Shown here piece by piece: positions 1 to 53,745 of a DNA stretch of 53,745 nucleotides. A model generated the notes under the pieces. It saw only the letters and a list, made by a program, of their open reading frames with translations. It did no database searches and had not been told where the DNA came from. Numbering within the stretch: the first letter of the stretch is position 1; each line of letters opens with the position of its first letter. Position numbers and translations under genes: made by a program. The stretch is from a virus, in IMG/VR virus record IMGVR_UViG_3300029258_002378, positions 1-53,745 of that record; one strand, 5' to 3'.

Positions 1-144
1 AAAAGACTTTCAATTGCTCTCGCAATTTTTTAGTCAGTTTGAATGATTCGATTTCTCCCTGAGTGGGCACTGCACTGTCAAATAAGTGGACGGCTGTTTG
101 ATCCTTTGGGTTGGGGACAGTAACTCCTCGAAATCTGTATGATG
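1..144. repeat. Direct terminal repeat, left copy
   Basis: Bases 1-144 are identical to 53602-53745. The primase-helicase gene reads in frame through the joined ends, so the molecule is circular or circularly permuted. A 144-bp exact overlap could be an assembler overlap of a circular contig or a real short terminal repeat; the sequence alone cannot tell. It lies inside a coding gene, which favours the artefact explanation. Confidence 0.95.
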
Positions 145-1543
145 TGTTACTTTTCAATCCATGCCCAGTAAAGTATGCGTTTCGCATTACGTATTGAGCG
201 GCGTGACTTTCAATAGTGGGAATGAGAATCAATTGCTCAACGTTGAACACTTTAACGGGTTCAACCTGCACGTTACACCCCGGTTTTGCGTTAAATCCCG
301 CAAGCTTTGCAAGGATCTTGTCGCGTGTTGTCCTCGGAATATCGATAAGTTCGAGAATACGTTCATTTGATGGGTCTAATGTAATCTCTCTAAACTCAGC
401 ATCAACTTCGGCCAGGGGACAGTCATCACAAGATTTATTACATGAAACGCGGTACGTTTCCGGTAAGTCATATGGTGCAGCTGACTTTCCCGATACAATT
501 GCATCAACTTCAATTCTTTTTCCAAACGTTGATGCTTCGCTAGCCATATCAAGTCGGACATGGACAAGCTCTTTGTTTACTTCTGTATTCTCGGGGTTTT
601 CAACAAGTAATGATGCACGGTGAATCCGTGTTAACCACCCCCCGGGATTTTGCATCTGGGGTTTGTTGTGAATCCAATCGCCAACGTCTTTACCGTACCG
701 TTTCGGAACCACTAATTTCTTAACGATGCCGGCAATGTCTCGTAATTCTCGAAATACTTTGGATTGCCCCTCCCGTCCCGCTTTGTCGTTATCATAGACG
801 AGTGTAACTTCAAGCCCCCGAAATTCGTTGTTGTATTGAGATGGCCATGATCGTGCACCCGCCGTGGATGTAACGGTGGGAATTCCCATCGATATAAGTG
901 CAAGTGCATCCCACTCCCCCTCACAGATGATAACATATCCCTCCTCTTTTGCATCAATCATTGCCCCGTATGGATACAGATGGGGAGGAGATCCGAATTT
1001 ACGTTTTTCCTGGGGGTCAGTATGGTTTATCATCTTGGGGAATTTCGGATCACCTCCCGCCAAATACAGTCGAGCATTGACAATGAGACCGTACTCATTG
1101 ATAACGGGGAAAACGAATCGCCGACCATTCCACCCAAGACGAAAACGTTTGATTGCTTCAATAGTTAAGTCTCTGTTGTGCAGCGCGTATCGTAATGCCA
1201 TCGGTGTATTGAGTAAAGCAGTATGCCACGCTTTTATTTTAGTGGGGGATATAATTGGCTGAATGTAGCGTACAAATAACTCGATGGCTGCCTGTTTCAG
1301 AGATAATCCTTCAACTTGGGCATGGAACGAAACAATCGATTTCCCCCCTTGCTCACATCCATGACAATACCATGCACCAGTTTTTGGATTAACATGCAAA
1401 CTTGGTGTTTTCTTATCATCGTGCAGTGGACATAACACACGGGGTTCAGTACTATCGTCAATCCATCGAATCTCTGGGAATGTATCGGTGTAATATTGCT
1501 TTGGATCAACAGTTGACTTTACATGGTGCACAAGTGAGGGCAT
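1..1543 (-). CDS. Primase-helicase, N-terminal part: CHC2 zinc finger, TOPRIM and MCM-like N-domain (runs off left edge)
   Basis: This is the first 514 codons of a 952-residue protein that continues in frame at 53601 down to 52286. I read it on the minus strand from ATG at 1541-1543. A CHC2-type zinc-binding domain has C38, H41, C60 and C63. A TOPRIM domain follows, with the glutamate in CEGEWDA (about residue 208) and the metal-binding DND (251-253) followed by KAG. These are the catalytic marks of a DnaG/T7-gp4-type primase that makes RNA primers. Residues about 290-490 look like an OB-fold with a small cysteine cluster (NKSCDDCPLAE), as in MCM N-terminal domains. The helicase half is described at 52286-53745. 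Start choice: the domain begins soon after this ATG and a purine-rich stretch precedes it. Confidence 0.9.
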   Translation of the reverse strand, partial: MPSLVHHVKSTVDPKQYYTDTFPEIRWIDDSTEPRVLCPLHDDKKTPSLHVNPKTGAWYCHGCEQGGKSIVSFHAQVEGLSLKQAAIELFVRYIQPIISPTKIKAWHTALLNTPMALRYALHNRDLTIEAIKRFRLGWNGRRFVFPVINEYGLIVNARLYLAGGDPKFPKMINHTDPQEKRKFGSPPHLYPYGAMIDAKEEGYVIICEGEWDALALISMGIPTVTSTAGARSWPSQYNNEFRGLEVTLVYDNDKAGREGQSKVFRELRDIAGIVKKLVVPKRYGKDVGDWIHNKPQMQNPGGWLTRIHRASLLVENPENTEVNKELVHVRLDMASEASTFGKRIEVDAIVSGKSAAPYDLPETYRVSCNKSCDDCPLAEVDAEFREITLDPSNERILELIDIPRTTRDKILAKLAGFNAKPGCNVQVEPVKVFNVEQLILIPTIESHAAQYVMRNAYFTGHGLKSNTSYRFRGVTVPNPKDQTAVHLFDSAVPTQGEIESFKLTKKLREQLKVF

Positions 1544-1634
1544 AGACCTTGACCCTTCTTAATCTGAAAATGACGTCCCCCCGCTCTAGTGAACGGGGGA
1601 ACATCATACTGCTACAAGGCAGCTGGAGAGAAAA

Positions 1635-2603
1635 TCACTTGGTCTTTGCCTTGCACTCCTTGATAAGCGTCAGTACTTTGTCAAACGACCCGGCGACTTC
1701 GAGATGTTCAGCAATGTCACAGAGCAAGTCTACATAGGACTCGTAGTCGTAGGGATCGAACTCATGCGATGTGGCGAGTGTCTTGATCGCCTTCTTCTGG
1801 GAAGCGTTCAAGTCATCATCGGTAAACGAGACTTCTACGGTGCCGTCACCGCCGTCACCCTCGTCTTCCTCTTCGTCTTCGCCGTCATCGCCCCCACTTT
1901 CCTCCTCTTCGCCCTCTTCGACTTTCAGATCGTCGATGGGGTATTCGCCTTCGTCGCCGTCATCAAACGCGACGCTGACAGTTCCTTCCTTATCGTTAAT
2001 CCCGTTGATCTCGCCAGTGTAGTCGGCTCCGTCGATTTCAACAACGCAGCGATGACCAATTTCCCAGCCATCCTCTTCGCCGTCTTCCTCTTCGTTTTCG
2101 CTGTCATCACTCCAATCTTCGAGATCCTCGGCATCAACGTCATCGCTGTCAAGCGCTCGGTTAAAGTAGACGTTCTGAATGTCCGAGTCGCCCTTTGTGC
2201 GAGCAGTTACTTCGGCAAATGTGCCAATGACCTCCTCTTCGAGCATGTCGGGAATGTCGGTCGCTTTTTCCGGCCAGTCGATGCCGAGTCGTGCGAGTCC
2301 GCCCCTGAACCACCCGAGATTCGTCTCATCTTCCATACCGTCGTGCTTGAACAGCATTCGCCCTTTGTGTTCGCCACTGACGATCTTCATCTGCCATGAA
2401 CACTGGAAACGGCCCGATGATTTGCTGTGATTAAGTACTGCGGCAGTAATCTGAACTTGGTAGCGTCCATCGGGGATGTCTCCAAATGACGATTCCTCGA
2501 CATCACCCCAGACGCCTTCGAGTTCCTCGAGCGACGACATTACGTCCACTGTTCCGTGCTCGTCGCCCTTTTTCACTGCCTTTTTTCGTGCTTTCTTGGC
2601 CAT
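1635..2603 (-). CDS. Phage single-stranded DNA-binding protein (DUF669-like) with an inserted Tudor/SH3-like domain
   Basis: The protein is 322 residues, starting at ATG 2601-2603 behind a GGAG ribosome binding site. Residues about 40-155 match the pattern of DUF669-type phage SSBs: a DGRYQVQI strand, then a long OB-like region with GRMLFKHDGM. Residues about 180-228 form a separate Tudor/SH3-like module (GHRCVVEIDGADYTGEI, then VAFDDGDEGEYPIDDL) flanked by very acidic linkers. A short C-terminal domain (260-322) follows. Acidic tails are common in SSBs that recruit partners, but here the acid runs are internal. It sits directly downstream of the Sak4-like ATPase, a pairing known in phages where SSB stimulates Sak4 annealing. 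Function as SSB is inferred from family resemblance and neighbours. Confidence 0.75.
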   Translation of the reverse strand: MAKKARKKAVKKGDEHGTVDVMSSLEELEGVWGDVEESSFGDIPDGRYQVQITAAVLNHSKSSGRFQCSWQMKIVSGEHKGRMLFKHDGMEDETNLGWFRGGLARLGIDWPEKATDIPDMLEEEVIGTFAEVTARTKGDSDIQNVYFNRALDSDDVDAEDLEDWSDDSENEEEDGEEDGWEIGHRCVVEIDGADYTGEINGINDKEGTVSVAFDDGDEGEYPIDDLKVEEGEEEESGGDDGEDEEEDEGDGGDGTVEVSFTDDDLNASQKKAIKTLATSHEFDPYDYESYVDLLCDIAEHLEVAGSFDKVLTLIKECKAKTK

Positions 2604-3369
2604 TAGGATTGGCTCCTTCAAACGTTTGAATGAACTTAGCGCCATCGAGTAATTCACGTTCCGAGCGACGCCTACTCGTTACGCGATCCTTTGCATAGAG
2701 ACTTTCACTTGGATTAGTTATGAGTACACGTACCTCCTGGCGTTTGCCACCAACTTTAATTGACTTAAATCCACAATATCCGATCAAATCACAGAGGGGA
2801 ATGAGCACATTCCATGCTGTTTTCGATAACGCCGGCATTGTTCGCTCGAGTTGTATAGATTTCGTGCGAACTGTTTTTATTGTTTCGTGGGCAATAAACA
2901 CAACACCAAGGTCAAGTTTCAGAAGCAATTGGATATATGCGTGCATGGTTTTCCGAAACGCCGCCCACCCTTTACCGTATTCCGCATCGGACAATGCTTC
3001 AATTCCGAGTTGATCGCATACATGATCTTCACAGATATTTGCAAAGTCATCGACATGGTCAATAGCGATCATGTTATATGGTTTACATGCACCCGGCTTC
3101 GTCAATGCTCGTGCCACTTTCATAAAATCCTCAAACTTGTGACACTCAACTCGCATCGCTGAAACGAATCGTGTTCCCCTGTCTGTTGATAGGAACAGCA
3201 CCCGCCCCAAATCTTTAACGAATGTCGTTTTGCCTACGCCTGGTGGACCATAGAACATCGTAATGTAATCGGTTATCGATGTCGCTACGAACGATGGTTC
3301 TGTGGGTAATTTGAATCCACTAGGCTTTACTCCCCTTTTCTTTGCAGTTATTTTCTTTCGTGGCGGCAT
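2503..3369 (-). CDS. Sak4-like RecA-fold ATPase (AAA_24), single-strand annealing recombinase candidate
   Basis: The protein is 288 residues. A Walker A motif (YGPPGVGKTTF) lies near residue 40 and a Walker B strand (MIAIDHVDDF) near residue 100. A RecA-like sensor stretch (GVVFIAHE) is near residue 150. This is the AAA_24/Sak4 architecture, a minimal RecA core that promotes annealing of complementary single strands with the phage SSB. The start overlaps the upstream stop as TAATG. The C-terminus is unusually long and basic. Its last 34 codons overlap the start of the SSB gene (2503-2603), so the tail may be an extension or the result of a lost stop codon. Neighbours are the SSB, a Cas4-like nuclease and an SF2 helicase, together forming a recombination module. 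Confidence 0.8.
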   Translation of the reverse strand: MPPRKKITAKKRGVKPSGFKLPTEPSFVATSITDYITMFYGPPGVGKTTFVKDLGRVLFLSTDRGTRFVSAMRVECHKFEDFMKVARALTKPGACKPYNMIAIDHVDDFANICEDHVCDQLGIEALSDAEYGKGWAAFRKTMHAYIQLLLKLDLGVVFIAHETIKTVRTKSIQLERTMPALSKTAWNVLIPLCDLIGYCGFKSIKVGGKRQEVRVLITNPSESLYAKDRVTSRRRSERELLDGAKFIQTFEGANPNGQESTKKGSEKGRRARNSGRNVVARGTRRRLG

Positions 3370-3677
3370 TATTTGGCCCTTCGCTTTCGGATAATGGGTT
3401 CAGCAATTAACTGACGCGGTAAGAAAATGCCAACAATCGCTTTCTGGCGACGGAAGGCAACGAATCGAATTTGAATCTGCATTCCACTAATGCTGAACAT
3501 GACAGCTTCACGGAGGAGAATCGTCTCGGATCGCTTGTGCAGCGATAACCATACAGTGATATCCGTACGATCATATCCGTTATACATCCCCAGCACTTTA
3601 ATGATGCAGTAGGGAAGGTTATCGTTGTTCTTTGCTTTTACGATAACTCGATCACCGATGGTCATTGGGCGAATCAT
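3369..3677 (-). CDS. Small hypothetical protein, possible SH3-like fold
   Basis: The protein is 102 residues, starting at ATG 3675-3677, which overlaps the nuclease stop as ATGA; a GGAA stretch lies just upstream. The N-terminus (MTIGDRVIVKAKNN) has the start of an SH3/Tudor-like barrel, followed by alternating beta-strand-like hydrophobics and a strongly basic C-terminus (IIRKRRAK). I do not recognise a family. It is translationally coupled to the Cas4-like nuclease upstream and the Sak4-like ATPase downstream (TAATG), so a role in the same recombination step is a reasonable inference. Confidence 0.7.
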   Translation of the reverse strand: MIRPMTIGDRVIVKAKNNDNLPYCIIKVLGMYNGYDRTDITVWLSLHKRSETILLREAVMFSISGMQIQIRFVAFRRQKAIVGIFLPRQLIAEPIIRKRRAK

Positions 3678-4738
3678 GCTTCCATTACTTCCTCGTAGTC
3701 GCCGCTCAACTCTTCGTGCCAATCGCTATGTTGCTCGAACAACATACCCGTCCCACGATCAAGACCCGTCGTACATACCTCGAGGTACGGACACGTCCTG
3801 AAAAACGCAGAGCATTCGGCATCATCTGGTCCCCACGATCGGGGATCAAGCGGATCACTTCCGTTGATAATCGCCATGAACTCAGCATGTGTTTGTCGCA
3901 CTTCGTACTCGAACGCATCGATGTCTGATTTGTTGAATTTCAACGGCTGCCTGAAGAAATAGAAGTCAGGACGTGCTTCATAATCTTCAGCAATGCGAGC
4001 ATTGAAGGCATCTGCTGTTTCTCCGGATTTTCGACGCAAGCTGCATTTACGGACGACATCATACAATACTTCATTAACACGAAGTCCAAGACCTTGTGTT
4101 GCGCCGAATACGTAAGAACGAACTTGCGTATCCATTGGCAATCGAGTAATGTATGCCTCACTGATTTTCCTTGCTGTCTTGTGTTCCACAACTGTGTAGC
4201 ATTTTGCTTGTGGCTTAAGCAGCGTCACAAGGTCGATTTTGCCGGCGTAATCGAAGTCACCCATATCAACACGGAACTCGACTTCGACTAACTTGCGATT
4301 GATCGTCCAAATCCTGCGATCATCAGCATATGTGTGAGCATAGCCAAATAGCATTCCGTACAGCGCTTGGATTTCGGCGGATAATTTTTCAAAGTCATCG
4401 GGATTGTAAAGTGCCGATTGCTCGCGTGCTTCTGTCCATGCGGGATCGATGCGCCGCCGTGCAATACGTGTCATCCTTGCACGATTGCTACTGTACCAAT
4501 CCCCTATACACCAGTGAAACAAACCGCCAATGAGAAGTGCATTATCGGGGATACGCTTTCGCAATCCCATTACGTACTTCCAGAAGAACTTACGCTTACA
4601 TCGCCGAAACAATTTGATGGCACTTGATGTCCAGCAGATTCGTTTCGGCAATACGGGCGATTTGAACTGATGCTCACCAATCAATTGTCGAAGTTTGAGA
4701 GTTCGAGACACGTTTTTGCTCCAGTAAAGCGGAAACAT
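3674..4738 (-). CDS. PD-(D/E)XK nuclease, Cas4/RecB-like with probable iron-sulfur cluster
   Basis: The protein is 354 residues. An early cysteine (LFRRCKRKFFWKYV, about residue 48) and three near the C-terminus (ECSAFFRTCPYLEVC) give the four-cysteine 4Fe-4S arrangement of Cas4/AddB-type nucleases. The catalytic core is visible as GGLFHWCIGDWY, then YAGKIDLV (the motif Asp), then VVEHKTA (the E-x-K). Such enzymes resect DNA ends 5' to 3' to supply single strands for annealing, which fits its position beside Sak4 and SSB. No convincing Shine-Dalgarno precedes the first ATG, so a start 15-25 codons further in is possible. The gene ends in an ATGA overlap with the next. Confidence 0.8.
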   Translation of the reverse strand: MFPLYWSKNVSRTLKLRQLIGEHQFKSPVLPKRICWTSSAIKLFRRCKRKFFWKYVMGLRKRIPDNALLIGGLFHWCIGDWYSSNRARMTRIARRRIDPAWTEAREQSALYNPDDFEKLSAEIQALYGMLFGYAHTYADDRRIWTINRKLVEVEFRVDMGDFDYAGKIDLVTLLKPQAKCYTVVEHKTARKISEAYITRLPMDTQVRSYVFGATQGLGLRVNEVLYDVVRKCSLRRKSGETADAFNARIAEDYEARPDFYFFRQPLKFNKSDIDAFEYEVRQTHAEFMAIINGSDPLDPRSWGPDDAECSAFFRTCPYLEVCTTGLDRGTGMLFEQHSDWHEELSGDYEEVMEA

Positions 4739-4772
4739 AAATCATAACATAAGGGGTACGATTTGAAAACCC

Positions 4773-6152
4773 TCATTTTAGAATCTCGCGAATACGGTGT
4801 CCATTTTTCAGTTGATCAAGTATGAAGGTGGCAATTGACATCTTATTGCCAATGCACTCTAATACTTTTTCATCCACTGATCCCTCCGTGATAAGGTCGA
4901 CATACGTAATAGCCTTGTGTCGTTCAGATCCGATTCGACGTGTTCTTCGCATTGACTGCTGTCGAGATACTACTTTGTGTGAATTGCTATAATACACGGC
5001 AGAATCAGCGACAACTAATTCATTCATGCCCACACCCGAATCAACTTGTCCGATGAACAGACGTACTGTAGGATCGTCTCTAAAGCGTATACGAGCGTTC
5101 TCTTTCTCTCGACGCTTCGATCCCATGAATTGCACAGTGGAAATCCCCCTATTTTGTGCAATTCGAGCAATACGAACGATTTCCGCAGTAAATGAACACC
5201 AGATTACAATTTTTGGTTTGATCCCCAGATAATAGGGGTTTTCGAGAAGGTCAAATAGTACATCCAATTTCGGGCATGGGAATTCATGGGTATCGTGATT
5301 CTCATCGTACAGAAATCCCGATGCGACTTGTCTCAATTTCGCAACTTGAGTGACAATGTAGTCGACTTCAATAATACTCCCCCCATTAAGCACTGTTTCA
5401 AACTCCGTAAGAATCTCCTCGTAGTGAATTCGCTGCGTCCGATGCATTGGTGCACTCTTACGATAGCGTCGTATAGGGGGCAGTGTAAGAACATCATCTT
5501 CATGCACATGGAACGATATTGCTGGGAGTTTTGAAGCAATCTCATCCTTCGCCTTTTTTCGTGGATACCAGCCGGGACCTGATTGTAAATAGTAACGTTG
5601 TTTAAAATACCATTGGGAGTTGCCAAACGTTTGACCGTTATCGATGAATAACGCTTGGGAGAATACATCCATCACTTCGTTTGTGATGGGTGAACCAGTC
5701 AATGCTAACCGACGTTTAATGTGGCGTGTTGCACGTATGACTGCTTTCGTTCGTTTCGATTCCCACCGCTTTATCATATGAGATTCATCGGCAATTACGG
5801 TATTGAACGGTGAGTGTTTAATCCACTCGTAAATGACCGAGTTCTTGACGAGATCATACGTAACAAAGAACCACTTGACACCAAAGTCGGACATTGCATT
5901 AATTTGATTGAGGCGATGAGCGCCGCTTTGAATGAACTCCATTTGGTGCCGTTCGACGCCTTCTAACTTCAATTCCGTATTCCACGTCAAGAAATCATCA
6001 CGTCGGCAAATAACAAGGATGGGCCCAATCGCTGCACGTATCGCTACAAGCGTCTTGCCTGTTCCCGGTGCCATGAACAATCCCGCCTTACCGCCCTTTT
6101 TTCTCACGAATGTTAGCGCGTCTCTTTGATGTTGCTTTGCTTTTCGTGCCAT
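4773..6152 (-). CDS. SF2 (SNF2/DEAD-like) DNA helicase
   Basis: The protein is 459 residues with both helicase lobes. It opens with a Q-motif-like AKQHQRDALTF. Motif I is APGTGKT (about residues 28-34), motif II is IADESHMIK (DESH), and motif III is LALTGSP. The C-terminal lobe shows motif IV/V (FIGQVDSGVGMNE) and motif VI (QQSMRRTRRIGS), in the order of SNF2-like translocases. It probably remodels or unwinds phage DNA during recombination or replication restart. Its first 65 bases overlap the end of the preceding PLD-like gene. No strong ribosome binding site is seen, so translation may be coupled to that gene. Confidence 0.88.
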   Translation of the reverse strand: MARKAKQHQRDALTFVRKKGGKAGLFMAPGTGKTLVAIRAAIGPILVICRRDDFLTWNTELKLEGVERHQMEFIQSGAHRLNQINAMSDFGVKWFFVTYDLVKNSVIYEWIKHSPFNTVIADESHMIKRWESKRTKAVIRATRHIKRRLALTGSPITNEVMDVFSQALFIDNGQTFGNSQWYFKQRYYLQSGPGWYPRKKAKDEIASKLPAISFHVHEDDVLTLPPIRRYRKSAPMHRTQRIHYEEILTEFETVLNGGSIIEVDYIVTQVAKLRQVASGFLYDENHDTHEFPCPKLDVLFDLLENPYYLGIKPKIVIWCSFTAEIVRIARIAQNRGISTVQFMGSKRREKENARIRFRDDPTVRLFIGQVDSGVGMNELVVADSAVYYSNSHKVVSRQQSMRRTRRIGSERHKAITYVDLITEGSVDEKVLECIGNKMSIATFILDQLKNGHRIREILK

Positions 6153-6672
6153 GCATTTTACTCTGCCGCTTTAACATAGCGGCCATTTCGTCTTTGTTGA
6201 TTGTGGGTGTTGGATCAACCACTGTAGCGTTTAACCAAATACGATCATATAAGCGGATAAGTGACTTTGGTGTCGTGGTCAACAAACATGAGAAGTCATC
6301 CCACCCAGATCCTGTGAAATTGTGACCGCCAACAATGGAGAAAATGGAGTCTTTTGTATTGAGCGGCTCGCATATGACACACTTTAAATGCGTCTTTGTT
6401 ACTAGTCGCCATTCGATACCTCGGTACTGATCTGCAAATAGTCGAATATGATTCCATGTTTCGTCGGTGATGCCGTCAGAGCACCCAACAAGAAATCGAT
6501 GCATTTTACCAATCGGAGACCGACTATTGATTGCAGTAAGAATACTTTCACCACCCCACCATTGCCCTATGCCGAATGACGAAATGCTAACACGACGCCA
6601 GCCACGTACATGAGTGACAAGCGACAGTACCATGTCGTTATACTCTTCAATCGTTGTTGCTGACTGTCGCAC
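6088..6672 (-). CDS. Phospholipase-D-superfamily-like protein, probable nuclease
   Basis: I place the start at GTG 6670-6672, preceded by AAGGA at a good distance and just after the ThyX stop, giving 194 residues. It contains THLKCVICEP followed about 20 residues later by VGGHNFTGSG. That is the H-x-K plus G-x-N pattern of the PLD superfamily; the usual Asp of HKD is not at the standard spacing. Single-motif members dimerise and include Nuc and BfiI-like nucleases. The C-terminus is highly basic and overlaps the helicase start by 65 bases. A nuclease acting with the adjacent helicase is an inference. Confidence 0.6.
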   Translation of the reverse strand: MRQSATTIEEYNDMVLSLVTHVRGWRRVSISSFGIGQWWGGESILTAINSRSPIGKMHRFLVGCSDGITDETWNHIRLFADQYRGIEWRLVTKTHLKCVICEPLNTKDSIFSIVGGHNFTGSGWDDFSCLLTTTPKSLIRLYDRIWLNATVVDPTPTINKDEMAAMLKRQSKMHGTKSKATSKRRANIREKKGR

Positions 6673-6676
6673 TTGG

Positions 6677-7708
6677 CTATCCTTGTATCTTCGGCAGATA
6701 GTCACGGACGTGACTGATAATATTACGAATCTCAGCATCGGCATATTCACTGCAACGCATAGCAATAATGTGTTGCCATTGACTTAGTGTTGCACTGAAG
6801 ACAAGTTGTGTCGCCATTGCGTTTGGCAGTACGCCGCGGGCCGCACCGCGAGCTTCTTTCCGAGTATGGCCTTGCACTTCAAGTTGATTCGCTAGTCTCA
6901 TGTATAGCGACTGTGACGCTTCATTAATCGCAAGCGGACCATTGTCGTTCGCAACCGTGAAGTCGGCGTCGCCAAGCAGTGGATGCCAACACATCTCCGC
7001 GTCCGATTCGTCACAGTATCGTGTACTGCGTTGGGAAATTGCTGTCCAATCGCCGTGGCGTACAAGTTCATGGGAAAAACCACGTGATCCCTTGAACCAG
7101 AACGTGAACCAAATTTCACTCATCGCTTTCGGGGGAACGAGACGTGACCATTGTTGTATGTCAAGACGGAATTGCCCCTGTGGGGGATTGAGGATTACAC
7201 GTGGCGCAATCTTGTTCCCCCAGAATTGCAGATATGTTCCAATCACTTTTGCCTCTGAGGGCCATAACGTCGTCCGCTCTTCCCATTCGAGGATCGCACG
7301 CAGATTTACGGAGAAGCGTATACCGGCTTCCTCAATTGCAGTGACAAAAATACCTGGACGGTTAAGCAAACATGGAACGAACGCTGGCCATTGGTTGCTT
7401 TTCCCATGCAGTTGCAATGTGAAGTTTGCATGTTCGTAAATGGACAGGTGGCCAATGTCAAGTATGTGCTGATGAAACTCGGCTGAAGACCGCCCTTTAC
7501 CAATTGAATCGTAACATACTCGACCAGCGATTTCGGACACAATTTCAGCGGGTGTACCAATACATTGGTCATCACGAGGTTTTCCCATTTGTGGGGGACA
7601 GATTACTTCCTTGTCGATGTTCGATCCAATGGGGCAAACATCTTCATGGAGGGGTATTGCGTCCTCATTCTTGTGTTGATCAGTAATTAAGCCACTCATG
7701 TCGTTCAT
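6677..7708 (-). CDS. thyX: Flavin-dependent thymidylate synthase
   Basis: The protein is 343 residues. Hallmarks are GHLSIYEHANFTL, ELVRHGDWTAISQRSTRY in the place of the ThyX signature, and a C-terminal RCSEYADAEIR that matches the flavin/nucleotide-binding end of ThyX. It converts dUMP to dTMP using FAD and methylenetetrahydrofolate. The signature is atypical: the third position of RHR is Gly and an extra residue separates it from the SQxSTRY half. SQxSTRY-type variants are known in divergent ThyX proteins. An N-terminal extension of about 50 residues precedes the conserved part, so Met41 is an alternative start. The first ATG overlaps the upstream stop as ATGA. A second, ThyA-family enzyme lies at 48901-49701. 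Confidence 0.88.
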   Translation of the reverse strand: MNDMSGLITDQHKNEDAIPLHEDVCPIGSNIDKEVICPPQMGKPRDDQCIGTPAEIVSEIAGRVCYDSIGKGRSSAEFHQHILDIGHLSIYEHANFTLQLHGKSNQWPAFVPCLLNRPGIFVTAIEEAGIRFSVNLRAILEWEERTTLWPSEAKVIGTYLQFWGNKIAPRVILNPPQGQFRLDIQQWSRLVPPKAMSEIWFTFWFKGSRGFSHELVRHGDWTAISQRSTRYCDESDAEMCWHPLLGDADFTVANDNGPLAINEASQSLYMRLANQLEVQGHTRKEARGAARGVLPNAMATQLVFSATLSQWQHIIAMRCSEYADAEIRNIISHVRDYLPKIQG

Positions 7709-7890
7709 GCCTCTATTTCCCAGTCGAAGACTGTAACAATTTGACGTTGTCCATCATCCCAGTAAACAATAGTGTATGTCTCTCCTTCTATGTCAGTGTT
7801 AAGCCCAATGATTCAAGCATTTATATCAACGGCAATAACTCGTACGGAGTCACCGATGTCACACTTATACGTTATCTTCTTCTCCGGCAT
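7705..7890 (-). pseudogene. Small SH3/Tudor-like gene interrupted by an in-frame TGA
   Basis: From ATG 7888-7890 a frame of 62 codons runs to the ATGA junction with thyX, but TGA at 7813-7815 interrupts it at codon 26. Both halves read like one SH3-like domain: CDIGDSVRVIAVDINA before the stop, then GETYTIVYWDDGQRQ and VFDWEIEA after it. A single C-to-T change (CGA to TGA) would explain it and would restore an Arg. TGA is an ordinary stop elsewhere in the genome, so recoding is unlikely. It may be a true nonsense mutation, a sequencing error, or two peptides. No start codon with a ribosome binding site is obvious after the stop. Confidence 0.6.
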
Positions 7891-8326
7891 TAGAGATTGA
7901 TTCCCCTGATTCACCAGTTGTTTCAAGTTGAGGTAATGGAAGATACGCCGGCAGTTTACATCCAAGGGTTTCACAACGATGGCGAATCATCTCATCAACG
8001 ACTTTGGCGATACCGTCAACAATTGACTTGTGCCGCCCATCATCATAACCGAATCGGTGGTGCAATAGTTTACTTCGCACTTTTTCCCATGGCACACCGT
8101 ATTGAAGTGCAATGGATGTAATGGTGACAAGTGCATCTGTTAGTCCGCTGATTTCAGTTCCCTCCTTGGCAATCGAGATGAATATTTCCGCGGGCTCAGT
8201 TTCGTAACCCTCTTCTTCAAAAAACGAGACAGTTGTGAATGTTTTATAGCCACATATAGAGCGCTTGTGTGTTATGCTCCCCCGACTTTCAGGTAAGTGT
8301 GTTCTTTGTGGTTCATAAATCGTCAT
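7865..8326 (-). CDS. TSCPD-domain protein (class II ribonucleotide reductase C-terminus-like)
   Basis: The protein is 153 residues from ATG 8324-8326, which lies inside the end of the upstream gene. The stretch from KRSICGYKTFTTVSF through EIFISIAKEG, SGLTDALVTI and LQYGVPWEKVRSKLLHHRFG matches the TSCPD domain found at the C-terminus of NrdJ ribonucleotide reductases, and as stand-alone proteins in phages and bacteria. The final KSIVDGIAKVVDEMIRHR completes the domain. Its exact role is unsettled; stand-alone copies are thought to assist ribonucleotide reduction. It is next to thyX and near a MazG-like gene, which supports a nucleotide-metabolism role. No full reductase is in this genome. 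Confidence 0.8.
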   Translation of the reverse strand: MTIYEPQRTHLPESRGSITHKRSICGYKTFTTVSFFEEEGYETEPAEIFISIAKEGTEISGLTDALVTITSIALQYGVPWEKVRSKLLHHRFGYDDGRHKSIVDGIAKVVDEMIRHRCETLGCKLPAYLPLPQLETTGESGESISNAGEEDNV

Positions 8327-8813
8327 TTTCGTCTGTGCCTTTCTTCGTTTGGTGCTCGAAAACACGATGTAAAAAGTTGGTAATGATGCTGAGCGATGTT
8401 CTTGTAATTTTGGCAAGTGTCTCAGGATCATTTATCAAGTCAGGTGACTGTTGTAGTTCATTGATGATACGTATTTCTCCTATTGCCGTAGGCATTGGAT
8501 AATCGCTCATATGCCCTGTTTTCCACAGAAATATGGCCGCTTGTTTAAGTCGGTGTCGCACAGCGCCCTCAGACATTCGGAATTTCATAGCGAGCTTAGC
8601 AATTGTCATCTCGCCTGTATATTCCTCGAATAGCTCGACGCTTACATCAAGTGGCTTTATTTCCCGTTTGGGGGGCGGTAATCCAAGTCGGCGAAGATGG
8701 TTGTATACAGTGACTGTCGATACGCCAAGTGCTGTTGCTACTTCAAGTACTGTCGATGCTTTCCGAACTTCACGCTTGAATCGTCCATCTGTGAATGTCC
8801 GCGGTCGTGACAT
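8313..8813 (-). CDS. Double helix-turn-helix DNA-binding protein
   Basis: The protein is 166 residues from ATG 8811-8813 with AGAAGG upstream. Two HTH-like segments are visible: EVATALGVSTVTVYNHLRRL (about residues 24-43) and MTIAKLAMKFRMSEGAVRHR (about 67-86). Both resemble resolvase- or sigma-type recognition helices. The C-terminal half is helical (DPETLAKITRTSLSIITNFL) and ends acidic. It could be a transcriptional regulator of the early operon or a small DNA-structuring protein. It does not match a classical CI or Cro repressor that I recognise. Confidence 0.75.
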   Translation of the reverse strand: MSRPRTFTDGRFKREVRKASTVLEVATALGVSTVTVYNHLRRLGLPPPKREIKPLDVSVELFEEYTGEMTIAKLAMKFRMSEGAVRHRLKQAAIFLWKTGHMSDYPMPTAIGEIRIINELQQSPDLINDPETLAKITRTSLSIITNFLHRVFEHQTKKGTDENDDL

Positions 8814-8814
8814 A

Positions 8815-8997
8815 CTATGCCTTCTCTGATCCACTTAGCCATGAAATCATTACTTTACGTTGTCGGCAACGCTCATCGGGTGTAAGTGATCGCCACCACT
8901 TACGAATCTTTTTGTGCTCGTTTTTCGTGGTCTGTTGGTGTTTCCTCTGTTGAGCGGCGTAATGTCGTTTCAGCAATTTCACTGTACGTTGATTCAA
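8815..8997 (-). CDS. Small basic hypothetical protein
   Basis: An open frame ends at TAG 8815, just upstream of the HTH gene. The most plausible start is TTG at 8995-8997 behind AGGGA, giving 60 residues rich in Lys, Arg, His and Gln (LLKRHYAAQQRKHQ, EHKKIRKWWRSL). The frame is open further upstream, so an ATG at 9064-9066 is also possible. It overlaps the C-terminal tail of the MazG-like gene. No family is recognised. The composition suggests nucleic-acid binding, and the ribosome binding site of the next gene lies in its last codons. Confidence 0.45.
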   Translation of the reverse strand: MNQRTVKLLKRHYAAQQRKHQQTTKNEHKKIRKWWRSLTPDERCRQRKVMISWLSGSEKA

Positions 8998-9442
8998 GCA
9001 CGTCCCTTTCTTGGTTAAGATTACGGTTTTCTGGATTGGCTTTTTCTGCTGAGAATTTGTCACCATATCGTGTCCGAAGTTTGGCGATGTTCTGCGCCCA
9101 CAAATCATGGATAGTGATACTACGTGAACGGCAGTACAGGGTAACATACCATAACAAATCACCAAACTCTTCGTCGAGATTCGGTATATCTGGTGGTATA
9201 TCGTAAAAAATTGCCTTTTTTACCACGTCCATCATCTCGCCTGATTCAGTGGCGCAACCAATTATTGCGTGCAGCATATCACGACTTATACGTTTGACCT
9301 GAAAATGAGGCGAGCACAGTTGGCCGACAACATATGAGTGCTGGGCGAATGTCGCTTGGGGTGTTTGTCCTTCGGGCATAAAAATGGGCCCTTTCCCTGC
9401 AATATGTATGCTAAGCTCGAAATGTTTAACGGGGCTGAACAT
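8900..9442 (-). CDS. MazG-like nucleotide pyrophosphohydrolase
   Basis: The protein is 180 residues. The helical core carries the ExxE...ExxD metal-binding pattern: ATESGEMMDVVKKAIFY, then NLDEEFGDLLWYVTLYC, then NIAKLRTRYGDKFS, typical of MazG-like phage NTP pyrophosphatases. These hydrolyse (d)NTPs or related nucleotides to monophosphates and pyrophosphate, cleansing the pool or lowering host alarmones. The first ATG overlaps the upstream stop as TAATG; a second candidate start is Met22 with AGGG upstream. The last 40 residues are a hydrophilic extension beyond the usual domain end, in a region where another frame is also open. Confidence 0.82.
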   Translation of the reverse strand: MFSPVKHFELSIHIAGKGPIFMPEGQTPQATFAQHSYVVGQLCSPHFQVKRISRDMLHAIIGCATESGEMMDVVKKAIFYDIPPDIPNLDEEFGDLLWYVTLYCRSRSITIHDLWAQNIAKLRTRYGDKFSAEKANPENRNLNQERDVLESTYSEIAETTLRRSTEETPTDHEKRAQKDS

Positions 9443-9768
9443 TATGCACTTTGCACAAGTTGAAGTTGACGCTGACGCTGCCCTTTGCGGGGCTTGGCCA
9501 CAATACTAATGTTTTCGAGTAAACCAAAATCATCCATTAGCAGTACAAGTTGTTCGGCGTGTTTCTTGTCTTGTGCAGTAATGCCGTCTCCCTCACAAAG
9601 CTTGAAAAACGAGGACATGGCGTGGATGATTTCATTCTTACGTTGCTGTGGTTTACGCCGATAGTGTATTTGGCGATCGTGCGCTTTAACTCGGGTTTTC
9701 TTCTTCAGTTTGCGTTTCGTGAGTTGGAATCGTTCGTAGAACGTGAGCGGTGAGTAGTCATTTGCCAT
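9442..9768 (-). CDS. Hypothetical protein
   Basis: The protein is 108 residues from ATG 9766-9768. The N-terminal half is very basic (KRKLKKKTRVKAHDRQIHYRRKPQQRK). The C-terminal half is helical and amphipathic, with MSSFFKLCEGDGI and AEQLVLLMDDFGLL. No family is recognised. It overlaps the preceding gene by 64 bases and the MazG-like gene by one base (TAATG), so it belongs to the same coupled operon. A small DNA-binding or replication accessory role is possible but not shown. Confidence 0.65.
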   Translation of the reverse strand: MANDYSPLTFYERFQLTKRKLKKKTRVKAHDRQIHYRRKPQQRKNEIIHAMSSFFKLCEGDGITAQDKKHAEQLVLLMDDFGLLENISIVAKPRKGQRQRQLQLVQSA

Positions 9769-10073
9769 TTGTTTGACCGTTCCTTTCTTTTCCTTGATAT
9801 AACGCGAAGCATTTTCTTGCCGTCAATACCCATTACTTGTTCGAGTGCTCGGACGAGATCGGGGAATTCGTGGGGGTGCATATAGACTACGTGTTGTATC
9901 GCTTCGCACAACTGGGAGCGTGCTACGAAATTCATCTTGAGTTCGTCGATCTCAACAAGTTCCCATATGGCGTAATACAGCTGGTTCATGCCCCTGTAAT
10001 GCAGCTCTAGTCGCCTTTCGTAATCGATGGGGGAGAATTGTCGTGAGACTCGATGGAGGATTCGTGCTGACAT
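9705..10073 (-). CDS. Hypothetical protein
   Basis: The protein is 122 residues from ATG 10071-10073 behind an AAGGA site. It is mostly helical (YERRLELHYRGMNQLYYAIW, VRALEQVMGIDGKKMLRVI) and ends in a basic, Asn/Ser/Arg-rich tail. No recognised family. Its first 67 bases overlap the end of the upstream gene, and its tail overlaps the next gene by 64 bases. Long hydrophilic tails overlapping the next start recur in this operon. Confidence 0.65.
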   Translation of the reverse strand: MSARILHRVSRQFSPIDYERRLELHYRGMNQLYYAIWELVEIDELKMNFVARSQLCEAIQHVVYMHPHEFPDLVRALEQVMGIDGKKMLRVISRKRKERSNKWQMTTHRSRSTNDSNSRNAN

Positions 10074-10414
10074 GGTTTTCCTTTTTTCGTTGGGGTGTAA
10101 GGGTACGATGATCGTGAATCACGAGACGAGCAATACCATGTATACGTTGCATCCACGAATAACTCAAAGAATCGCTTATCACAGCCGATCCCCGAATCGT
10201 TGAGAAAATTAGCCCACGCCGCTCGAATAGCTCCGTATTTTTCGGGCGCAGGAACAGCACCCATATTTACTTCGGTAATGACCTCACGATCATTAAGCTC
10301 GAATGTGAGGTACCACTCAAGTTTGTTATGGTCGGGTACAGAAACGATGATGGTGTCATCACCGTAATTAAAAGTCAGATCCGTTCCGATGAGTTTTGCT
10401 GTTGTTGTGGGCAT
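10007..10414 (-). CDS. Hypothetical protein
   Basis: The protein is 135 residues from ATG 10412-10414, preceded by GGGGAAA. The first 90 residues look like an alpha/beta fold (TDLTFNYGDDTIIVSVPDH, KLEWYLTFELNDREVITEV) with conserved-looking aromatic and acidic residues. The C-terminal 40 residues are low-complexity Ser/Lys/Gly and overlap the next gene. It may be a small phage early protein; I do not recognise the family. Confidence 0.65.
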   Translation of the reverse strand: MPTTTAKLIGTDLTFNYGDDTIIVSVPDHNKLEWYLTFELNDREVITEVNMGAVPAPEKYGAIRAAWANFLNDSGIGCDKRFFELFVDATYTWYCSSRDSRSSYPYTPTKKGKPCQHESSIESHDNSPPSITKGD

Positions 10415-10674
10415 TGTTTTTTCCCCAGCACAAATTGTGCTCGTTTCCATCCTAGTATGTAGTCGTCCATTGCCTGTGTGCCTTGTTGTGTTACCTTCAT
10501 CATCCTTTCAATTTGCTTGATACGTAATCGAAGCTGTTGCTCGGAGAGTTGGTCGAATTTACATAATCTCCCCGATGGTCCAAACTCCTTGAGTTCCTCT
10601 TGTGTTACGGGGAACGAAAGAAAACGTGCTTGAGCATCATTCGCCTTGTAAGTATGGAGGTTAATCTGGGTCAC
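10375..10674 (-). CDS. Hypothetical helical protein
   Basis: The best start is GTG 10672-10674, overlapping the upstream gene end by 14 bases; an in-frame ATG at 10711-10713 is an alternative. The product of 99 residues has a coiled-coil-like helix (SEQQLRLRIKQIERMMKVT) and a Gln/Lys-rich end. No family recognised. It is part of the coupled minus-strand early operon. Confidence 0.6.
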   Translation of the reverse strand: MTQINLHTYKANDAQARFLSFPVTQEELKEFGPSGRLCKFDQLSEQQLRLRIKQIERMMKVTQQGTQAMDDYILGWKRAQFVLGKKQCPQQQQNSSERI

Positions 10675-11086
10675 TATCTGATTCCGTTTCTGCCCGCAAG
10701 GTATGATGAGCATACAGAGACTGAACTCGTTTGTGGAGTTCGTCACTGATAGCGCCGAGTAGAAAAAGCATCATTTCAGTTTCGTCCTCGACGAATTCCT
10801 CCAGGTTGTTCATGTGGAGCACTGCGGGGATCATAAACGTCATAACGCCACCAAATATGTCGATCGTTTCCTTCTCAGTGCTGGTAAACTTTGGCTGCTT
10901 TGCAAGTTCAGTACATTGAAACAAGTAGGTAGCCGAGTCGCATGTATTTTCCAGTATCTTGGCGAAATTTGGGTTCTTGGCATTGCGGAATACGCCATTC
11001 CGTTTTACTACTTGTTTAAGCCTTTGAACTTCTTTGATTGTATACGTTGATTGAGCACTTCGGGGGATTGACGCCCAATAGGACAT
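10661..11086 (-). CDS. Hypothetical helical protein
   Basis: The protein is 141 residues from ATG 11084-11086 behind AAGGTGA. It is predicted all-helical, with a hydrophobic stretch GGVMTFMIPAVLHM (not long enough for a clear membrane span) and an acidic end (AETESDSDPD). The start region (SYTIKEVQRLKQVVKRNG-like) is basic. No family recognised. It overlaps the tiny Cys-rich gene upstream by 71 bases. Confidence 0.7.
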   Translation of the reverse strand: MSYWASIPRSAQSTYTIKEVQRLKQVVKRNGVFRNAKNPNFAKILENTCDSATYLFQCTELAKQPKFTSTEKETIDIFGGVMTFMIPAVLHMNNLEEFVEDETEMMLFLLGAISDELHKRVQSLYAHHTLRAETESDSDPD

Positions 11087-11186
11087 AATTAGTCACCTTA
11101 TTTGCCATGAAGTAGGAGCGGGTAGCGTCGTACCAATCACAGAATGGGCAGTTTGGAATGCTGAGCCCGCAGTTACTTTCCATCAT
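11016..11186 (-). CDS. Tiny cysteine-containing protein, last gene of the GC-rich coupled cassette
   Basis: ATG 11184-11186 overlaps the preceding stop as ATGA and sits behind GGGAGAAGG, which is encoded in the tail of that gene. The product is 56 residues with four cysteines near the ends (NCGLSIPNCPFCDWYD and a later KCS), so a zinc knuckle is conceivable. The last 24 codons overlap the next gene. The N-terminal part is more convincing than the overlapping end. Confidence 0.45.
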   Translation of the reverse strand: MMESNCGLSIPNCPFCDWYDATRSYFMANKVTNYVLLGVNPPKCSINVYNQRSSKA

Positions 11187-11470
11187 TTACCTTCTCCCTT
11201 GCCGGCGGCAGCGGCTCGATGCTTTCCGAGCATGTCGCTCTCTTCGCAGGCCCACCAGTACACATGCCGGCCTTTCGACCATGCGAGGCGATCAAAGCAA
11301 TCCGGACAGAGCACGGTGTTCGGTTGCCCGGTTACATCGTTCCATAGCTGATCTGGAGCGGTCCAGGCGATAGGTTGGCGTCGTCCGCACCGATGGCAGT
11401 ATTCCGCAATCAGCCTGTGATGAGCGAGCCATTGTTTCCATCGCACGCGAAACCACGAGAGTAGCTTCAT
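11183..11470 (-). CDS. Small zinc-ribbon-like protein
   Basis: The protein is 95 residues. Two CxxC pairs (YCHRCGRRQP and LCPDCFDRLAW) about 30 residues apart make a zinc-ribbon fold likely. The start overlaps the upstream stop (ATGA), and the ribosome binding site GGAGGGGG is inside the upstream gene's glycine-rich tail. The protein ends AAAAGKGEGK, again encoding the site for the next gene. GC-rich codons distinguish it from the surrounding genes. Function unknown; small phage zinc ribbons often bind nucleic acid or host proteins. Confidence 0.7.
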   Translation of the reverse strand: MKLLSWFRVRWKQWLAHHRLIAEYCHRCGRRQPIAWTAPDQLWNDVTGQPNTVLCPDCFDRLAWSKGRHVYWWACEESDMLGKHRAAAAGKGEGK

Positions 11471-11769
11471 TCCTCACCCCCTCCACCGCCAGTGGCGGCA
11501 CGGGAATACGCCTTGATGCGCTCCGCGTCGGCCGCCATTTGCGTGGCATATTCCAGCGCGAACCGCAACCGTTCGACCTCGGCTTCGAGGGCGGTGATGC
11601 GGTCTACAAAGCCATTGATCCAATTCGCCACATTGACAGCAGACGGTCCTGAATACCCACTGGTGATAATTGTGTCCCCAATGGCAACCGCTGCGGGACC
11701 GAGGATCACTCCCCCGTTGACAGCAAACGACATTTGGGGGAAGGTAACGTAGGCTCGATGGGGGGTCAT
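11467..11769 (-). CDS. Small hypothetical protein with C-terminal coiled coil
   Basis: The protein is 100 residues. The N-terminal half is small-residue rich and beta-like (FAVNGGVILGPAAVAIGDTI). The C-terminal half is a heptad-patterned helix (DRITALEAEVERLRFALEYA), and a TGGGGGEE tail encodes the Shine-Dalgarno of the next gene. It starts within an ATGA overlap with GGAG upstream. No family recognised. A small oligomeric adaptor is one possibility. Confidence 0.65.
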   Translation of the reverse strand: MTPHRAYVTFPQMSFAVNGGVILGPAAVAIGDTIITSGYSGPSAVNVANWINGFVDRITALEAEVERLRFALEYATQMAADAERIKAYSRAATGGGGGEE

Positions 11770-12020
11770 GGCTGAGTCTCCACATTAATCACCCCCTCCA
11801 CGCCTGAACGCCTGAACGCCTCCTCGGCGGACACGGGCGGAAGGCGTACCGGGGCAGAGTAAGCATTGCGATAGAACAGTGATATCGGAGCGGCCCGTTC
11901 GAACCTCCGACAACTACGTGGGGTGTCTGCGGGCCACCAAAGAGCACAGCCGAACTGGTGCCCCTCGTTGTCGCGGACCATGTGACGGCACTCTTTGCAA
12001 AGATGGCAGCCGTAGCTCAT
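11766..12020 (-). CDS. Small cysteine-rich hypothetical protein
   Basis: The protein is 84 residues. The N-terminus has CHLCKECRHMV and a later FGCAL, plus RSCRRF, which looks like a zinc-binding cluster of the kind seen in small phage or rubredoxin-like knuckles. The start overlaps the upstream stop as ATGA behind GGGGGAGGGGG. The end overlaps the next start as ATGA. It is part of the GC-rich cassette. Confidence 0.65.
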   Translation of the reverse strand: MSYGCHLCKECRHMVRDNEGHQFGCALWWPADTPRSCRRFERAAPISLFYRNAYSAPVRLPPVSAEEAFRRSGVEGVINVETQP

Positions 12021-12196
12021 CGTTCACCCCCTCCCCCACCGGCGGCAGGGTCATCGACGATCTCCTTTGTTGAGTCAAAGTACACTTCAAATCTACCGTC
12101 AGCATAAAGAAATTGGGTTTGAATCAAGTTACTTGGATTAGGCATAATGCGTAGCATGGTTTGTCTTTTCGTTTTGTCGACTAAAAATGATCGCAT
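12017..12196 (-). CDS. First gene of the minus-strand operon, small hypothetical protein
   Basis: The protein is 59 residues, read directly from ATG 12194-12196. The start is preceded by AAGGATATCCCTA, giving a good ribosome binding site inside a palindrome. An internal ATG at codon 14 is an alternative. The sequence includes NLIQTQFLYADGRFEVYF and ends in a glycine run (AAGGGGGER) that encodes the ribosome binding site of the next gene, which it overlaps as ATGA. It is the promoter-proximal gene of the early arm. No family recognised. Confidence 0.6.
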   Translation of the reverse strand: MRSFLVDKTKRQTMLRIMPNPSNLIQTQFLYADGRFEVYFDSTKEIVDDPAAGGGGGER

Positions 12197-12201
12197 TAGG
12201 G

Positions 12202-12221
12202 ATATCCTTATAAGGGGATAT
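12202..12221. promoter_or_regulatory. Near-perfect palindrome at the head of the minus-strand operon (operator candidate)
   Basis: The 20-base stretch reads ATATCC-TTATAAGG-GGATAT and is nearly its own reverse complement. It overlaps the leader and ribosome binding site of the first early gene (start 12196), where a repressor or translational regulator could act. No binding protein is identified. Confidence 0.45.
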
Positions 12222-12510
12222 ACGATCGATTAAAAGCATCGATCATCATATGTGATATGGTACCATTTAGCAGCTCCCAAAGTTTAATTTATTTGCGAGT
12301 CTAGTTGTGTTTGCGTGAAATCGAATATACACACAAATCGACAGAAATGCCCTGTTTTATAGGATAAATACCATGCTTAATGAAAAAGTGTGTTATTGCG
12401 TGTTGTTGTGTGTTATTCTGTTGTTCATGTCTATAAAATAAACGTATAATATAATATAAAACGGCTAAGAAAGCGCATTAACGGGGGGATAAGCGGGGGA
12501 AGTTGAGTAT

Positions 12511-12663
12511 CAAAGTTTATTATTGGACTAATTAGATCGTAAATTTATTTAGATACTTGATCTAAAAGCGTAAACTAACAGTGCGGGGTGTTGTGTTTTT
12601 TTCCATCATTAGATCGAGTATCGAAATAATTTTCTAATCTAATCAGTAGAATAATAAACTTTG
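12511..12663. repeat. Large imperfect inverted repeat with ~56-bp arms (origin or operator candidate)
   Basis: Arm 12511-12566 pairs with 12608-12663. Both arms, read outward to inward, start CAAAGTTTATTATT, continue ACTxATTAGAT, then xxTTATTTxGATACTxGATCTA. The spacer of about 41 bases contains a GC-rich run and a T8 tract. A third partial copy of CAAAGTTTA lies at 12279-12287. AT-rich perfect-core palindromes of this size between divergent operons often mark replication origins or multi-site operators. Confidence 0.8.
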
Positions 12664-12758
12664 GGTGATCAATGACGGGAGTTTAAAAACGAATTTGAAT
12701 GGACTTTATTCGTTGTAATTGTGGCTGCTGTATGAGTATACGTTGTGTAAAATATGGG

Positions 12759-13256
12759 ATGGTAACTAAAGTGATGACAATTGATCCTGGACTTACGGAG
12801 TGTGGATGGGCCGTTTTCGACATTGACCACGAACGCCAACAAGGAATACTTAAAGACTGCGGCGTTATTCGATGTCGAATCGGTGACTGGGTTATGCGGC
12901 TTGATTTCGTTGTTGACCAAGTCGCGGATTTGTTGGATTCATGCAGGACTGAGCGTGTTGTGATTGAATTGCCTCATACGTATGCAGCTGGGAAAGGAAC
13001 AGTGGCACGAAATTCGGGGGCAATTATGAAACTTGGTGCGCTTGTCTTTTCTATTCGCAGCACTGCTTTGATGGAGGGCGTTGATGTAACGCTTGTATCT
13101 GTGGCGAAGTGGAAGGGGAATTTGCCAAAAAAGATTACGCAGAAGCGTATCCGAACGCGGTGGGGATGGGAAGGAAAAAATCATAATGAAGCAGATGCTG
13201 TTGGTATTGGCGATTGGTATATTCGTAAATCGCTACGTTTTACCCCAGGAAAATAA
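12759..13256 (+). CDS. RuvC-like Holliday junction resolvase (RNase H fold)
   Basis: About 165 residues. The RNase H-fold acidic residues are visible in MTIDPGLTECGWAVF (first Asp), VVIELPHTY (Glu) and NHNEADAVGIGDWYI (last Glu/Asp), matching RuvC-type resolvases. It would cut branched phage DNA before packaging, which fits its place as the first gene of the arm that leads to terminase. The start is uncertain: ATG 12759 (chosen) or ATG 12774, both with weak ribosome binding sites; the domain itself begins at the second. Confidence 0.82.
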   Translation: MVTKVMTIDPGLTECGWAVFDIDHERQQGILKDCGVIRCRIGDWVMRLDFVVDQVADLLDSCRTERVVIELPHTYAAGKGTVARNSGAIMKLGALVFSIRSTALMEGVDVTLVSVAKWKGNLPKKITQKRIRTRWGWEGKNHNEADAVGIGDWYIRKSLRFTPGK

Positions 13257-13335
13257 TCCGTGAAAAAATGCTGACAGCCCGGTGGATTTCCTCCACAATC
13301 ACAGCGTATTGTTCCTTCGTGTGCATGAGGCCTCT

Positions 13336-13851
13336 ATGCCTGGTCGAAACATTGGACCAAGATCGAAAGCGGGTAAGTCGCGTCAAAAACCGATGCGAAA
13401 TGGCCGTAGTAATGGACGCACCGTATTCACTCCTCTTGTGATTGAATACGTGGCTTTTCGTATGGTTTGCCGAGAACGAAAACATAAGATCGTGGCATCA
13501 GTTTGTCGTATATTACGACGTAAAAAGATGAACGCCGGCCAGATGGAGCGGATGTTTCGTGAAGCAAGGCAACTGTTGCAGACACGCCTCGATCAAAATC
13601 CGCGACACCATAAAGCAATATCGCTGGCGACATACAACGAAGCAATCCGTCGTGCTTTCAAAGGCGAAGCGGAATTACGCGACGGTTTACGAGCACAGGA
13701 GCGAATTGATGCAATTCTTGGACATGATGCGAAATTCCGTGATATGCAACTTGGAGATGCAGAACGTGCTCGAATGTGGAATGAATATATTGCTGAAACC
13801 GATGCACTAATGGGCAGCATTGATGATGGAATTGAACCAGAGGAGGGTTGA
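13336..13851 (+). CDS. Probable terminase small subunit
   Basis: The protein is 171 residues from ATG 13336 with GAGG just upstream. The N-terminus is basic and disordered (GRNIGPRSKAGKSRQKP). A helical segment then resembles a helix-turn-helix (VIEYVAFRMVCRERKHKIVA), followed by oligomerisation-type helices. No direct family match. The call rests on its size, basic HTH-like N-terminal half and position immediately before the large terminase subunit. Small subunits recognise phage DNA and regulate the packaging motor. Confidence 0.6.
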   Translation: MPGRNIGPRSKAGKSRQKPMRNGRSNGRTVFTPLVIEYVAFRMVCRERKHKIVASVCRILRRKKMNAGQMERMFREARQLLQTRLDQNPRHHKAISLATYNEAIRRAFKGEAELRDGLRAQERIDAILGHDAKFRDMQLGDAERARMWNEYIAETDALMGSIDDGIEPEEG

Positions 13852-13863
13852 CTTATTGTCGCC

Positions 13864-15177
13864 GTGTTAACACCACGATGGACGCCAATGCGTCTGCATC
13901 CAAAGCAGCGTGCATTTTATCGATCTCAAACTCGGTATGATGTCGCTCCGTGTGGACGTCGTTCTGGTAAGACGGAAATCGTTAAGCGAAAGATGGTTCG
14001 TCGTGCAATGATGCGGCAACGTTTTCTTGATCCGTGGTATTTGTTGACGGCACCAACACACGATCAAGCAATCCGTCTCTATTGGCGTGATGTCAAGAAT
14101 TTGATCCCCCGATGGGCGGTCGATCATATCAGCGAATCTCGACATACTGTCCGTCTGTTGAACGGCTCAGAAATATCAGTGATGGGGCTAGACAAGCCCG
14201 AACGTGCAGAGGGGCGTCCCATCGACGGCATCGGTCTTGATGAGTTCGGCAATATGAAGGCGTCCGTATGGGAGGAGCATATTCGTCCGGGACTTGTCGA
14301 TCATCAAGGATGGGCGATTATCTTTGGAGTTCCTGAGGGGAGAAACCATTATCATACGTTGTACGAGACAGCAAGTGCTGATGATTCGGGATACTGGTCA
14401 GTGCATCACTGGACAACTGAGGAGATATTGCACTTGTATCTAGGTGAACATGCTGCTAATGCCGAAATTGAGGCAGCAAAGCGTGACATGGATACTATGA
14501 CGTATGACCAAGAATTCCGGGCGTCATTCGTTGTATTTGAGGGGCAGATTTACTACAACTTTAATCGAGAAGTTCACGCTTGTAGCAAAATTCCGTATCT
14601 AAAGCATGCACCACTCATTATATGCCTTGACTTCAACCGGGCTCCAGGTGTAGCGTTGATTGTGCAGGAGATAGGAGAACAATCATGTATCCTTGATGAA
14701 GTCTATATTCCTCGTAATTCAAACACGGTAGCAGTGTGTAGAGCAATCATCGAGCGATACGGCAAACATAAGGGGCATATCTATGTTTATGGTGATGCCA
14801 CGGGGGGCGCTCAACACAGTTCATCAACTGAAGGATCTGATTGGAATATTGTAGAACGTATGCTACATCGTCACTTTGGGATTGATCGAGTTCATTTTCG
14901 TGTGCCGCATTCTAATCCTTCAGAACGTGCTCGTGTTAACTCAGTAAATTCACATTTTAAATCAGTGGATGGTTACATCGGTGTCCGTGTGGACAAGCGT
15001 TGTATTCATACTATCCGGGATTTTGAGGGTGTCCGGGCATTAGAAGGAGGATCGGGCGAAATCGATAAGAAGCGGGATAAGAAATTGACACACTTGTCCG
15101 ATGCTTGGGGATATTACTGTGCTCAAGAGTATCCTGTAAGCGGCGGACGTAAGTTAACCATCGAGGAAGTAGCATGA
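13864..15177 (+). CDS. Terminase large subunit
   Basis: The protein is 437 residues with a GTG start. The ATPase domain has a Walker A variant CGRRSGKTE (about residues 30-38) and a Walker B strand ending GIGLDEFG (about 122-129). The nuclease domain begins at CLDFNRAPGVALIV (about 258), with further acidic residues in VYGDATGG and LSDAWGYY. It cuts and pumps DNA into the prohead. An internal ATG at residue 9 (RLHPKQRAF) is an alternative start. The end overlaps the next gene as ATGA. Confidence 0.95.
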   Translation: MLTPRWTPMRLHPKQRAFYRSQTRYDVAPCGRRSGKTEIVKRKMVRRAMMRQRFLDPWYLLTAPTHDQAIRLYWRDVKNLIPRWAVDHISESRHTVRLLNGSEISVMGLDKPERAEGRPIDGIGLDEFGNMKASVWEEHIRPGLVDHQGWAIIFGVPEGRNHYHTLYETASADDSGYWSVHHWTTEEILHLYLGEHAANAEIEAAKRDMDTMTYDQEFRASFVVFEGQIYYNFNREVHACSKIPYLKHAPLIICLDFNRAPGVALIVQEIGEQSCILDEVYIPRNSNTVAVCRAIIERYGKHKGHIYVYGDATGGAQHSSSTEGSDWNIVERMLHRHFGIDRVHFRVPHSNPSERARVNSVNSHFKSVDGYIGVRVDKRCIHTIRDFEGVRALEGGSGEIDKKRDKKLTHLSDAWGYYCAQEYPVSGGRKLTIEEVA

Positions 15178-16025
15178 CGGCAGCTCCAATTTTATTGTCC
15201 ACAACCGTATTTAATCAGACTTCAGCAGAGGGGGAACAGCGTATTCGGTCGCTTGGATTTTCACGGCAGCGATTCATTACTGAGCACACATACATTGCTC
15301 AGGTATGGAAGGATCAGTTCGGTCCAGGTGATGAATGGAAAAAGAAACTGGCGGAAATTCCGAAACCACAGCGCCTTGATGAAGTTGTGCTCGACTATTC
15401 ACTGATTGCGGATGAGATGATGGCAATTCCGCCCATGGACAAGCTCGGAAATGATGAAGACGAAGATCACGTCGTTTGCCTGAATTATGAGGATTGCCAT
15501 GCATTATTGGATTGGCAAGCGAAAGATGATGATAAACGGCGGTATGCATTGGGTATGCATGCTGGCGTAGTTGGGACAGCGCAAGCGTACTTGACGCCAT
15601 CTCGTATTTTTGGGACATGGGGAACAGCGAAATGTAGACGGGGGGGAAAGCATACTATTTCGTCGTGGCGAAATGTGGCGGCGAGAATGTGTCAATGCGC
15701 TCATATATCTGGTTATTTCAACAACCATAATGTCGAAGAATGGTCGTGGCTGAAAGCACAAGTCGCTAATGGGTTGCAGTGGCCATATGTGCGACTTCAT
15801 TTGTATCATCGCTCTCAGAAACATCATATTCTGCTGAATCCCGACATACTCAGTAAACAAGCATCGATGTTCAAACAGATGGTTGGTGAGTTTGGCCATC
15901 CAGATGCAGGCATTGTTTTCTGGGCGATGGACAAGTGGGGAGTTATGAAAGGACAGCCACAGCACGAGATCGATCAAACGTTTTTCGATGCCTGCAAAGC
16001 AATTCGAGATGGCATTACTGGATAA
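15174..16025 (+). CDS. Hypothetical protein, possible TIM-barrel glycoside-hydrolase-like lysis or virion protein
   Basis: The protein is 283 residues, coupled to terminase by ATGA. The C-terminal half has patterned strands and aromatics (VAARMCQCAHISGYFNNHN, WPYVRLHLYHRSQ, GHPDAGIVFWAMDKW) reminiscent of a TIM-barrel glycoside hydrolase that shows a strand then a tryptophan-rich end. I cannot assign catalytic residues. It precedes a membrane protein gene. An endolysin/holin pair between terminase and portal is possible, but no other endolysin is seen in the genome except NlpC/P60 at the tail tip. Confidence 0.5.
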   Translation: MTAAPILLSTTVFNQTSAEGEQRIRSLGFSRQRFITEHTYIAQVWKDQFGPGDEWKKKLAEIPKPQRLDEVVLDYSLIADEMMAIPPMDKLGNDEDEDHVVCLNYEDCHALLDWQAKDDDKRRYALGMHAGVVGTAQAYLTPSRIFGTWGTAKCRRGGKHTISSWRNVAARMCQCAHISGYFNNHNVEEWSWLKAQVANGLQWPYVRLHLYHRSQKHHILLNPDILSKQASMFKQMVGEFGHPDAGIVFWAMDKWGVMKGQPQHEIDQTFFDACKAIRDGITG

Positions 16026-16037
16026 GGAGTTGTATCC

Positions 16038-16829
16038 GTGAATCGAGGACTTGAAACTACATTGCTTGCGTTAGCGCTCGTTATACTGACGGCGCTCATT
16101 CTCATCTTTGCTCCCGACAAACACAAGGAGTGGATGGCAGCCATTCCGATTGTTATCGGTGCTGTACGTTTATTGTTCGCATATGGTGTAACCAAAGATA
16201 CGACACGAGTGGGCAGTTTTTTCTTGGTCGCTGCACTCGGTATTACACTGATCCTTGGCGGGTGTATCGGCACAAGTAAGTTTGAGGCAGAAACAGAGCA
16301 AATTGCGTACGTTATCGATGAAAGCGGTAACGAAGTGGAACAGCGTATCCCCGTAAAAATCAAAGGCGAAGGGGTGCATGCTCCTCACATATACGCGAAC
16401 GAGTGGGGATTGCATATTACACCCGAACCATCGAGCGATACACAGATTACAGCAGAGGAGGGGCTGCTTATTACTGGGGATCGCACTGCCGCCGGCATTG
16501 CTATTATGATGAAGAAGGGGGGTGACGTTGCCATTACATATGGGAGCGATAAGCTAGTCACTATCGGAGAGGCGTCATATGATCCCGTAACTGGCGCGTT
16601 TACACTTACGAATCTTGGCGCTGATCCGACTGCAAAGTTTCAGACGCTTATGGAAATAGCGCTTGCACACTACGATCAAGCGGAACATGCGACTGGAGCT
16701 CAAAAGGAAGCCATGATTGCAATGGGGGATATGCTTACTAAAGTTGCCAAAGCGTATTTGACAGCAGGCATATCTGAACTTGCCCCTAATGAGACTGTCG
16801 TTCAACCGCCGATTGAATCAATCCCATAG
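16038..16829 (+). CDS. Membrane protein with two to three N-terminal spans, holin candidate
   Basis: The protein is 263 residues from GTG 16038 with AAGGAG upstream. Hydrophobic spans lie at about residues 7-25 (LALALVILTALILIFA), 34-50, and 61-77, where VAALGITLILGGC looks like a lipobox. The remaining ~185 residues are soluble, Gly/Thr-rich with beta-like repeats, then a helical end. The topology fits a membrane anchor with an exported or cytoplasmic domain. A holin-like or superinfection-exclusion role is inferred only from membrane character and the neighbouring possible hydrolase. Confidence 0.6.
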   Translation: MNRGLETTLLALALVILTALILIFAPDKHKEWMAAIPIVIGAVRLLFAYGVTKDTTRVGSFFLVAALGITLILGGCIGTSKFEAETEQIAYVIDESGNEVEQRIPVKIKGEGVHAPHIYANEWGLHITPEPSSDTQITAEEGLLITGDRTAAGIAIMMKKGGDVAITYGSDKLVTIGEASYDPVTGAFTLTNLGADPTAKFQTLMEIALAHYDQAEHATGAQKEAMIAMGDMLTKVAKAYLTAGISELAPNETVVQPPIESIP

Positions 16830-16859
16830 AGACCTTTCTCTTCTTTTCCTCCTCAATTG

Positions 16860-16926
16860 CGCCCCGCCCGATACACAAAGTGGGCGCAGTCCCCCAGCCG
16901 TCGGTGGGCGGCTGAGGGGATTTCTC
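16860..16926 (+). terminator. Two stacked hairpins before the portal gene (possible terminator or processing site)
   Basis: A first stem pairs GCGCCC with GGGCGC. A second, strong stem pairs CCCCxAGCCG with CGGCTxAGGGG at about 16893-16921. Only a short ATTTCTC follows, so intrinsic termination would be partial. It separates the packaging/membrane genes from the head operon. Confidence 0.45.
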
Positions 16927-16942
16927 AAATCTGGAGTATCTA

Positions 16943-18448
16943 ATGGCAGTAACTGGGACATTACCGAACGATAGCGATAAAGTCGACGTCCAATCGGTGT
17001 CATATCAAGCAATGTCTGAGAAGTGGAAACCGCTTCATGCATTGCTTGGCGGCACAAATGAAATGCGTGAGCGGAAAGATACGTATTTACCACGGGAGGA
17101 AAAAGAAACAAAGAATCAGTATGATATTCGTGTAGCCCGGTCGTACCTGTTTAATGCATACGGTGACACAGTTGGCAAATTGTCCGATAAACCATTCACA
17201 AAACCAGTAACAATTAGTGGCGCTGAAGGTGTTGACTGGATTGAGGAAATTCAAGCTAATGTGGATGGCGTGGGCACCGAAATATCACAGTTTGGTCGTG
17301 AACTACTTAATGCGTGCTTAGTATACGGCAAAACTCATGTCCTTGTCGATTTTCCCTTTGTCCCGGGGGGGTTGACAATGGCGGAAGAAAAAGAGTTGGG
17401 CGTCCGTCCAACGTTTGTGCACTACACAGCCGTACAATTACTTGGATGGAAAAGCGAAGTTGTCAACGGTAAACGTCGACTTCTGCAAATTCGCTTGTAC
17501 GAGGTGCAAGTTGAACCAAGTGGATTGTACGGTGATTGGGAAGTTGAGTATATCCGTGTATTTAATGCGCCAGGCACTATTACTGAAGATAACCCAGACG
17601 GCAAAGGTACATGGGAGTTGTGGCGAAAGACACCAAATGATGATGAGTTTAAACAAGACAAGGTTGGTACTCACACATTCGGCGAAATCCCGTTCATTAC
17701 AATCTACGCTGAAAAGACGGGATTTATGACGGCGGAACCCCCGCTGTACAACCTCGCTCAACTGAATATTGCTCATTTCCAATCGTACTCTGATTATCGT
17801 CATGCACTTCGTTTCCAATCGTTTGGGATGGTATTTATTTCAGGTATCACCCAGGAAGAGGCAGATGATGTTACGGCTGTCGGACCAAACCGTCTGATTC
17901 ATGCAAAAAATCCTGAAGCAAAAGCAAGCGTTATCGAACATCAGGGAAAAGCACTCGCTGCTGCTCGCGAGCATTTGAAAATGCTTGAAGAATTGATGCA
18001 GGTGCTTGGATTACAGCCCCTTATGCAAAAATCGAGCAGTACGGCGACAGGTGAGGCAATACGTGAAGGGAAAAACAATGCATCAATCCAGACGTGGATT
18101 CGTGCAATCGAAGCGGGCATTTATGCGTGCTACGAATTCGCAGCAAAATGGGGAAAACAAGAACTGCCCTCTGATTTCGGAGTTGACATCTTTAGTGATT
18201 TTGCCTTGTCATACGCTGCCACTAAAGATATTGAACTGCTATTAAAAGCAAGGGAAAAGGGCGAAATCTCGCGTGAGACGTTCCTGTACGAACTCAAACG
18301 TCGTGCTATGCTTGATGAAGCAACGGACATCGATGAAGAGATGGAACGTATCGATCAAGAGGGGCCAAAATTATTTGAAATTGGTCTTGGAGATAGTGGG
18401 GAAGATATGGGCGGGGATAAAGATGGAGACGAGGAAGACGAGGAGTAA
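16943..18448 (+). CDS. Portal protein (DUF4055-like)
   Basis: The protein is 501 residues from ATG 16943. Features of DUF4055-type portals are visible: NAYGDTVGKLSDKPF near residue 80, a central GFMTAEPPLYNLAQLN region, the long helix LMQKSSSTATGEAIREGK near residue 360, and an acidic C-terminus. The portal dodecamer forms the DNA entry vertex and docks terminase and the head-tail connector. It lies directly upstream of the MuF-type head gene, as usual in siphophages. The end is four bases before the next start. Confidence 0.88.
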   Translation: MAVTGTLPNDSDKVDVQSVSYQAMSEKWKPLHALLGGTNEMRERKDTYLPREEKETKNQYDIRVARSYLFNAYGDTVGKLSDKPFTKPVTISGAEGVDWIEEIQANVDGVGTEISQFGRELLNACLVYGKTHVLVDFPFVPGGLTMAEEKELGVRPTFVHYTAVQLLGWKSEVVNGKRRLLQIRLYEVQVEPSGLYGDWEVEYIRVFNAPGTITEDNPDGKGTWELWRKTPNDDEFKQDKVGTHTFGEIPFITIYAEKTGFMTAEPPLYNLAQLNIAHFQSYSDYRHALRFQSFGMVFISGITQEEADDVTAVGPNRLIHAKNPEAKASVIEHQGKALAAAREHLKMLEELMQVLGLQPLMQKSSSTATGEAIREGKNNASIQTWIRAIEAGIYACYEFAAKWGKQELPSDFGVDIFSDFALSYAATKDIELLLKAREKGEISRETFLYELKRRAMLDEATDIDEEMERIDQEGPKLFEIGLGDSGEDMGGDKDGDEEDEE

Positions 18449-18451
18449 ATC

Positions 18452-20746
18452 ATGCCAAGTTTGCTGAAGGATCCTCGTTATATTCAAGCAGCTTCGTCAG
18501 TGAATGATACGTTGGCGAATGCTGCTATTCGTCACAGTGTTTATCTCGAGCACTTTAAGACGGGTGAAGTACGAAAGATAATAACACTGCTTAATCGTGA
18601 TGTCTTTCCAGACATTATCGAGAATTATGGGCGACGGCTGAGCAATATTGCTACTCGAGGATTCGACACTGGTCCAGCAACAACGCAACGTATAGCGAAC
18701 TTGGTAAAATCAACACGAGCACAGATTGGTGCTGGTGTGCAGCTCGCTGGTGGTACACTCGTTAAGGACATGAAGGATTTTGCATTAACAGAGGCAGAAT
18801 GGCAACGTGCAATCCTATCGAAATCTGTTCCTTTAGATTTGCAATTTACTCTTCCTTCTGTGCAGCAATTACGTAGCATTGTGACAGCACGTCCGATGCA
18901 GGGGGCATATATTAAACAGTGGTTCGATTCGCTTAGTAAATCGTCCCAATTGAACTTCGTTCAGCAATTGAATATTGGACTAGTGCAGGGGGAATCTGTC
19001 CAACAGTTAACACGTCGTCTTGCAAGTAAAGGGGGTGTTCTTGATCAAACACGTCGGCATATCCAAACGCATGTTCGTACAGCGGTCAACCACGTCTCAA
19101 CTCATGCACGAGAAGCAACGTATGAAGCAAACGACGATGTAATAAAAGCCGTGCAAATCGTTGCTACACTTGATGCACGAACGACTGATATCTGCATGGC
19201 GCAAGACGGGAAGACGTATCCTATTAACGAAGGATGGCGTCCACCTGGTCATCATCAATGCCGTACCACAACTGTCCCCATAACAAAAAGTTGGAAAGAG
19301 TTGGGCATTAAGGGGTTAGATGCTCCTCCTGCTGGTACACGAGCATCAATGAACGGACAAGTGCCTGCACGTCAAACGTACGGTGCGTGGTTGAAAAAGC
19401 AACCGAGAAAAGTACAGAATTCAATACTGGGCAAAGAACGAGCAGAGCTATTCCGTCAAGGCAAAGTACCGATTACAAAGTTCGTTGACCATCGGGGTAA
19501 ATCGTACACACTCGAACAACTGCGTCGGAAAGAGGGATTACGTACTGTACATGAGCAAGCACCGATCCCCACTGACCCCCTTATTTTACAGGAGGAAATT
19601 AACGATCTTCTTGCTCAGTTGCAAGTAGCGACAGATCCCAAAGTGAAGAAGCGTCTTCGTGCAGCGTTGAGGAAGCGTGGTCATAGGGGTGGCTTAAAAA
19701 AGACGACCGTTAAAAAGAAAACGAAAAAGAAGGTAACGCCTAAACCCCCCATTACATCGGATAAACCCGATATTCCAAGACGTGGTCAACCTGATCTACC
19801 CAAACTGCCCGAGCAAGCATTGACGGGCAAGCAAGTAGAAACAGAGGCACGAAAGTTGATTGCACGTCGTAACGGGTTATCTGAGGCGCAACTCAAGAAA
19901 ACTCGTGCATCGATCCGTCAACTTGAAAAGCAGCGCGATAGTATCGCTAAGCAAATTGAATCGAGGTATCTCAAAGGTGAGTTGGGGGATTTGAACGCTC
20001 AGATTAGCAGTGTTCGAGCTGGAAGAATTAGTGGGCAATTAGCGGAAAGGGTCACACAAGATTATCGCCGTGTAAATCGGGGAATGCAGGCAGAAATTAG
20101 GAGTCGCACCTCTCATATTAACGATCAAATCCAATCACTTAAGGACTCAATGCGGGTGAACATGAAAGGGGTAAAAGAGGAGATTCACGCGCTACTTCGT
20201 GTACCTTTATCTGAGCGATCATTAGTCAAAGCATTTTTTGAACGTAGCATTACTAGTCTGCATGTTCAAGAAGACATCAAAGAATCAAGCAGATGGCTTA
20301 GTAATGTCCTGTCAAAAAGGAGTGTTAAGCACGTGGGCGTAAATGCGGGGCAATTGATAACAGGGGGACGTCCATATCATAGCGTGGGAACGATTTACAT
20401 TGCTCCTGATAATGGGCTGAAAACAATCTTGCACGAAATTGGGCACTTGCTTGAGTTCCATAATCCGAAGTGGAAGCGTGCAGCGAATGCATTCTTATCC
20501 AAGCGTACAGCGGGGGAACGCGCTCAATCACTAAGAAAACTTACAGGATTATCGTATAGAGCGGATGAAGTTGCGAAACCTGATAAGTTTATTCAGGCTT
20601 ATATGGGTAAGATTTACAAATCACCATCTACTGAAATATCATCGATGGCGTTAGAAATGCTGTACGCTGACCCGGTTAAGTTATTACAAAAGGACCCGGA
20701 AATGTTCAGGTGGATTGTGGATATGTTACATGGAGTAGAGATATGA
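18452..20746 (+). CDS. MuF-type minor head protein with basic linker, coiled coil and C-terminal HExxH metallopeptidase-like domain
   Basis: The protein is 764 residues behind GAGGAG. The N-terminal 300 residues are a phage Mu gpF-like morphogenesis domain, with the MuF signature VATLDARTTDICMAQDG (about 241-257) and GWRPPGHHQCRTTT. Residues about 376-420 hold a helical hairpin motif ending KKRLRAALRKRGHRGGLKK and a Lys/Thr-rich stretch, shared with other proteins of this phage. A long coiled coil (about 440-600) precedes the C-terminal domain with LHEIGHLLEFHNP (about 658-670), a zincin HExxH-type motif, then PYMGKIY-like and STEISSMALEMLY segments. Such MuF-fused domains may be ejected with DNA into the host. 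The next gene overlaps as ATGA. Confidence 0.88.
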   Translation: MPSLLKDPRYIQAASSVNDTLANAAIRHSVYLEHFKTGEVRKIITLLNRDVFPDIIENYGRRLSNIATRGFDTGPATTQRIANLVKSTRAQIGAGVQLAGGTLVKDMKDFALTEAEWQRAILSKSVPLDLQFTLPSVQQLRSIVTARPMQGAYIKQWFDSLSKSSQLNFVQQLNIGLVQGESVQQLTRRLASKGGVLDQTRRHIQTHVRTAVNHVSTHAREATYEANDDVIKAVQIVATLDARTTDICMAQDGKTYPINEGWRPPGHHQCRTTTVPITKSWKELGIKGLDAPPAGTRASMNGQVPARQTYGAWLKKQPRKVQNSILGKERAELFRQGKVPITKFVDHRGKSYTLEQLRRKEGLRTVHEQAPIPTDPLILQEEINDLLAQLQVATDPKVKKRLRAALRKRGHRGGLKKTTVKKKTKKKVTPKPPITSDKPDIPRRGQPDLPKLPEQALTGKQVETEARKLIARRNGLSEAQLKKTRASIRQLEKQRDSIAKQIESRYLKGELGDLNAQISSVRAGRISGQLAERVTQDYRRVNRGMQAEIRSRTSHINDQIQSLKDSMRVNMKGVKEEIHALLRVPLSERSLVKAFFERSITSLHVQEDIKESSRWLSNVLSKRSVKHVGVNAGQLITGGRPYHSVGTIYIAPDNGLKTILHEIGHLLEFHNPKWKRAANAFLSKRTAGERAQSLRKLTGLSYRADEVAKPDKFIQAYMGKIYKSPSTEISSMALEMLYADPVKLLQKDPEMFRWIVDMLHGVEI

Positions 20747-20988
20747 GTCGCGTATCAATTGAAACTCCTCTGGGGGATGCAGTTATTGAGAACGGCCAAT
20801 GGGAATCCGAAGATAATGAGTTCCTTGAGATGGTCGAGGCGGTACAAGCATGGGTGGATGAGTTTGAATCGGTGGGGCATATTCCGGATACTGATGAATT
20901 TTCGGCGATTCGTGTTGTTAATGAACTTGGGGGTAGGGTTGTTTCGATTGGGGGAAGAGAGGAGTTTGTCAAAAACCGGGTATATTAG
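20743..20988 (+). CDS. Small acidic hypothetical protein coupled to the MuF-metallopeptidase
   Basis: The protein is 81 residues, start overlapping the MuF stop as ATGA with GGAG upstream. It is acidic, with an N-terminal strand pair (VSIETPLGDAVIENGQW), a helix (DNEFLEMVEAVQAWVDEF) and a Gly-rich end. No family recognised. Coupling to a gene that ends in a predicted protease domain makes an inhibitor or chaperone role possible, but nothing in the sequence proves it. Confidence 0.65.
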   Translation: MSRVSIETPLGDAVIENGQWESEDNEFLEMVEAVQAWVDEFESVGHIPDTDEFSAIRVVNELGGRVVSIGGREEFVKNRVY

Positions 20989-21152
20989 AGGGAACTTCTA
21001 GATCTTTTCTTATAAAAAAGCTGCTAGGCGTACCCCCTCGATATAAAATTTACGCCGTCCAATAGATTGCGAGAGGCAATCTTGATTTCATAAACCCGAA
21101 CGGTAAATGAGATGTTTACCAGTCCAAAGGCGAGATGCCGAGGAGTAACACA
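20989..21152 (+). ncRNA. Structured leader before the scaffold-capsid operon: three consecutive hairpins
   Basis: This gap holds three inverted repeats on the plus strand: GGCGTA/TACGCC (21027-21032 with 21051-21056), AGATTGC/GCAATCT (21064-21070 with 21076-21082, five-base loop) and GGTAAA/TTTACC (21102-21107 with 21115-21120). A GAGGAG ribosome binding site follows. None is followed by a U-run, so it reads as a structured 5' leader or processing site rather than a terminator. Confidence 0.5.
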
Positions 21153-21914
21153 ATGGCCCTTATTCCTGTGATTGACCAAGAGGCGTATGATGCTTTGAAC
21201 GAGACGATCAAAGCGGAGTACAAATCGAACGATGGCGGCAATTTCATCTTAGATGTAACGCCGACAAATGGATTTGAGTTGCGTGATACTAGTGCTCTTC
21301 AAAAGGCACTTGGCGAAGAGCGAACGGCGCGGCGAGCTGCTGAGACAGCAGTCAAAGCGTTCGGTGACATTACCGCTGAAGAAGCGCGAGAGGCGATTCA
21401 GAAGGCGAAGAATGCAAAAGCTCCGAAGGACGTAGACGAGGCGGTTCAGTCCGCGCTCGCTGAAGCACGAACTCGCCACGAAAGTGAAACGAAAAGCAAA
21501 GACGATCGAATCACTGCACTGACGAGGCAACTTGAAACTGCGCTCATCACAAGCGAAGCGACAAAGGCGATTGTGGAAAACGGTGGTTCGGTGGATCTGC
21601 TACTTCCGCATGTTAAGTCGTCAACTCGTATGAGAGAAGGCGATGATGGTAAAGTCGTAGTCGAAGTACTTGATGGAAACGGCAATGCTCGTTTTAACGC
21701 GGAAGGCAACCTTCTTTCGATTGGTGAAAAAGTCGGCGAAATGAAGGGTGTAGATGCATATGCACCGGCGTTCAAAGGGACTGGTTCCGCTGGGAGCGGA
21801 GCTGGCAGTCAGGACAGTACAGGCGCAAATAGTGCCGGTATTAAAACCGGTAGCGCTGACTTTCAGAAATTGCCCCCCTCCGAACGTCTCAAAGCAGCGC
21901 GGAGGCAAGGGTAG
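21153..21914 (+). CDS. Scaffold-like head assembly protein
   Basis: The protein is 253 residues from ATG 21153 behind GAGGAGTAACACA. It is a charged helical rod: a coiled coil from about residue 60 to 150 rich in Ala, Glu, Lys and Arg (EERTARRAAETAVKAF, DRITALTRQLETAL), then a Gly/Ser/Ala linker and a basic amphipathic tail (PPSERLKAARRQG). This is the pattern of phage scaffold proteins, whose tail binds capsid subunits. It lies directly before the capsid gene. Confidence 0.78.
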   Translation: MALIPVIDQEAYDALNETIKAEYKSNDGGNFILDVTPTNGFELRDTSALQKALGEERTARRAAETAVKAFGDITAEEAREAIQKAKNAKAPKDVDEAVQSALAEARTRHESETKSKDDRITALTRQLETALITSEATKAIVENGGSVDLLLPHVKSSTRMREGDDGKVVVEVLDGNGNARFNAEGNLLSIGEKVGEMKGVDAYAPAFKGTGSAGSGAGSQDSTGANSAGIKTGSADFQKLPPSERLKAARRQG

Positions 21915-21937
21915 AAGTAGTCGAAAGGAAAACATCC

Positions 21938-22867
21938 ATGGCGCTCACGCTTGTTGAAGCTGCGAAGCTCCACTCTGGCGACGTTGTTCGGTCAGCAGTG
22001 ATTGAAGTATATGCCCGTTCTTCGGATATTCTTCGTGTACTCCCGTTTGACAACATCCCCGGCAATGCGCTTCGTTACAATCAAGAGCAGACGCTTCCCG
22101 GCATCGGTTTTCGTGGTGTGAATGAGGGATACACGGAGGCAACCGGTATCATCAATCCCGTTACGGAATCGCTTGTGATCGCTGGCGGTGATTTGGACGT
22201 GGACAAGTTCATCGTCCGTACGATGGGCGTAGACCAGCGTTCAACACAAGAAGTGATGAAGATCAAGTCGCTCGCCCATCGCTGGACGAAGACATTCCTC
22301 AAAGGTGATACGGCATCGGCAGTTAAGGAGTTTGACGGACTTCAGGTTCGTCTCGTTGGCAATCAGTTGATTAACGCTGGATCGACTTCGGGTGGCGATG
22401 CTTTGTCACTGGCGAAACTCGATGAACTTATTGACGCAGTAAATGATCCGTCTTATCTGATTATGAATAAGACGATGCGCCGCCGTTTGTCAGCAGCGGC
22501 TCGTTCTTCATCTGTAGGCGGTTACATCACGTATGAACTGGATGAGTTTGGCCGTCGAGTAACTAAATACAACGATCTGGACATCTTGATCGCTGATGAA
22601 GACGAGACGGGTACACAGATCTTGCCGTTCACGGAGGCCAACCCCGGTGGTGGAGCTGCTGCGTCAACGTCGATCTATTGTATCTCAGTCGGCGAGCAGA
22701 AACTCAGTGGTATTCAGAACGATACGATCGAAGCGGAGGATCTTGGTGAACTCGACACCAAGCCGTGTTACCGTACTCGTGTCGAATGGTACAATGGTAT
22801 TACTGTTTACCACCCGAAGGCTGCCGCTCGTCTGAATGGAATCAAGAATGCGGCTGTTAGTGCATAA
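21938..22867 (+). CDS. Major capsid protein (HK97-like fold expected)
   Basis: The protein is 309 residues. It lacks an N-terminal scaffold domain because scaffold is separate. Pattern features of a capsid are seen: an N-arm, PITESLVIAGGDLDVDKFI-like strand (residues about 75-95), the spine helix STQEVMKIKSLAHRW, an A-domain with YLIMNKTMRRRLSAAAR, and a final strand pair before GITVYHPKAA. Position after scaffold and clean codon use support the call. I did not see an obvious crosslinking lysine motif. Confidence 0.85.
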   Translation: MALTLVEAAKLHSGDVVRSAVIEVYARSSDILRVLPFDNIPGNALRYNQEQTLPGIGFRGVNEGYTEATGIINPVTESLVIAGGDLDVDKFIVRTMGVDQRSTQEVMKIKSLAHRWTKTFLKGDTASAVKEFDGLQVRLVGNQLINAGSTSGGDALSLAKLDELIDAVNDPSYLIMNKTMRRRLSAAARSSSVGGYITYELDEFGRRVTKYNDLDILIADEDETGTQILPFTEANPGGGAAASTSIYCISVGEQKLSGIQNDTIEAEDLGELDTKPCYRTRVEWYNGITVYHPKAAARLNGIKNAAVSA

Positions 22868-22943
22868 CATCAACTGAGCGGCATATCCACTGAACATGGG
22901 CTGTTTAGTTTGATTATCGTCTAAACCGTAGGAGGTTTTTCAA

Positions 22944-23204
22944 GTGACGACAACCATCAAAACTACTTCGATTGCAGTTGATAGCGGGGGCTCCAAGAAA
23001 GAGCGACAAGTGGCGGCTGCTACGACATTCTCGCCGCTTACAATTACATGGACAACTGCTGAACCTACGACAGGTGATGCGCTCACGATTGCGGACGGGG
23101 CGACTCCGACCGTGGCGGAGCTTGGGTCTTTTGCGGCTTGCATTACGCCGAAAGTGAACGCTCTTCTTGCGGCATGTAAGGCGCATGGCATTATTGCCGA
23201 ATAA
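22944..23204 (+). CDS. Small head-associated protein (decoration candidate)
   Basis: The protein is 86 residues from GTG 22944 with AGGAGG at ideal spacing, so it is probably made in large amounts. It is Thr/Ala-rich and beta-like (TTTIKTTSIAVDSGG, PLTITWTTAEPTTG), ending in a short helix. Position between capsid and the next head gene suggests a decoration or fibre-base protein. No family recognised. Confidence 0.6.
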   Translation: MTTTIKTTSIAVDSGGSKKERQVAAATTFSPLTITWTTAEPTTGDALTIADGATPTVAELGSFAACITPKVNALLAACKAHGIIAE

Positions 23205-23266
23205 TGGAACTAGTCCTCGGCATTGTGACTGAAACTAATACCGCAATCCCTTAGGAGATTTAAACA

Positions 23267-23725
23267 ATGGGATCCAAAGCGGACATGAACTTCACATTTG
23301 ACAGTGATCTCGAATTGAAGGACGCCGGTCTTGTCGCGGCATCCGCGGCAGCGACTGTTAACGGTTCAGCGCAAATCCTTGATCTGGGTGATGCGTTGAT
23401 GCAAGGCATGGTTGTTATCGAGGTCAGTGCGATCGAAATTGCCTCCAACGACGAGGCGTACACAATTGTAGCTCAGTTCTCGTCTGATGCTGACTTCGGA
23501 ACTGCCGGGAACATTCACGATATGTGTCAAATGCATCTTGGCGCCAAAGAGACGAAGCTGAGTGACTGTGATAAAGACGATGAGGCTGGACGCTATCTGT
23601 TGCCCGTTCAGAATTGGGAGGATGGCACATACTACCGTTATATGCGGCTTTATACCGTAGTTGCTGGCACCATCGCCTCGGGTATCAACTATCGGGCATT
23701 CCTGTCGAAAGGAAGTCTTCAGTAG
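23267..23725 (+). CDS. Capsid cement-like protein (Bbp16-type)
   Basis: The protein is 152 residues with GGAG upstream. It shows alternating beta strands: ILDLGDALMQGMVVIEVSAI, EAYTIVAQFSSDADF, and a final TVVAGTIASGINYRAFLS. The layout resembles Bbp16-type cement proteins that lie at capsid junctions. It follows the capsid gene by two positions. Similarity is judged by pattern only. Confidence 0.6.
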   Translation: MGSKADMNFTFDSDLELKDAGLVAASAAATVNGSAQILDLGDALMQGMVVIEVSAIEIASNDEAYTIVAQFSSDADFGTAGNIHDMCQMHLGAKETKLSDCDKDDEAGRYLLPVQNWEDGTYYRYMRLYTVVAGTIASGINYRAFLSKGSLQ

Positions 23726-23768
23726 TTGATGACCTCTATGTTTCTCGTAAATAAGGAGTGGGGATTGC

Positions 23769-24320
23769 ATGAGTAATCCCCCCTCCCTTTTACCCACTGA
23801 CGGAGTTTTTGATATGATTACACAAGATCACGTTGGTCCGGACGGTAAAGTATCGATGACGTACATCGGTGAAGACGCCAAACCGAACCAAGACCCGATT
23901 CGTGTATGGCCTGTGGACGCTAACGAGATGTTACGTTCTGGGCATTACAAACTTACTGAAGGTACTGTAAGTGTCCCCCTTCCGCCGATTATTCCGACGT
24001 TCAAAACCTTGATGACGAAAGCGCACGGTGACCTTATCGAAATGGCGGCATTGGGGGGTGTTCCTGGCGTTACAAAAACATCAGCAAAAGAGGAAATCGC
24101 TAACGCCATCATTAATCACTTTGCCATCAAGATGGGGTTTGGCCCACAACACCCTCAAGGATCTATGGCCGAAGATACTGATGAAATTTCGGCCCCAGCA
24201 GCACCATCGAAAAAGGTGGGAAAGGAAACCACCAAGAAACGTGGTCGTCGTGCAACGAACGGTAACAAGGGCACCGACACTAATGAAAATGAAGAAGGAT
24301 CTGATGACCCCCGGACGTGA
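23769..24320 (+). CDS. Head-associated hypothetical protein with SAP-like helix pair and basic tail
   Basis: The protein is 183 residues. The first ATG (23769) has GGAG upstream; Met16 (23814), with GGAGTTTTTGAT, is an alternative start. Residues about 78-115 (LMTKAHGDLIEMAAL then KTSAKEEIANAIINHF) resemble the SAP/HeH helix-extended-helix fold found in small head proteins. The C-terminus is Lys/Arg-rich (GKETTKKRGRRATNG), possibly DNA-contacting inside the head. Confidence 0.6.
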   Translation: MSNPPSLLPTDGVFDMITQDHVGPDGKVSMTYIGEDAKPNQDPIRVWPVDANEMLRSGHYKLTEGTVSVPLPPIIPTFKTLMTKAHGDLIEMAALGGVPGVTKTSAKEEIANAIINHFAIKMGFGPQHPQGSMAEDTDEISAPAAPSKKVGKETTKKRGRRATNGNKGTDTNENEEGSDDPRT

Positions 24321-24424
24321 AGTAAGTTCGCGAGCTGTGTCAGTGGGTCCTGTGGGTGTGCCTCGCAGTCCATGACAAGGCACGATGGGTGGCGGGGTTC
24401 TTTTTATAAGGACGAGGAACCACT

Positions 24425-24667
24425 ATGAGTAATGAACTTGGCGAAAGACTTATTGAGCTCGATGGTCCTGGGGGACGTCGGGTTATTACACTAGAAGAGT
24501 ATCATCGGCGGTACAAGTCGAACGTAAAATATCGTCTTGCTAATCCGTCGGACTACAACGACGATTACAAAGACGGTATTCCCGACATTCCCGCTGCCAT
24601 CAAAGTTGAGGATAACTTTGATGAGTTTGATGCGTTTGAAGAAGACGAAAACGACGAGGAGCCGTAG
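24425..24667 (+). CDS. Small acidic head-tail region protein
   Basis: The protein is 80 residues behind GAGGAACC. The N-terminal half is neutral (LDGPGGRRVITLEEYHRRY) and the C-terminal 25 residues are highly acidic (DEFDAFEEDENDEEP). It is two bases from the connector gene downstream. No family recognised; probably a structural accessory. Confidence 0.6.
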   Translation: MSNELGERLIELDGPGGRRVITLEEYHRRYKSNVKYRLANPSDYNDDYKDGIPDIPAAIKVEDNFDEFDAFEEDENDEEP

Positions 24668-24669
24668 CT

Positions 24670-25188
24670 ATGGCATTGGTCGTCGAAGATGGCACTGGGA
24701 AGAGCGACGCCGACAGTTACCTTTCGGAGACGGATGCCGATACGTACCATACGAAATACACAGGCTCAACCGATTGGTCGGGGGCATCAAGTAGTGAGAA
24801 AGAAATGGCGCTGCGAAAGGCGACTCAGTATCTTGATGCAGTGTATGGTCGACGTTGGAAAGGCGTCCGAGCGAATGAAGCTCAAGCGTTGCATTGGCCT
24901 CGCAGCAATGCGGAAGATCGAGATGGTGTTGCAATCGATGACGACGATCTGCCTGTGATGCTTGAGCGTGCAACTGCTGAAGCAGCGCTTCGTGCAATTA
25001 CTGAAACGAATGGACTTATGCCCGACATCTCTGATCCTGGTGACATCAAACGGGAGAAGAAAAAGTTGGATGTGATTGAAAAAGACACCGAATACATGGG
25101 AGGAAAATCTCCGATCAAGAAGTTCAGAGTCATTGACTTGCTTGTTGGTGATTTAATCGAAGACCGTGGCGTATTGTCAAGGATGTAA
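24670..25188 (+). CDS. Head-tail connector (gp6/DnaT-like fold)
   Basis: The protein is 172 residues. The start MALVVEDGTGKSDADSYLS followed by DADTYHTKY and EMALRKATQYLDAVYG is the standard pattern of phage 'DnaT-like' adaptor proteins that form the ring below the portal. A Trp in RRWKGVRA and helices follow. Position before the closure and tail-completion genes agrees. Confidence 0.82.
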   Translation: MALVVEDGTGKSDADSYLSETDADTYHTKYTGSTDWSGASSSEKEMALRKATQYLDAVYGRRWKGVRANEAQALHWPRSNAEDRDGVAIDDDDLPVMLERATAEAALRAITETNGLMPDISDPGDIKREKKKLDVIEKDTEYMGGKSPIKKFRVIDLLVGDLIEDRGVLSRM

Positions 25189-25191
25189 ACC

Positions 25192-25572
25192 ATGACCGAC
25201 CTCGATGATGAATTTCTTCCCCTTATTAAGGAAATGATCGAGGAAGATGGTGTGCAAAGGCACTTTGTTGTGGATGGGTCAACGTCATATAATCCGGACA
25301 CTCGAAAAGTAACGCACACTGATCCCGTCAATACGTCATGGTGGACGACGCCGCTACTTCAGTATAAGCAGCATTTGATTGACGGAGATACGATACAACG
25401 TGGTGACGTGAAAATTTACATTGCCGCAAAGGATCTAACATTCACCCCCACTGTCGGGATGAAAGTCAAGCCGACTGATAGTGTTGATCCAATTTATCGT
25501 ATCGTTGAAGCAAGCCCTATTCATTCGGGCGAATCAGTTGCTGCTTGGCGGATTCAACTTCGAGCTGCGTAA
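25192..25572 (+). CDS. Head closure (stopper) protein candidate
   Basis: The protein is 126 residues, with a helical start (LDDEFLPLIKEMIEED) and beta strands in RHFVVDGSTSYNPDTRKVT and VKIYIAAKDLTFTPTVGMKV. Size, small beta-barrel pattern and order between connector and tail-completion gene fit SPP1 gp16/HK97-type stoppers. The stop overlaps the next start as TAATG. Confidence 0.7.
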   Translation: MTDLDDEFLPLIKEMIEEDGVQRHFVVDGSTSYNPDTRKVTHTDPVNTSWWTTPLLQYKQHLIDGDTIQRGDVKIYIAAKDLTFTPTVGMKVKPTDSVDPIYRIVEASPIHSGESVAAWRIQLRAA

Positions 25573-25976
25573 TGCCGACAAATGTGAGACAGTTTAATCG
25601 TGCAGTTACTAAGTTCGCGGAGACGATGCTCCCGTATCAAGTCAAGTTGTTTACTAAGAAAGTGGCACTTGATACACTTACGCGAATTGTCCGAAAAACT
25701 CCTGTAGATACAGGGCGAGCACGAGGTAACTGGCAAATTACAATCAACACGGCATCCGAAAGTGAGGTTAACAACGTAGCAGGTAGTGGAATTTCAGACG
25801 TTGTGTCACAAGGACGAGTAGCGCTTGAGAACATGGAACCTTTTTCAATTGTGTTCATCTCGAATAATGTTCCATACATTGCTTATCTAGAACAAGGATC
25901 AAGTAGTCAAGCGCCACAAGGGATGGTGGCAACAACAATTGAGGAAATGAATCAAATCTTTGCTCGTATTGTGTAG
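25572..25976 (+). CDS. Tail completion / neck protein (HK97 gp10-like)
   Basis: The protein is 134 residues, starting at ATG 25572 in a TAATG overlap. Its core has the recognisable TPVDTGRARGNWQITIN (about residues 37-53) and ending NNVPYIAYLEQGSSSQAPQGMV, the signatures of HK97 gp10-family neck proteins that join head and tail. Confidence 0.85.
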   Translation: MPTNVRQFNRAVTKFAETMLPYQVKLFTKKVALDTLTRIVRKTPVDTGRARGNWQITINTASESEVNNVAGSGISDVVSQGRVALENMEPFSIVFISNNVPYIAYLEQGSSSQAPQGMVATTIEEMNQIFARIV

Positions 25977-25987
25977 GGCGAGATACA

Positions 25988-26437
25988 ATGGCCGATACTT
26001 GGCTAGCCGACATTTCAAAGGCAATTTCGAGTCGATTTCAAGATGAAGTTATTGATGGTAATTATCCATCGAACCTGACTGTCATCTACGATAACGATCC
26101 GACACAGCCGCCAACTGCTGAAACTGCGTTACTAGCTGGGGATGTGTCGGCGTGGTGTCGTGTATCAATTCGTCCTGCTAATACGGAGCAAATAACGATT
26201 GGTGCTCCCTCAACAAACCGATTCAGACATACTGGTGTTATGATTTGCCAGTGCTTCTGTCCGATACATGAGGGCGATGCTACTGTCCTCAAAGTTGCTG
26301 ACGTTATAGCGAAAGCATTTCGTGCAGCGACAGAAGATGGCGTCCGGTATAGGACACCCCGAATTGAAGTTATTGGTCGAGTTGATAAGTGGTGGCAAGT
26401 GAATGTCACTTGTCCTTGGCAATCAAATAAGGAGTAA
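25988..26437 (+). CDS. Tail terminator protein
   Basis: The protein is 149 residues. A helix-strand-rich alpha/beta fold: DISKAISSRFQDEVIDG, SAWCRVSIRPANTEQITIG, THTGVMICQCF-like strand, VADVIAKAFRAAT helix, and a C-terminal strand WWQVNVTCPW. This is the usual tail terminator pattern (gpU/HK97 gp10 neighbours), capping the tail tube. Ordered directly before the tube protein. Confidence 0.78.
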   Translation: MADTWLADISKAISSRFQDEVIDGNYPSNLTVIYDNDPTQPPTAETALLAGDVSAWCRVSIRPANTEQITIGAPSTNRFRHTGVMICQCFCPIHEGDATVLKVADVIAKAFRAATEDGVRYRTPRIEVIGRVDKWWQVNVTCPWQSNKE

Positions 26438-26443
26438 CATCGT

Positions 26444-27598
26444 ATGGCTGAAGCGGACCAGATTCAAATATCATATGTGGAAGAGTCAACGTTTGGCGTA
26501 ACTCCTGAATCCAATCTGCAAATCATCCGTGTAACTGGTGAAGATCTCGGGGGTGATATCGATACAGCAGAAAGCGCAGAAATTACAGGAGATCGCCAAA
26601 AGAGTCGTGTCGCTCGAACTGGGGTAGCGGCATCCGGTTCCGTCAATGTCGAATTATCTTATGGTACATTCGATGACTGGCTTGCCGCTGCATTACTTGC
26701 TGCTGAATGGTCGTCTGAAACGACTGTGTTATCAGCGGGGACAGCTAGTGCTGCTGAATCAGGGAATAAGTTCACTCATACGGTAGCATGGACAGCGACA
26801 CCATCTGCCGGTCAGTGGATCGAAGTTCGTGGATTCACGACTGCTGGGAACAATGGGTATTTCAAAGTTGCAAGTGCAAGTAGTACAGAGATTGTGGTTG
26901 AGGGTGGAACGCTTGCCGACGAAGCAAGTGTAGAAGGTGTCACCATTACTCAGGCGGCACAAATCGTCAATGGAACTACCAAGACGTCATTTGCTATTGA
27001 GAAACTGTACTCTGATCTTGCCGGTACAGTAATCTCGATGCTTCACGGCATGATGATCGACACGATGGACGTAAGCATCAGTGCAGATGCGTACATTAAT
27101 GGAACATTCAACTTCATAGGCAAGAATGAATCATCCGAAGAGTCGTCTGAGGGTAGTGGTTACACGGCTGCAACCACCGAGGATGCAATGGCGGCGGTGG
27201 ATGATGTCGTGGCAATTTACGAGAATATGAGTTCAGTACAGCTTATTGAACTATCGTTCTCGTTAGGCAACAATCTTCGTCCAAAGAATGTAATCGGGAC
27301 AGCGGGTCCAATTGGAATCAACGCCGGTAGCATTACGCTAACTGGTACTGTGCAAATGTACTTTGAGAGTGCAACTGTCCTCAACAAATTCATCGATTTT
27401 ACCTCCAGTCGATTGGCAGTCGTTACTGAAGATACAGACGGTAACGCTGTCATTTTCGAGTTTCCGGAAATCAAATACACATCTGGTCGTCGTGTGGCTG
27501 GGGGGCAAAACACTGACATTATTGCGGATTTGGGGTTTACAGCATATGAGGATCCCACTGAAAATGTGACGATCCGCATTGCCAAATTCGCTGCGTAA
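26444..27598 (+). CDS. Major tail tube protein
   Basis: The protein is 384 residues, beta-rich throughout, beginning ISYVEESTFGVTPESNLQ, a frequent opening of tail-tube proteins. The middle (SAGTASAAESGNKFTHTVAW, PSAGQWIEVRGFT) could be an inserted domain, making it longer than the minimal tube subunit. A hairpin with T-rich tail follows its stop. It is placed right before the tail chaperones, as expected. Confidence 0.85.
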   Translation: MAEADQIQISYVEESTFGVTPESNLQIIRVTGEDLGGDIDTAESAEITGDRQKSRVARTGVAASGSVNVELSYGTFDDWLAAALLAAEWSSETTVLSAGTASAAESGNKFTHTVAWTATPSAGQWIEVRGFTTAGNNGYFKVASASSTEIVVEGGTLADEASVEGVTITQAAQIVNGTTKTSFAIEKLYSDLAGTVISMLHGMMIDTMDVSISADAYINGTFNFIGKNESSEESSEGSGYTAATTEDAMAAVDDVVAIYENMSSVQLIELSFSLGNNLRPKNVIGTAGPIGINAGSITLTGTVQMYFESATVLNKFIDFTSSRLAVVTEDTDGNAVIFEFPEIKYTSGRRVAGGQNTDIIADLGFTAYEDPTENVTIRIAKFAA

Positions 27599-27612
27599 CA
27601 ACTTGGGGACCT

Positions 27613-27660
27613 GGGATGCGTCGAATGTGTGCTCGGCGCATCCCCTTCTTTCCCCTTTTT
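27613..27660 (+). terminator. Intrinsic terminator after the tail tube gene
   Basis: GGGATGCG (27613-27620) pairs perfectly with CGCATCCC (27637-27644), followed by CTTCTTTCCCCTTTTT. The interrupted U-tract suggests partial termination, which would keep tube subunit expression above that of the tail assembly genes downstream. Confidence 0.7.
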
Positions 27661-27680
27661 CACTGACACGGAGATAATAG

Positions 27681-28094
27681 ATGCCCTTACCATTGTCGAA
27701 GTTTCGATCTAACCCAGTGAAATCTGAGGAAGGCGTATGGATTGAATACCCCGAAGAGGGGTTTGCGCTGAAGATTGCCCGTATGGGTAACGCGAAATAC
27801 ACGCAAGAGATCGTATCCATGCGCCGGGGTAAACAAATCGCCAGTCCGCTTGTCGAAGAGATTTCGCCAAGTGCAGTTGAGGCGATCCAAATGAAAGCGA
27901 TGGCAAAACACATCCTTCTTGATTGGAGGGGGATCACGGACGACAACGGTGAGGAAATCCCGTTTAGTCCAGAAAAAGCGTATGAGATCATCTCTGATCC
28001 ACAATACCGTGACTTTTATACGCTTGTTCAAACGCTCGCTGCTGATGCAAAGAATTTCCTTGATGAAGCTGAGGGCGTGGATGAGGGAAACTGA
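27681..28094 (+). CDS. Tail assembly chaperone (lambda gpG-like)
   Basis: The protein is 137 residues, ending in a tandem TGA TAG immediately after a slippery heptamer. It has the usual plan of a gpG-like chaperone: a small beta-rich N-terminal part (VWIEYPEEGFALKIARMG) and a helical C-terminal part (AYEIISDPQYRDFYTLVQTL). It binds the tape measure protein during tail assembly. Frameshifting at 28085-28091 would yield the longer GT form. Confidence 0.8.
   Translation: MPLPLSKFRSNPVKSEEGVWIEYPEEGFALKIARMGNAKYTQEIVSMRRGKQIASPLVEEISPSAVEAIQMKAMAKHILLDWRGITDDNGEEIPFSPEKAYEIISDPQYRDFYTLVQTLAADAKNFLDEAEGVDEGN
28085..28091 (+). promoter_or_regulatory. Programmed -1 frameshift site GGGAAAC
   Basis: The zero-frame codons are GAG GGA AAC TGA TAG. 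A -1 slip on G GGA AAC places the ribosome on CTG ATA GAG TGC and into the open -1 frame that continues to 28510. The heptamer follows the X-XXY-YYZ rule and is close to lambda's GGGAAAG at the same gene position. Two tandem stops follow in the zero frame. Confidence 0.88.
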
Positions 28095-28510
28095 TAGAGT
28101 GCCTCGATTGGTATTTGAAATACGCCGCTGATCCGAAAGTGCTGAAAGCCCTTAAAAAAAGGCAAAAACGCGGGCATGAAATCAAAGCACTAAGCGAGGC
28201 ACCGTCGCTCCCCGATTTCTTGATTCCATTTTGGGATGCTTTCTGGGATTTACATGAGAGGAGGCAGTCAACACAAATCCCTTCACCGATTCAAACGAGC
28301 GAAGTAGTTGCTTGGTTAGATTTACATGGGGTTGACCAATTCAACCTGCGACTCGAGTTCTATCGAATGATTCATGCGCTTGATGCCACGTGGTTGGCAC
28401 ATCTGTACGAAAAGATCAAGCCGAGATTGAAACATGCCGGTTCTACAAGTAGTCATCGATGCTCTCAAAGCAAAAGCGGGCGCAAGGCAGTTCAAAGGCG
28501 CCGCAGATAG
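28091..28510 (+). CDS. T-extension of the tail chaperone, made as G-T fusion by -1 frameshift
   Basis: This frame opens at 28085 and has no good ATG. The only independent start would be TTG near 28115 without a clear ribosome binding site. Expressed as a fusion it adds about 139 residues: a basic helix (KYAADPKVLKALKKRQKRGH), then LPDFLIPFWDAFWDLHERR and GVDQFNLRLEFYRMIHALD. The last 77 bases overlap the tape measure gene. The T domain is known to recruit tail tube subunits. Confidence 0.82.
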   Translation: MIECLDWYLKYAADPKVLKALKKRQKRGHEIKALSEAPSLPDFLIPFWDAFWDLHERRQSTQIPSPIQTSEVVAWLDLHGVDQFNLRLEFYRMIHALDATWLAHLYEKIKPRLKHAGSTSSHRCSQSKSGRKAVQRRRR

Positions 28511-31500
28511 TGTCAAACGGGGCGGTGACCAAATTCATCGCAGTGTGACACGAGCGGATAAAAGCATCGATCAACTAGGTCGTACTGCAAGTGGAACAAG
28601 GCGAATGCTCGGGGGATTATTCGCCGGCGTGAGCGCTGCCGTTATTGTCCGTGACATGACGAAGGTCATTCGTGGATATGAAGAAACGATCGCTATACTT
28701 CAGGGTGTTTCGGGCATTGTTGATAGTACAGACGTAAGACTTGCTGCGTTGCAAGATACTGCACGTACACTCGGTGCTACAACCCGTTTCTCAGCACAAG
28801 AAGCAGCAGAAGGACTGTTGTTCCTTGCTCGTGCAGGATTTGAAGTTGACGAGCAAGTTGCTGCCCTCCCGTCAACGCTACATCTTGCGCTTGCTGGTGT
28901 TCTCGAATTAGGACGTGCAGCGGATATTGCCTCCAACACATTGTCACAATTCGGGATGGCAGCGGTGGAAACAGAGCGTGTTGTTGATGCGCTTGTCATT
29001 ACGTCGAACCGAACGAATACGAACGTTGAACAACTCGCCGAGGCAATGAAAATGGCGGGGCCGATCGCTGGTGCACTTGGCTACACTATTGAGGATACAG
29101 CCGCTGCCATTGGTGTACTTGGTGATTTTGGTATTCAGGCGTCACTCGCCGGCACAAATCTACGAGGTACAATGTCGGCGCTTATGGAAAGGAGTGATAA
29201 ACTTGAAGCAGCGCTGAAAAAATTGGGATTGCGATTTGAGGATGTTAATCCCGAAGAGCATGACTTGTTGACTATTTATCAGCGATTCGCTGAAAGCGGT
29301 TTAAGGGCGAGTAATGCTGTTGAGATATTTGGTCGACGTAATGCTGCCGCTGCTCTCATCCTGTCTAAGCAGACCAAAAAACTTGAGGAACTTAGGGGAG
29401 AATTTATAGCAAATACGGGGGAAGCAGAACGGATGGCGAAGATCCAAGAAGATACGTTGACGGGTTCGTTTAAATCGCTCCGTTCATCAATTGAGGAAGC
29501 GTATTTGGCGATCGGGGAAGGGGGATTCGGAGGGGGGCTTCGAGCACTTATCGACATTATGACCAACACGGTCCGAGTGATCGTTGGCATGGATGATAAA
29601 GTCACTAAGTTTAGTACAACTGCTCGTGTCCTTGCCACTACGCTCGAAGTACTTACAAAAGCGCTCATTACGTTGTTGGCGTTGAAGATCGCAGTGTGGA
29701 TTTACGGAATTGTTACTGCACTCGAATCCCTGCGATTCACACTGTTTGCAATCCAGTACTTTGTCGTTACAAATCCACTGGGTGCGGTGGTAACAGGATT
29801 GGCCGCTGTTGTTGGTATGGCATGGTCGTATAAGTCGATCATTAGATCGTCGGCGTCTGCAACTAACGAGTATGCAGAAGAACTCAATAAACTAAATGAA
29901 GTGCTCGGACGAACGAAAAATCTTCAAACTCGATTAAATCGAGCAATTGCAATTGAAGATTTACGAGAGCAAGCAAACGTTATCGATGAGCAAGTTCGTC
30001 AACTTGAGGATTTGTCTATTGCTTGGCGTCAAGCAAATCGTATGTTTGTTCCCGCTGAGCAACTGTATGATGTAGGGTTGACAACCTCTCTTGCCGAACA
30101 GCGTAAAATGCTCGCTGAACTTGAGGATCAACTTGGTGATGCTAATAAAGCATGGCTAGCATTTAGAAATTCACAACAGACTAGTATAAATAGAAACACG
30201 TCGTTTATTGTATCGCAGATAGAACTCGATGACGCATTGAAGATGGTCGAGAACCGGATTATCGAGTTGAAGGAACAGTCAAAGGCCTTGAGGAGGGAAG
30301 CAGAAAAGACAAGTAAAGTAACGACTGAAGTTGCGGGTGATAATAGTAAGTATGCAAAGGCGGTTGCTCTTGCCCGTGATGAACTATCGAGAATGATCGA
30401 GGAATTGCAACTTGAGAATCAAGCGTTGCAAATGGGGGAACAAGATCGCGAGATGTTTATCCAAGCTCACAAGGCACTTGGTCTTGTGATGGCGGCGGAG
30501 GTTGAGAATGCCGGCGAATTGTATACTCGTATACTTCAATTGATTGATGCTAATAGGCGTTTGACTGAGGGAGAGGAAAAACGTCTTGAAGTTGAACGCG
30601 AATTGGGGCGGAGCCGAGCTGCATTTGAGGAGTGGATCAGTGATCTCCGAACTGAGAAATCACTTATTGGTGCATCCACTGAAGATCGCCGTGCAGTCAC
30701 TGCGCTTCGCCGTGCAGAAGCAATGGCAGCTCAAGATGCAACGGGATCGCTCGATCATTACGTTGATCAAGTAATTGAAGAAGTCGAGTCGATCAATCGA
30801 CTTACAATAGCACATGAGGCATTAAAGAAAGAGAAAGAGGCGGCAAAAGAAAAAGAGGAAGAGCGGGCGCGCTCGCTTGAGAATATTAACAAGACGCTCG
30901 ATGAGCAGATTGCACTAACTGGGATTGAGATCGAATACATCCTTGCGGAAAATTCGGCTCGTGAAGGTGCTATTACTGCATATCGAATCCAGCAGACATT
31001 GCAAGAGGCGGGGATCCAATTGACGGAAAAGGAACTTGAGTTATTACAGAGAAAACTTGAGTTACTCGTTAATATGAAACAACGAGAAGAAGATCTTCGT
31101 GAATTGGATATTGTTGCCAACCAAATGGGACGTGAATTTGCAGATGTACTTGAGGGAATGATATGGGAGGCGAAAAGCTTTGAGGATGCAATGAAACATA
31201 TGCTTATGAGCATTTCTCGTATGGTATTCCAACAGATGGTAACAAAGCCTATTACTGATATGGCATCTTCGTTCCTTTCTTCGATACTGACTGCTGGGAT
31301 GGCCGCGGGTGCAGGTGCAGGGGCAGCAAGTGCTCAAGGTAATATATTCTCAAACGGTCGTCTTGTTCCCTTTGCTCGAGGTGGAGTTGTATCATCCCCC
31401 ACTGTTTTCCCCATGGCTAATGGGGGCGTTGGATTATTGGGAGAAGCGGGACCCGAGGCAATTATGCCGTTAAAACGTGACACAAAGGGAAATCTTGGTA

Positions 31501-31634
31501 TTGTGGGCGGAGAGAAGTCAGAAATTCATATTCACGTTCACGGAGCAACAAATCCCAACGAATGGCGTCGTGGACAACGGAAAATTTTTGGCGATATCGA
31601 TAAACAACTAATGGCAGCACGTCGAGGAAGTTGA
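28434..31634 (+). CDS. Tape measure protein
   Basis: The protein is 1066 residues, predicting a tail in the usual siphovirus range. The N-terminal part has TMP phage-family features (YEETIAILQGVSGI, TTRFSAQEAAEGLLFLARAG, TIEDTAAAIGVLGDFGIQAS). Two hydrophobic segments lie near 395-415 (ITLLALKIAVWIYGIV) and 425-460. Long coiled coil follows from about 480 to 880. The C-terminus resembles lambda gpH (LFAR-like FARGGVV, GLLGEAGPEAIMPLKRD), followed by IHIHVHG. It sets tail length and may help DNA cross the membrane. Confidence 0.93.
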   Translation: MPVLQVVIDALKAKAGARQFKGAADSVKRGGDQIHRSVTRADKSIDQLGRTASGTRRMLGGLFAGVSAAVIVRDMTKVIRGYEETIAILQGVSGIVDSTDVRLAALQDTARTLGATTRFSAQEAAEGLLFLARAGFEVDEQVAALPSTLHLALAGVLELGRAADIASNTLSQFGMAAVETERVVDALVITSNRTNTNVEQLAEAMKMAGPIAGALGYTIEDTAAAIGVLGDFGIQASLAGTNLRGTMSALMERSDKLEAALKKLGLRFEDVNPEEHDLLTIYQRFAESGLRASNAVEIFGRRNAAAALILSKQTKKLEELRGEFIANTGEAERMAKIQEDTLTGSFKSLRSSIEEAYLAIGEGGFGGGLRALIDIMTNTVRVIVGMDDKVTKFSTTARVLATTLEVLTKALITLLALKIAVWIYGIVTALESLRFTLFAIQYFVVTNPLGAVVTGLAAVVGMAWSYKSIIRSSASATNEYAEELNKLNEVLGRTKNLQTRLNRAIAIEDLREQANVIDEQVRQLEDLSIAWRQANRMFVPAEQLYDVGLTTSLAEQRKMLAELEDQLGDANKAWLAFRNSQQTSINRNTSFIVSQIELDDALKMVENRIIELKEQSKALRREAEKTSKVTTEVAGDNSKYAKAVALARDELSRMIEELQLENQALQMGEQDREMFIQAHKALGLVMAAEVENAGELYTRILQLIDANRRLTEGEEKRLEVERELGRSRAAFEEWISDLRTEKSLIGASTEDRRAVTALRRAEAMAAQDATGSLDHYVDQVIEEVESINRLTIAHEALKKEKEAAKEKEEERARSLENINKTLDEQIALTGIEIEYILAENSAREGAITAYRIQQTLQEAGIQLTEKELELLQRKLELLVNMKQREEDLRELDIVANQMGREFADVLEGMIWEAKSFEDAMKHMLMSISRMVFQQMVTKPITDMASSFLSSILTAGMAAGAGAGAASAQGNIFSNGRLVPFARGGVVSSPTVFPMANGGVGLLGEAGPEAIMPLKRDTKGNLGIVGGEKSEIHIHVHGATNPNEWRRGQRKIFGDIDKQLMAARRGS

Positions 31635-31635
31635 T

Positions 31636-32826
31636 ATGAGTTTTCACGAAGTCGATTTTCCTGAGATTCCCGGTTACGGTACACAAGGGGGTCCCGGCTG
31701 GAAAACGGAAATCATTACCGTAGATAGTGGTGCAGAACAACGTGTATCTCGTTGGGCATCGCCTCGTCGTAGGTGGACGTTGAATTTGGAAAATCTCGAT
31801 CGAGATGATGCCGGTACATTGCTCGATTTTATTCAGGGACGGCAGGGTGCTGCTCATGGTTTTCGATTTAGTGATCCCGCTGATTACACGACATCAAGCG
31901 ATCACCGCTCTTCACCTGATGACCAGGATGTGCTTATCGGTACGGGAGATGGAAGCGATGTTACATTCCAACTCAAGAAAAATTATTACGACGGGTTGAC
32001 GACACGAGAGCGAACACTTACGAAAATTGTGGCAGGTACAACTGTTGTTTCACTCGATGGTGTTGCATCGATTGATCGAGAAGGAACAGTTACAAGTGGG
32101 GGCGGTGGAACAACGCTCGTGGATAGTGCAGCAACGTTCCAAACATGGGGGATTCGTGTTGGACAAGTAATCTCAAATGATGATGATGGGTCTACAGGCG
32201 TTGTTGAATCCGTTGACTCAGAAACACAAATCACTCACTCGGCGCTCAGCGGTGGTACGGAGAATGACTGGGATGTTGACGAAGCGTACACAATCCACAA
32301 AGGATGGTCGGTGAATACTGCTACGGGGTTGGTGACCTTTACGACTGCGCCATTGGAGGGTGTTGAGATAAAAGCGGGATGTCAATTTTTAGTTCCCGCT
32401 CGATTCGGAGATACAGTCGATGAACTCCTTGGGATGCATTTTACTGAGTTCGATATTCGCAACTTTTCAATAGAAGTTGTTGAATTACTTGAGGAGGGTG
32501 AGCATCCCGAATCGTTTTTCTATGGGGGGTCTACACGTATTTATCCGTGGAGCAGCATAACGTTATCAGTAATTGAAGGACGAGTGGTTTATCTTGATCC
32601 TCAACAAGCGGGTTTGAATTGCTATTTACCCGTAAAATCACTGATTGCTCCAGGCGGGGGTGCGCCGATCATGTACCTCATCAACGGATCAGATTCCATT
32701 GATATTTCTATTCGTGAACACGCAGATGATGGTGGTGCATTTCTTTTTACTTTATCCGCAGAGCAAACCGCTGTGATGTTACTGTCATATGATGGGCTTT
32801 CAACTTATACGTGGCATGCAAAATGA
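31636..32826 (+). CDS. Distal tail protein, DUF2460 family (GTA-like)
   Basis: The protein is 396 residues. The start FHEVDFPEIPGYGTQGGPGW followed by RWTLNLENLDRDDAGTLLDF and ARFGDTVDELLGMHF, FDIRNFSIEVVEL are hallmark DUF2460 segments, known from gene transfer agent and Rhodobacter-type phage tail tips. An inserted beta-rich segment (TSGGGGTTLVDSAATF) and an extra C-terminal domain of about 120 residues make it longer than the family average. The stop overlaps the next start as ATGA. Confidence 0.88.
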   Translation: MSFHEVDFPEIPGYGTQGGPGWKTEIITVDSGAEQRVSRWASPRRRWTLNLENLDRDDAGTLLDFIQGRQGAAHGFRFSDPADYTTSSDHRSSPDDQDVLIGTGDGSDVTFQLKKNYYDGLTTRERTLTKIVAGTTVVSLDGVASIDREGTVTSGGGGTTLVDSAATFQTWGIRVGQVISNDDDGSTGVVESVDSETQITHSALSGGTENDWDVDEAYTIHKGWSVNTATGLVTFTTAPLEGVEIKAGCQFLVPARFGDTVDELLGMHFTEFDIRNFSIEVVELLEEGEHPESFFYGGSTRIYPWSSITLSVIEGRVVYLDPQQAGLNCYLPVKSLIAPGGGAPIMYLINGSDSIDISIREHADDGGAFLFTLSAEQTAVMLLSYDGLSTYTWHAK

Positions 32827-33392
32827 TTAGTCGAGAACAATTTTTTGGCGGAGCGTATGAAGTCGCTTTAACGGGTGATGCTGATGTTATTCTCGGCAAT
32901 GGTCGCGTACAAGTGTTTACGCCCGATGCCAATGGATATACCATCTATTTGCCTCAAGCGACGTTTGGGGGTCCTAAGCATCCCCTCCATGCCGGGGGTC
33001 CTGTATTTTACTTGTGCAATAATGGGGTTGTTGGCCATGATATTACGGTCAAAGAGAAATCAACGGGACTAACAATTGGGACGCTTGCTGCGGATAACAT
33101 TTGTACGGTTTTTCTTGTAAAAACCGATGGGTGGGTTGATAGCGTCCAATCGGAAATAATTACGTGGGAGATGGATTGTGCAAATGACTTAGTTAATATC
33201 AGCGGAACAACAACGCCCTCTGCAACAACAACTCCAGGTACGACACCTAGTTGGTCACATACACAACCAGCAACTACATGGTGGACAACAAACACAACAA
33301 GTACAACAATATCCGCAATGACTGATGGGGGTGAATTTACAGTGTACGGTGGAAACTTGTTTGAGTGGCCTATGATTGAGGAAGGAATGTAA
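32823..33392 (+). CDS. Tail-tip-associated protein with mucin-like Thr-rich segment
   Basis: The protein is 189 residues, coupled by ATGA to the DUF2460 gene. The first 125 residues are a beta-sandwich-like domain (VILGNGRVQVFTPDANGYT, FYLCNNGVVGHDITV) that resembles the C-terminal domain of the preceding protein, suggesting duplication. Residues about 129-162 are dominated by Thr, Ser and Pro (TTTPSATTTPGTTPS, TNTTSTT). Such mucin-like linkers are typical O-glycosylation substrates, and a glycosyltransferase gene follows immediately. Confidence 0.7.
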   Translation: MISREQFFGGAYEVALTGDADVILGNGRVQVFTPDANGYTIYLPQATFGGPKHPLHAGGPVFYLCNNGVVGHDITVKEKSTGLTIGTLAADNICTVFLVKTDGWVDSVQSEIITWEMDCANDLVNISGTTTPSATTTPGTTPSWSHTQPATTWWTTNTTSTTISAMTDGGEFTVYGGNLFEWPMIEEGM

Positions 33393-34906
33393 TGCGAACT
33401 TCAGTAGTTATTGTCACAAAAGACGAAGGCAGAGACCTTGAAGCAACAGTCGCTTTGTGTGGCGCATCGGAGCCCAGGCCATACGAGATTATTGTAGTTG
33501 ACGATCATTGCCATACAAGTGTCCAGTCTCGTATGGGATCATTCCCCTATGTCCAAGTTGTCAAACCACCGATACAACTTGGTGCTGGCCCCGCAAAGCA
33601 ATTTGGTGTAGAGCATACAACTGGGGATATTATTGTCATCCTTGATTCTCATATGCGAGTCCCTTATTACTGGCTCGAATTAGTAGAAGAGGCTTGCAAG
33701 ATTTTCCCCATGTCGGCATTTTGTCCGACATGCCGAGGATTTGATCTTCGTAAAGGTATGATTGGCGCGGGGGCCGAATACATCCGTCGAACAGAAGAAC
33801 CCGGCGATTTTTTCTTGATGCGGAATTGGTGTAAGCGTGGCAAACTCGATGAAATTGATCGTGTGCCTTGCCTATTAGGGGCATGCTACATATTTCCGCG
33901 TCGAGTGTGGGAGGGTATTGGGGGGTTCAACCCGAATCTAATCGGATGGGGAATGGGTGAACAAGATTTGTCAATGCGACTGTGGTTATTGGGCTACGAG
34001 GTAAGACGTATTAATCTCCTCACTGTTGCCCATCACTTCGGGCGGAATTTGCCTCCATCTCAACGCATGAACTCGTGGCATCGTGACTATAACATGATTG
34101 TGGTTGCAGCAACGCTTTTCGAGGATGGTGTATTTGAAGAGCTCTACGAACCGTTCATGCAAGAGTTACTTAAGCGTCGTGCGTGGGATGAATTTGAATC
34201 TCGTCTCCCCCAAGTCATCAAATACAAGGAGGAATTCAGGAGTCGCGTGCTTGTGCATGAGGGTCGGCTCAATGCACTCTGTGGATATCGACATCCGACG
34301 GTTGAAGAGCAACGTCGTGCTGTGGATGCTATTGTTCGCAACCATGCAAATCAGAGACGTCAAATTTCAAAGGTAGTTACGTATAATCCATGGAGTCTCG
34401 AGCCGAAACAACGACGGGCAGTACTTAACGCATTGCCACCAAATGGTCGGATGCTTGAGTGGGGCGTTGGCGATACGACGAAGTGGTTCCGTGAACGACT
34501 ATTGCCCGAGCAAGAACTTGTGTCTATCGAACATGATCCTGAGTGGGCATTGAAATTCCCTGGAACAGTGTTGCATGAAGTCGAGACCGTTGGTTATGCA
34601 GGACCAGGCACAGTTCACGAATCGGTTAAGGGGATCGACGGCATTTATCTTGGACAGGACCTACCGTACATTCGCGCTGTCGATGACGGGCAAAAATTTG
34701 ATGTTATCCTTGTTGATGGTGTGCTTCGAAATGCGTGTCTTATTCGTGCAGCAGAGTTGTTAAAACCGGGGGGTCGTGTATTTCTCCACGATGCACAGCG
34801 AAGGGTGTATATGGCGGGGATGAAGGGATTTGACTGGGAACGTCGAATTAAAGCCGAATATAAGGGGAGTGAAGCACATCTTGATGAAGGGAAACTTCGC
34901 CAATGA
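33392..34906 (+). CDS. GT2-type glycosyltransferase fused to a Rossmann-fold methyltransferase-like domain
   Basis: The protein is 504 residues behind GAGGAAGG in a TAATG overlap. The N-terminal ~250 residues are a GT-A glycosyltransferase: SVVIVTKDEGRDLEATV, IIVVDDHCHT (donor-binding), DIIVILDSHMRV (DxH-type metal motif), then GGFNPNLIGWGMGEQDLSMR, the acceptor/catalytic ED-like region of polypeptide GalNAc-transferase relatives. The C-terminal ~170 residues (GRMLEWGVGDTTKWF, LVSIEHDPEWA, FDVILVDGVLRNACL, LKPGGRVFLHDA) look like a class I SAM-methyltransferase fold. Its place between DUF2460 and DUF2163 tail-tip genes is unusual. Likely substrate is a virion protein; DNA is an alternative. 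Confidence 0.85.
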   Translation: MRTSVVIVTKDEGRDLEATVALCGASEPRPYEIIVVDDHCHTSVQSRMGSFPYVQVVKPPIQLGAGPAKQFGVEHTTGDIIVILDSHMRVPYYWLELVEEACKIFPMSAFCPTCRGFDLRKGMIGAGAEYIRRTEEPGDFFLMRNWCKRGKLDEIDRVPCLLGACYIFPRRVWEGIGGFNPNLIGWGMGEQDLSMRLWLLGYEVRRINLLTVAHHFGRNLPPSQRMNSWHRDYNMIVVAATLFEDGVFEELYEPFMQELLKRRAWDEFESRLPQVIKYKEEFRSRVLVHEGRLNALCGYRHPTVEEQRRAVDAIVRNHANQRRQISKVVTYNPWSLEPKQRRAVLNALPPNGRMLEWGVGDTTKWFRERLLPEQELVSIEHDPEWALKFPGTVLHEVETVGYAGPGTVHESVKGIDGIYLGQDLPYIRAVDDGQKFDVILVDGVLRNACLIRAAELLKPGGRVFLHDAQRRVYMAGMKGFDWERRIKAEYKGSEAHLDEGKLRQ

Positions 34907-35745
34907 TCCCGCTACGTAATGAACTGCTACTGTTTGTCAAAGGTACGGTGCATCGCTATGCAACGTTATGGGAAATCGAACGGGTTGACGAGACGAAGTT
35001 TAGGTTTACAGATCACAGCCATACGATTGACTATGGTGGTTATCTTTTTGTGCCAACAGGGGGGTTTAATGCTTCGGCCATTGAGTATCCCGTGAACTTT
35101 GCAACCGCGGGGTTTGAGTCGATGGGTTTAGTGACATCAGACGCAATTACTCAAGAAGATTTACGTGCCGGGAAATTCCATCATGCCAAAGTGACCAGGC
35201 GCATTGTTGATTGGTTGTATCCATGGGCAGGATTCATTCGTAAGGATGTTTTCTGGATTACCAATATTCGATACAATGAATCGGTGTGGTACGCGGAATT
35301 TTCGGGGTTAACGAATCGATTGAAACGTCGGCGGGGGAGCGTCTATTCATCAACTTGCCGACATCGTCTTGGTGATAGTAACTGTGGCGTAACACTAAGT
35401 TCGTATAAAACAGCGGGGGCAGCAGTTACTGCAATTACAACACAGCGAAAGGATTTTGAGACAGATCTAACGGAGGAGGATAACTATTTCAGTTATGGCT
35501 ATATCGAATGGTTGACGGGCGAAAATGCGGGACTTTCGCATGAGGTATCTAAATCGTACTTATCAAATGGTCGATTGGTACTTCATCTGTCCACTGAATT
35601 CGATATTGCTGTGGGTGATACATTCGATGCATACGCTGGCTGTAATAAACAGTTTAGTACGTGCGGGACGAAATTCAACAATGCAGTCAACTTCGGTGGA
35701 TTCCCATGGATCCCCGGACCATTTAACGCATATCAACCAAGATGA
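34903..35745 (+). CDS. Tail-tip protein, DUF2163 family (GTA-like)
   Basis: The protein is 280 residues. It has the conserved order FRFTDHSHTIDYGGYLFVP, an N-terminal cap, the cysteine pair STCRHRLGDSNCGV, and the C-terminal YAGCNKQFSTCGTKFNNAVN followed by FGGFPWIPG, diagnostic of DUF2163/BR0599-like hub proteins. The paired cysteines probably coordinate a metal or iron-sulfur cluster in the tail tip. ATGA overlaps on both sides. Confidence 0.92.
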   Translation: MIPLRNELLLFVKGTVHRYATLWEIERVDETKFRFTDHSHTIDYGGYLFVPTGGFNASAIEYPVNFATAGFESMGLVTSDAITQEDLRAGKFHHAKVTRRIVDWLYPWAGFIRKDVFWITNIRYNESVWYAEFSGLTNRLKRRRGSVYSSTCRHRLGDSNCGVTLSSYKTAGAAVTAITTQRKDFETDLTEEDNYFSYGYIEWLTGENAGLSHEVSKSYLSNGRLVLHLSTEFDIAVGDTFDAYAGCNKQFSTCGTKFNNAVNFGGFPWIPGPFNAYQPR

Positions 35746-36170
35746 TTACTCGTCAGGCTATCGTGGATAAAGCTCGGGAATATCTCGACACGCCGTTTCA
35801 CCACCTCGGTCGACAGAAGGGCGTAGGTATTGATTGTATTGGTCTTGCAATATGTGTGGCGCAGGAATTGGGATTGTCATGGGATGAAGAACATTACGAT
35901 CGTCACCCAAAACCGGGATTATTGCTTCGTCGATTACGTGAGACACTTCAGGAAAAACCACTCAATGAACGACTTCCCGGTGATCTCGTTGTTTTTTGGA
36001 TTCGGCATACGAGTGATGATTGCCATTGTGGTATTGTCACGGATAGAGGATTTGTGCATACATACTATGATCCTAACCGAGTCAATAGTCGTGTGACGGA
36101 AGTTGAGCTTGTATCGTTCTGGGAAGAGCGTTTGCTCGCATGTTTCAAGTATCCTGAGGTGATTGACTGA
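35742..36170 (+). CDS. NlpC/P60 cell-wall peptidase at the tail tip
   Basis: The protein is 142 residues. The catalytic Cys is in GVGIDCIGLAIC (about residue 30) and the His in DDCHCGIVTD (about residue 90), followed by FVHTYYD. The RLPGDLVVFW stretch before the His is typical of NlpC/P60. In GTA-type tails it cleaves peptidoglycan peptides during DNA entry. It is coupled to its neighbours by ATGA and TGATG. Confidence 0.92.
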   Translation: MITRQAIVDKAREYLDTPFHHLGRQKGVGIDCIGLAICVAQELGLSWDEEHYDRHPKPGLLLRRLRETLQEKPLNERLPGDLVVFWIRHTSDDCHCGIVTDRGFVHTYYDPNRVNSRVTEVELVSFWEERLLACFKYPEVID

Positions 36171-38551
36171 TGGCAACTTTAGCATTTGGTGCTGTTGGTA
36201 CTGCTATTGCCGGTCCAATTGGCGGAATGATTGGCGCGGGAATTGGTAGTTACATCGATCAAGCGTTTTTGTTTCCTGCTATTTTCGATGAAGATCGTTC
36301 AATTACGAATGAGCAGCATTTCGGCCAGGAAAAACTGTCTGACTTCAATATGACGTACTCATCCGAGGGCTCTCCAATGTCGTGGGGAACGGGACGTCGC
36401 ATGGTTGTTCCGGGAACAATTATTTGGATGAGCAAACCGTACAAAATTACAACGGTTATTGTTCATCAGACTGAGCAGGGGGGCGGAGGTAAAGGGGGCG
36501 GAGGGGGTAGTACTACATCAACTTCGACATCGTACACTCATACATGGTATGTGGATGTTGCTGTTGCAATTGCTGAGGGGACTGTCGATCGTGTTGCTCG
36601 TGTCTTTGCAAACAATAGGACGATCTGGCGGGATAGAGGCGGGGGAGATACAGTAAAAAGTGGTTGGGTACAGTCGGTTCATCGATATAGGGGAACGACT
36701 GGACAATCAGCTGATTCTTGGATTGATGCAGCAGTTGATGGCACAATTCCCGCTTTTAGGAAAACGTCATACATTGTGCTAAAAAAGCTTTGTATCAGTA
36801 AAACAGGCAATCAGATGCCAAGATTTTCACTTGGTCTTGATGTCGATGAAGATGCTATGTTAACTGATGCAATTGCAGCAATCCTTAGTCGGGGTGGTGT
36901 TGAGGCTGGTGAGTATGACATTAGCAGTACACTTGATAGTATTAAGGCATGGGGTATTGTTTTATCAGGACCTCAACCACCAATCAAAGCACTTGAAACA
37001 CTTGCTCTTGCCTATGATCTCATGGGATATGAAAAGAGCGGTAAATTGCACATCATCAAGTCATCAGATTCGACAAGCATCACTGTAGATTCTGACCATT
37101 TGGCTGCTCATTTGTATGGAGAGCAGCCCCCACCTATGCTTGAAATCAATGATAAGCCTGATGATGAACTAGCATCTCAAGTGTCAGTAACTGCTGGCAA
37201 AACGGGGTTTACGAACAATACCACATCTGCGTATGCAAGTCGTCAACTAAAGACGGATGGACCACATCGAAAAATTACGCTCGATGCTCAACTTGGATCG
37301 GGACAAGTTCGCGTAATCGCAGATCGAGTGTTATGGAAGGAATGGGAGGATCGACGATCAGCGACATTGTATCTGCCTCCATCATACATCGACATTACTC
37401 CAACTGATTTACTTAGCATTGAAGATTCAGATGGTGAGGGATTTACAGGGCTTGTCACCAAAGTTGATATGTCACCTGACTTTAGAATACGTGTTGAGGT
37501 TATTCTTAGAACTGTCGAGACTATTGACTTTGTGGATGATGACACTGAAGACGACGATGACGGTGACGATCCCTATACCGGCGGGACGGGTGTGCTTGCG
37601 ACAATCGATGGCCCTGCGCTTCAAGAAAGTCAAAACGTTATTCCTGGATTTTACATGGCTGCATGTCTCGAAGAGGGGAGTGAAGAATGGGACGGATTGG
37701 TTGCGTACATTTCGGATGATGATTCGACATTCAGTTACTATGAACCGTTTCCGCATGAGGCATATATCGGCAAGACGACTGATGCACTTGGTGATATGAA
37801 TGAATCAGAAGGGCGGATTTGGGATCGAATTAATACAGTCAACGTCGATATGTACGAAGGGGAATTGACAACTCGTACTGAAGCAGAAATACTAAATGGG
37901 GCCAATCGTGCGTTCATCTACGCGGATGGTTCATGGGAACTGATTGGATTTGTTACTGCCACACTTGAAGGAGATGGGACATATACGCTTTCAACTTTGC
38001 TGCGTGGAATACGTGATACATTCGATGAAATGGATGACCACGCTATTGATGATACATTTGTACTTCTTGCTGAAGCGTATATGGCATTCCGTGATTTCAG
38101 TATTGGTGAGATTGGTGAAACAAAGTACTTTAAACCAGTACCAGCGTTTGTCGATGAGTCAGACGTTTCGTCGTTCAGCGATACACTTGACGCTCGAAAC
38201 TTACGTCCTTTCCCTGTAACTCGTGTGCAAGGATCTCGAGATGCCTCAAATAATCTTACAATAACGTGGAAGGCAGTAACACGATCACTTGTTCCGATCT
38301 TTAGAAAAACAACTGCGCCACTTCAACATCCAACTGATATTACGGGATATGAGATTGATGTGATGGATGGCGTAGATGTCGTTCGTACAATTACGATAAG
38401 CGGGGCAAACACAGAGACAGCGAGTTACACGGCTGCTCAACAATCAGCGGACGGGTTTACCCCCGGTAATGTCATTAACGCAATCGACTTCGAGATCTAC
38501 CAAATGTCTAGTATATATGGACGTGGTAGGAAAAAGGAGGCCACGTTATGA
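36170..38551 (+). CDS. Large tail hub/host-interaction protein (phage tail protein 3 / GTA megatron-like)
   Basis: The protein is 793 residues. The N-terminus has a glycine-zipper-like hydrophobic segment (VGTAIAGPIGGMIGAGIGSY). RVFANNRTIWRDR and a central hub region follow, with LGLDVDEDAMLTDAIAAILS and LETLALAYDLMGYEKSGKLH, as in tail protein 3-family hubs. An acidic linker (DTEDDDDGDD) precedes C-terminal beta domains, one resembling fibronectin type III. It forms the baseplate hub and perhaps carries host specificity. Confidence 0.88.
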   Translation: MATLAFGAVGTAIAGPIGGMIGAGIGSYIDQAFLFPAIFDEDRSITNEQHFGQEKLSDFNMTYSSEGSPMSWGTGRRMVVPGTIIWMSKPYKITTVIVHQTEQGGGGKGGGGGSTTSTSTSYTHTWYVDVAVAIAEGTVDRVARVFANNRTIWRDRGGGDTVKSGWVQSVHRYRGTTGQSADSWIDAAVDGTIPAFRKTSYIVLKKLCISKTGNQMPRFSLGLDVDEDAMLTDAIAAILSRGGVEAGEYDISSTLDSIKAWGIVLSGPQPPIKALETLALAYDLMGYEKSGKLHIIKSSDSTSITVDSDHLAAHLYGEQPPPMLEINDKPDDELASQVSVTAGKTGFTNNTTSAYASRQLKTDGPHRKITLDAQLGSGQVRVIADRVLWKEWEDRRSATLYLPPSYIDITPTDLLSIEDSDGEGFTGLVTKVDMSPDFRIRVEVILRTVETIDFVDDDTEDDDDGDDPYTGGTGVLATIDGPALQESQNVIPGFYMAACLEEGSEEWDGLVAYISDDDSTFSYYEPFPHEAYIGKTTDALGDMNESEGRIWDRINTVNVDMYEGELTTRTEAEILNGANRAFIYADGSWELIGFVTATLEGDGTYTLSTLLRGIRDTFDEMDDHAIDDTFVLLAEAYMAFRDFSIGEIGETKYFKPVPAFVDESDVSSFSDTLDARNLRPFPVTRVQGSRDASNNLTITWKAVTRSLVPIFRKTTAPLQHPTDITGYEIDVMDGVDVVRTITISGANTETASYTAAQQSADGFTPGNVINAIDFEIYQMSSIYGRGRKKEATL

Positions 38552-39225
38552 GTACTTCTCCAATCCTCGGCATCACTTACCTTGTCGAAGGGCAAGCGAG
38601 TGCTGAAGTAAGCGTCAACGATGCAATTAACATTCTTGAAGCGGTAGCGTTTGGTGGAGTGAAGGATCGTGACCTTACTGCTCCCCCTGGTGGTGAGAGT
38701 AATGGTGACCGTTATATTGTTGGTGCACTAGCAACAGGGGCTTGGTCAAGTCAAGATGGTAAGATTGCGGTTTATTACGATGGGTGGTACTTCGTTACAG
38801 TTGCAGAGGGGTTTGAACTGTGGGTAGATGACGAAGACGTTAAAGTCACATACGATGGATCGAACTGGTATGTAACGAATCGTAAGACACGACGACTTAC
38901 CCTGCACTTCGATGACCCTGCTGCCGGCGATGAAGCACTTGCATTGCTTGTCGAATCAGCAATCACAATCACAAAACTTGTTGGTGTTATCAGCGGGGGT
39001 ACAAATGTTAACTTTGATGTAAGGCATCATACGGATCGCAGTAATGCTGGTAACGCTGTTAATTCAGCGGGACTTACTGTGACAAGTACAACGACAGGCA
39101 CAGTAGATACGTCATTCGATGATGCGACAGTGCCAACTAATTCTTTTGTCTGGGTCGAAATCGATTCTGTATCGGGATCAGTCGATTGGGCAGAACTGAT
39201 GATTGAGTTTACGGTGGACGGATAA
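38548..39225 (+). CDS. DUF2793-type tail protein
   Basis: The protein is 225 residues. NDAINILEAV, then LTAPPGGESNGDRYIVG, ATGAWSSQDGKIAVYYDGW and FELWVDDEDVKV are the DUF2793 sequence pattern found at siphophage tail tips. A C-terminal beta domain (GTNVNFDVRHHTDRS to FTVDG) likely contacts a fibre or the host surface. ATGA overlap with the hub gene. Confidence 0.88.
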   Translation: MSTSPILGITYLVEGQASAEVSVNDAINILEAVAFGGVKDRDLTAPPGGESNGDRYIVGALATGAWSSQDGKIAVYYDGWYFVTVAEGFELWVDDEDVKVTYDGSNWYVTNRKTRRLTLHFDDPAAGDEALALLVESAITITKLVGVISGGTNVNFDVRHHTDRSNAGNAVNSAGLTVTSTTTGTVDTSFDDATVPTNSFVWVEIDSVSGSVDWAELMIEFTVDG

Positions 39226-39740
39226 TGTACTACGAAATTGAATCCATCCGAATTGTGAAAGGAAATAAGGGACTTGCTTGTCGTATCTTATACTGGGCGA
39301 GCAAGAAATCGTATGACCAAGGCGATGATCCTGAATTTCTTAACGATCACTTCTTTCCTCCCCCGCCAACAAGCAAACGTAAGCGGATCAAGATGCAGGA
39401 TGATTTGCTTGTACTTAAGGATGGGACAAAACTCACTCGCGAAAAAGCTGCTGAACTCGAAGAAAAGCAAATTAATGAATGGTGGGCAACGCACGATCCT
39501 AAGGATGGCATTGGCCCCCCCGGTCTAGATTGGGAATATGAAGAATACGACTGGGACATTGATGAGTTTATGAAAGCAGCATTTGTGCGTTGGTATAAAC
39601 GTGCAAAGGTGCGTGGATATAAAAAGGATGGGCGTGATAAGAGTAAGAAGAAAATTACAGATGATGGTCATATCTTCATGCAGCCTAAGATCAAAGCATT
39701 GAGGGGTAAGAAGTACGAACATACGGAGCTAGCACCCTAA
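39225..39740 (+). CDS. Hypothetical tail-region protein
   Basis: The protein is 171 residues, charged and mostly non-globular in appearance: acidic WEYEEYDWDIDEF, basic KRKRIKMQ and KKDGRDKSKKKI. Several Trp and Tyr suggest a small structured core. No family recognised. It sits between the DUF2793 protein and a probable carbohydrate-binding protein, so a fibre-connector or chaperone role is possible. Confidence 0.65.
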   Translation: MYYEIESIRIVKGNKGLACRILYWASKKSYDQGDDPEFLNDHFFPPPPTSKRKRIKMQDDLLVLKDGTKLTREKAAELEEKQINEWWATHDPKDGIGPPGLDWEYEEYDWDIDEFMKAAFVRWYKRAKVRGYKKDGRDKSKKKITDDGHIFMQPKIKALRGKKYEHTELAP

Positions 39741-40327
39741 TGGCGGCATATACAGACTATGACGAAGGTATTTCTGATACTGGCCAAGATTGTTGTATGA
39801 AGATGAACGATTCCGGGTATAGTGAAACTCGCACCACTGATTATCATATTGCTGATTCAGCAGATGCCGATCGTTGGATAACTGGGATGAGGTGGGCTAG
39901 CGTCGATATTCCCCAAGGAGCAACGATTGATGGTGCAGTTGTAAATGTCTACATCGAAAACAATAATTACTGGGATAACTTATACACCACAATATGGGGA
40001 GAAGATGCAGACGATGCAAATGACTGGGCGAGTAACGATAATCCTCTCGATCGTGTAAGTACAACTGCTACTGTGAATTGGGGAGATGGATCAGGTGAAG
40101 GATTTGGGCAGTGGATCGAAAGTCCCGACATTTCAACAATCATCCAAGAGATTGTTAATCGGGCTAGTTGGGCAGGAGATCATCTTGTACTATGTATCGA
40201 AGGACGAACATCGGGAACTACTTACAATAGTCGGCAGTATTCAATGAATCAAGACATAGGGTACGCACCAACTTTGGAAATTGATTACACGGCAGGTGGA
40301 AATCCGATCGTCTGCATAGCGGCGTAA
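39740..40327 (+). CDS. DNRLRE/CBM-like receptor-binding candidate
   Basis: The protein is 195 residues and all-beta in pattern. RWITGMRWASVDIPQGATI and AVVNVYIENNNYWDN, then DISTIIQEIVNRASW, HLVLCIEGRTSGT and APTLEIDYTAGG, follow the order of DNRLRE-type (CBM96-like) jelly-roll domains. Such domains bind polysaccharides or stack in fibres. Position at the end of the tail operon fits a receptor-binding or fibre protein. Confidence 0.75.
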   Translation: MAAYTDYDEGISDTGQDCCMKMNDSGYSETRTTDYHIADSADADRWITGMRWASVDIPQGATIDGAVVNVYIENNNYWDNLYTTIWGEDADDANDWASNDNPLDRVSTTATVNWGDGSGEGFGQWIESPDISTIIQEIVNRASWAGDHLVLCIEGRTSGTTYNSRQYSMNQDIGYAPTLEIDYTAGGNPIVCIAA

Positions 40328-40346
40328 ATTATAAAGAGTGTATTCC

Positions 40347-40778
40347 ATGACAGAAAAAAGGCAAACATCTATGACCATGAAGTCGAAAAAACCAATCGGT
40401 GAAATGAATGGGCTTTGGGGTATTTTACTGAAAGTCCTATTGGTGACATTTGTTCCATGGGCAACATTTATCACATACAATCAAATCCTTGATAACGATT
40501 TTCGCGGACAAGGACGACGTTGGACGGCAACTGATGCTGAGGTACAGACAAAGACGATCATATCTGAACTTATCATCTTTGTCCATGAGGAATTGAGGAA
40601 ACACGAAAACAGTGGTCATGCTGTTCTGCAAGCTCGTATAGCATTTCTTGAGCGTGTATTTCCAGAGATCGTCGATTGCGAAAGCGACCGCATCGAAATC
40701 CTCCGAGCAATACAGCAAGACATTCATTCTTATGCCCAATTCGTAATGACTAAGCAACGTGAGTCGGAGGAGGGTTAA
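40347..40778 (+). CDS. Membrane protein with one N-terminal span (holin/spanin candidate)
   Basis: The protein is 143 residues from ATG 40347. A single hydrophobic segment (WGILLKVLLVTFVPWATFI, about residues 24-42) follows a basic N-terminus and is succeeded by a helical cytoplasmic or periplasmic domain (AVLQARIAFLERVF). As the last gene of the late operon it may help lysis. The family is not recognised. Confidence 0.65.
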   Translation: MTEKRQTSMTMKSKKPIGEMNGLWGILLKVLLVTFVPWATFITYNQILDNDFRGQGRRWTATDAEVQTKTIISELIIFVHEELRKHENSGHAVLQARIAFLERVFPEIVDCESDRIEILRAIQQDIHSYAQFVMTKQRESEEG

Positions 40779-41027
40779 TTGGGGGGCAACCACTGATTGA
40801 CAGGGGAAACATATCGACTTATGTCGATTCATTGATACAATGGCCTATGTTTGGGGTATGTTCGTACAGGGCCGTAAATCGCCTGTAACGCGCTCGTCTG
40901 GGGGAACGACATATCCCCCCGCCCCCCGGCGTCGATGCGTGCAGGCGTGATATACGCCCCCCTAGCAGATGCGTTGTCGCCGACGCTTGACTGTGCATTA
41001 ACGTCCCCCGTAGGGGGGACAATATTC

Positions 41028-41080
41028 GGGGTATGTTCGGGGGATATACGATCGGGCGTATGTTCGGGGTATGTTCGGGG
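41028..41080. repeat. GTATGTTCGGGG repeat cluster
   Basis: Three closely spaced copies of GTATGTTCGGGG, with spacing of about 27 and 9 bases, plus a fourth copy at 40853-40864. The copies share the same orientation. They lie in a non-coding, convergent region and could be protein-binding iterons. Several short minus-strand frames here repeat 'PRTYPEHTP'-like peptides only because of the DNA repeat. Confidence 0.7.
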
Positions 41081-41135
41081 GGTTCGATTGAGCGTGATAA
41101 TCGTCTCCTGTGCAATCGAGGAAGGGGAACGATTC

Positions 41136-41339
41136 ATGTCCCACGACACATGCAGAAGGACGATACGTGCAATCCAGCGCGCCCGTACGGCATGCTATAT
41201 GTCGAACATCGGAACGAAACGACATACAACACACAACACGGGCGTCTTGTGTCGCCAACACGGTCCCTCCACGGGGGGAATATCCCATACGTCGAAACGA
41301 TGGATGGAAACGCTACACGACGATCCAATGCTGCCATAA
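41136..41339 (+). CDS. Possible small plus-strand ORF in the convergent region
   Basis: An ATG at 41136 follows GAGGAAGGGG at about ten bases, giving 67 residues rich in His, Thr and Arg and ending at TAA right where the minus-strand terminator A-run begins. The composition (THNTGVLCRQHG) is unlike other genes here and I see no domain. It is kept at low confidence because the ribosome binding site is good. Confidence 0.25.
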   Translation: MSHDTCRRTIRAIQRARTACYMSNIGTKRHTTHNTGVLCRQHGPSTGGISHTSKRWMETLHDDPMLP

Positions 41340-41369
41340 AAAAAGCCCCCCGGCGTAATGCCGGGAGGC
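41338..41369 (-). terminator. Intrinsic terminator of the minus-strand operon
   Basis: On the minus strand CCTCCCGGC-ATTAC-GCCGGGGGG is followed by CTTTTTTT. It lies just downstream of the last minus-strand gene (stop 41395). Confidence 0.88.
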
Positions 41370-41394
41370 GTGACAAGGGGGAACGGGAAAACAG

Positions 41395-41592
41395 TCAAGC
41401 GGCGGGGTTGAATCCTACGCGCTGCTTGAATGTCGTCAACCGATTGTTGATTATTCGGCGAATTACTCGTCCATGCGACATTCCACGCCCCGCACACCTG
41501 GCAATTGTTCGAGCGATTACCCTTTCTCGTGCAGTGTTAACACGGCGCGCTAGCTCACGATCCATGTAAGCAATGGTGATTTGACGTTTCAT
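41395..41592 (-). CDS. Small basic DNA-binding-like protein
   Basis: The protein is 65 residues, strongly Arg-rich (ARRVNTARERVIARTIARC, GRVIRRIINNRL), predicted helical with a possible ribbon-helix-helix or HTH core. It starts three bases after the upstream stop, and a terminator follows. It might be a small DNA-packing or regulatory protein. Family not recognised. Confidence 0.6.
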   Translation of the reverse strand: MKRQITIAYMDRELARRVNTARERVIARTIARCAGRGMSHGRVIRRIINNRLTTFKQRVGFNPAA

Positions 41593-41595
41593 GCT

Positions 41596-41808
41596 TTATG
41601 ACTTTGTCGTAATAGTGACGGTGATGGCGTCGATCCCTTCAACCGCCTTCTTGTCAAGATAAACATTAGTGACGACTGCGTCTTCCTCTTCGTCGACTCG
41701 GAACACTGCCTTTCGCTTTGTGTCCCGTTCCCTTTGCATTACGACTTCGGCGATTACGTTCGTTGTTGCCGTCTTCTTTGTCGTTGACTTCTTCGTTGTC
41801 GCTGGCAT
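41596..41808 (-). CDS. Small protein with Lys/Thr N-terminal tail
   Basis: The protein is 70 residues from ATG 41806-41808 behind AAAGGAG. It opens with PATTKKSTTKKTATT, the same histone-like repeat seen at the ends of other proteins of this phage, then a beta-rich domain (FRVDEEEDAVVTNVYLDKK, DAITVTITTK). That pattern resembles single-strand-binding or chaperone-like small beta barrels, but no family is recognised. It overlaps the upstream gene by 143 bases in another frame. Confidence 0.7.
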   Translation of the reverse strand: MPATTKKSTTKKTATTNVIAEVVMQRERDTKRKAVFRVDEEEDAVVTNVYLDKKAVEGIDAITVTITTKS

Positions 41809-42790
41809 TGACTTGCTCCTTTTTAATCCTTGAGCGTGCTGACTTGATGCCGCCCCTGATTCCTCTGCTACGTAGCAGTTGACGGATACGGCGCTGTTCT
41901 ACCCGATTTCCCTTATCATATTGTTTCACAAGCAATTCTAATGATGTATTGTCGATCGTTTGCTGTAATGCAGCTCCTTTCTGTCCCTTCTTGCCTTTCG
42001 ATGCAGCAACGCCATCGAACACTGCACCATGTAGTAGTGAGGGAACTTTGCCATCGAGCGCCATTGCTGTGGATGTCACATCGATATTTAATGTGAGCGC
42101 GGGTTCGCCAGGGAATTCGCTTTCGATACGGAATTGTCTTGCACCACCACATCGTAATGCTGTGTCTCGCACTGTCGTCAAATCAAGAATGATTCGATCA
42201 AGTGTGGCAGACGACTTAATTGTGATGGCTGGATGATCCGCACGTTTCCGAATATCATCGATGGACTCATGTCCTTCTTCGTTTCCCTCATGGCGATAAA
42301 TGAACTTGTTGATTGCCGCACAGATATCAGCGTCCAACGACTTCTGTCTTTCGCGGGGGTCCTTGTCATAGTAGTACGGAATGGAGTCGAGCACATATGA
42401 GTGTTCGCCTTTCCGTGCATACAACCAAATTACCCAGCAATCGACTTCATCAATTGTTCGTGTACGACTCCAGAATCCCCAGAAATGAAAATCGCCAACA
42501 TCAACTGTTAGATGTGTCTTTGTATGGTCCCACTTAACGTCGTATTGGCAGAACCCGATATACTCCTGTTTAGTTGCATCGCTTGATTCGTTGTCTTCGA
42601 GATCGGATGAAGGAACTAGTTCATCGACGGGTACAATCAAACGATCGCCATCTTCAAAGTGAACGAGTGCCGTACCGTTACGGCGACATTGCTTTACTGT
42701 TCCGGGATAGTCTTCTCCGTTATCTGACCATATTACTGAGGTTCCTTTCTTGAGCTTTGTCGTCCTTGACGTTTCACAGTGTTTACCCAT
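41666..42790 (-). CDS. Tudor/SH3-domain protein with RxRGIRGG motif and basic tail
   Basis: The protein is 374 residues from ATG 42788-42790 behind AAGGAG. Residues about 12-58 are a Tudor/SH3-like domain (KGTSVIWSDNGEDYPGTV, then VHFEDGDRLIVPVDEL). A central alpha/beta domain of unknown type (about 75-275) contains an aromatic-rich strand (DFHFWGFWSRTRTIDEVDCW). Residues about 284-317 carry RRIRQLLRSRGIRGGIKS, a motif repeated in three other phage proteins. The last 57 residues are basic and overlap the next gene. It may be a DNA- or nucleoid-associated protein. Confidence 0.75.
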   Translation of the reverse strand: MGKHCETSRTTKLKKGTSVIWSDNGEDYPGTVKQCRRNGTALVHFEDGDRLIVPVDELVPSSDLEDNESSDATKQEYIGFCQYDVKWDHTKTHLTVDVGDFHFWGFWSRTRTIDEVDCWVIWLYARKGEHSYVLDSIPYYYDKDPRERQKSLDADICAAINKFIYRHEGNEEGHESIDDIRKRADHPAITIKSSATLDRIILDLTTVRDTALRCGGARQFRIESEFPGEPALTLNIDVTSTAMALDGKVPSLLHGAVFDGVAASKGKKGQKGAALQQTIDNTSLELLVKQYDKGNRVEQRRIRQLLRSRGIRGGIKSARSRIKKEQVNASDNEEVNDKEDGNNERNRRSRNAKGTGHKAKGSVPSRRRGRRSRH

Positions 42791-42805
42791 AAGCGTTGCT
42801 CCTTT

Positions 42806-42823
42806 ACGTGCAAGAGTGCACGT
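42806..42823. promoter_or_regulatory. Perfect inverted repeat ACGTGCA-N4-TGCACGT upstream of the Tudor-domain gene
   Basis: The site lies 16 bases upstream of the start at 42790, just before the ribosome binding site. A TTGACA box (minus strand, 42842-42837) is upstream, but no good -10 follows, so this is called an operator or mRNA hairpin candidate. The half-site recurs in 44281-44303. Confidence 0.45.
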
Positions 42824-42877
42824 TATCTCAACGTCTTGTCAATGTAAACTGACATCGACTGGGAAAAGAAAATCATT

Positions 42878-43111
42878 TTATGCGCCCGGTTCACGATGTT
42901 TTAACTGCAAGATCATATCGTCCTTCTTGATTCGCGGTATATGTCGTCGCAGCCGTCGGAAGGAACGAATCTTGATTACCCTTTTCGTCGTTAAGTTGGT
43001 TCCGACGTAACCACCATTGGGTAATTCGTAATCGATGCGAACTGGGACAATCTTGCCCGACACTTTTACTGCATATATGCCACCAACGTATACATCTGCT
43101 TTCCGAACCAT
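42878..43111 (-). CDS. Small SH3/Tudor-like domain protein
   Basis: The protein is 77 residues behind AAGGAG. VGGIYAVKVSGKIVPVRIDY, then GGYVGTNLTTKRVIKIRS, followed by FRRLRRHIP, is a single small beta-barrel domain. I recall the 'AKVSGKxVPVRI...GGxxxTNxxTxRxVxIRSxxRLRR' pattern as a common small protein of planctomycete-like genomes, which is a weak host hint. A basic surface suggests nucleic-acid contact. Confidence 0.72.
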   Translation of the reverse strand: MVRKADVYVGGIYAVKVSGKIVPVRIDYELPNGGYVGTNLTTKRVIKIRSFRRLRRHIPRIKKDDMILQLKHREPGA

Positions 43112-43129
43112 TGTGTTCTCCTTGCGTTA

Positions 43130-43369
43130 CTACCAGTTACGGTAGTCATCACGAAGCGAAATATACGATTCAAGCCAGGCGGACAATGGCAACGATCGAA
43201 GTCGTAGCACGCCAACACTTGACGAATACCAGCTACATGATGCATTATGAGAAAAGTACCAATAACCACGACCGGGCGACAGTTGAACATCATCCCCCGT
43301 ATGTGCTTTAATGAAACGTTCAACTTCACGAGCAGTTCGTGGTCTACGATCGGGAGTGAGGTCAGTCAT
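43130..43369 (-). CDS. Small conserved-type phage protein
   Basis: The protein is 79 residues from ATG 43367-43369. REVERFIKAHTGDDVQL, then GRGYWYFSHNASCSWYSSSV and VLRLRSLPLSAWLESY, follows a pattern I have seen in small phage and plasmid proteins of unknown function (GRGYxYF...SWxSSSVxV). It is nine bases downstream of the preceding stop. Role unknown. Confidence 0.65.
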   Translation of the reverse strand: MTDLTPDRRPRTAREVERFIKAHTGDDVQLSPGRGYWYFSHNASCSWYSSSVGVLRLRSLPLSAWLESYISLRDDYRNW

Positions 43370-43377
43370 CGTTGTTT

Positions 43378-43632
43378 TTACGCCGGCCTGATATGACAAC
43401 CGAATGATGCCCAGCGACCATCTGCGAACGGCCACTGCTTGAATGGCGAATATTTAACAACTCTGACTACTGTGTTATCCCCCCGCCGTTTGATGATTGC
43501 AGTGATATCCGTCTGTGACTCCGGCCAACACGAATCGTAGCGAAGCATATCCATCGGAAATGCACCAGTGAATGTAATCCTTGCTACGTGCCGCCACTTC
43601 ATGGGTTCGATTAACTTGATCGGGTTTGGCAT
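43378..43632 (-). CDS. Hypothetical small protein
   Basis: The protein is 84 residues behind AAGGAG. It is beta-rich with several Trp and Arg (PMKWRHVARITFTGAFPM, VVRVVKYSPFKQWPF). No family recognised. It starts downstream of the terminator at 43665-43700, so a promoter must lie in the short gap or readthrough must occur. Confidence 0.6.
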   Translation of the reverse strand: MPNPIKLIEPMKWRHVARITFTGAFPMDMLRYDSCWPESQTDITAIIKRRGDNTVVRVVKYSPFKQWPFADGRWASFGCHIRPA

Positions 43633-43664
43633 TACGTTACTCCTTGTAAACGTGTAGTTTTAAA

Positions 43665-43700
43665 ACAAGAAAGCGGCGAGGGGCGTTCCCGCCGATCGCC
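43665..43700 (-). terminator. Intrinsic terminator, minus strand
   Basis: Minus-strand GGCGA-TC-GGCG-GGAA-CGCC-CC-TCGCC is followed by GCTTTCTTGTTTT. It lies downstream of the Tudor/KSTTK gene (stop 43750). A second stem, CGCTCA-C-GTAT/ATAC-TGAGCG (43720-43741), lies between them. Confidence 0.65.
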
Positions 43701-43749
43701 ACGTATACTTCATGCTAATCGCTCAGTATGATACGTGAGCGATTGGTTG

Positions 43750-43838
43750 TTATGACTTCTTGGTCGTTGACTTCTTGGTCGTTGACTTCTTCGCCGTCTT
43801 CTTCGCCGTCGACTTCTTTGTCGTTGACTTCTTGGTCG
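43750..43838. repeat. 15-bp tandem repeats (GACTTCTTGGTCGTT family)
   Basis: Degenerate tandem copies of a 15-base unit encode KSTTK/KSTAK repeats at the C-terminus of the gene on the minus strand. The same unit recurs at 45450-45539, so the arrays could recombine. Confidence 0.85.
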
Positions 43839-44208
43839 TTGCACGAACACCGAGTCCCCCCGTATGTCCCCGACGACGAAGTGCACGACGAATCCGCTTC
43901 TTATCCTCGGGATCATCCGATGTCTTCAGCTCAGCGAGCAAATCCTTAACCTCCTTTTCAATCTCAGCCGGTGTCATTTCTTCGTGCAGTGAACGACGTC
44001 CCCGCTTCGAGATCGTCACATCACCGCGCTTCACTGCTGCGGCAGTGTACGTATGAGTTTCACCATCATCGAATTCGACAGTGATATTCCCCTTCGCTGT
44101 CTTGACGACTGAACCGCCGTACGTTTCACCGTCGCTCCACAGTGCATTGACGCGCTGTCCATCAGTGAATGAAACCGTGGCATTTCCGTTATTGTTACGA
44201 GTCGACAT
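43750..44208 (-). CDS. Tudor/SH3-domain protein with RGHTGGL motif and KSTTK histone-like tail
   Basis: The protein is 152 residues from ATG 44206-44208 behind AGGAG. Domain order: Tudor/SH3-like (about 12-58; DGQRVNALWSDGETYGGSV, then VEFDDGETHTYTAAAV); helical hairpin (about 85-119; AEIEKEVKDLLAELK, then KKRIRRALRRRGHTGGLG); then a tail of KSTTK/KSTAK repeats like histone H1. The combination implies DNA compaction or tethering. It is preceded by two adjacent inverted repeats and followed by a terminator, so it is probably a separately regulated monocistronic unit. Confidence 0.8.
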   Translation of the reverse strand: MSTRNNNGNATVSFTDGQRVNALWSDGETYGGSVVKTAKGNITVEFDDGETHTYTAAAVKRGDVTISKRGRRSLHEEMTPAEIEKEVKDLLAELKTSDDPEDKKRIRRALRRRGHTGGLGVRATTKKSTTKKSTAKKTAKKSTTKKSTTKKS

Positions 44209-44257
44209 TGCTTTGCTCCTATTACAAAGCGATTTAAAAAGTGGCAATCATCATCAG

Positions 44258-44303
44258 ATCATGTCCGCCACGACATGATGACGTGCTCAGTCATGGAGCA
44301 CGT
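44258..44303. promoter_or_regulatory. Two adjacent 8-bp inverted repeats (operator candidates)
   Basis: ATCATGTC-CGCCAC-GACATGAT (44258-44279) and ACGTGCTC-AGTCATG-GAGCACGT (44281-44303) are both perfect and separated by one base. They lie between the winged-helix gene and the Tudor/KSTTK gene, 50-95 bases upstream of the latter's start. ACGTGC half-sites recur at 42806-42823. Confidence 0.6.
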
Positions 44304-44335
44304 TTCGATTTACATTGTCAAGGCCCCCATCTCGA

Positions 44336-44533
44336 TCAAGATACTGTTTCCCACAAATGAAAACCATCAAGATCGATTACTAATCGAACGTAACCGTGAC
44401 GCTCGAGCTCTTTCATCTTGTCGTAGAATGCGCCCGCGCTCATGCCGTGGTCGATTCGGATCTTACCGACTGGACGTGGACCGTTTCGTTTGAGATAAGC
44501 GATGATCCGCTTGTCGAAGTCGTTGAGTTCCAT
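44336..44533 (-). CDS. Small winged-helix protein
   Basis: The protein is 65 residues behind GGAGACGG. FDKRIIAYLKRNGPRPVGKI, MSAGAFYDKMKELERHGYVR and a wing LVIDLDGFHLWETV make a compact winged-helix DNA-binding domain. Autoregulation or control of the adjacent gene through the inverted repeats at 44258-44303 is plausible. Confidence 0.75.
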   Translation of the reverse strand: MELNDFDKRIIAYLKRNGPRPVGKIRIDHGMSAGAFYDKMKELERHGYVRLVIDLDGFHLWETVS

Positions 44534-44586
44534 TGTGCCGTCTCCTGTGTTGTATGCTACGCGCTATGAATTGCTCGCGTGTTCAT

Positions 44587-44769
44587 TTATGTGGCATTGC
44601 GGACAAGACGTCGAATCTGCCGCTTCCATGTCGCCATGTCATCAGTGTGAACATTGAATGTTCCTAGCCAACGACCACGAATTGTTGATACGCTCCACAC
44701 TTCTCTACTATTACGTAGAGCACGAATAAATTGGACATCATAACGCTTATTGTTGATTCGCACTGTCAT
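44587..44769 (-). CDS. Hypothetical small protein
   Basis: The protein is 60 residues from ATG 44767-44769 with AGGAG upstream. It is basic and beta-like (TVRINNKRYDVQFIRALRNS, EVWSVSTIRGRWLGTF), with a helical end (WKRQIRRLVRNA). No family recognised. It is the first gene after the structured intergenic region. Confidence 0.6.
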   Translation of the reverse strand: MTVRINNKRYDVQFIRALRNSREVWSVSTIRGRWLGTFNVHTDDMATWKRQIRRLVRNAT

Positions 44770-45361
44770 CACTCATACTCCTGTTTAGACGTGCATGAAG
44801 AAACGAAAATACAGCTCAGCGCGTTTCCGCGTTGAGCTGCTAGATTTACTCGGGGGCAGTTTTCCGATTTGCACGACTTTGCGGTCAAGCACCTACGTGC
44901 GGAGTTCGCCGGATTCACGGATCAATGTTCAGAGCCATATTTCGCGAGAAGGGGTAAACATCGAGCGCTGACCGGCCAAACCTCGGTAAGGTTGAGAATC
45001 GTCATTCTCGGGCGTCGCTGAGTTGATTCGTTGTTTTCCCCTTCGCTCCTCAGACATCGTTGTTCCGATCGGAACGTTTCCAACGTTGCCTGGCACAACT
45101 TGAAGGGGATCGCGGCGTTTCGTGTCAGCGCCTGGTTGTCAAAGAGCACAGGGTCATTATCGTAGATGCCGGGGGGTATCGCAAGGAAAAATGAGTATTT
45201 TCGCTAAAATTGTGGAGATTTTCAGGTGATACCCCGCTTTACGCCCCCGAAAACGCCGGTACGAACATTCCCCTAAGACGCCCTTTCCCAATTTGACACC
45301 TCCCAAAACTGGGTTAAAGATGACCAGTGTGTCATCTTTTAACGGTGGCATTATCGACACG
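44770..45361 (-). ncRNA. Structured non-coding region, candidate minus-strand RNA
   Basis: Almost 600 bases lack a convincing gene, and the sequence is dense in inverted repeats. On the minus strand from 45235 down: GGGGTATC/GATACCCC (45174-45181 with 45228-45235), the palindrome GTTCCGATCGGAAC (about 45062-45075), GAGAAT/ATTCTC, AACCT/AGGTT, GCAC/GTGC, and a 12-bp stem with GAAA loop (44812-44839). A 75-codon frame (44922-45149) overlaps this but has poor start signals and odd composition. Also here is AAAGATGAC/GTCATCTTT (45316-45340). Confidence 0.5.
44812..44839 (-). terminator. GNRA-capped hairpin at the end of the structured region
   Basis: Minus strand CAGCTCAACGCG-GAAA-CGCGCTGAGCTG pairs over 12 bases with one G-U, then TATTTTCGTTTC. 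It may terminate a short RNA or mark its 3' end. The U-tract is interrupted, so termination may be partial. Confidence 0.55.
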
Positions 45362-45394
45362 AAAAATACCCCCGCCAAGTATGGTGGGGGCATC
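45362..45394 (-). terminator. Intrinsic terminator downstream of the coiled-coil/KSTTK gene
   Basis: Minus strand ATGCCCCC-A-CCA-TACT-TGG-C-GGGGGTAT, then TTTT. It ends the transcript of the gene stopping at 45426. Confidence 0.8.
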
Positions 45395-45425
45395 TTGTGT
45401 CAATGAGTAACAATTGCCAGCGGCG

Positions 45426-46193
45426 TTATGCGGCGGGGCTACGTGTTTTTTTCTTGGTCGTTGACTTCTTGGTCGTTGACTTCTTGGTCGTTGACTTCTT
45501 GGTCGTTGACTTCTTCGCCGTCTTCTTCGCCGTCTTCTTTTGATCGCTGATGCGATATCCTTGCGCTCGCAGTCGAGCACGAATCTTCCTCTTCTCCGTT
45601 TGATCCTCTTCGTGGTCGAGCATGGCCAGCAATTGATCGATTGTATGCTCTGGCTGTCGACCGCCCGTCTTCTTCGTTGTTGTCTTCTTTGCTGTTTTCT
45701 TAGTTGTCTTCTTCTTGGCCATTTGTTCGTGTCCTTTCACGTTTGACCATTTAGAGAATGAGCGCTCAGATTTTCTGAGTCGACTGAAACGAGTACACTC
45801 GGCGTTGAATTCTCGAGCAGTTTTTGTTGACCGCTTTTTCAAGTCATCGAGTGTGGACAATCCTCGTTCAATGTTGGCAATGATTCGGTCTGCTTCCTCC
45901 TTATGCTTTCGTAATACGATCATTTCTTGTCGTAATCGATCGGCCGATTCCGAAGTGTTCTGTACTAGTCTGTGATACTGAGCTATTTGCTCTCGATTCC
46001 TTGGTTCAACTGGACGTCCAGGACGATACGGGTTTAGATCGAACTTGAACCCTTCGATACGCAAATCCTTAGTTGCCACCATTTTGTACAGTTTAGTACG
46101 TGTCTTCTTGTGTGCGGATTCAAGGTCGTCCCGTATCTTTGTGAGAGTGGTGATGAACTGCTTCGGTGTTTGTTGTCTCGGTGTGCGGGGCAT
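45426..46193 (-). CDS. Coiled-coil protein with RLRAQGY motif and KSTTK histone-like tail
   Basis: The protein is 255 residues. Residues about 10-150 form a charged helical/coiled-coil domain (TTLTKIRDDLESAHKKTRTK, RLRQEMIVLRKHKEEADRII). Then comes a Lys/Thr run (KKKTTKKTAKKTTTKK), the helical hairpin TIDQLLAMLDHEEDQTEKRK-IRARLRAQGY, and a long KSTTK tail. An in-frame ATG at 45720-45722 with AGGA upstream could start a separate basic protein of about 98 residues. The pieces match the 43750-44208 protein, pointing to shuffling of DNA-binding parts. Confidence 0.78.
   Translation of the reverse strand: MPRTPRQQTPKQFITTLTKIRDDLESAHKKTRTKLYKMVATKDLRIEGFKFDLNPYRPGRPVEPRNREQIAQYHRLVQNTSESADRLRQEMIVLRKHKEEADRIIANIERGLSTLDDLKKRSTKTAREFNAECTRFSRLRKSERSFSKWSNVKGHEQMAKKKTTKKTAKKTTTKKTGGRQPEHTIDQLLAMLDHEEDQTEKRKIRARLRAQGYRISDQKKTAKKTAKKSTTKKSTTKKSTTKKSTTKKKTRSPAA
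45450..45539. repeat. 15-bp tandem repeats encoding KSTTK
   Basis: Four near-identical copies of the GACTTCTTGGTCGTT unit, then degenerate CTTCTTCGCCGT units, encode the C-terminal tail. It is homologous in unit and order to the array at 43750-43838. Confidence 0.88.
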
Positions 46194-46505
46194 GGAAAAG
46201 ACCCTTGGGGATATAGAACAATCACAGACTCGAAGCGTATATTACCAAACTCGTAGTCGAGTATCAGTATTTTTTTCCATAAAAAAGCCCCCGTCGGGAA
46301 GGAGCAAATACGTGCAACACGCTTTTACCCGCCGGGGACTTTTCAACAGTTGCGAACAATGGTGGATTTGCGTTGACCACGTTGGTCATTGCGAAAAGAA
46401 GTCCATATCCTAACTGCCTTATTCGATTGCTCTACTTCATGTCACACCTCCTCTTGTTGGTTATGTCTCTATCACTCCCCTGGAAAAGAGAGCGTATTGT
46501 AACAA
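46194..46505. other. Intergenic region between polymerase and coiled-coil gene
   Basis: It contains the terminator 46281-46344, a perfect inverted repeat TGACCA-CGT-TGGTCA (46374-46388), an ACTCG/CGAGT repeat near 46250-46265, and a very strong ribosome binding site (GAGGAGG, minus strand) in front of ATG AAG TAG at 46432-46440. No convincing gene is present. A promoter for the 45426-46193 gene is expected between the terminator and 46193, but no clear boxes are seen. Confidence 0.6.
46281..46344 (-). terminator. Terminator after the DNA polymerase gene
   Basis: Minus-strand AAGTCCCCGGCGGG pairs with CCCGACGGGGGCTT across a loop of about 33 bases and is followed by TTTT. The plus-strand side also ends in CTTTTC, so it may act in both directions. 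Confidence 0.7.
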
Positions 46506-48518
46506 TTACGCTGCTCGCATGAAGCCATATTTTTTTGCTTTTTCCTTGTTCCCCCAGTGGGACCCATTAACCTCAACATCCGCAGTAATTGGGACAAAGA
46601 ATGAGTCGTAATCTTCCATAATATCAAGCACCAATTGTGGCACAATGTTTTCTTCATTGCGGGGAATCTCAAGAACAATCTCATCGTGGATGGTCTTGAT
46701 GATCTTTGATCGTAGTTTACGCTCTTTAAGCTCCTTCCAAATCGTGACCATTGCAACTTTGATCTGGTCGGCCGATGTCCCCTGACACATATAATTTAGA
46801 GCGGTGTATGCACGACTTAGACGGATATGATATCGACGTCCAAACGGATTGGTTACAAACCCCTTCTCTGCAAGGATTGCTTTGAGTTTATTCGTTGTTC
46901 GTCGTACTGATGGAAATGATCGATGATATGATGCAACTAGTTTGGATGCCTCTCGCTTTGTTGTTGGTAATCCCTTCCTTGTCAATGTTTCAGCTTGTGT
47001 GCCTGGACCTGACCCATAGATGATCCCAAAGTTTACCGCTTTTGCTCGTTTGCGTTGCTCTTTTGTAACCTCACGTTTTGGTTTGTTATATATTTCCGCA
47101 GCAACGGCGAGGTGGATATCATCTGCAATTGCTCGTGCCATTATCTCATCTTTAGCGAAGTGCACAAACATTTTCATTTCGACTTGCTCGTAATCGAAAT
47201 GCCAATTTCTACGTCCGTTGCGGGGGATGAAACATTCCCGAGGACCAAAGACACGTGGTACATTTTGCAAGTTGGGGCTTGAGGACGAGAATCGTCCTGT
47301 CATTGCTTCACTCTGATTGAATCGACAATGCAATATACCAATCTCTCTGCCGCTCGACGTAACATGCACATTTGTTGCTTCGTTAATAATGTGGTCGTAA
47401 TACGTAGAAACCATTTTCAACAATCGGCGACAATACAACACAAGTGGAGGTAATAATTCTCTCCGATTGAGTTTATGGTTTCGACGTACTGCATGTACGG
47501 CATTGTAGAATTTTCGACCACTCCATCCCTCCTCACTCGAATCACGAATAATCGATGCTAGCGGCTTACTAACATAGCGGATAATGGCGTACTCATCGAA
47601 ACTCCAATTGCCCCCTCCTGTCTTTGCACCACCCTTCTTTCCCTTCTTCGGTTTAGTCTTATATTTCAGAGGGATTCCAACTTTGTTGAACGCCGCTTCC
47701 ATTTGCAGTCGACTATTTGGATTGAATCGATCTGATATCTCAACTTCAATTTCCTCGCCCTTCCGCTTCTTTTTGACCTTGATGGGGAGAACGAGGCGAT
47801 CGAGTATTCTTTGCATGAGTTCAATATCGCGTTGTGCCTCCGTACGTAATTCCTTTGCTCGTGTTATGTCAACTTGCACACCATGATCTTCCATCTCGAT
47901 GCACACGTACATAAGCATAAGTTCGGTTTCAAGTAATTCCGGAGATGCTTTAACAACGCGCTGCCGTATCGCAAACCACAGTAGTAATGTCGTTTCAACA
48001 TCCCAGTAGACGCGCTTCTTTACTGATTCAATTGGTGCATCATCAAAGCCAAGTTTGAATCCCCGATTTTTCACTTTCGCTTTTGTGTTCTCTTTTCTCA
48101 ACCAATCGATAATCTCAAACTTATCAGCTGTCGATCGTCCTAGTAATCGATCACCAAGGAATGCTAGCTTGTGTGACGGCAACATGCCATTGTACAGCTT
48201 ACTAATGATGAGCGTACATTCGATCCTTGCTTTAGCGTTGTATATGTCAACGCCTTCTTGAGCAAACATTTTCAAATCAAACTTAGCATTGTGGAAGACA
48301 ATAGTAAGTGTGGAGTCATTGAACAACCGCTTTATCCATGTGATATTCGCCGATGTGTTCAGCATGAAACCCCGCTCACCCTTTTCCGTTATGTACGCCC
48401 AACAGAATATTCTATCGCCGTGATAAGGGTCGAGTCCTGTCGTTTCCGTATCAAGTGCAATGACTTTGCCTTTTAAGCAAGGTCCGCTTGACGCATCGCT
48501 ACAGTTTCGACTCCGCAA
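46506..48518 (-). CDS. Family A DNA polymerase with 3'-5' exonuclease domain
   Basis: About 670 residues. The exonuclease domain shows ALDTETTGLDPYHG (Exo I), FHNAKFDLKMF (Exo II) and YWDVETTLLLW (Exo III). The polymerase palm shows WHFDYEQVEMKMF (motif A), KRAKAVNFGIIYGSG (motif B) and KTIHDEIVLEIP (motif C). It replicates the phage genome with the primase-MCM protein. The start is unclear: TTG at 48516-48518 is used here. ATT at 48459-48461, with AAAAGG well placed over the upstream stop, is an attractive rare-start alternative. No ATG or GTG near the domain start fits. Confidence 0.93.
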   Translation of the reverse strand: MRSRNCSDASSGPCLKGKVIALDTETTGLDPYHGDRIFCWAYITEKGERGFMLNTSANITWIKRLFNDSTLTIVFHNAKFDLKMFAQEGVDIYNAKARIECTLIISKLYNGMLPSHKLAFLGDRLLGRSTADKFEIIDWLRKENTKAKVKNRGFKLGFDDAPIESVKKRVYWDVETTLLLWFAIRQRVVKASPELLETELMLMYVCIEMEDHGVQVDITRAKELRTEAQRDIELMQRILDRLVLPIKVKKKRKGEEIEVEISDRFNPNSRLQMEAAFNKVGIPLKYKTKPKKGKKGGAKTGGGNWSFDEYAIIRYVSKPLASIIRDSSEEGWSGRKFYNAVHAVRRNHKLNRRELLPPLVLYCRRLLKMVSTYYDHIINEATNVHVTSSGREIGILHCRFNQSEAMTGRFSSSSPNLQNVPRVFGPRECFIPRNGRRNWHFDYEQVEMKMFVHFAKDEIMARAIADDIHLAVAAEIYNKPKREVTKEQRKRAKAVNFGIIYGSGPGTQAETLTRKGLPTTKREASKLVASYHRSFPSVRRTTNKLKAILAEKGFVTNPFGRRYHIRLSRAYTALNYMCQGTSADQIKVAMVTIWKELKERKLRSKIIKTIHDEIVLEIPRNEENIVPQLVLDIMEDYDSFFVPITADVEVNGSHWGNKEKAKKYGFMRAA

Positions 48519-48901
48519 TTTCTTAGCACGTCTCCCCCGTCGCCGTTCCTGTACTCCGAAAGGAAGATGACCTTGCATATCCCCGCTTGGACGATTCGTT
48601 GAGCACACATTTTGCATGGGAACACCGTGGTGAACATTATCATTTCATTCTCGAATGAACGAAGGGCCAAGATTGCGTTTTCTTCGGCATGTAAACAACC
48701 ACAATTACCTTGTATGCCACTACAACTATCGTGACTGAGTCCCTTTGCTGGTCCATTGTATCCAATAGACAAGATTCGTTTCATGTCACCAGACGTAATG
48801 ACAGCTCCGACTCGGAGACGTTTACATAGTGAACGATTTGCCCACATGAGCGCTGTTTTCATGTGCAGCGATTCACGACTTGGTCTATGTGTACTTTGCA
48901 T
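48473..48901 (-). CDS. Deoxycytidylate deaminase
   Basis: The protein is 142 residues. The zinc site is seen as CLHAEENAIL (H-A-E) and FPCKMCAQRIV (PCxxC). The RVGAVITSGD and GYNGPAKGL stretches are typical of phage dCMP deaminases. It converts dCMP to dUMP, feeding thymidylate or modified-pyrimidine synthesis. It overlaps the upstream ThyA-like gene as TAATG. The extra cysteines (SCSGIQGNCGC) match the second zinc site found in T4-like enzymes. Confidence 0.92.
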   Translation of the reverse strand: MQSTHRPSRESLHMKTALMWANRSLCKRLRVGAVITSGDMKRILSIGYNGPAKGLSHDSCSGIQGNCGCLHAEENAILALRSFENEMIMFTTVFPCKMCAQRIVQAGICKVIFLSEYRNGDGGDVLRNCGVETVAMRQADLA

Positions 48902-49701
48902 TAAAAAATACCTCTTGCTTTCATATCTTTACGATATGCGTGCAGTGAACCAGCAAAATAGGTAAATGTCCCCATAGGAATATCACATGATTGAGCGAAG
49001 TAGTGTTGCAATCGTAATGCAAGTGCAATGTCTACTGGAAAGTGCACGAGGTAGTCGCATGAGCGCATTACGTAAATTAGATCAAGTCTTTTGTTCCGTC
49101 GCATAATTTGATAGAACATGGAACATGGGACACGTCCCCCACCACCCATATTGCACAAATCTCGTCCTTGCTGCACAATGTTTGCCGGTCCGTCTGGGGG
49201 TGTTACATCGAGTGCACAAATGTTTGAGTGAATCGTGATAATTCCCTGCCGAGTGTCAGGCTTTGACTTGAGTTCGGCAATGATAGATGGAAGTTGAGGC
49301 GTAATTCGTTCGCTATACGTGTAAGCGAATTGCCCCCCATGCATGAACTCATTCCACAACTCAGCACGTGCTTCCCATGCATTACCGGGATTGAGTTGTT
49401 CACCCGATACTCGATCACTAAATTCTTGTTCAATGTAATCCATTACTTGCTTGTACGTTGTCGCTGGGGCTCCCTTCAATTTGCCAGTAAGCACGTAGTT
49501 AACCATGACAGCAATGCCCGGATTATTCCATTGCCAATTTACAATCTTAAATGCATACCCCTGCATTTCGATTGTTTCGTAGTTGGGATCATCGTGAATG
49601 TCTTTGTCTTGCATAGTCTGTGGATGGACCCGAACGCCCATTTCCCACAGGTCACGCTCGACTTCACGAACTGCTTCAAGTGGTGTACTGTAGATTCTCA
49701 T
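48901..49701 (-). CDS. ThyA-family enzyme with Asp at the Asn position: candidate (d)CMP/pyrimidine hydroxymethylase
   Basis: The protein is 266 residues. The nucleophile is C193 in RVPCSMFYQIM. RSCDYL (about 213-218) and GSLHAYRKD (about 251-259) are the phosphate-binding and C-terminal signatures of the thymidylate synthase superfamily, and RQGIITI is the conserved Arg strand. At the position that is Asn in TS (PFNI), this protein reads FPVDI, so Asp224. Asp at this place is characteristic of dCMP hydroxymethylases such as T4 gp42. Since the phage has ThyX, this enzyme may make a modified nucleotide. Ordinary TS with a divergent site remains possible. Confidence 0.8.
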   Translation of the reverse strand: MRIYSTPLEAVREVERDLWEMGVRVHPQTMQDKDIHDDPNYETIEMQGYAFKIVNWQWNNPGIAVMVNYVLTGKLKGAPATTYKQVMDYIEQEFSDRVSGEQLNPGNAWEARAELWNEFMHGGQFAYTYSERITPQLPSIIAELKSKPDTRQGIITIHSNICALDVTPPDGPANIVQQGRDLCNMGGGGRVPCSMFYQIMRRNKRLDLIYVMRSCDYLVHFPVDIALALRLQHYFAQSCDIPMGTFTYFAGSLHAYRKDMKARGIF

Positions 49702-50286
49702 TTATTGCCTATCCTTTGTCCAGTTTTTTACCCATTCAAGTTGACGACGTAACACACGCCGTCCATTATGGCCACAGCGCATACAATACGCTGGGTGATA
49801 TCCAAATCTCATGTTAGTGCCATGAGGAAAGAGTAATGATTGATGAAACCAGCATGATCCACGAGTATAATCTTTACGTGAAAATCCAAGCGCATTGAAC
49901 GCAACGTTGCCCATAATAAGGACAGCACGTGGTCGGATGATATCCATTTCAGCAATGATGTACCGCCCGCACTTTGCAATCTCATTATCTGTGGGGTTTC
50001 GATTGTGGGGTGGACGGCATTTAACGACGTTGGTAATCCATACTTTGTCGAGGATTTGCAATTCTCGTAGTACATCGTTAAGTAATCGCCCACATTGCCC
50101 CGAAAACACTTTGCCTGTCAATGCTTCGTTTGCACCCGGCGCTTCACCGAGTAATACGACGTTAGCAAGAGGATTTCCCCGACCAACAATGCATACATGA
50201 TCGGATGAACGATGGAGAGTGCAATGCCGGCAACGTGGATTATGTACGCCGCGTATTTTCGCGAGTTGTCCTCGACGTCCAATCAT
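49702..50286 (-). CDS. Family 4-like uracil-DNA glycosylase with 4Fe-4S cluster
   Basis: The protein is 194 residues. Motif GEAPGANEALTGKVFSGQCG (about 47-66) and the C-terminal YHPAY (about 163-167) are the two active-site motifs. Cysteines at 19, 22, 90 and 106 match the four cluster ligands of family 4 enzymes. It would excise uracil, or in this genome context possibly another pyrimidine derivative. ATGA couples it to the gene upstream. A phage encoding a glycosylase beside dCMP deaminase and dUTPase-like genes is controlling uracil in its DNA. Confidence 0.9.
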   Translation of the reverse strand: MIGRRGQLAKIRGVHNPRCRHCTLHRSSDHVCIVGRGNPLANVVLLGEAPGANEALTGKVFSGQCGRLLNDVLRELQILDKVWITNVVKCRPPHNRNPTDNEIAKCGRYIIAEMDIIRPRAVLIMGNVAFNALGFSRKDYTRGSCWFHQSLLFPHGTNMRFGYHPAYCMRCGHNGRRVLRRQLEWVKNWTKDRQ

Positions 50287-51206
50287 GTTTCATCATCACT
50301 TTCGATGTCTTCATATTGGGCCCCATACGGAAGACATTTAGTGAAATCAAGTTTAGCTGGCATAAGGCTGGGCGGGATGTTCTTTGTCAAATGCCCCTGA
50401 TGCTCCAACCATCGTCGTTTAATACGTCGAAACGGACCGTACTTTTCATTGGCGAGCATCAATTCAGGATCTTGATATTGCGCCCACGCATCTTCAACTT
50501 TTTGGTGCCACCTAATTATGTGACGCCACGCTGGTGACTTATCTTTCTCTCTGGCCCATCTGCCTTTCAATTTTTTATGAAGGTCGAATTGCGAGTAGAT
50601 AAACGGTAACGATTTGAAGTGATGCAGTTGTGCAGATGTCAAATACCATCTAAACGCAATGTGACTAACATCCAGATCTTCAAATTGATCGGCAATTTCT
50701 CTTGCTATGACATAGGCGATTGCTGCGTCCATCATTCCCATATAACCAATATATGACGTGCGGGAATAAAACGTCAGCGTGGGATTATTTGACGCATCTC
50801 CACGGAACGTTGCCGATTGTAAACAACCTCCCCACCGATGCTTTTTTGCCATTCGTCGTGGATCGTTGAACAGCATACCTACGCAAGCACCGTCTCGTGC
50901 TTCGCCGGCGAGGATTGTGGCTGCTCCATTAATAAATGCCTCGAGTGAGTCACTTGCAATGTATTCACGAGTTAATCTCGTCCAACGTGATTGATTCAAC
51001 CACAATTCTTTGCCGATGTCCAATTCATATTCACAAGAGTGGGCAAGAATTATGACATTGAAGTGGTGAGTTTCAATATTAAGGATAGCATCGGGATGTT
51101 GCGAATCGAGCATATCCCGGACAGCTGTGTGCATAGCGTCAGTAAGGGTTGACTCTTCAATGAAACAACTGTTACCAGTGTAGGATGGTCCACGTACTAA
51201 TGACAT
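50283..51206 (-). CDS. Divergent protein, possible thymidylate-synthase fold
   Basis: The protein is 307 residues. The middle segment RWGGCLQSATFR (C128), then PTLTFYSRTSYIGYMGMMDA (R149, D160) has the order Cys...L-x-x-Y-x-R-S/T...G...D/N that TS-fold enzymes show at the nucleotide-binding face. The C-terminal 110 residues (FKSLPFIYSQFDLHKKLKGR to DIESDDET) are different from TS. The similarity is weak and could be chance. It lies between a dUTPase-like gene and the glycosylase, with TGATG and ATGA couplings, so a role in the same pathway is likely. Confidence 0.5.
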   Translation of the reverse strand: MSLVRGPSYTGNSCFIEESTLTDAMHTAVRDMLDSQHPDAILNIETHHFNVIILAHSCEYELDIGKELWLNQSRWTRLTREYIASDSLEAFINGAATILAGEARDGACVGMLFNDPRRMAKKHRWGGCLQSATFRGDASNNPTLTFYSRTSYIGYMGMMDAAIAYVIAREIADQFEDLDVSHIAFRWYLTSAQLHHFKSLPFIYSQFDLHKKLKGRWAREKDKSPAWRHIIRWHQKVEDAWAQYQDPELMLANEKYGPFRRIKRRWLEHQGHLTKNIPPSLMPAKLDFTKCLPYGAQYEDIESDDET

Positions 51207-51856
51207 CAGTAGTTCGTCCTTTGTCTGAATACGTTAACTGTTGCCTTCTTCATGTAGAGAATGTAGATGTCATTGAGTGTGAACTCATACGTAGCGAACA
51301 TTGCACCGAGTTGTCGCCATGCTCGATTTAAGTGTTTGGTGAAGTTCTCTTTGTCGGTCTCCATATGAGTGTTTTTCCACGGTTTGTTCTTTAGACAGTT
51401 CGCTGCGAGACCGAGCTCCATGATGATACGAAATGCGTACTGTTCAATGGGTCGTTGCCCCATTGTTTTCTGGAAACCGGGGAACGCCCAATCCTTCGGC
51501 TCAAAGTCAACGATGATAGATGCCTCGACAAGGAAGTGGAGAGCATCGGCGATCTCCTCCCATACATGCCGAATTTTTGACCTTTCATCCCATTTTTGCC
51601 GCCATTGCCACAAATCCTGGGGCACATCCTCAAGTGCTTCGGCGAGTTCTTCTGTGACACGCCAGAACATATCCTTGACCCGCATCTGGACACGGGGATC
51701 GTTAATCCCCCACGCTGGAGACGGGACAACTGCACCGTTTGCTCGTTCAATCTCTTCATATTTGTCCATGAGCGATGCTTGCTTCACATAGATATGTTTA
51801 AGCACGGGCCCTTCGGGGATCTCAATCTCGGTCGATTCTACGTCGTCAATGTTCAC
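51206..51856 (-). CDS. Dimeric dUTPase/MazG-like all-alpha NTP pyrophosphatase
   Basis: The protein is 216 residues, from GTG 51854-51856 with AAGGAG seven bases upstream. FWRVTEELAEALEDV, then KIRHVWEEIADALHFLVEAS, is the ExxEE...ExxDxLHF pattern of dimeric dUTPase and related all-alpha pyrophosphatases. It would hydrolyse dUTP (or another dNTP) to monophosphate, supplying dUMP and excluding dUTP or dCTP from phage DNA. Upstream in-frame ATG codons lack a ribosome binding site. Confidence 0.82.
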   Translation of the reverse strand: MNIDDVESTEIEIPEGPVLKHIYVKQASLMDKYEEIERANGAVVPSPAWGINDPRVQMRVKDMFWRVTEELAEALEDVPQDLWQWRQKWDERSKIRHVWEEIADALHFLVEASIIVDFEPKDWAFPGFQKTMGQRPIEQYAFRIIMELGLAANCLKNKPWKNTHMETDKENFTKHLNRAWRQLGAMFATYEFTLNDIYILYMKKATVNVFRQRTNY

Positions 51857-51858
51857 TG

Positions 51859-52311
51859 CTATACTCCTTGTTTTGTGACGAGTTGGTAACCCAGCACACA
51901 GTATCCCAATAAGTCGAGCAATGTGTCGTGGATTGATTCGCCACATTCCTCATCTCGTAATTGCTGAGTCAAATTCGCAATGCGAACAACTTTTGAGTCA
52001 ATCCGAATAAACACTCCCAATACTCCCCATCGAAGAATTGGTGCACTCCCATATGCTGAGTGTTTTCGTAGTAAAAAATCAGCAAATGTGCCAATATCAA
52101 ACCCCTTTTTGTCCTTTAACATCGAAACTACGATTGCACCAAACGAAATGAAGAACTCTTGAGGATTATCGAACGTAACACCCTTATGGAATGTTCTGTT
52201 TATGCTATCTGTCATCTGGAATAGCACATAATTCCCCGTCACTGGGGGATTACGATCGAGCATTTGTTCAATGACCGGAATAATGTCATCCTTTGTTTCG
52301 ATTAGCAGCAT
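51859..52311 (-). CDS. Nucleotide modification-associated domain 1 (DUF1599) protein
   Basis: The protein is 150 residues behind AAGGAG. The C-terminal half, with FLLRKHSAYGSAPILRWGVL, then FIRIDSKVVRIANLTQQL, then ESIHDTLLDLLGYCVLGYQL, matches the DUF1599/Nmad1 pattern. This family was named for its association with phage DNA-base modification gene sets. Its reaction is not settled. It overlaps the end of the MCM-like helicase gene by 26 bases. Confidence 0.8.
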   Translation of the reverse strand: MLLIETKDDIIPVIEQMLDRNPPVTGNYVLFQMTDSINRTFHKGVTFDNPQEFFISFGAIVVSMLKDKKGFDIGTFADFLLRKHSAYGSAPILRWGVLGVFIRIDSKVVRIANLTQQLRDEECGESIHDTLLDLLGYCVLGYQLVTKQGV

Positions 52312-53745
52312 TGTGTTTTCTCCTTGAGTAGTTACGTAACCACATGACGAAATCTGGGTTTTTCATGTATCCCCGTCCATCATCACGACGCGCTAAGCAT
52401 CTAATCTGAACTAGCCCGCCAATTAAGTCTTTTGCAGTAATAATGTCACCAATAAAATCGCCGAGTGATTCAGGTGTGACATAACGACAATTAAGCAGTG
52501 CTTGCATAACTTTTTCTTTGCCCGTTGGTACCCACTGGTCAATGACTTTTTCAATCTCATCTGTTGTTGCCATTGTCGTTGACTGCTTGATGATTCGACT
52601 ATACGTATCGTATGCTAGACTTTGTTTTGCATACGCTTCTCGTAAAAACGAACAAGCATATCGAACATGACTTGCTTGAACGATAAGTACCTCTCCCGTT
52701 TTGTCTGAACTAAATGTACGTGCAGCAACAGCTGCTGCGATCTTTGCAATCTTTACTCGGATATTCTCTCCTTGTACGAGAGGAATTGTAGCCGAGTATT
52801 TGCTTCCAAAGCGTATAGCCGAATCAATCACTGTTCGTGTTGCTTCATTTGTGAATTTGACTTGGTCGGGTTTTCGACTCCACGCCCATAGCACAAGAGC
52901 ACGACACAATGAAATAGGGTATTTTTCTCCATCAGTAAGATCATCAGTGCATAAAGCATTAATAATCTCACTTGGCACTTCATCAGTGGCAACGCTTAAT
53001 ACAAAGTCGAATCGACTGATATCTTCGTTATTTCCCACAAGTTCACGAACTGCTTCTATACCCGTATTGTATGATCGTAATGGGCGTCCGCTTCGAGGAT
53101 TTGACAACCATATCAATCGAGTGTTTGCTTGTGTTGCTTCTTTGACGATCTTTGTAATTTCGGCAACACCTTCTGATCGTACTCGTGACATTCGGCCAAA
53201 GTCATTTGGATCCAATGCAGATGCTTCATCTATAACTACAAGTCGGTTGTTATTTAATGGGATAACACCCCATGTTATAAACCACCGCTTTGATACTTGC
53301 TGTACACCCCCAACAAGCCCAGCGAACGAGCAATTTTCACCTGATGCAACTTCGCCTAGTTTATAGAATCGACATAGACGTTCAGTAACATATCCTTTCC
53401 CGCATCTTGTATCTCCAATGACCAGCACATCGAGCATTCCTCGGGAGATTTCCTCACCGTTGAACTCAAACGCTGCAACGCTATGAAACACAAGATCAAC
53501 AGCAATGTGTAGATCAGGACGATACCGAATTTTTGTTACATGGCGTGATTGCCAATCTGCTATGTCGTTAAGATGTACGTTGATCTTACGTCGACCGGGC
53601 GAAAAGACTTTCAATTGCTCTCGCAATTTTTTAGTCAGTTTGAATGATTCGATTTCTCCCTGAGTGGGCACTGCACTGTCAAATAAGTGGACGGCTGTTT
53701 GATCCTTTGGGTTGGGGACAGTAACTCCTCGAAATCTGTATGATG
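52286..53745 (-). CDS. Primase-helicase, C-terminal part: MCM-like AAA+ helicase (runs off right edge)
   Basis: This continues, in frame through the repeat, the protein that starts at 1543. Numbering by the full protein: Walker A VIGDTRCGKG (about 577-584), the MCM-type NCSFAGLVGG segment, Walker B RLVVIDEASAL, sensor 1 LIWLSNPRSGR, and the arginine-finger stretch DISRFDFVLSV, which closely follows MCM 'LLSRFDLIF'. A lid (ALVLWAWSRKP and RFGSKYSAT) and a C-terminal winged-helix-like region follow. MCM proteins are hexameric replicative helicases of archaea and eukaryotes; phages carry some. Fused to a DnaG-type primase, it makes one replisome protein of 952 residues. Confidence 0.9.
   Translation of the reverse strand, partial: SYRFRGVTVPNPKDQTAVHLFDSAVPTQGEIESFKLTKKLREQLKVFSPGRRKINVHLNDIADWQSRHVTKIRYRPDLHIAVDLVFHSVAAFEFNGEEISRGMLDVLVIGDTRCGKGYVTERLCRFYKLGEVASGENCSFAGLVGGVQQVSKRWFITWGVIPLNNNRLVVIDEASALDPNDFGRMSRVRSEGVAEITKIVKEATQANTRLIWLSNPRSGRPLRSYNTGIEAVRELVGNNEDISRFDFVLSVATDEVPSEIINALCTDDLTDGEKYPISLCRALVLWAWSRKPDQVKFTNEATRTVIDSAIRFGSKYSATIPLVQGENIRVKIAKIAAAVAARTFSSDKTGEVLIVQASHVRYACSFLREAYAKQSLAYDTYSRIIKQSTTMATTDEIEKVIDQWVPTGKEKVMQALLNCRYVTPESLGDFIGDIITAKDLIGGLVQIRCLARRDDGRGYMKNPDFVMWLRNYSRRKHNAANRNKG
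53602..53745. repeat. Direct terminal repeat, right copy
   Basis: Identical to bases 1-144. Removing one copy closes the circle and joins the two halves of the primase-helicase gene. Confidence 0.95.

Follow-up and report, generated by a model that had tools for sequence, protein, structure and literature searches.

The window, that is, the whole stretch of 53,745 nt analyzed here (virus record IMGVR_UViG_3300029258_002378), carries across its two ends a single gene whose product joins a DnaG-type CHC2-TOPRIM primase to a complete MCM module, an assignment supported by sequence profiles, profile-profile comparison, and predicted fold. In our judgment (probability of roughly 0.85), it is a single-polypeptide primase-helicase of a tailed phage, in which an MCM hexamer would unwind the fork in the 3′-5′ direction and the N-terminal half would make primers. 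The gene parts, the domains, and the neighboring genes considered below are as follows:

1 to 1543, minus strand: 5′ part of the primase-MCM gene, from the ATG at 1543 through residue 514 to the first base of codon 515
52286 to 53601, minus strand: 3′ part of the primase-MCM gene, continuing across the junction of the circle (from 1 to 53601), with the stop codon at 52286-52288
1274 to 1438, minus strand: CHC2 zinc ribbon, residues 36-90, with predicted ligands C38, H41, C60, and C63 (Pfam PF01807, 1.3e-10)
668 to 937, minus strand: predicted TOPRIM primase domain, residues ~203-292, with E208, E210, D251, and D253 (Pfam PF13155)
14 to 580, minus strand: predicted MCM N-terminal (OB/zinc) tier, residues ~322-510, with Cys 368, 372, 375, and 423 (profile and fold match)
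52535 to 53557, minus strand: predicted MCM AAA+ core, residues ~530-870 (Pfam PF00493, AlphaFold/Foldseek, residue invariance)
52307 to 52507, minus strand: C-terminal winged-helix-like domain, residues ~880-946 (predicted helices and strands; aligns with the MCM C terminus)
1635 to 2657, minus strand: SSB-like protein (DUF669), directly upstream of the primase-MCM gene, syntenic with the relative L012
2503 to 3369, minus strand: Sak4-like RecA-fold annealing protein
3674 to 4738, minus strand: PD-(D/E)XK exonuclease
4773 to 6152, minus strand: SNF2/UvsW-type helicase
46506 to 48617, minus strand: phage family A DNA polymerase with 3′-5′ exonuclease (PolA)

Positions 1-144 of the window are identical to positions 53602-53745, and this exact 144-nt terminal repeat marks the contig as either circular or terminally redundant. 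Joining 1543..1 to 53601..52286 on the minus strand gives an open frame of 953 codons without interruption (952 amino acids and the stop codon), and the contig junction cuts the gene within codon 515. The domain order of the joined protein is CHC2 zinc ribbon, TOPRIM, hinge, and MCM module with N-tier, AAA+ core, and winged helix. An initial annotation of this DNA had proposed the 952-codon frame across the ends but placed the gene at 52286-53745, an interval that holds its C-terminal part and leaves out the remainder at 1-1543. The frame itself was borne out by the overlap of the ends and by the relative L012 (53% identity), in which the homologous gene is uninterrupted and forms one open frame matching window residues 1-942; over residues 401-650, which span the junction, identity is 36 to 78% per 50-residue block. 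Furthermore, the genes before it in L012 (UvsW, exonuclease, Sak4, and SSB) and after it (MazG, dUTPase, UDG, thymidylate synthase, dCMP deaminase, and PolA) have the same order and strand as on the respective window ends. Since relatives possess a full-length gene with the flanking order of both window ends, the joined gene is a real single gene. The contig ends do happen to cut the primase-MCM gene, and one might therefore suspect an assembly artefact, with ends that are not adjacent or with primase and MCM genes falsely joined. However, the exact overlap, the existence of full-length uninterrupted genes in numerous independent contigs as well as in cultured phages, and the flanking gene order that both L012 and L018 share with the window leave this explanation a negligible probability, and the separation of the ends that the initial annotation had named as a possible refutation did not occur. 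No near DNA match to the window was found among phages, and no tRNA was found in the window.

The MCM identity of the C-terminal part is indicated by several independent comparisons. Its AAA+ motifs comprise Walker A GDTRCGK (K583), Walker B IDE (E640), a presensor-1 hairpin EITKI (K665), sensor 1 SNP (N682), and the arginine finger SRFD (S710-R711-F712-D713). K583, E640, N682, R711, and D713 are invariant in all 76 TOPRIM relatives, and the presensor-1 lysine is kept in 63 of them. The MCM P-loop model PF00493 matched residues 561-719 (5.1e-8). It also matched in every one of 14 control genomes, among them bacteria possessing other AAA+ proteins, and for this reason we rejected the match as sole evidence for an MCM. 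Such cross-matching, seen weakly also with an unrelated AAA_5 ATPase of a Gordonia phage, would be compatible with a different helix-2-insert or SF3/D5 family (Mg-chelatase, MoxR, or D5) that merely resembles MCM. We nevertheless regard that as very improbable, given the following observations: (i) the C-half of the window protein itself, modeled with AlphaFold (pLDDT 93.7), had only MCM proteins among its best 50 PDB matches in Foldseek (best 1.6e-16); (ii) the family profile, compared with the PDB, retrieved only DnaG primases (N-half) and MCM proteins (C-half) among the 60 matches listed; (iii) hhalign against five archaeal-virus MCMs gave 99.2% and an E value of 2e-19 over 533 columns, starting at residue 328 and thus including the N-tier; and (iv) the Mg-chelatase-like control was far weaker (E 3e-5, 119 columns). 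A BFVD fold search was uninformative apart from one strong MCM-like match. The model of the full-length relative L014 (pLDDT 91, with a low-confidence hinge at 324-330) likewise had MCM proteins as all of its best 50 PDB matches, the TM score reaching 0.65 in an alignment of 548 columns to an MCM of 582 residues; because 548 columns exceed what the AAA+ part alone gives, this match takes in the N-tier. Both the MCM-like core with its SRFD arginine finger and the MCM-like N-terminal OB/zinc region, as first read from the sequence, were in this way corroborated, and the structure and profile check proposed at that time pointed to MCM, not to D5/SF3, RepA, or RuvB. Strand pairs at C-half model residues 145-158 and 193-205 were assigned as the helix-2-insert and presensor-1 hairpins from strand position relative to the motifs in the model, and Cys 368, 372, 375, and 423 are arranged as a predicted N-tier zinc site. 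Separately, in L018 (7992-10828) an apparent frameshift, either genuine or an error, splits the primase-MCM gene within the AAA+ core near positions 9950-9974.

The N-terminal half carries predicted DnaG-type primase domains. Besides the CHC2 match, Toprim_2 (PF13155) matched residues 205-289 (5.5e-8), all three Pfam matches (CHC2, Toprim_2, and MCM) being above the curated cut-off, and the PHROGs matches of this half were phage DNA primases. The window protein retains all four CHC2 ligands as well as E208, D251, and D253, so that the CHC2 and TOPRIM reading of the initial annotation agreed with Pfam and with the residues at the positions it had given. The relatives show that this set is not kept throughout. 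D251 and D253 are present in 76 of 76 TOPRIM relatives, whereas Glu 208 is replaced by Gly or Ala in 16 of the 76, all of which retain E210 (GGE or AGE in place of EGE, as in L008, L010, L030, L033, L051, L058, and others). In the closest relatives, L012, L013, L014, and L018, CHC2 zinc ligands are lost (Cys to Ser), while the TOPRIM DxD is retained. Because of these replacements and the degenerate zinc ribbons of the nearest kin, priming may not be conserved in all members of the family; for the window protein itself, primer synthesis is predicted.

The TOPRIM-MCM architecture is widespread. A single-sequence scan of viral contigs found no relatives, and an alignment was needed as the query; the alignment-based search retrieved relatives of the MCM part in 198 IMG/VR contigs, and GenBank phages contributed at least 50 records. 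At E 0.01, MCM and Toprim_2 were each detected in 44 of 51 aligned relatives and CHC2 in 35. The cultured carriers are phages of Bacillus, Weizmannia, Paenibacillus, Arthrobacter, and Microbacterium, and in Paenibacillus phage API480 the homologous protein, gp47 (105.39 kDa), has been detected by mass spectrometry (PMC6937236). Database product names of the relatives are "DNA primase," "DNA primase/helicase," or "DNA primase small subunit," without mention of MCM. The search for further TOPRIM-MCM proteins suggested at the outset was thus productive. It also modified the accompanying claim of an unusual replisome: the pairing of a bacterial-type TOPRIM primase with an MCM was confirmed, but the fusion is by no means singular, and a replisome is what we infer from it.

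The gene lies in a conserved replication neighborhood, in which the phage's own PolA and SSB belong to the same block; no match to DnaB_C (RecA-fold motor) was found in the window. Positions 48473-50286 and 6677-7708 of the window hold genes for a dCMP deaminase, a thymidylate-synthase homologue, a UDG-superfamily protein, and a second thymidylate-synthase-like protein, possibly a modified-base or nucleotide-pool module. Downstream of the primase-MCM gene in Weizmannia phage Youna2 and Bacillus phage BSP7 (L003 and L004), there are genes of the queuosine pathway (QueC, QueD, QueE, and FolE), which suggests deazaguanine DNA modification in these phages. Tandem repeats of 15 nt (TTCTTGGTCGTTGAC) are present at two sites of the window (43742-43854 and 45436-45548).

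The same phage MCM motor also occurs with an unrelated primase. In Bacillus phage vB_BboS-125 (the IMG/VR contig L105 is this phage itself), a PriS-type archaeo-eukaryotic primase (AEP; PF01896), which Pfam did not detect in the window protein, is joined to an MCM module that shows homology to that of the window over 618 columns (E 1e-101); from the shared architecture, this type would correspond to that of BcMCM. AEP-MCM proteins were also found in Paenibacillus and Brevibacillus genomes and in nine further IMG/VR contigs, and the one in a Fermentibacteria bin (L099:4635-8825) has a 347-residue LAGLIDADG intein exactly in Walker A (GDSGTGK / intein / S). At two loci, L081:8010-9869 and L093:2438-4351 (the latter from a Gracilibacteria bin), the MCM module stands without a primase; both retain SSB-Sak4 neighbors, and L081 has a PolA-UvsW-exonuclease-Sak4-SSB neighborhood like that of the primase-MCM gene. 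Because the AEP-MCM and MCM-alone forms are nested among the TOPRIM-MCMs in the tree, it appears that one phage MCM has had its primase exchanged. A single AEP-MCM clade was not rejected (AU p 0.43), and one and two acquisitions are both compatible with the data; the root rests on a very long outgroup branch, and the direction of primase replacement is what we infer. The broader proposition, i.e., a large lineage of bacterial phages with an MCM motor and an exchangeable primase, in which TOPRIM is common, AEP replaced it once or twice, and TOPRIM on the N-tier acts like Pol α-primase on the eukaryotic CMG, is a tentative one, to which we give slightly less than an even chance.

MCM rings move 3′-5′ along the leading-strand template, and their N-tier points to the fork. 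By analogy, the C-terminal two thirds of the window protein would form a hexamer around the leading-strand template and unwind the fork 3′-5′, while the N-terminal CHC2-TOPRIM half would make RNA primers. A short flexible hinge would tether the primase to the MCM N-tier, which would face the fork, with the lagging-strand template exiting beside its zinc fingers. In eukaryotes, Pol α-primase binds the MCM N-tier above the lagging-strand exit (PMC10501992), and the fused primase would thus occupy the place of Pol α-primase in the eukaryotic replisome, although it is a bacterial-type enzyme unrelated to the latter. The phage's PolA and SSB would complete the set, with no DnaB helicase encoded. 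A self-contained phage primosome acting beside its own PolA is the most likely role of the primase-MCM protein, and it is the simplest reading because PolA and SSB share the block and DnaB is absent from the genome. The MCM-alone relatives count against it. The main rival is that the fusion melts origins or restarts forks, with host DnaB unwinding processively. According to a review, BcMCM may act in restart (PMC4538821), and related helicases of mobile elements are thought to be initiators (PMC7581432); on the other side, the conserved block that holds the gene also encodes a PolA and an SSB of the phage, and a tethered primase would be most useful in elongation. We therefore consider the melting or restart role unlikely and favor the self-contained primosome.

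MCM is regarded as the replicative motor of archaea and eukaryotes and the TOPRIM protein DnaG as the bacterial primase, and the TOPRIM-MCM family joins a motor of the former type and a primase of the latter in one phage chain. Some of the phages concerned can be grown on laboratory bacteria. Known primase-MCM fusions bear archaeo-eukaryotic primases, and known TOPRIM fusions have RecA-fold motors; a description of a TOPRIM-MCM protein was not found in the open full-text literature that was searched. One motor with two unrelated primases amounts to a natural experiment on whether helicase-primase coupling is affected by which primase is attached, and the TOPRIM/AEP pair makes it testable whether a place on the N-tier, above the exit of the lagging strand, is required of the primase. 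The assignment would also correct the annotation of many phage genes named merely "DNA primase."

Among known systems, BcMCM of a Bacillus cereus prophage and its relatives likewise have a primase followed by an MCM in one polypeptide, but their primase is archaeo-eukaryotic (PriS fold), unrelated in fold to the predicted DnaG-type CHC2-TOPRIM of the window protein. The initial annotation was right that the primases of known MCM fusions are archaeo-eukaryotic, as in BcMCM, and this AEP-fused type has 3′-5′ helicase, primase, and polymerase activities (PMC4538821). Proteins of the T7 gp4/Twinkle type also fuse an N-terminal CHC2-TOPRIM primase to a hexameric helicase; the motor of T7 gp4, however, is RecA-fold (DnaB-like) and moves 5′-3′, whereas that of the window protein is a predicted AAA+ MCM expected to move 3′-5′. 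The MCMs of archaea and archaeal viruses (e.g., Halorubrum virus BJ1) share with the window protein the OB/zinc N-tier, the SRFD AAA+ core, and the C-terminal winged helix, but they have no fused primase, and a long tree branch separates them from the window family. SCCmec Cch is also an MCM-related 3′-5′ helicase of a bacterial mobile element (PMC7581432), but it is encoded by a separate gene without a TOPRIM primase, and with its Cch2 form a CCPol-MP pair makes the primer. The same TOPRIM-MCM architecture is found in Microbacterium Krampusvirus, Arthrobacter Wollypog, Bacillus BSP7/BSTP, Weizmannia Youna2, and Paenibacillus API480/SV21, and the full-length homologues of cultured phages share ~25-33% identity with the window protein.
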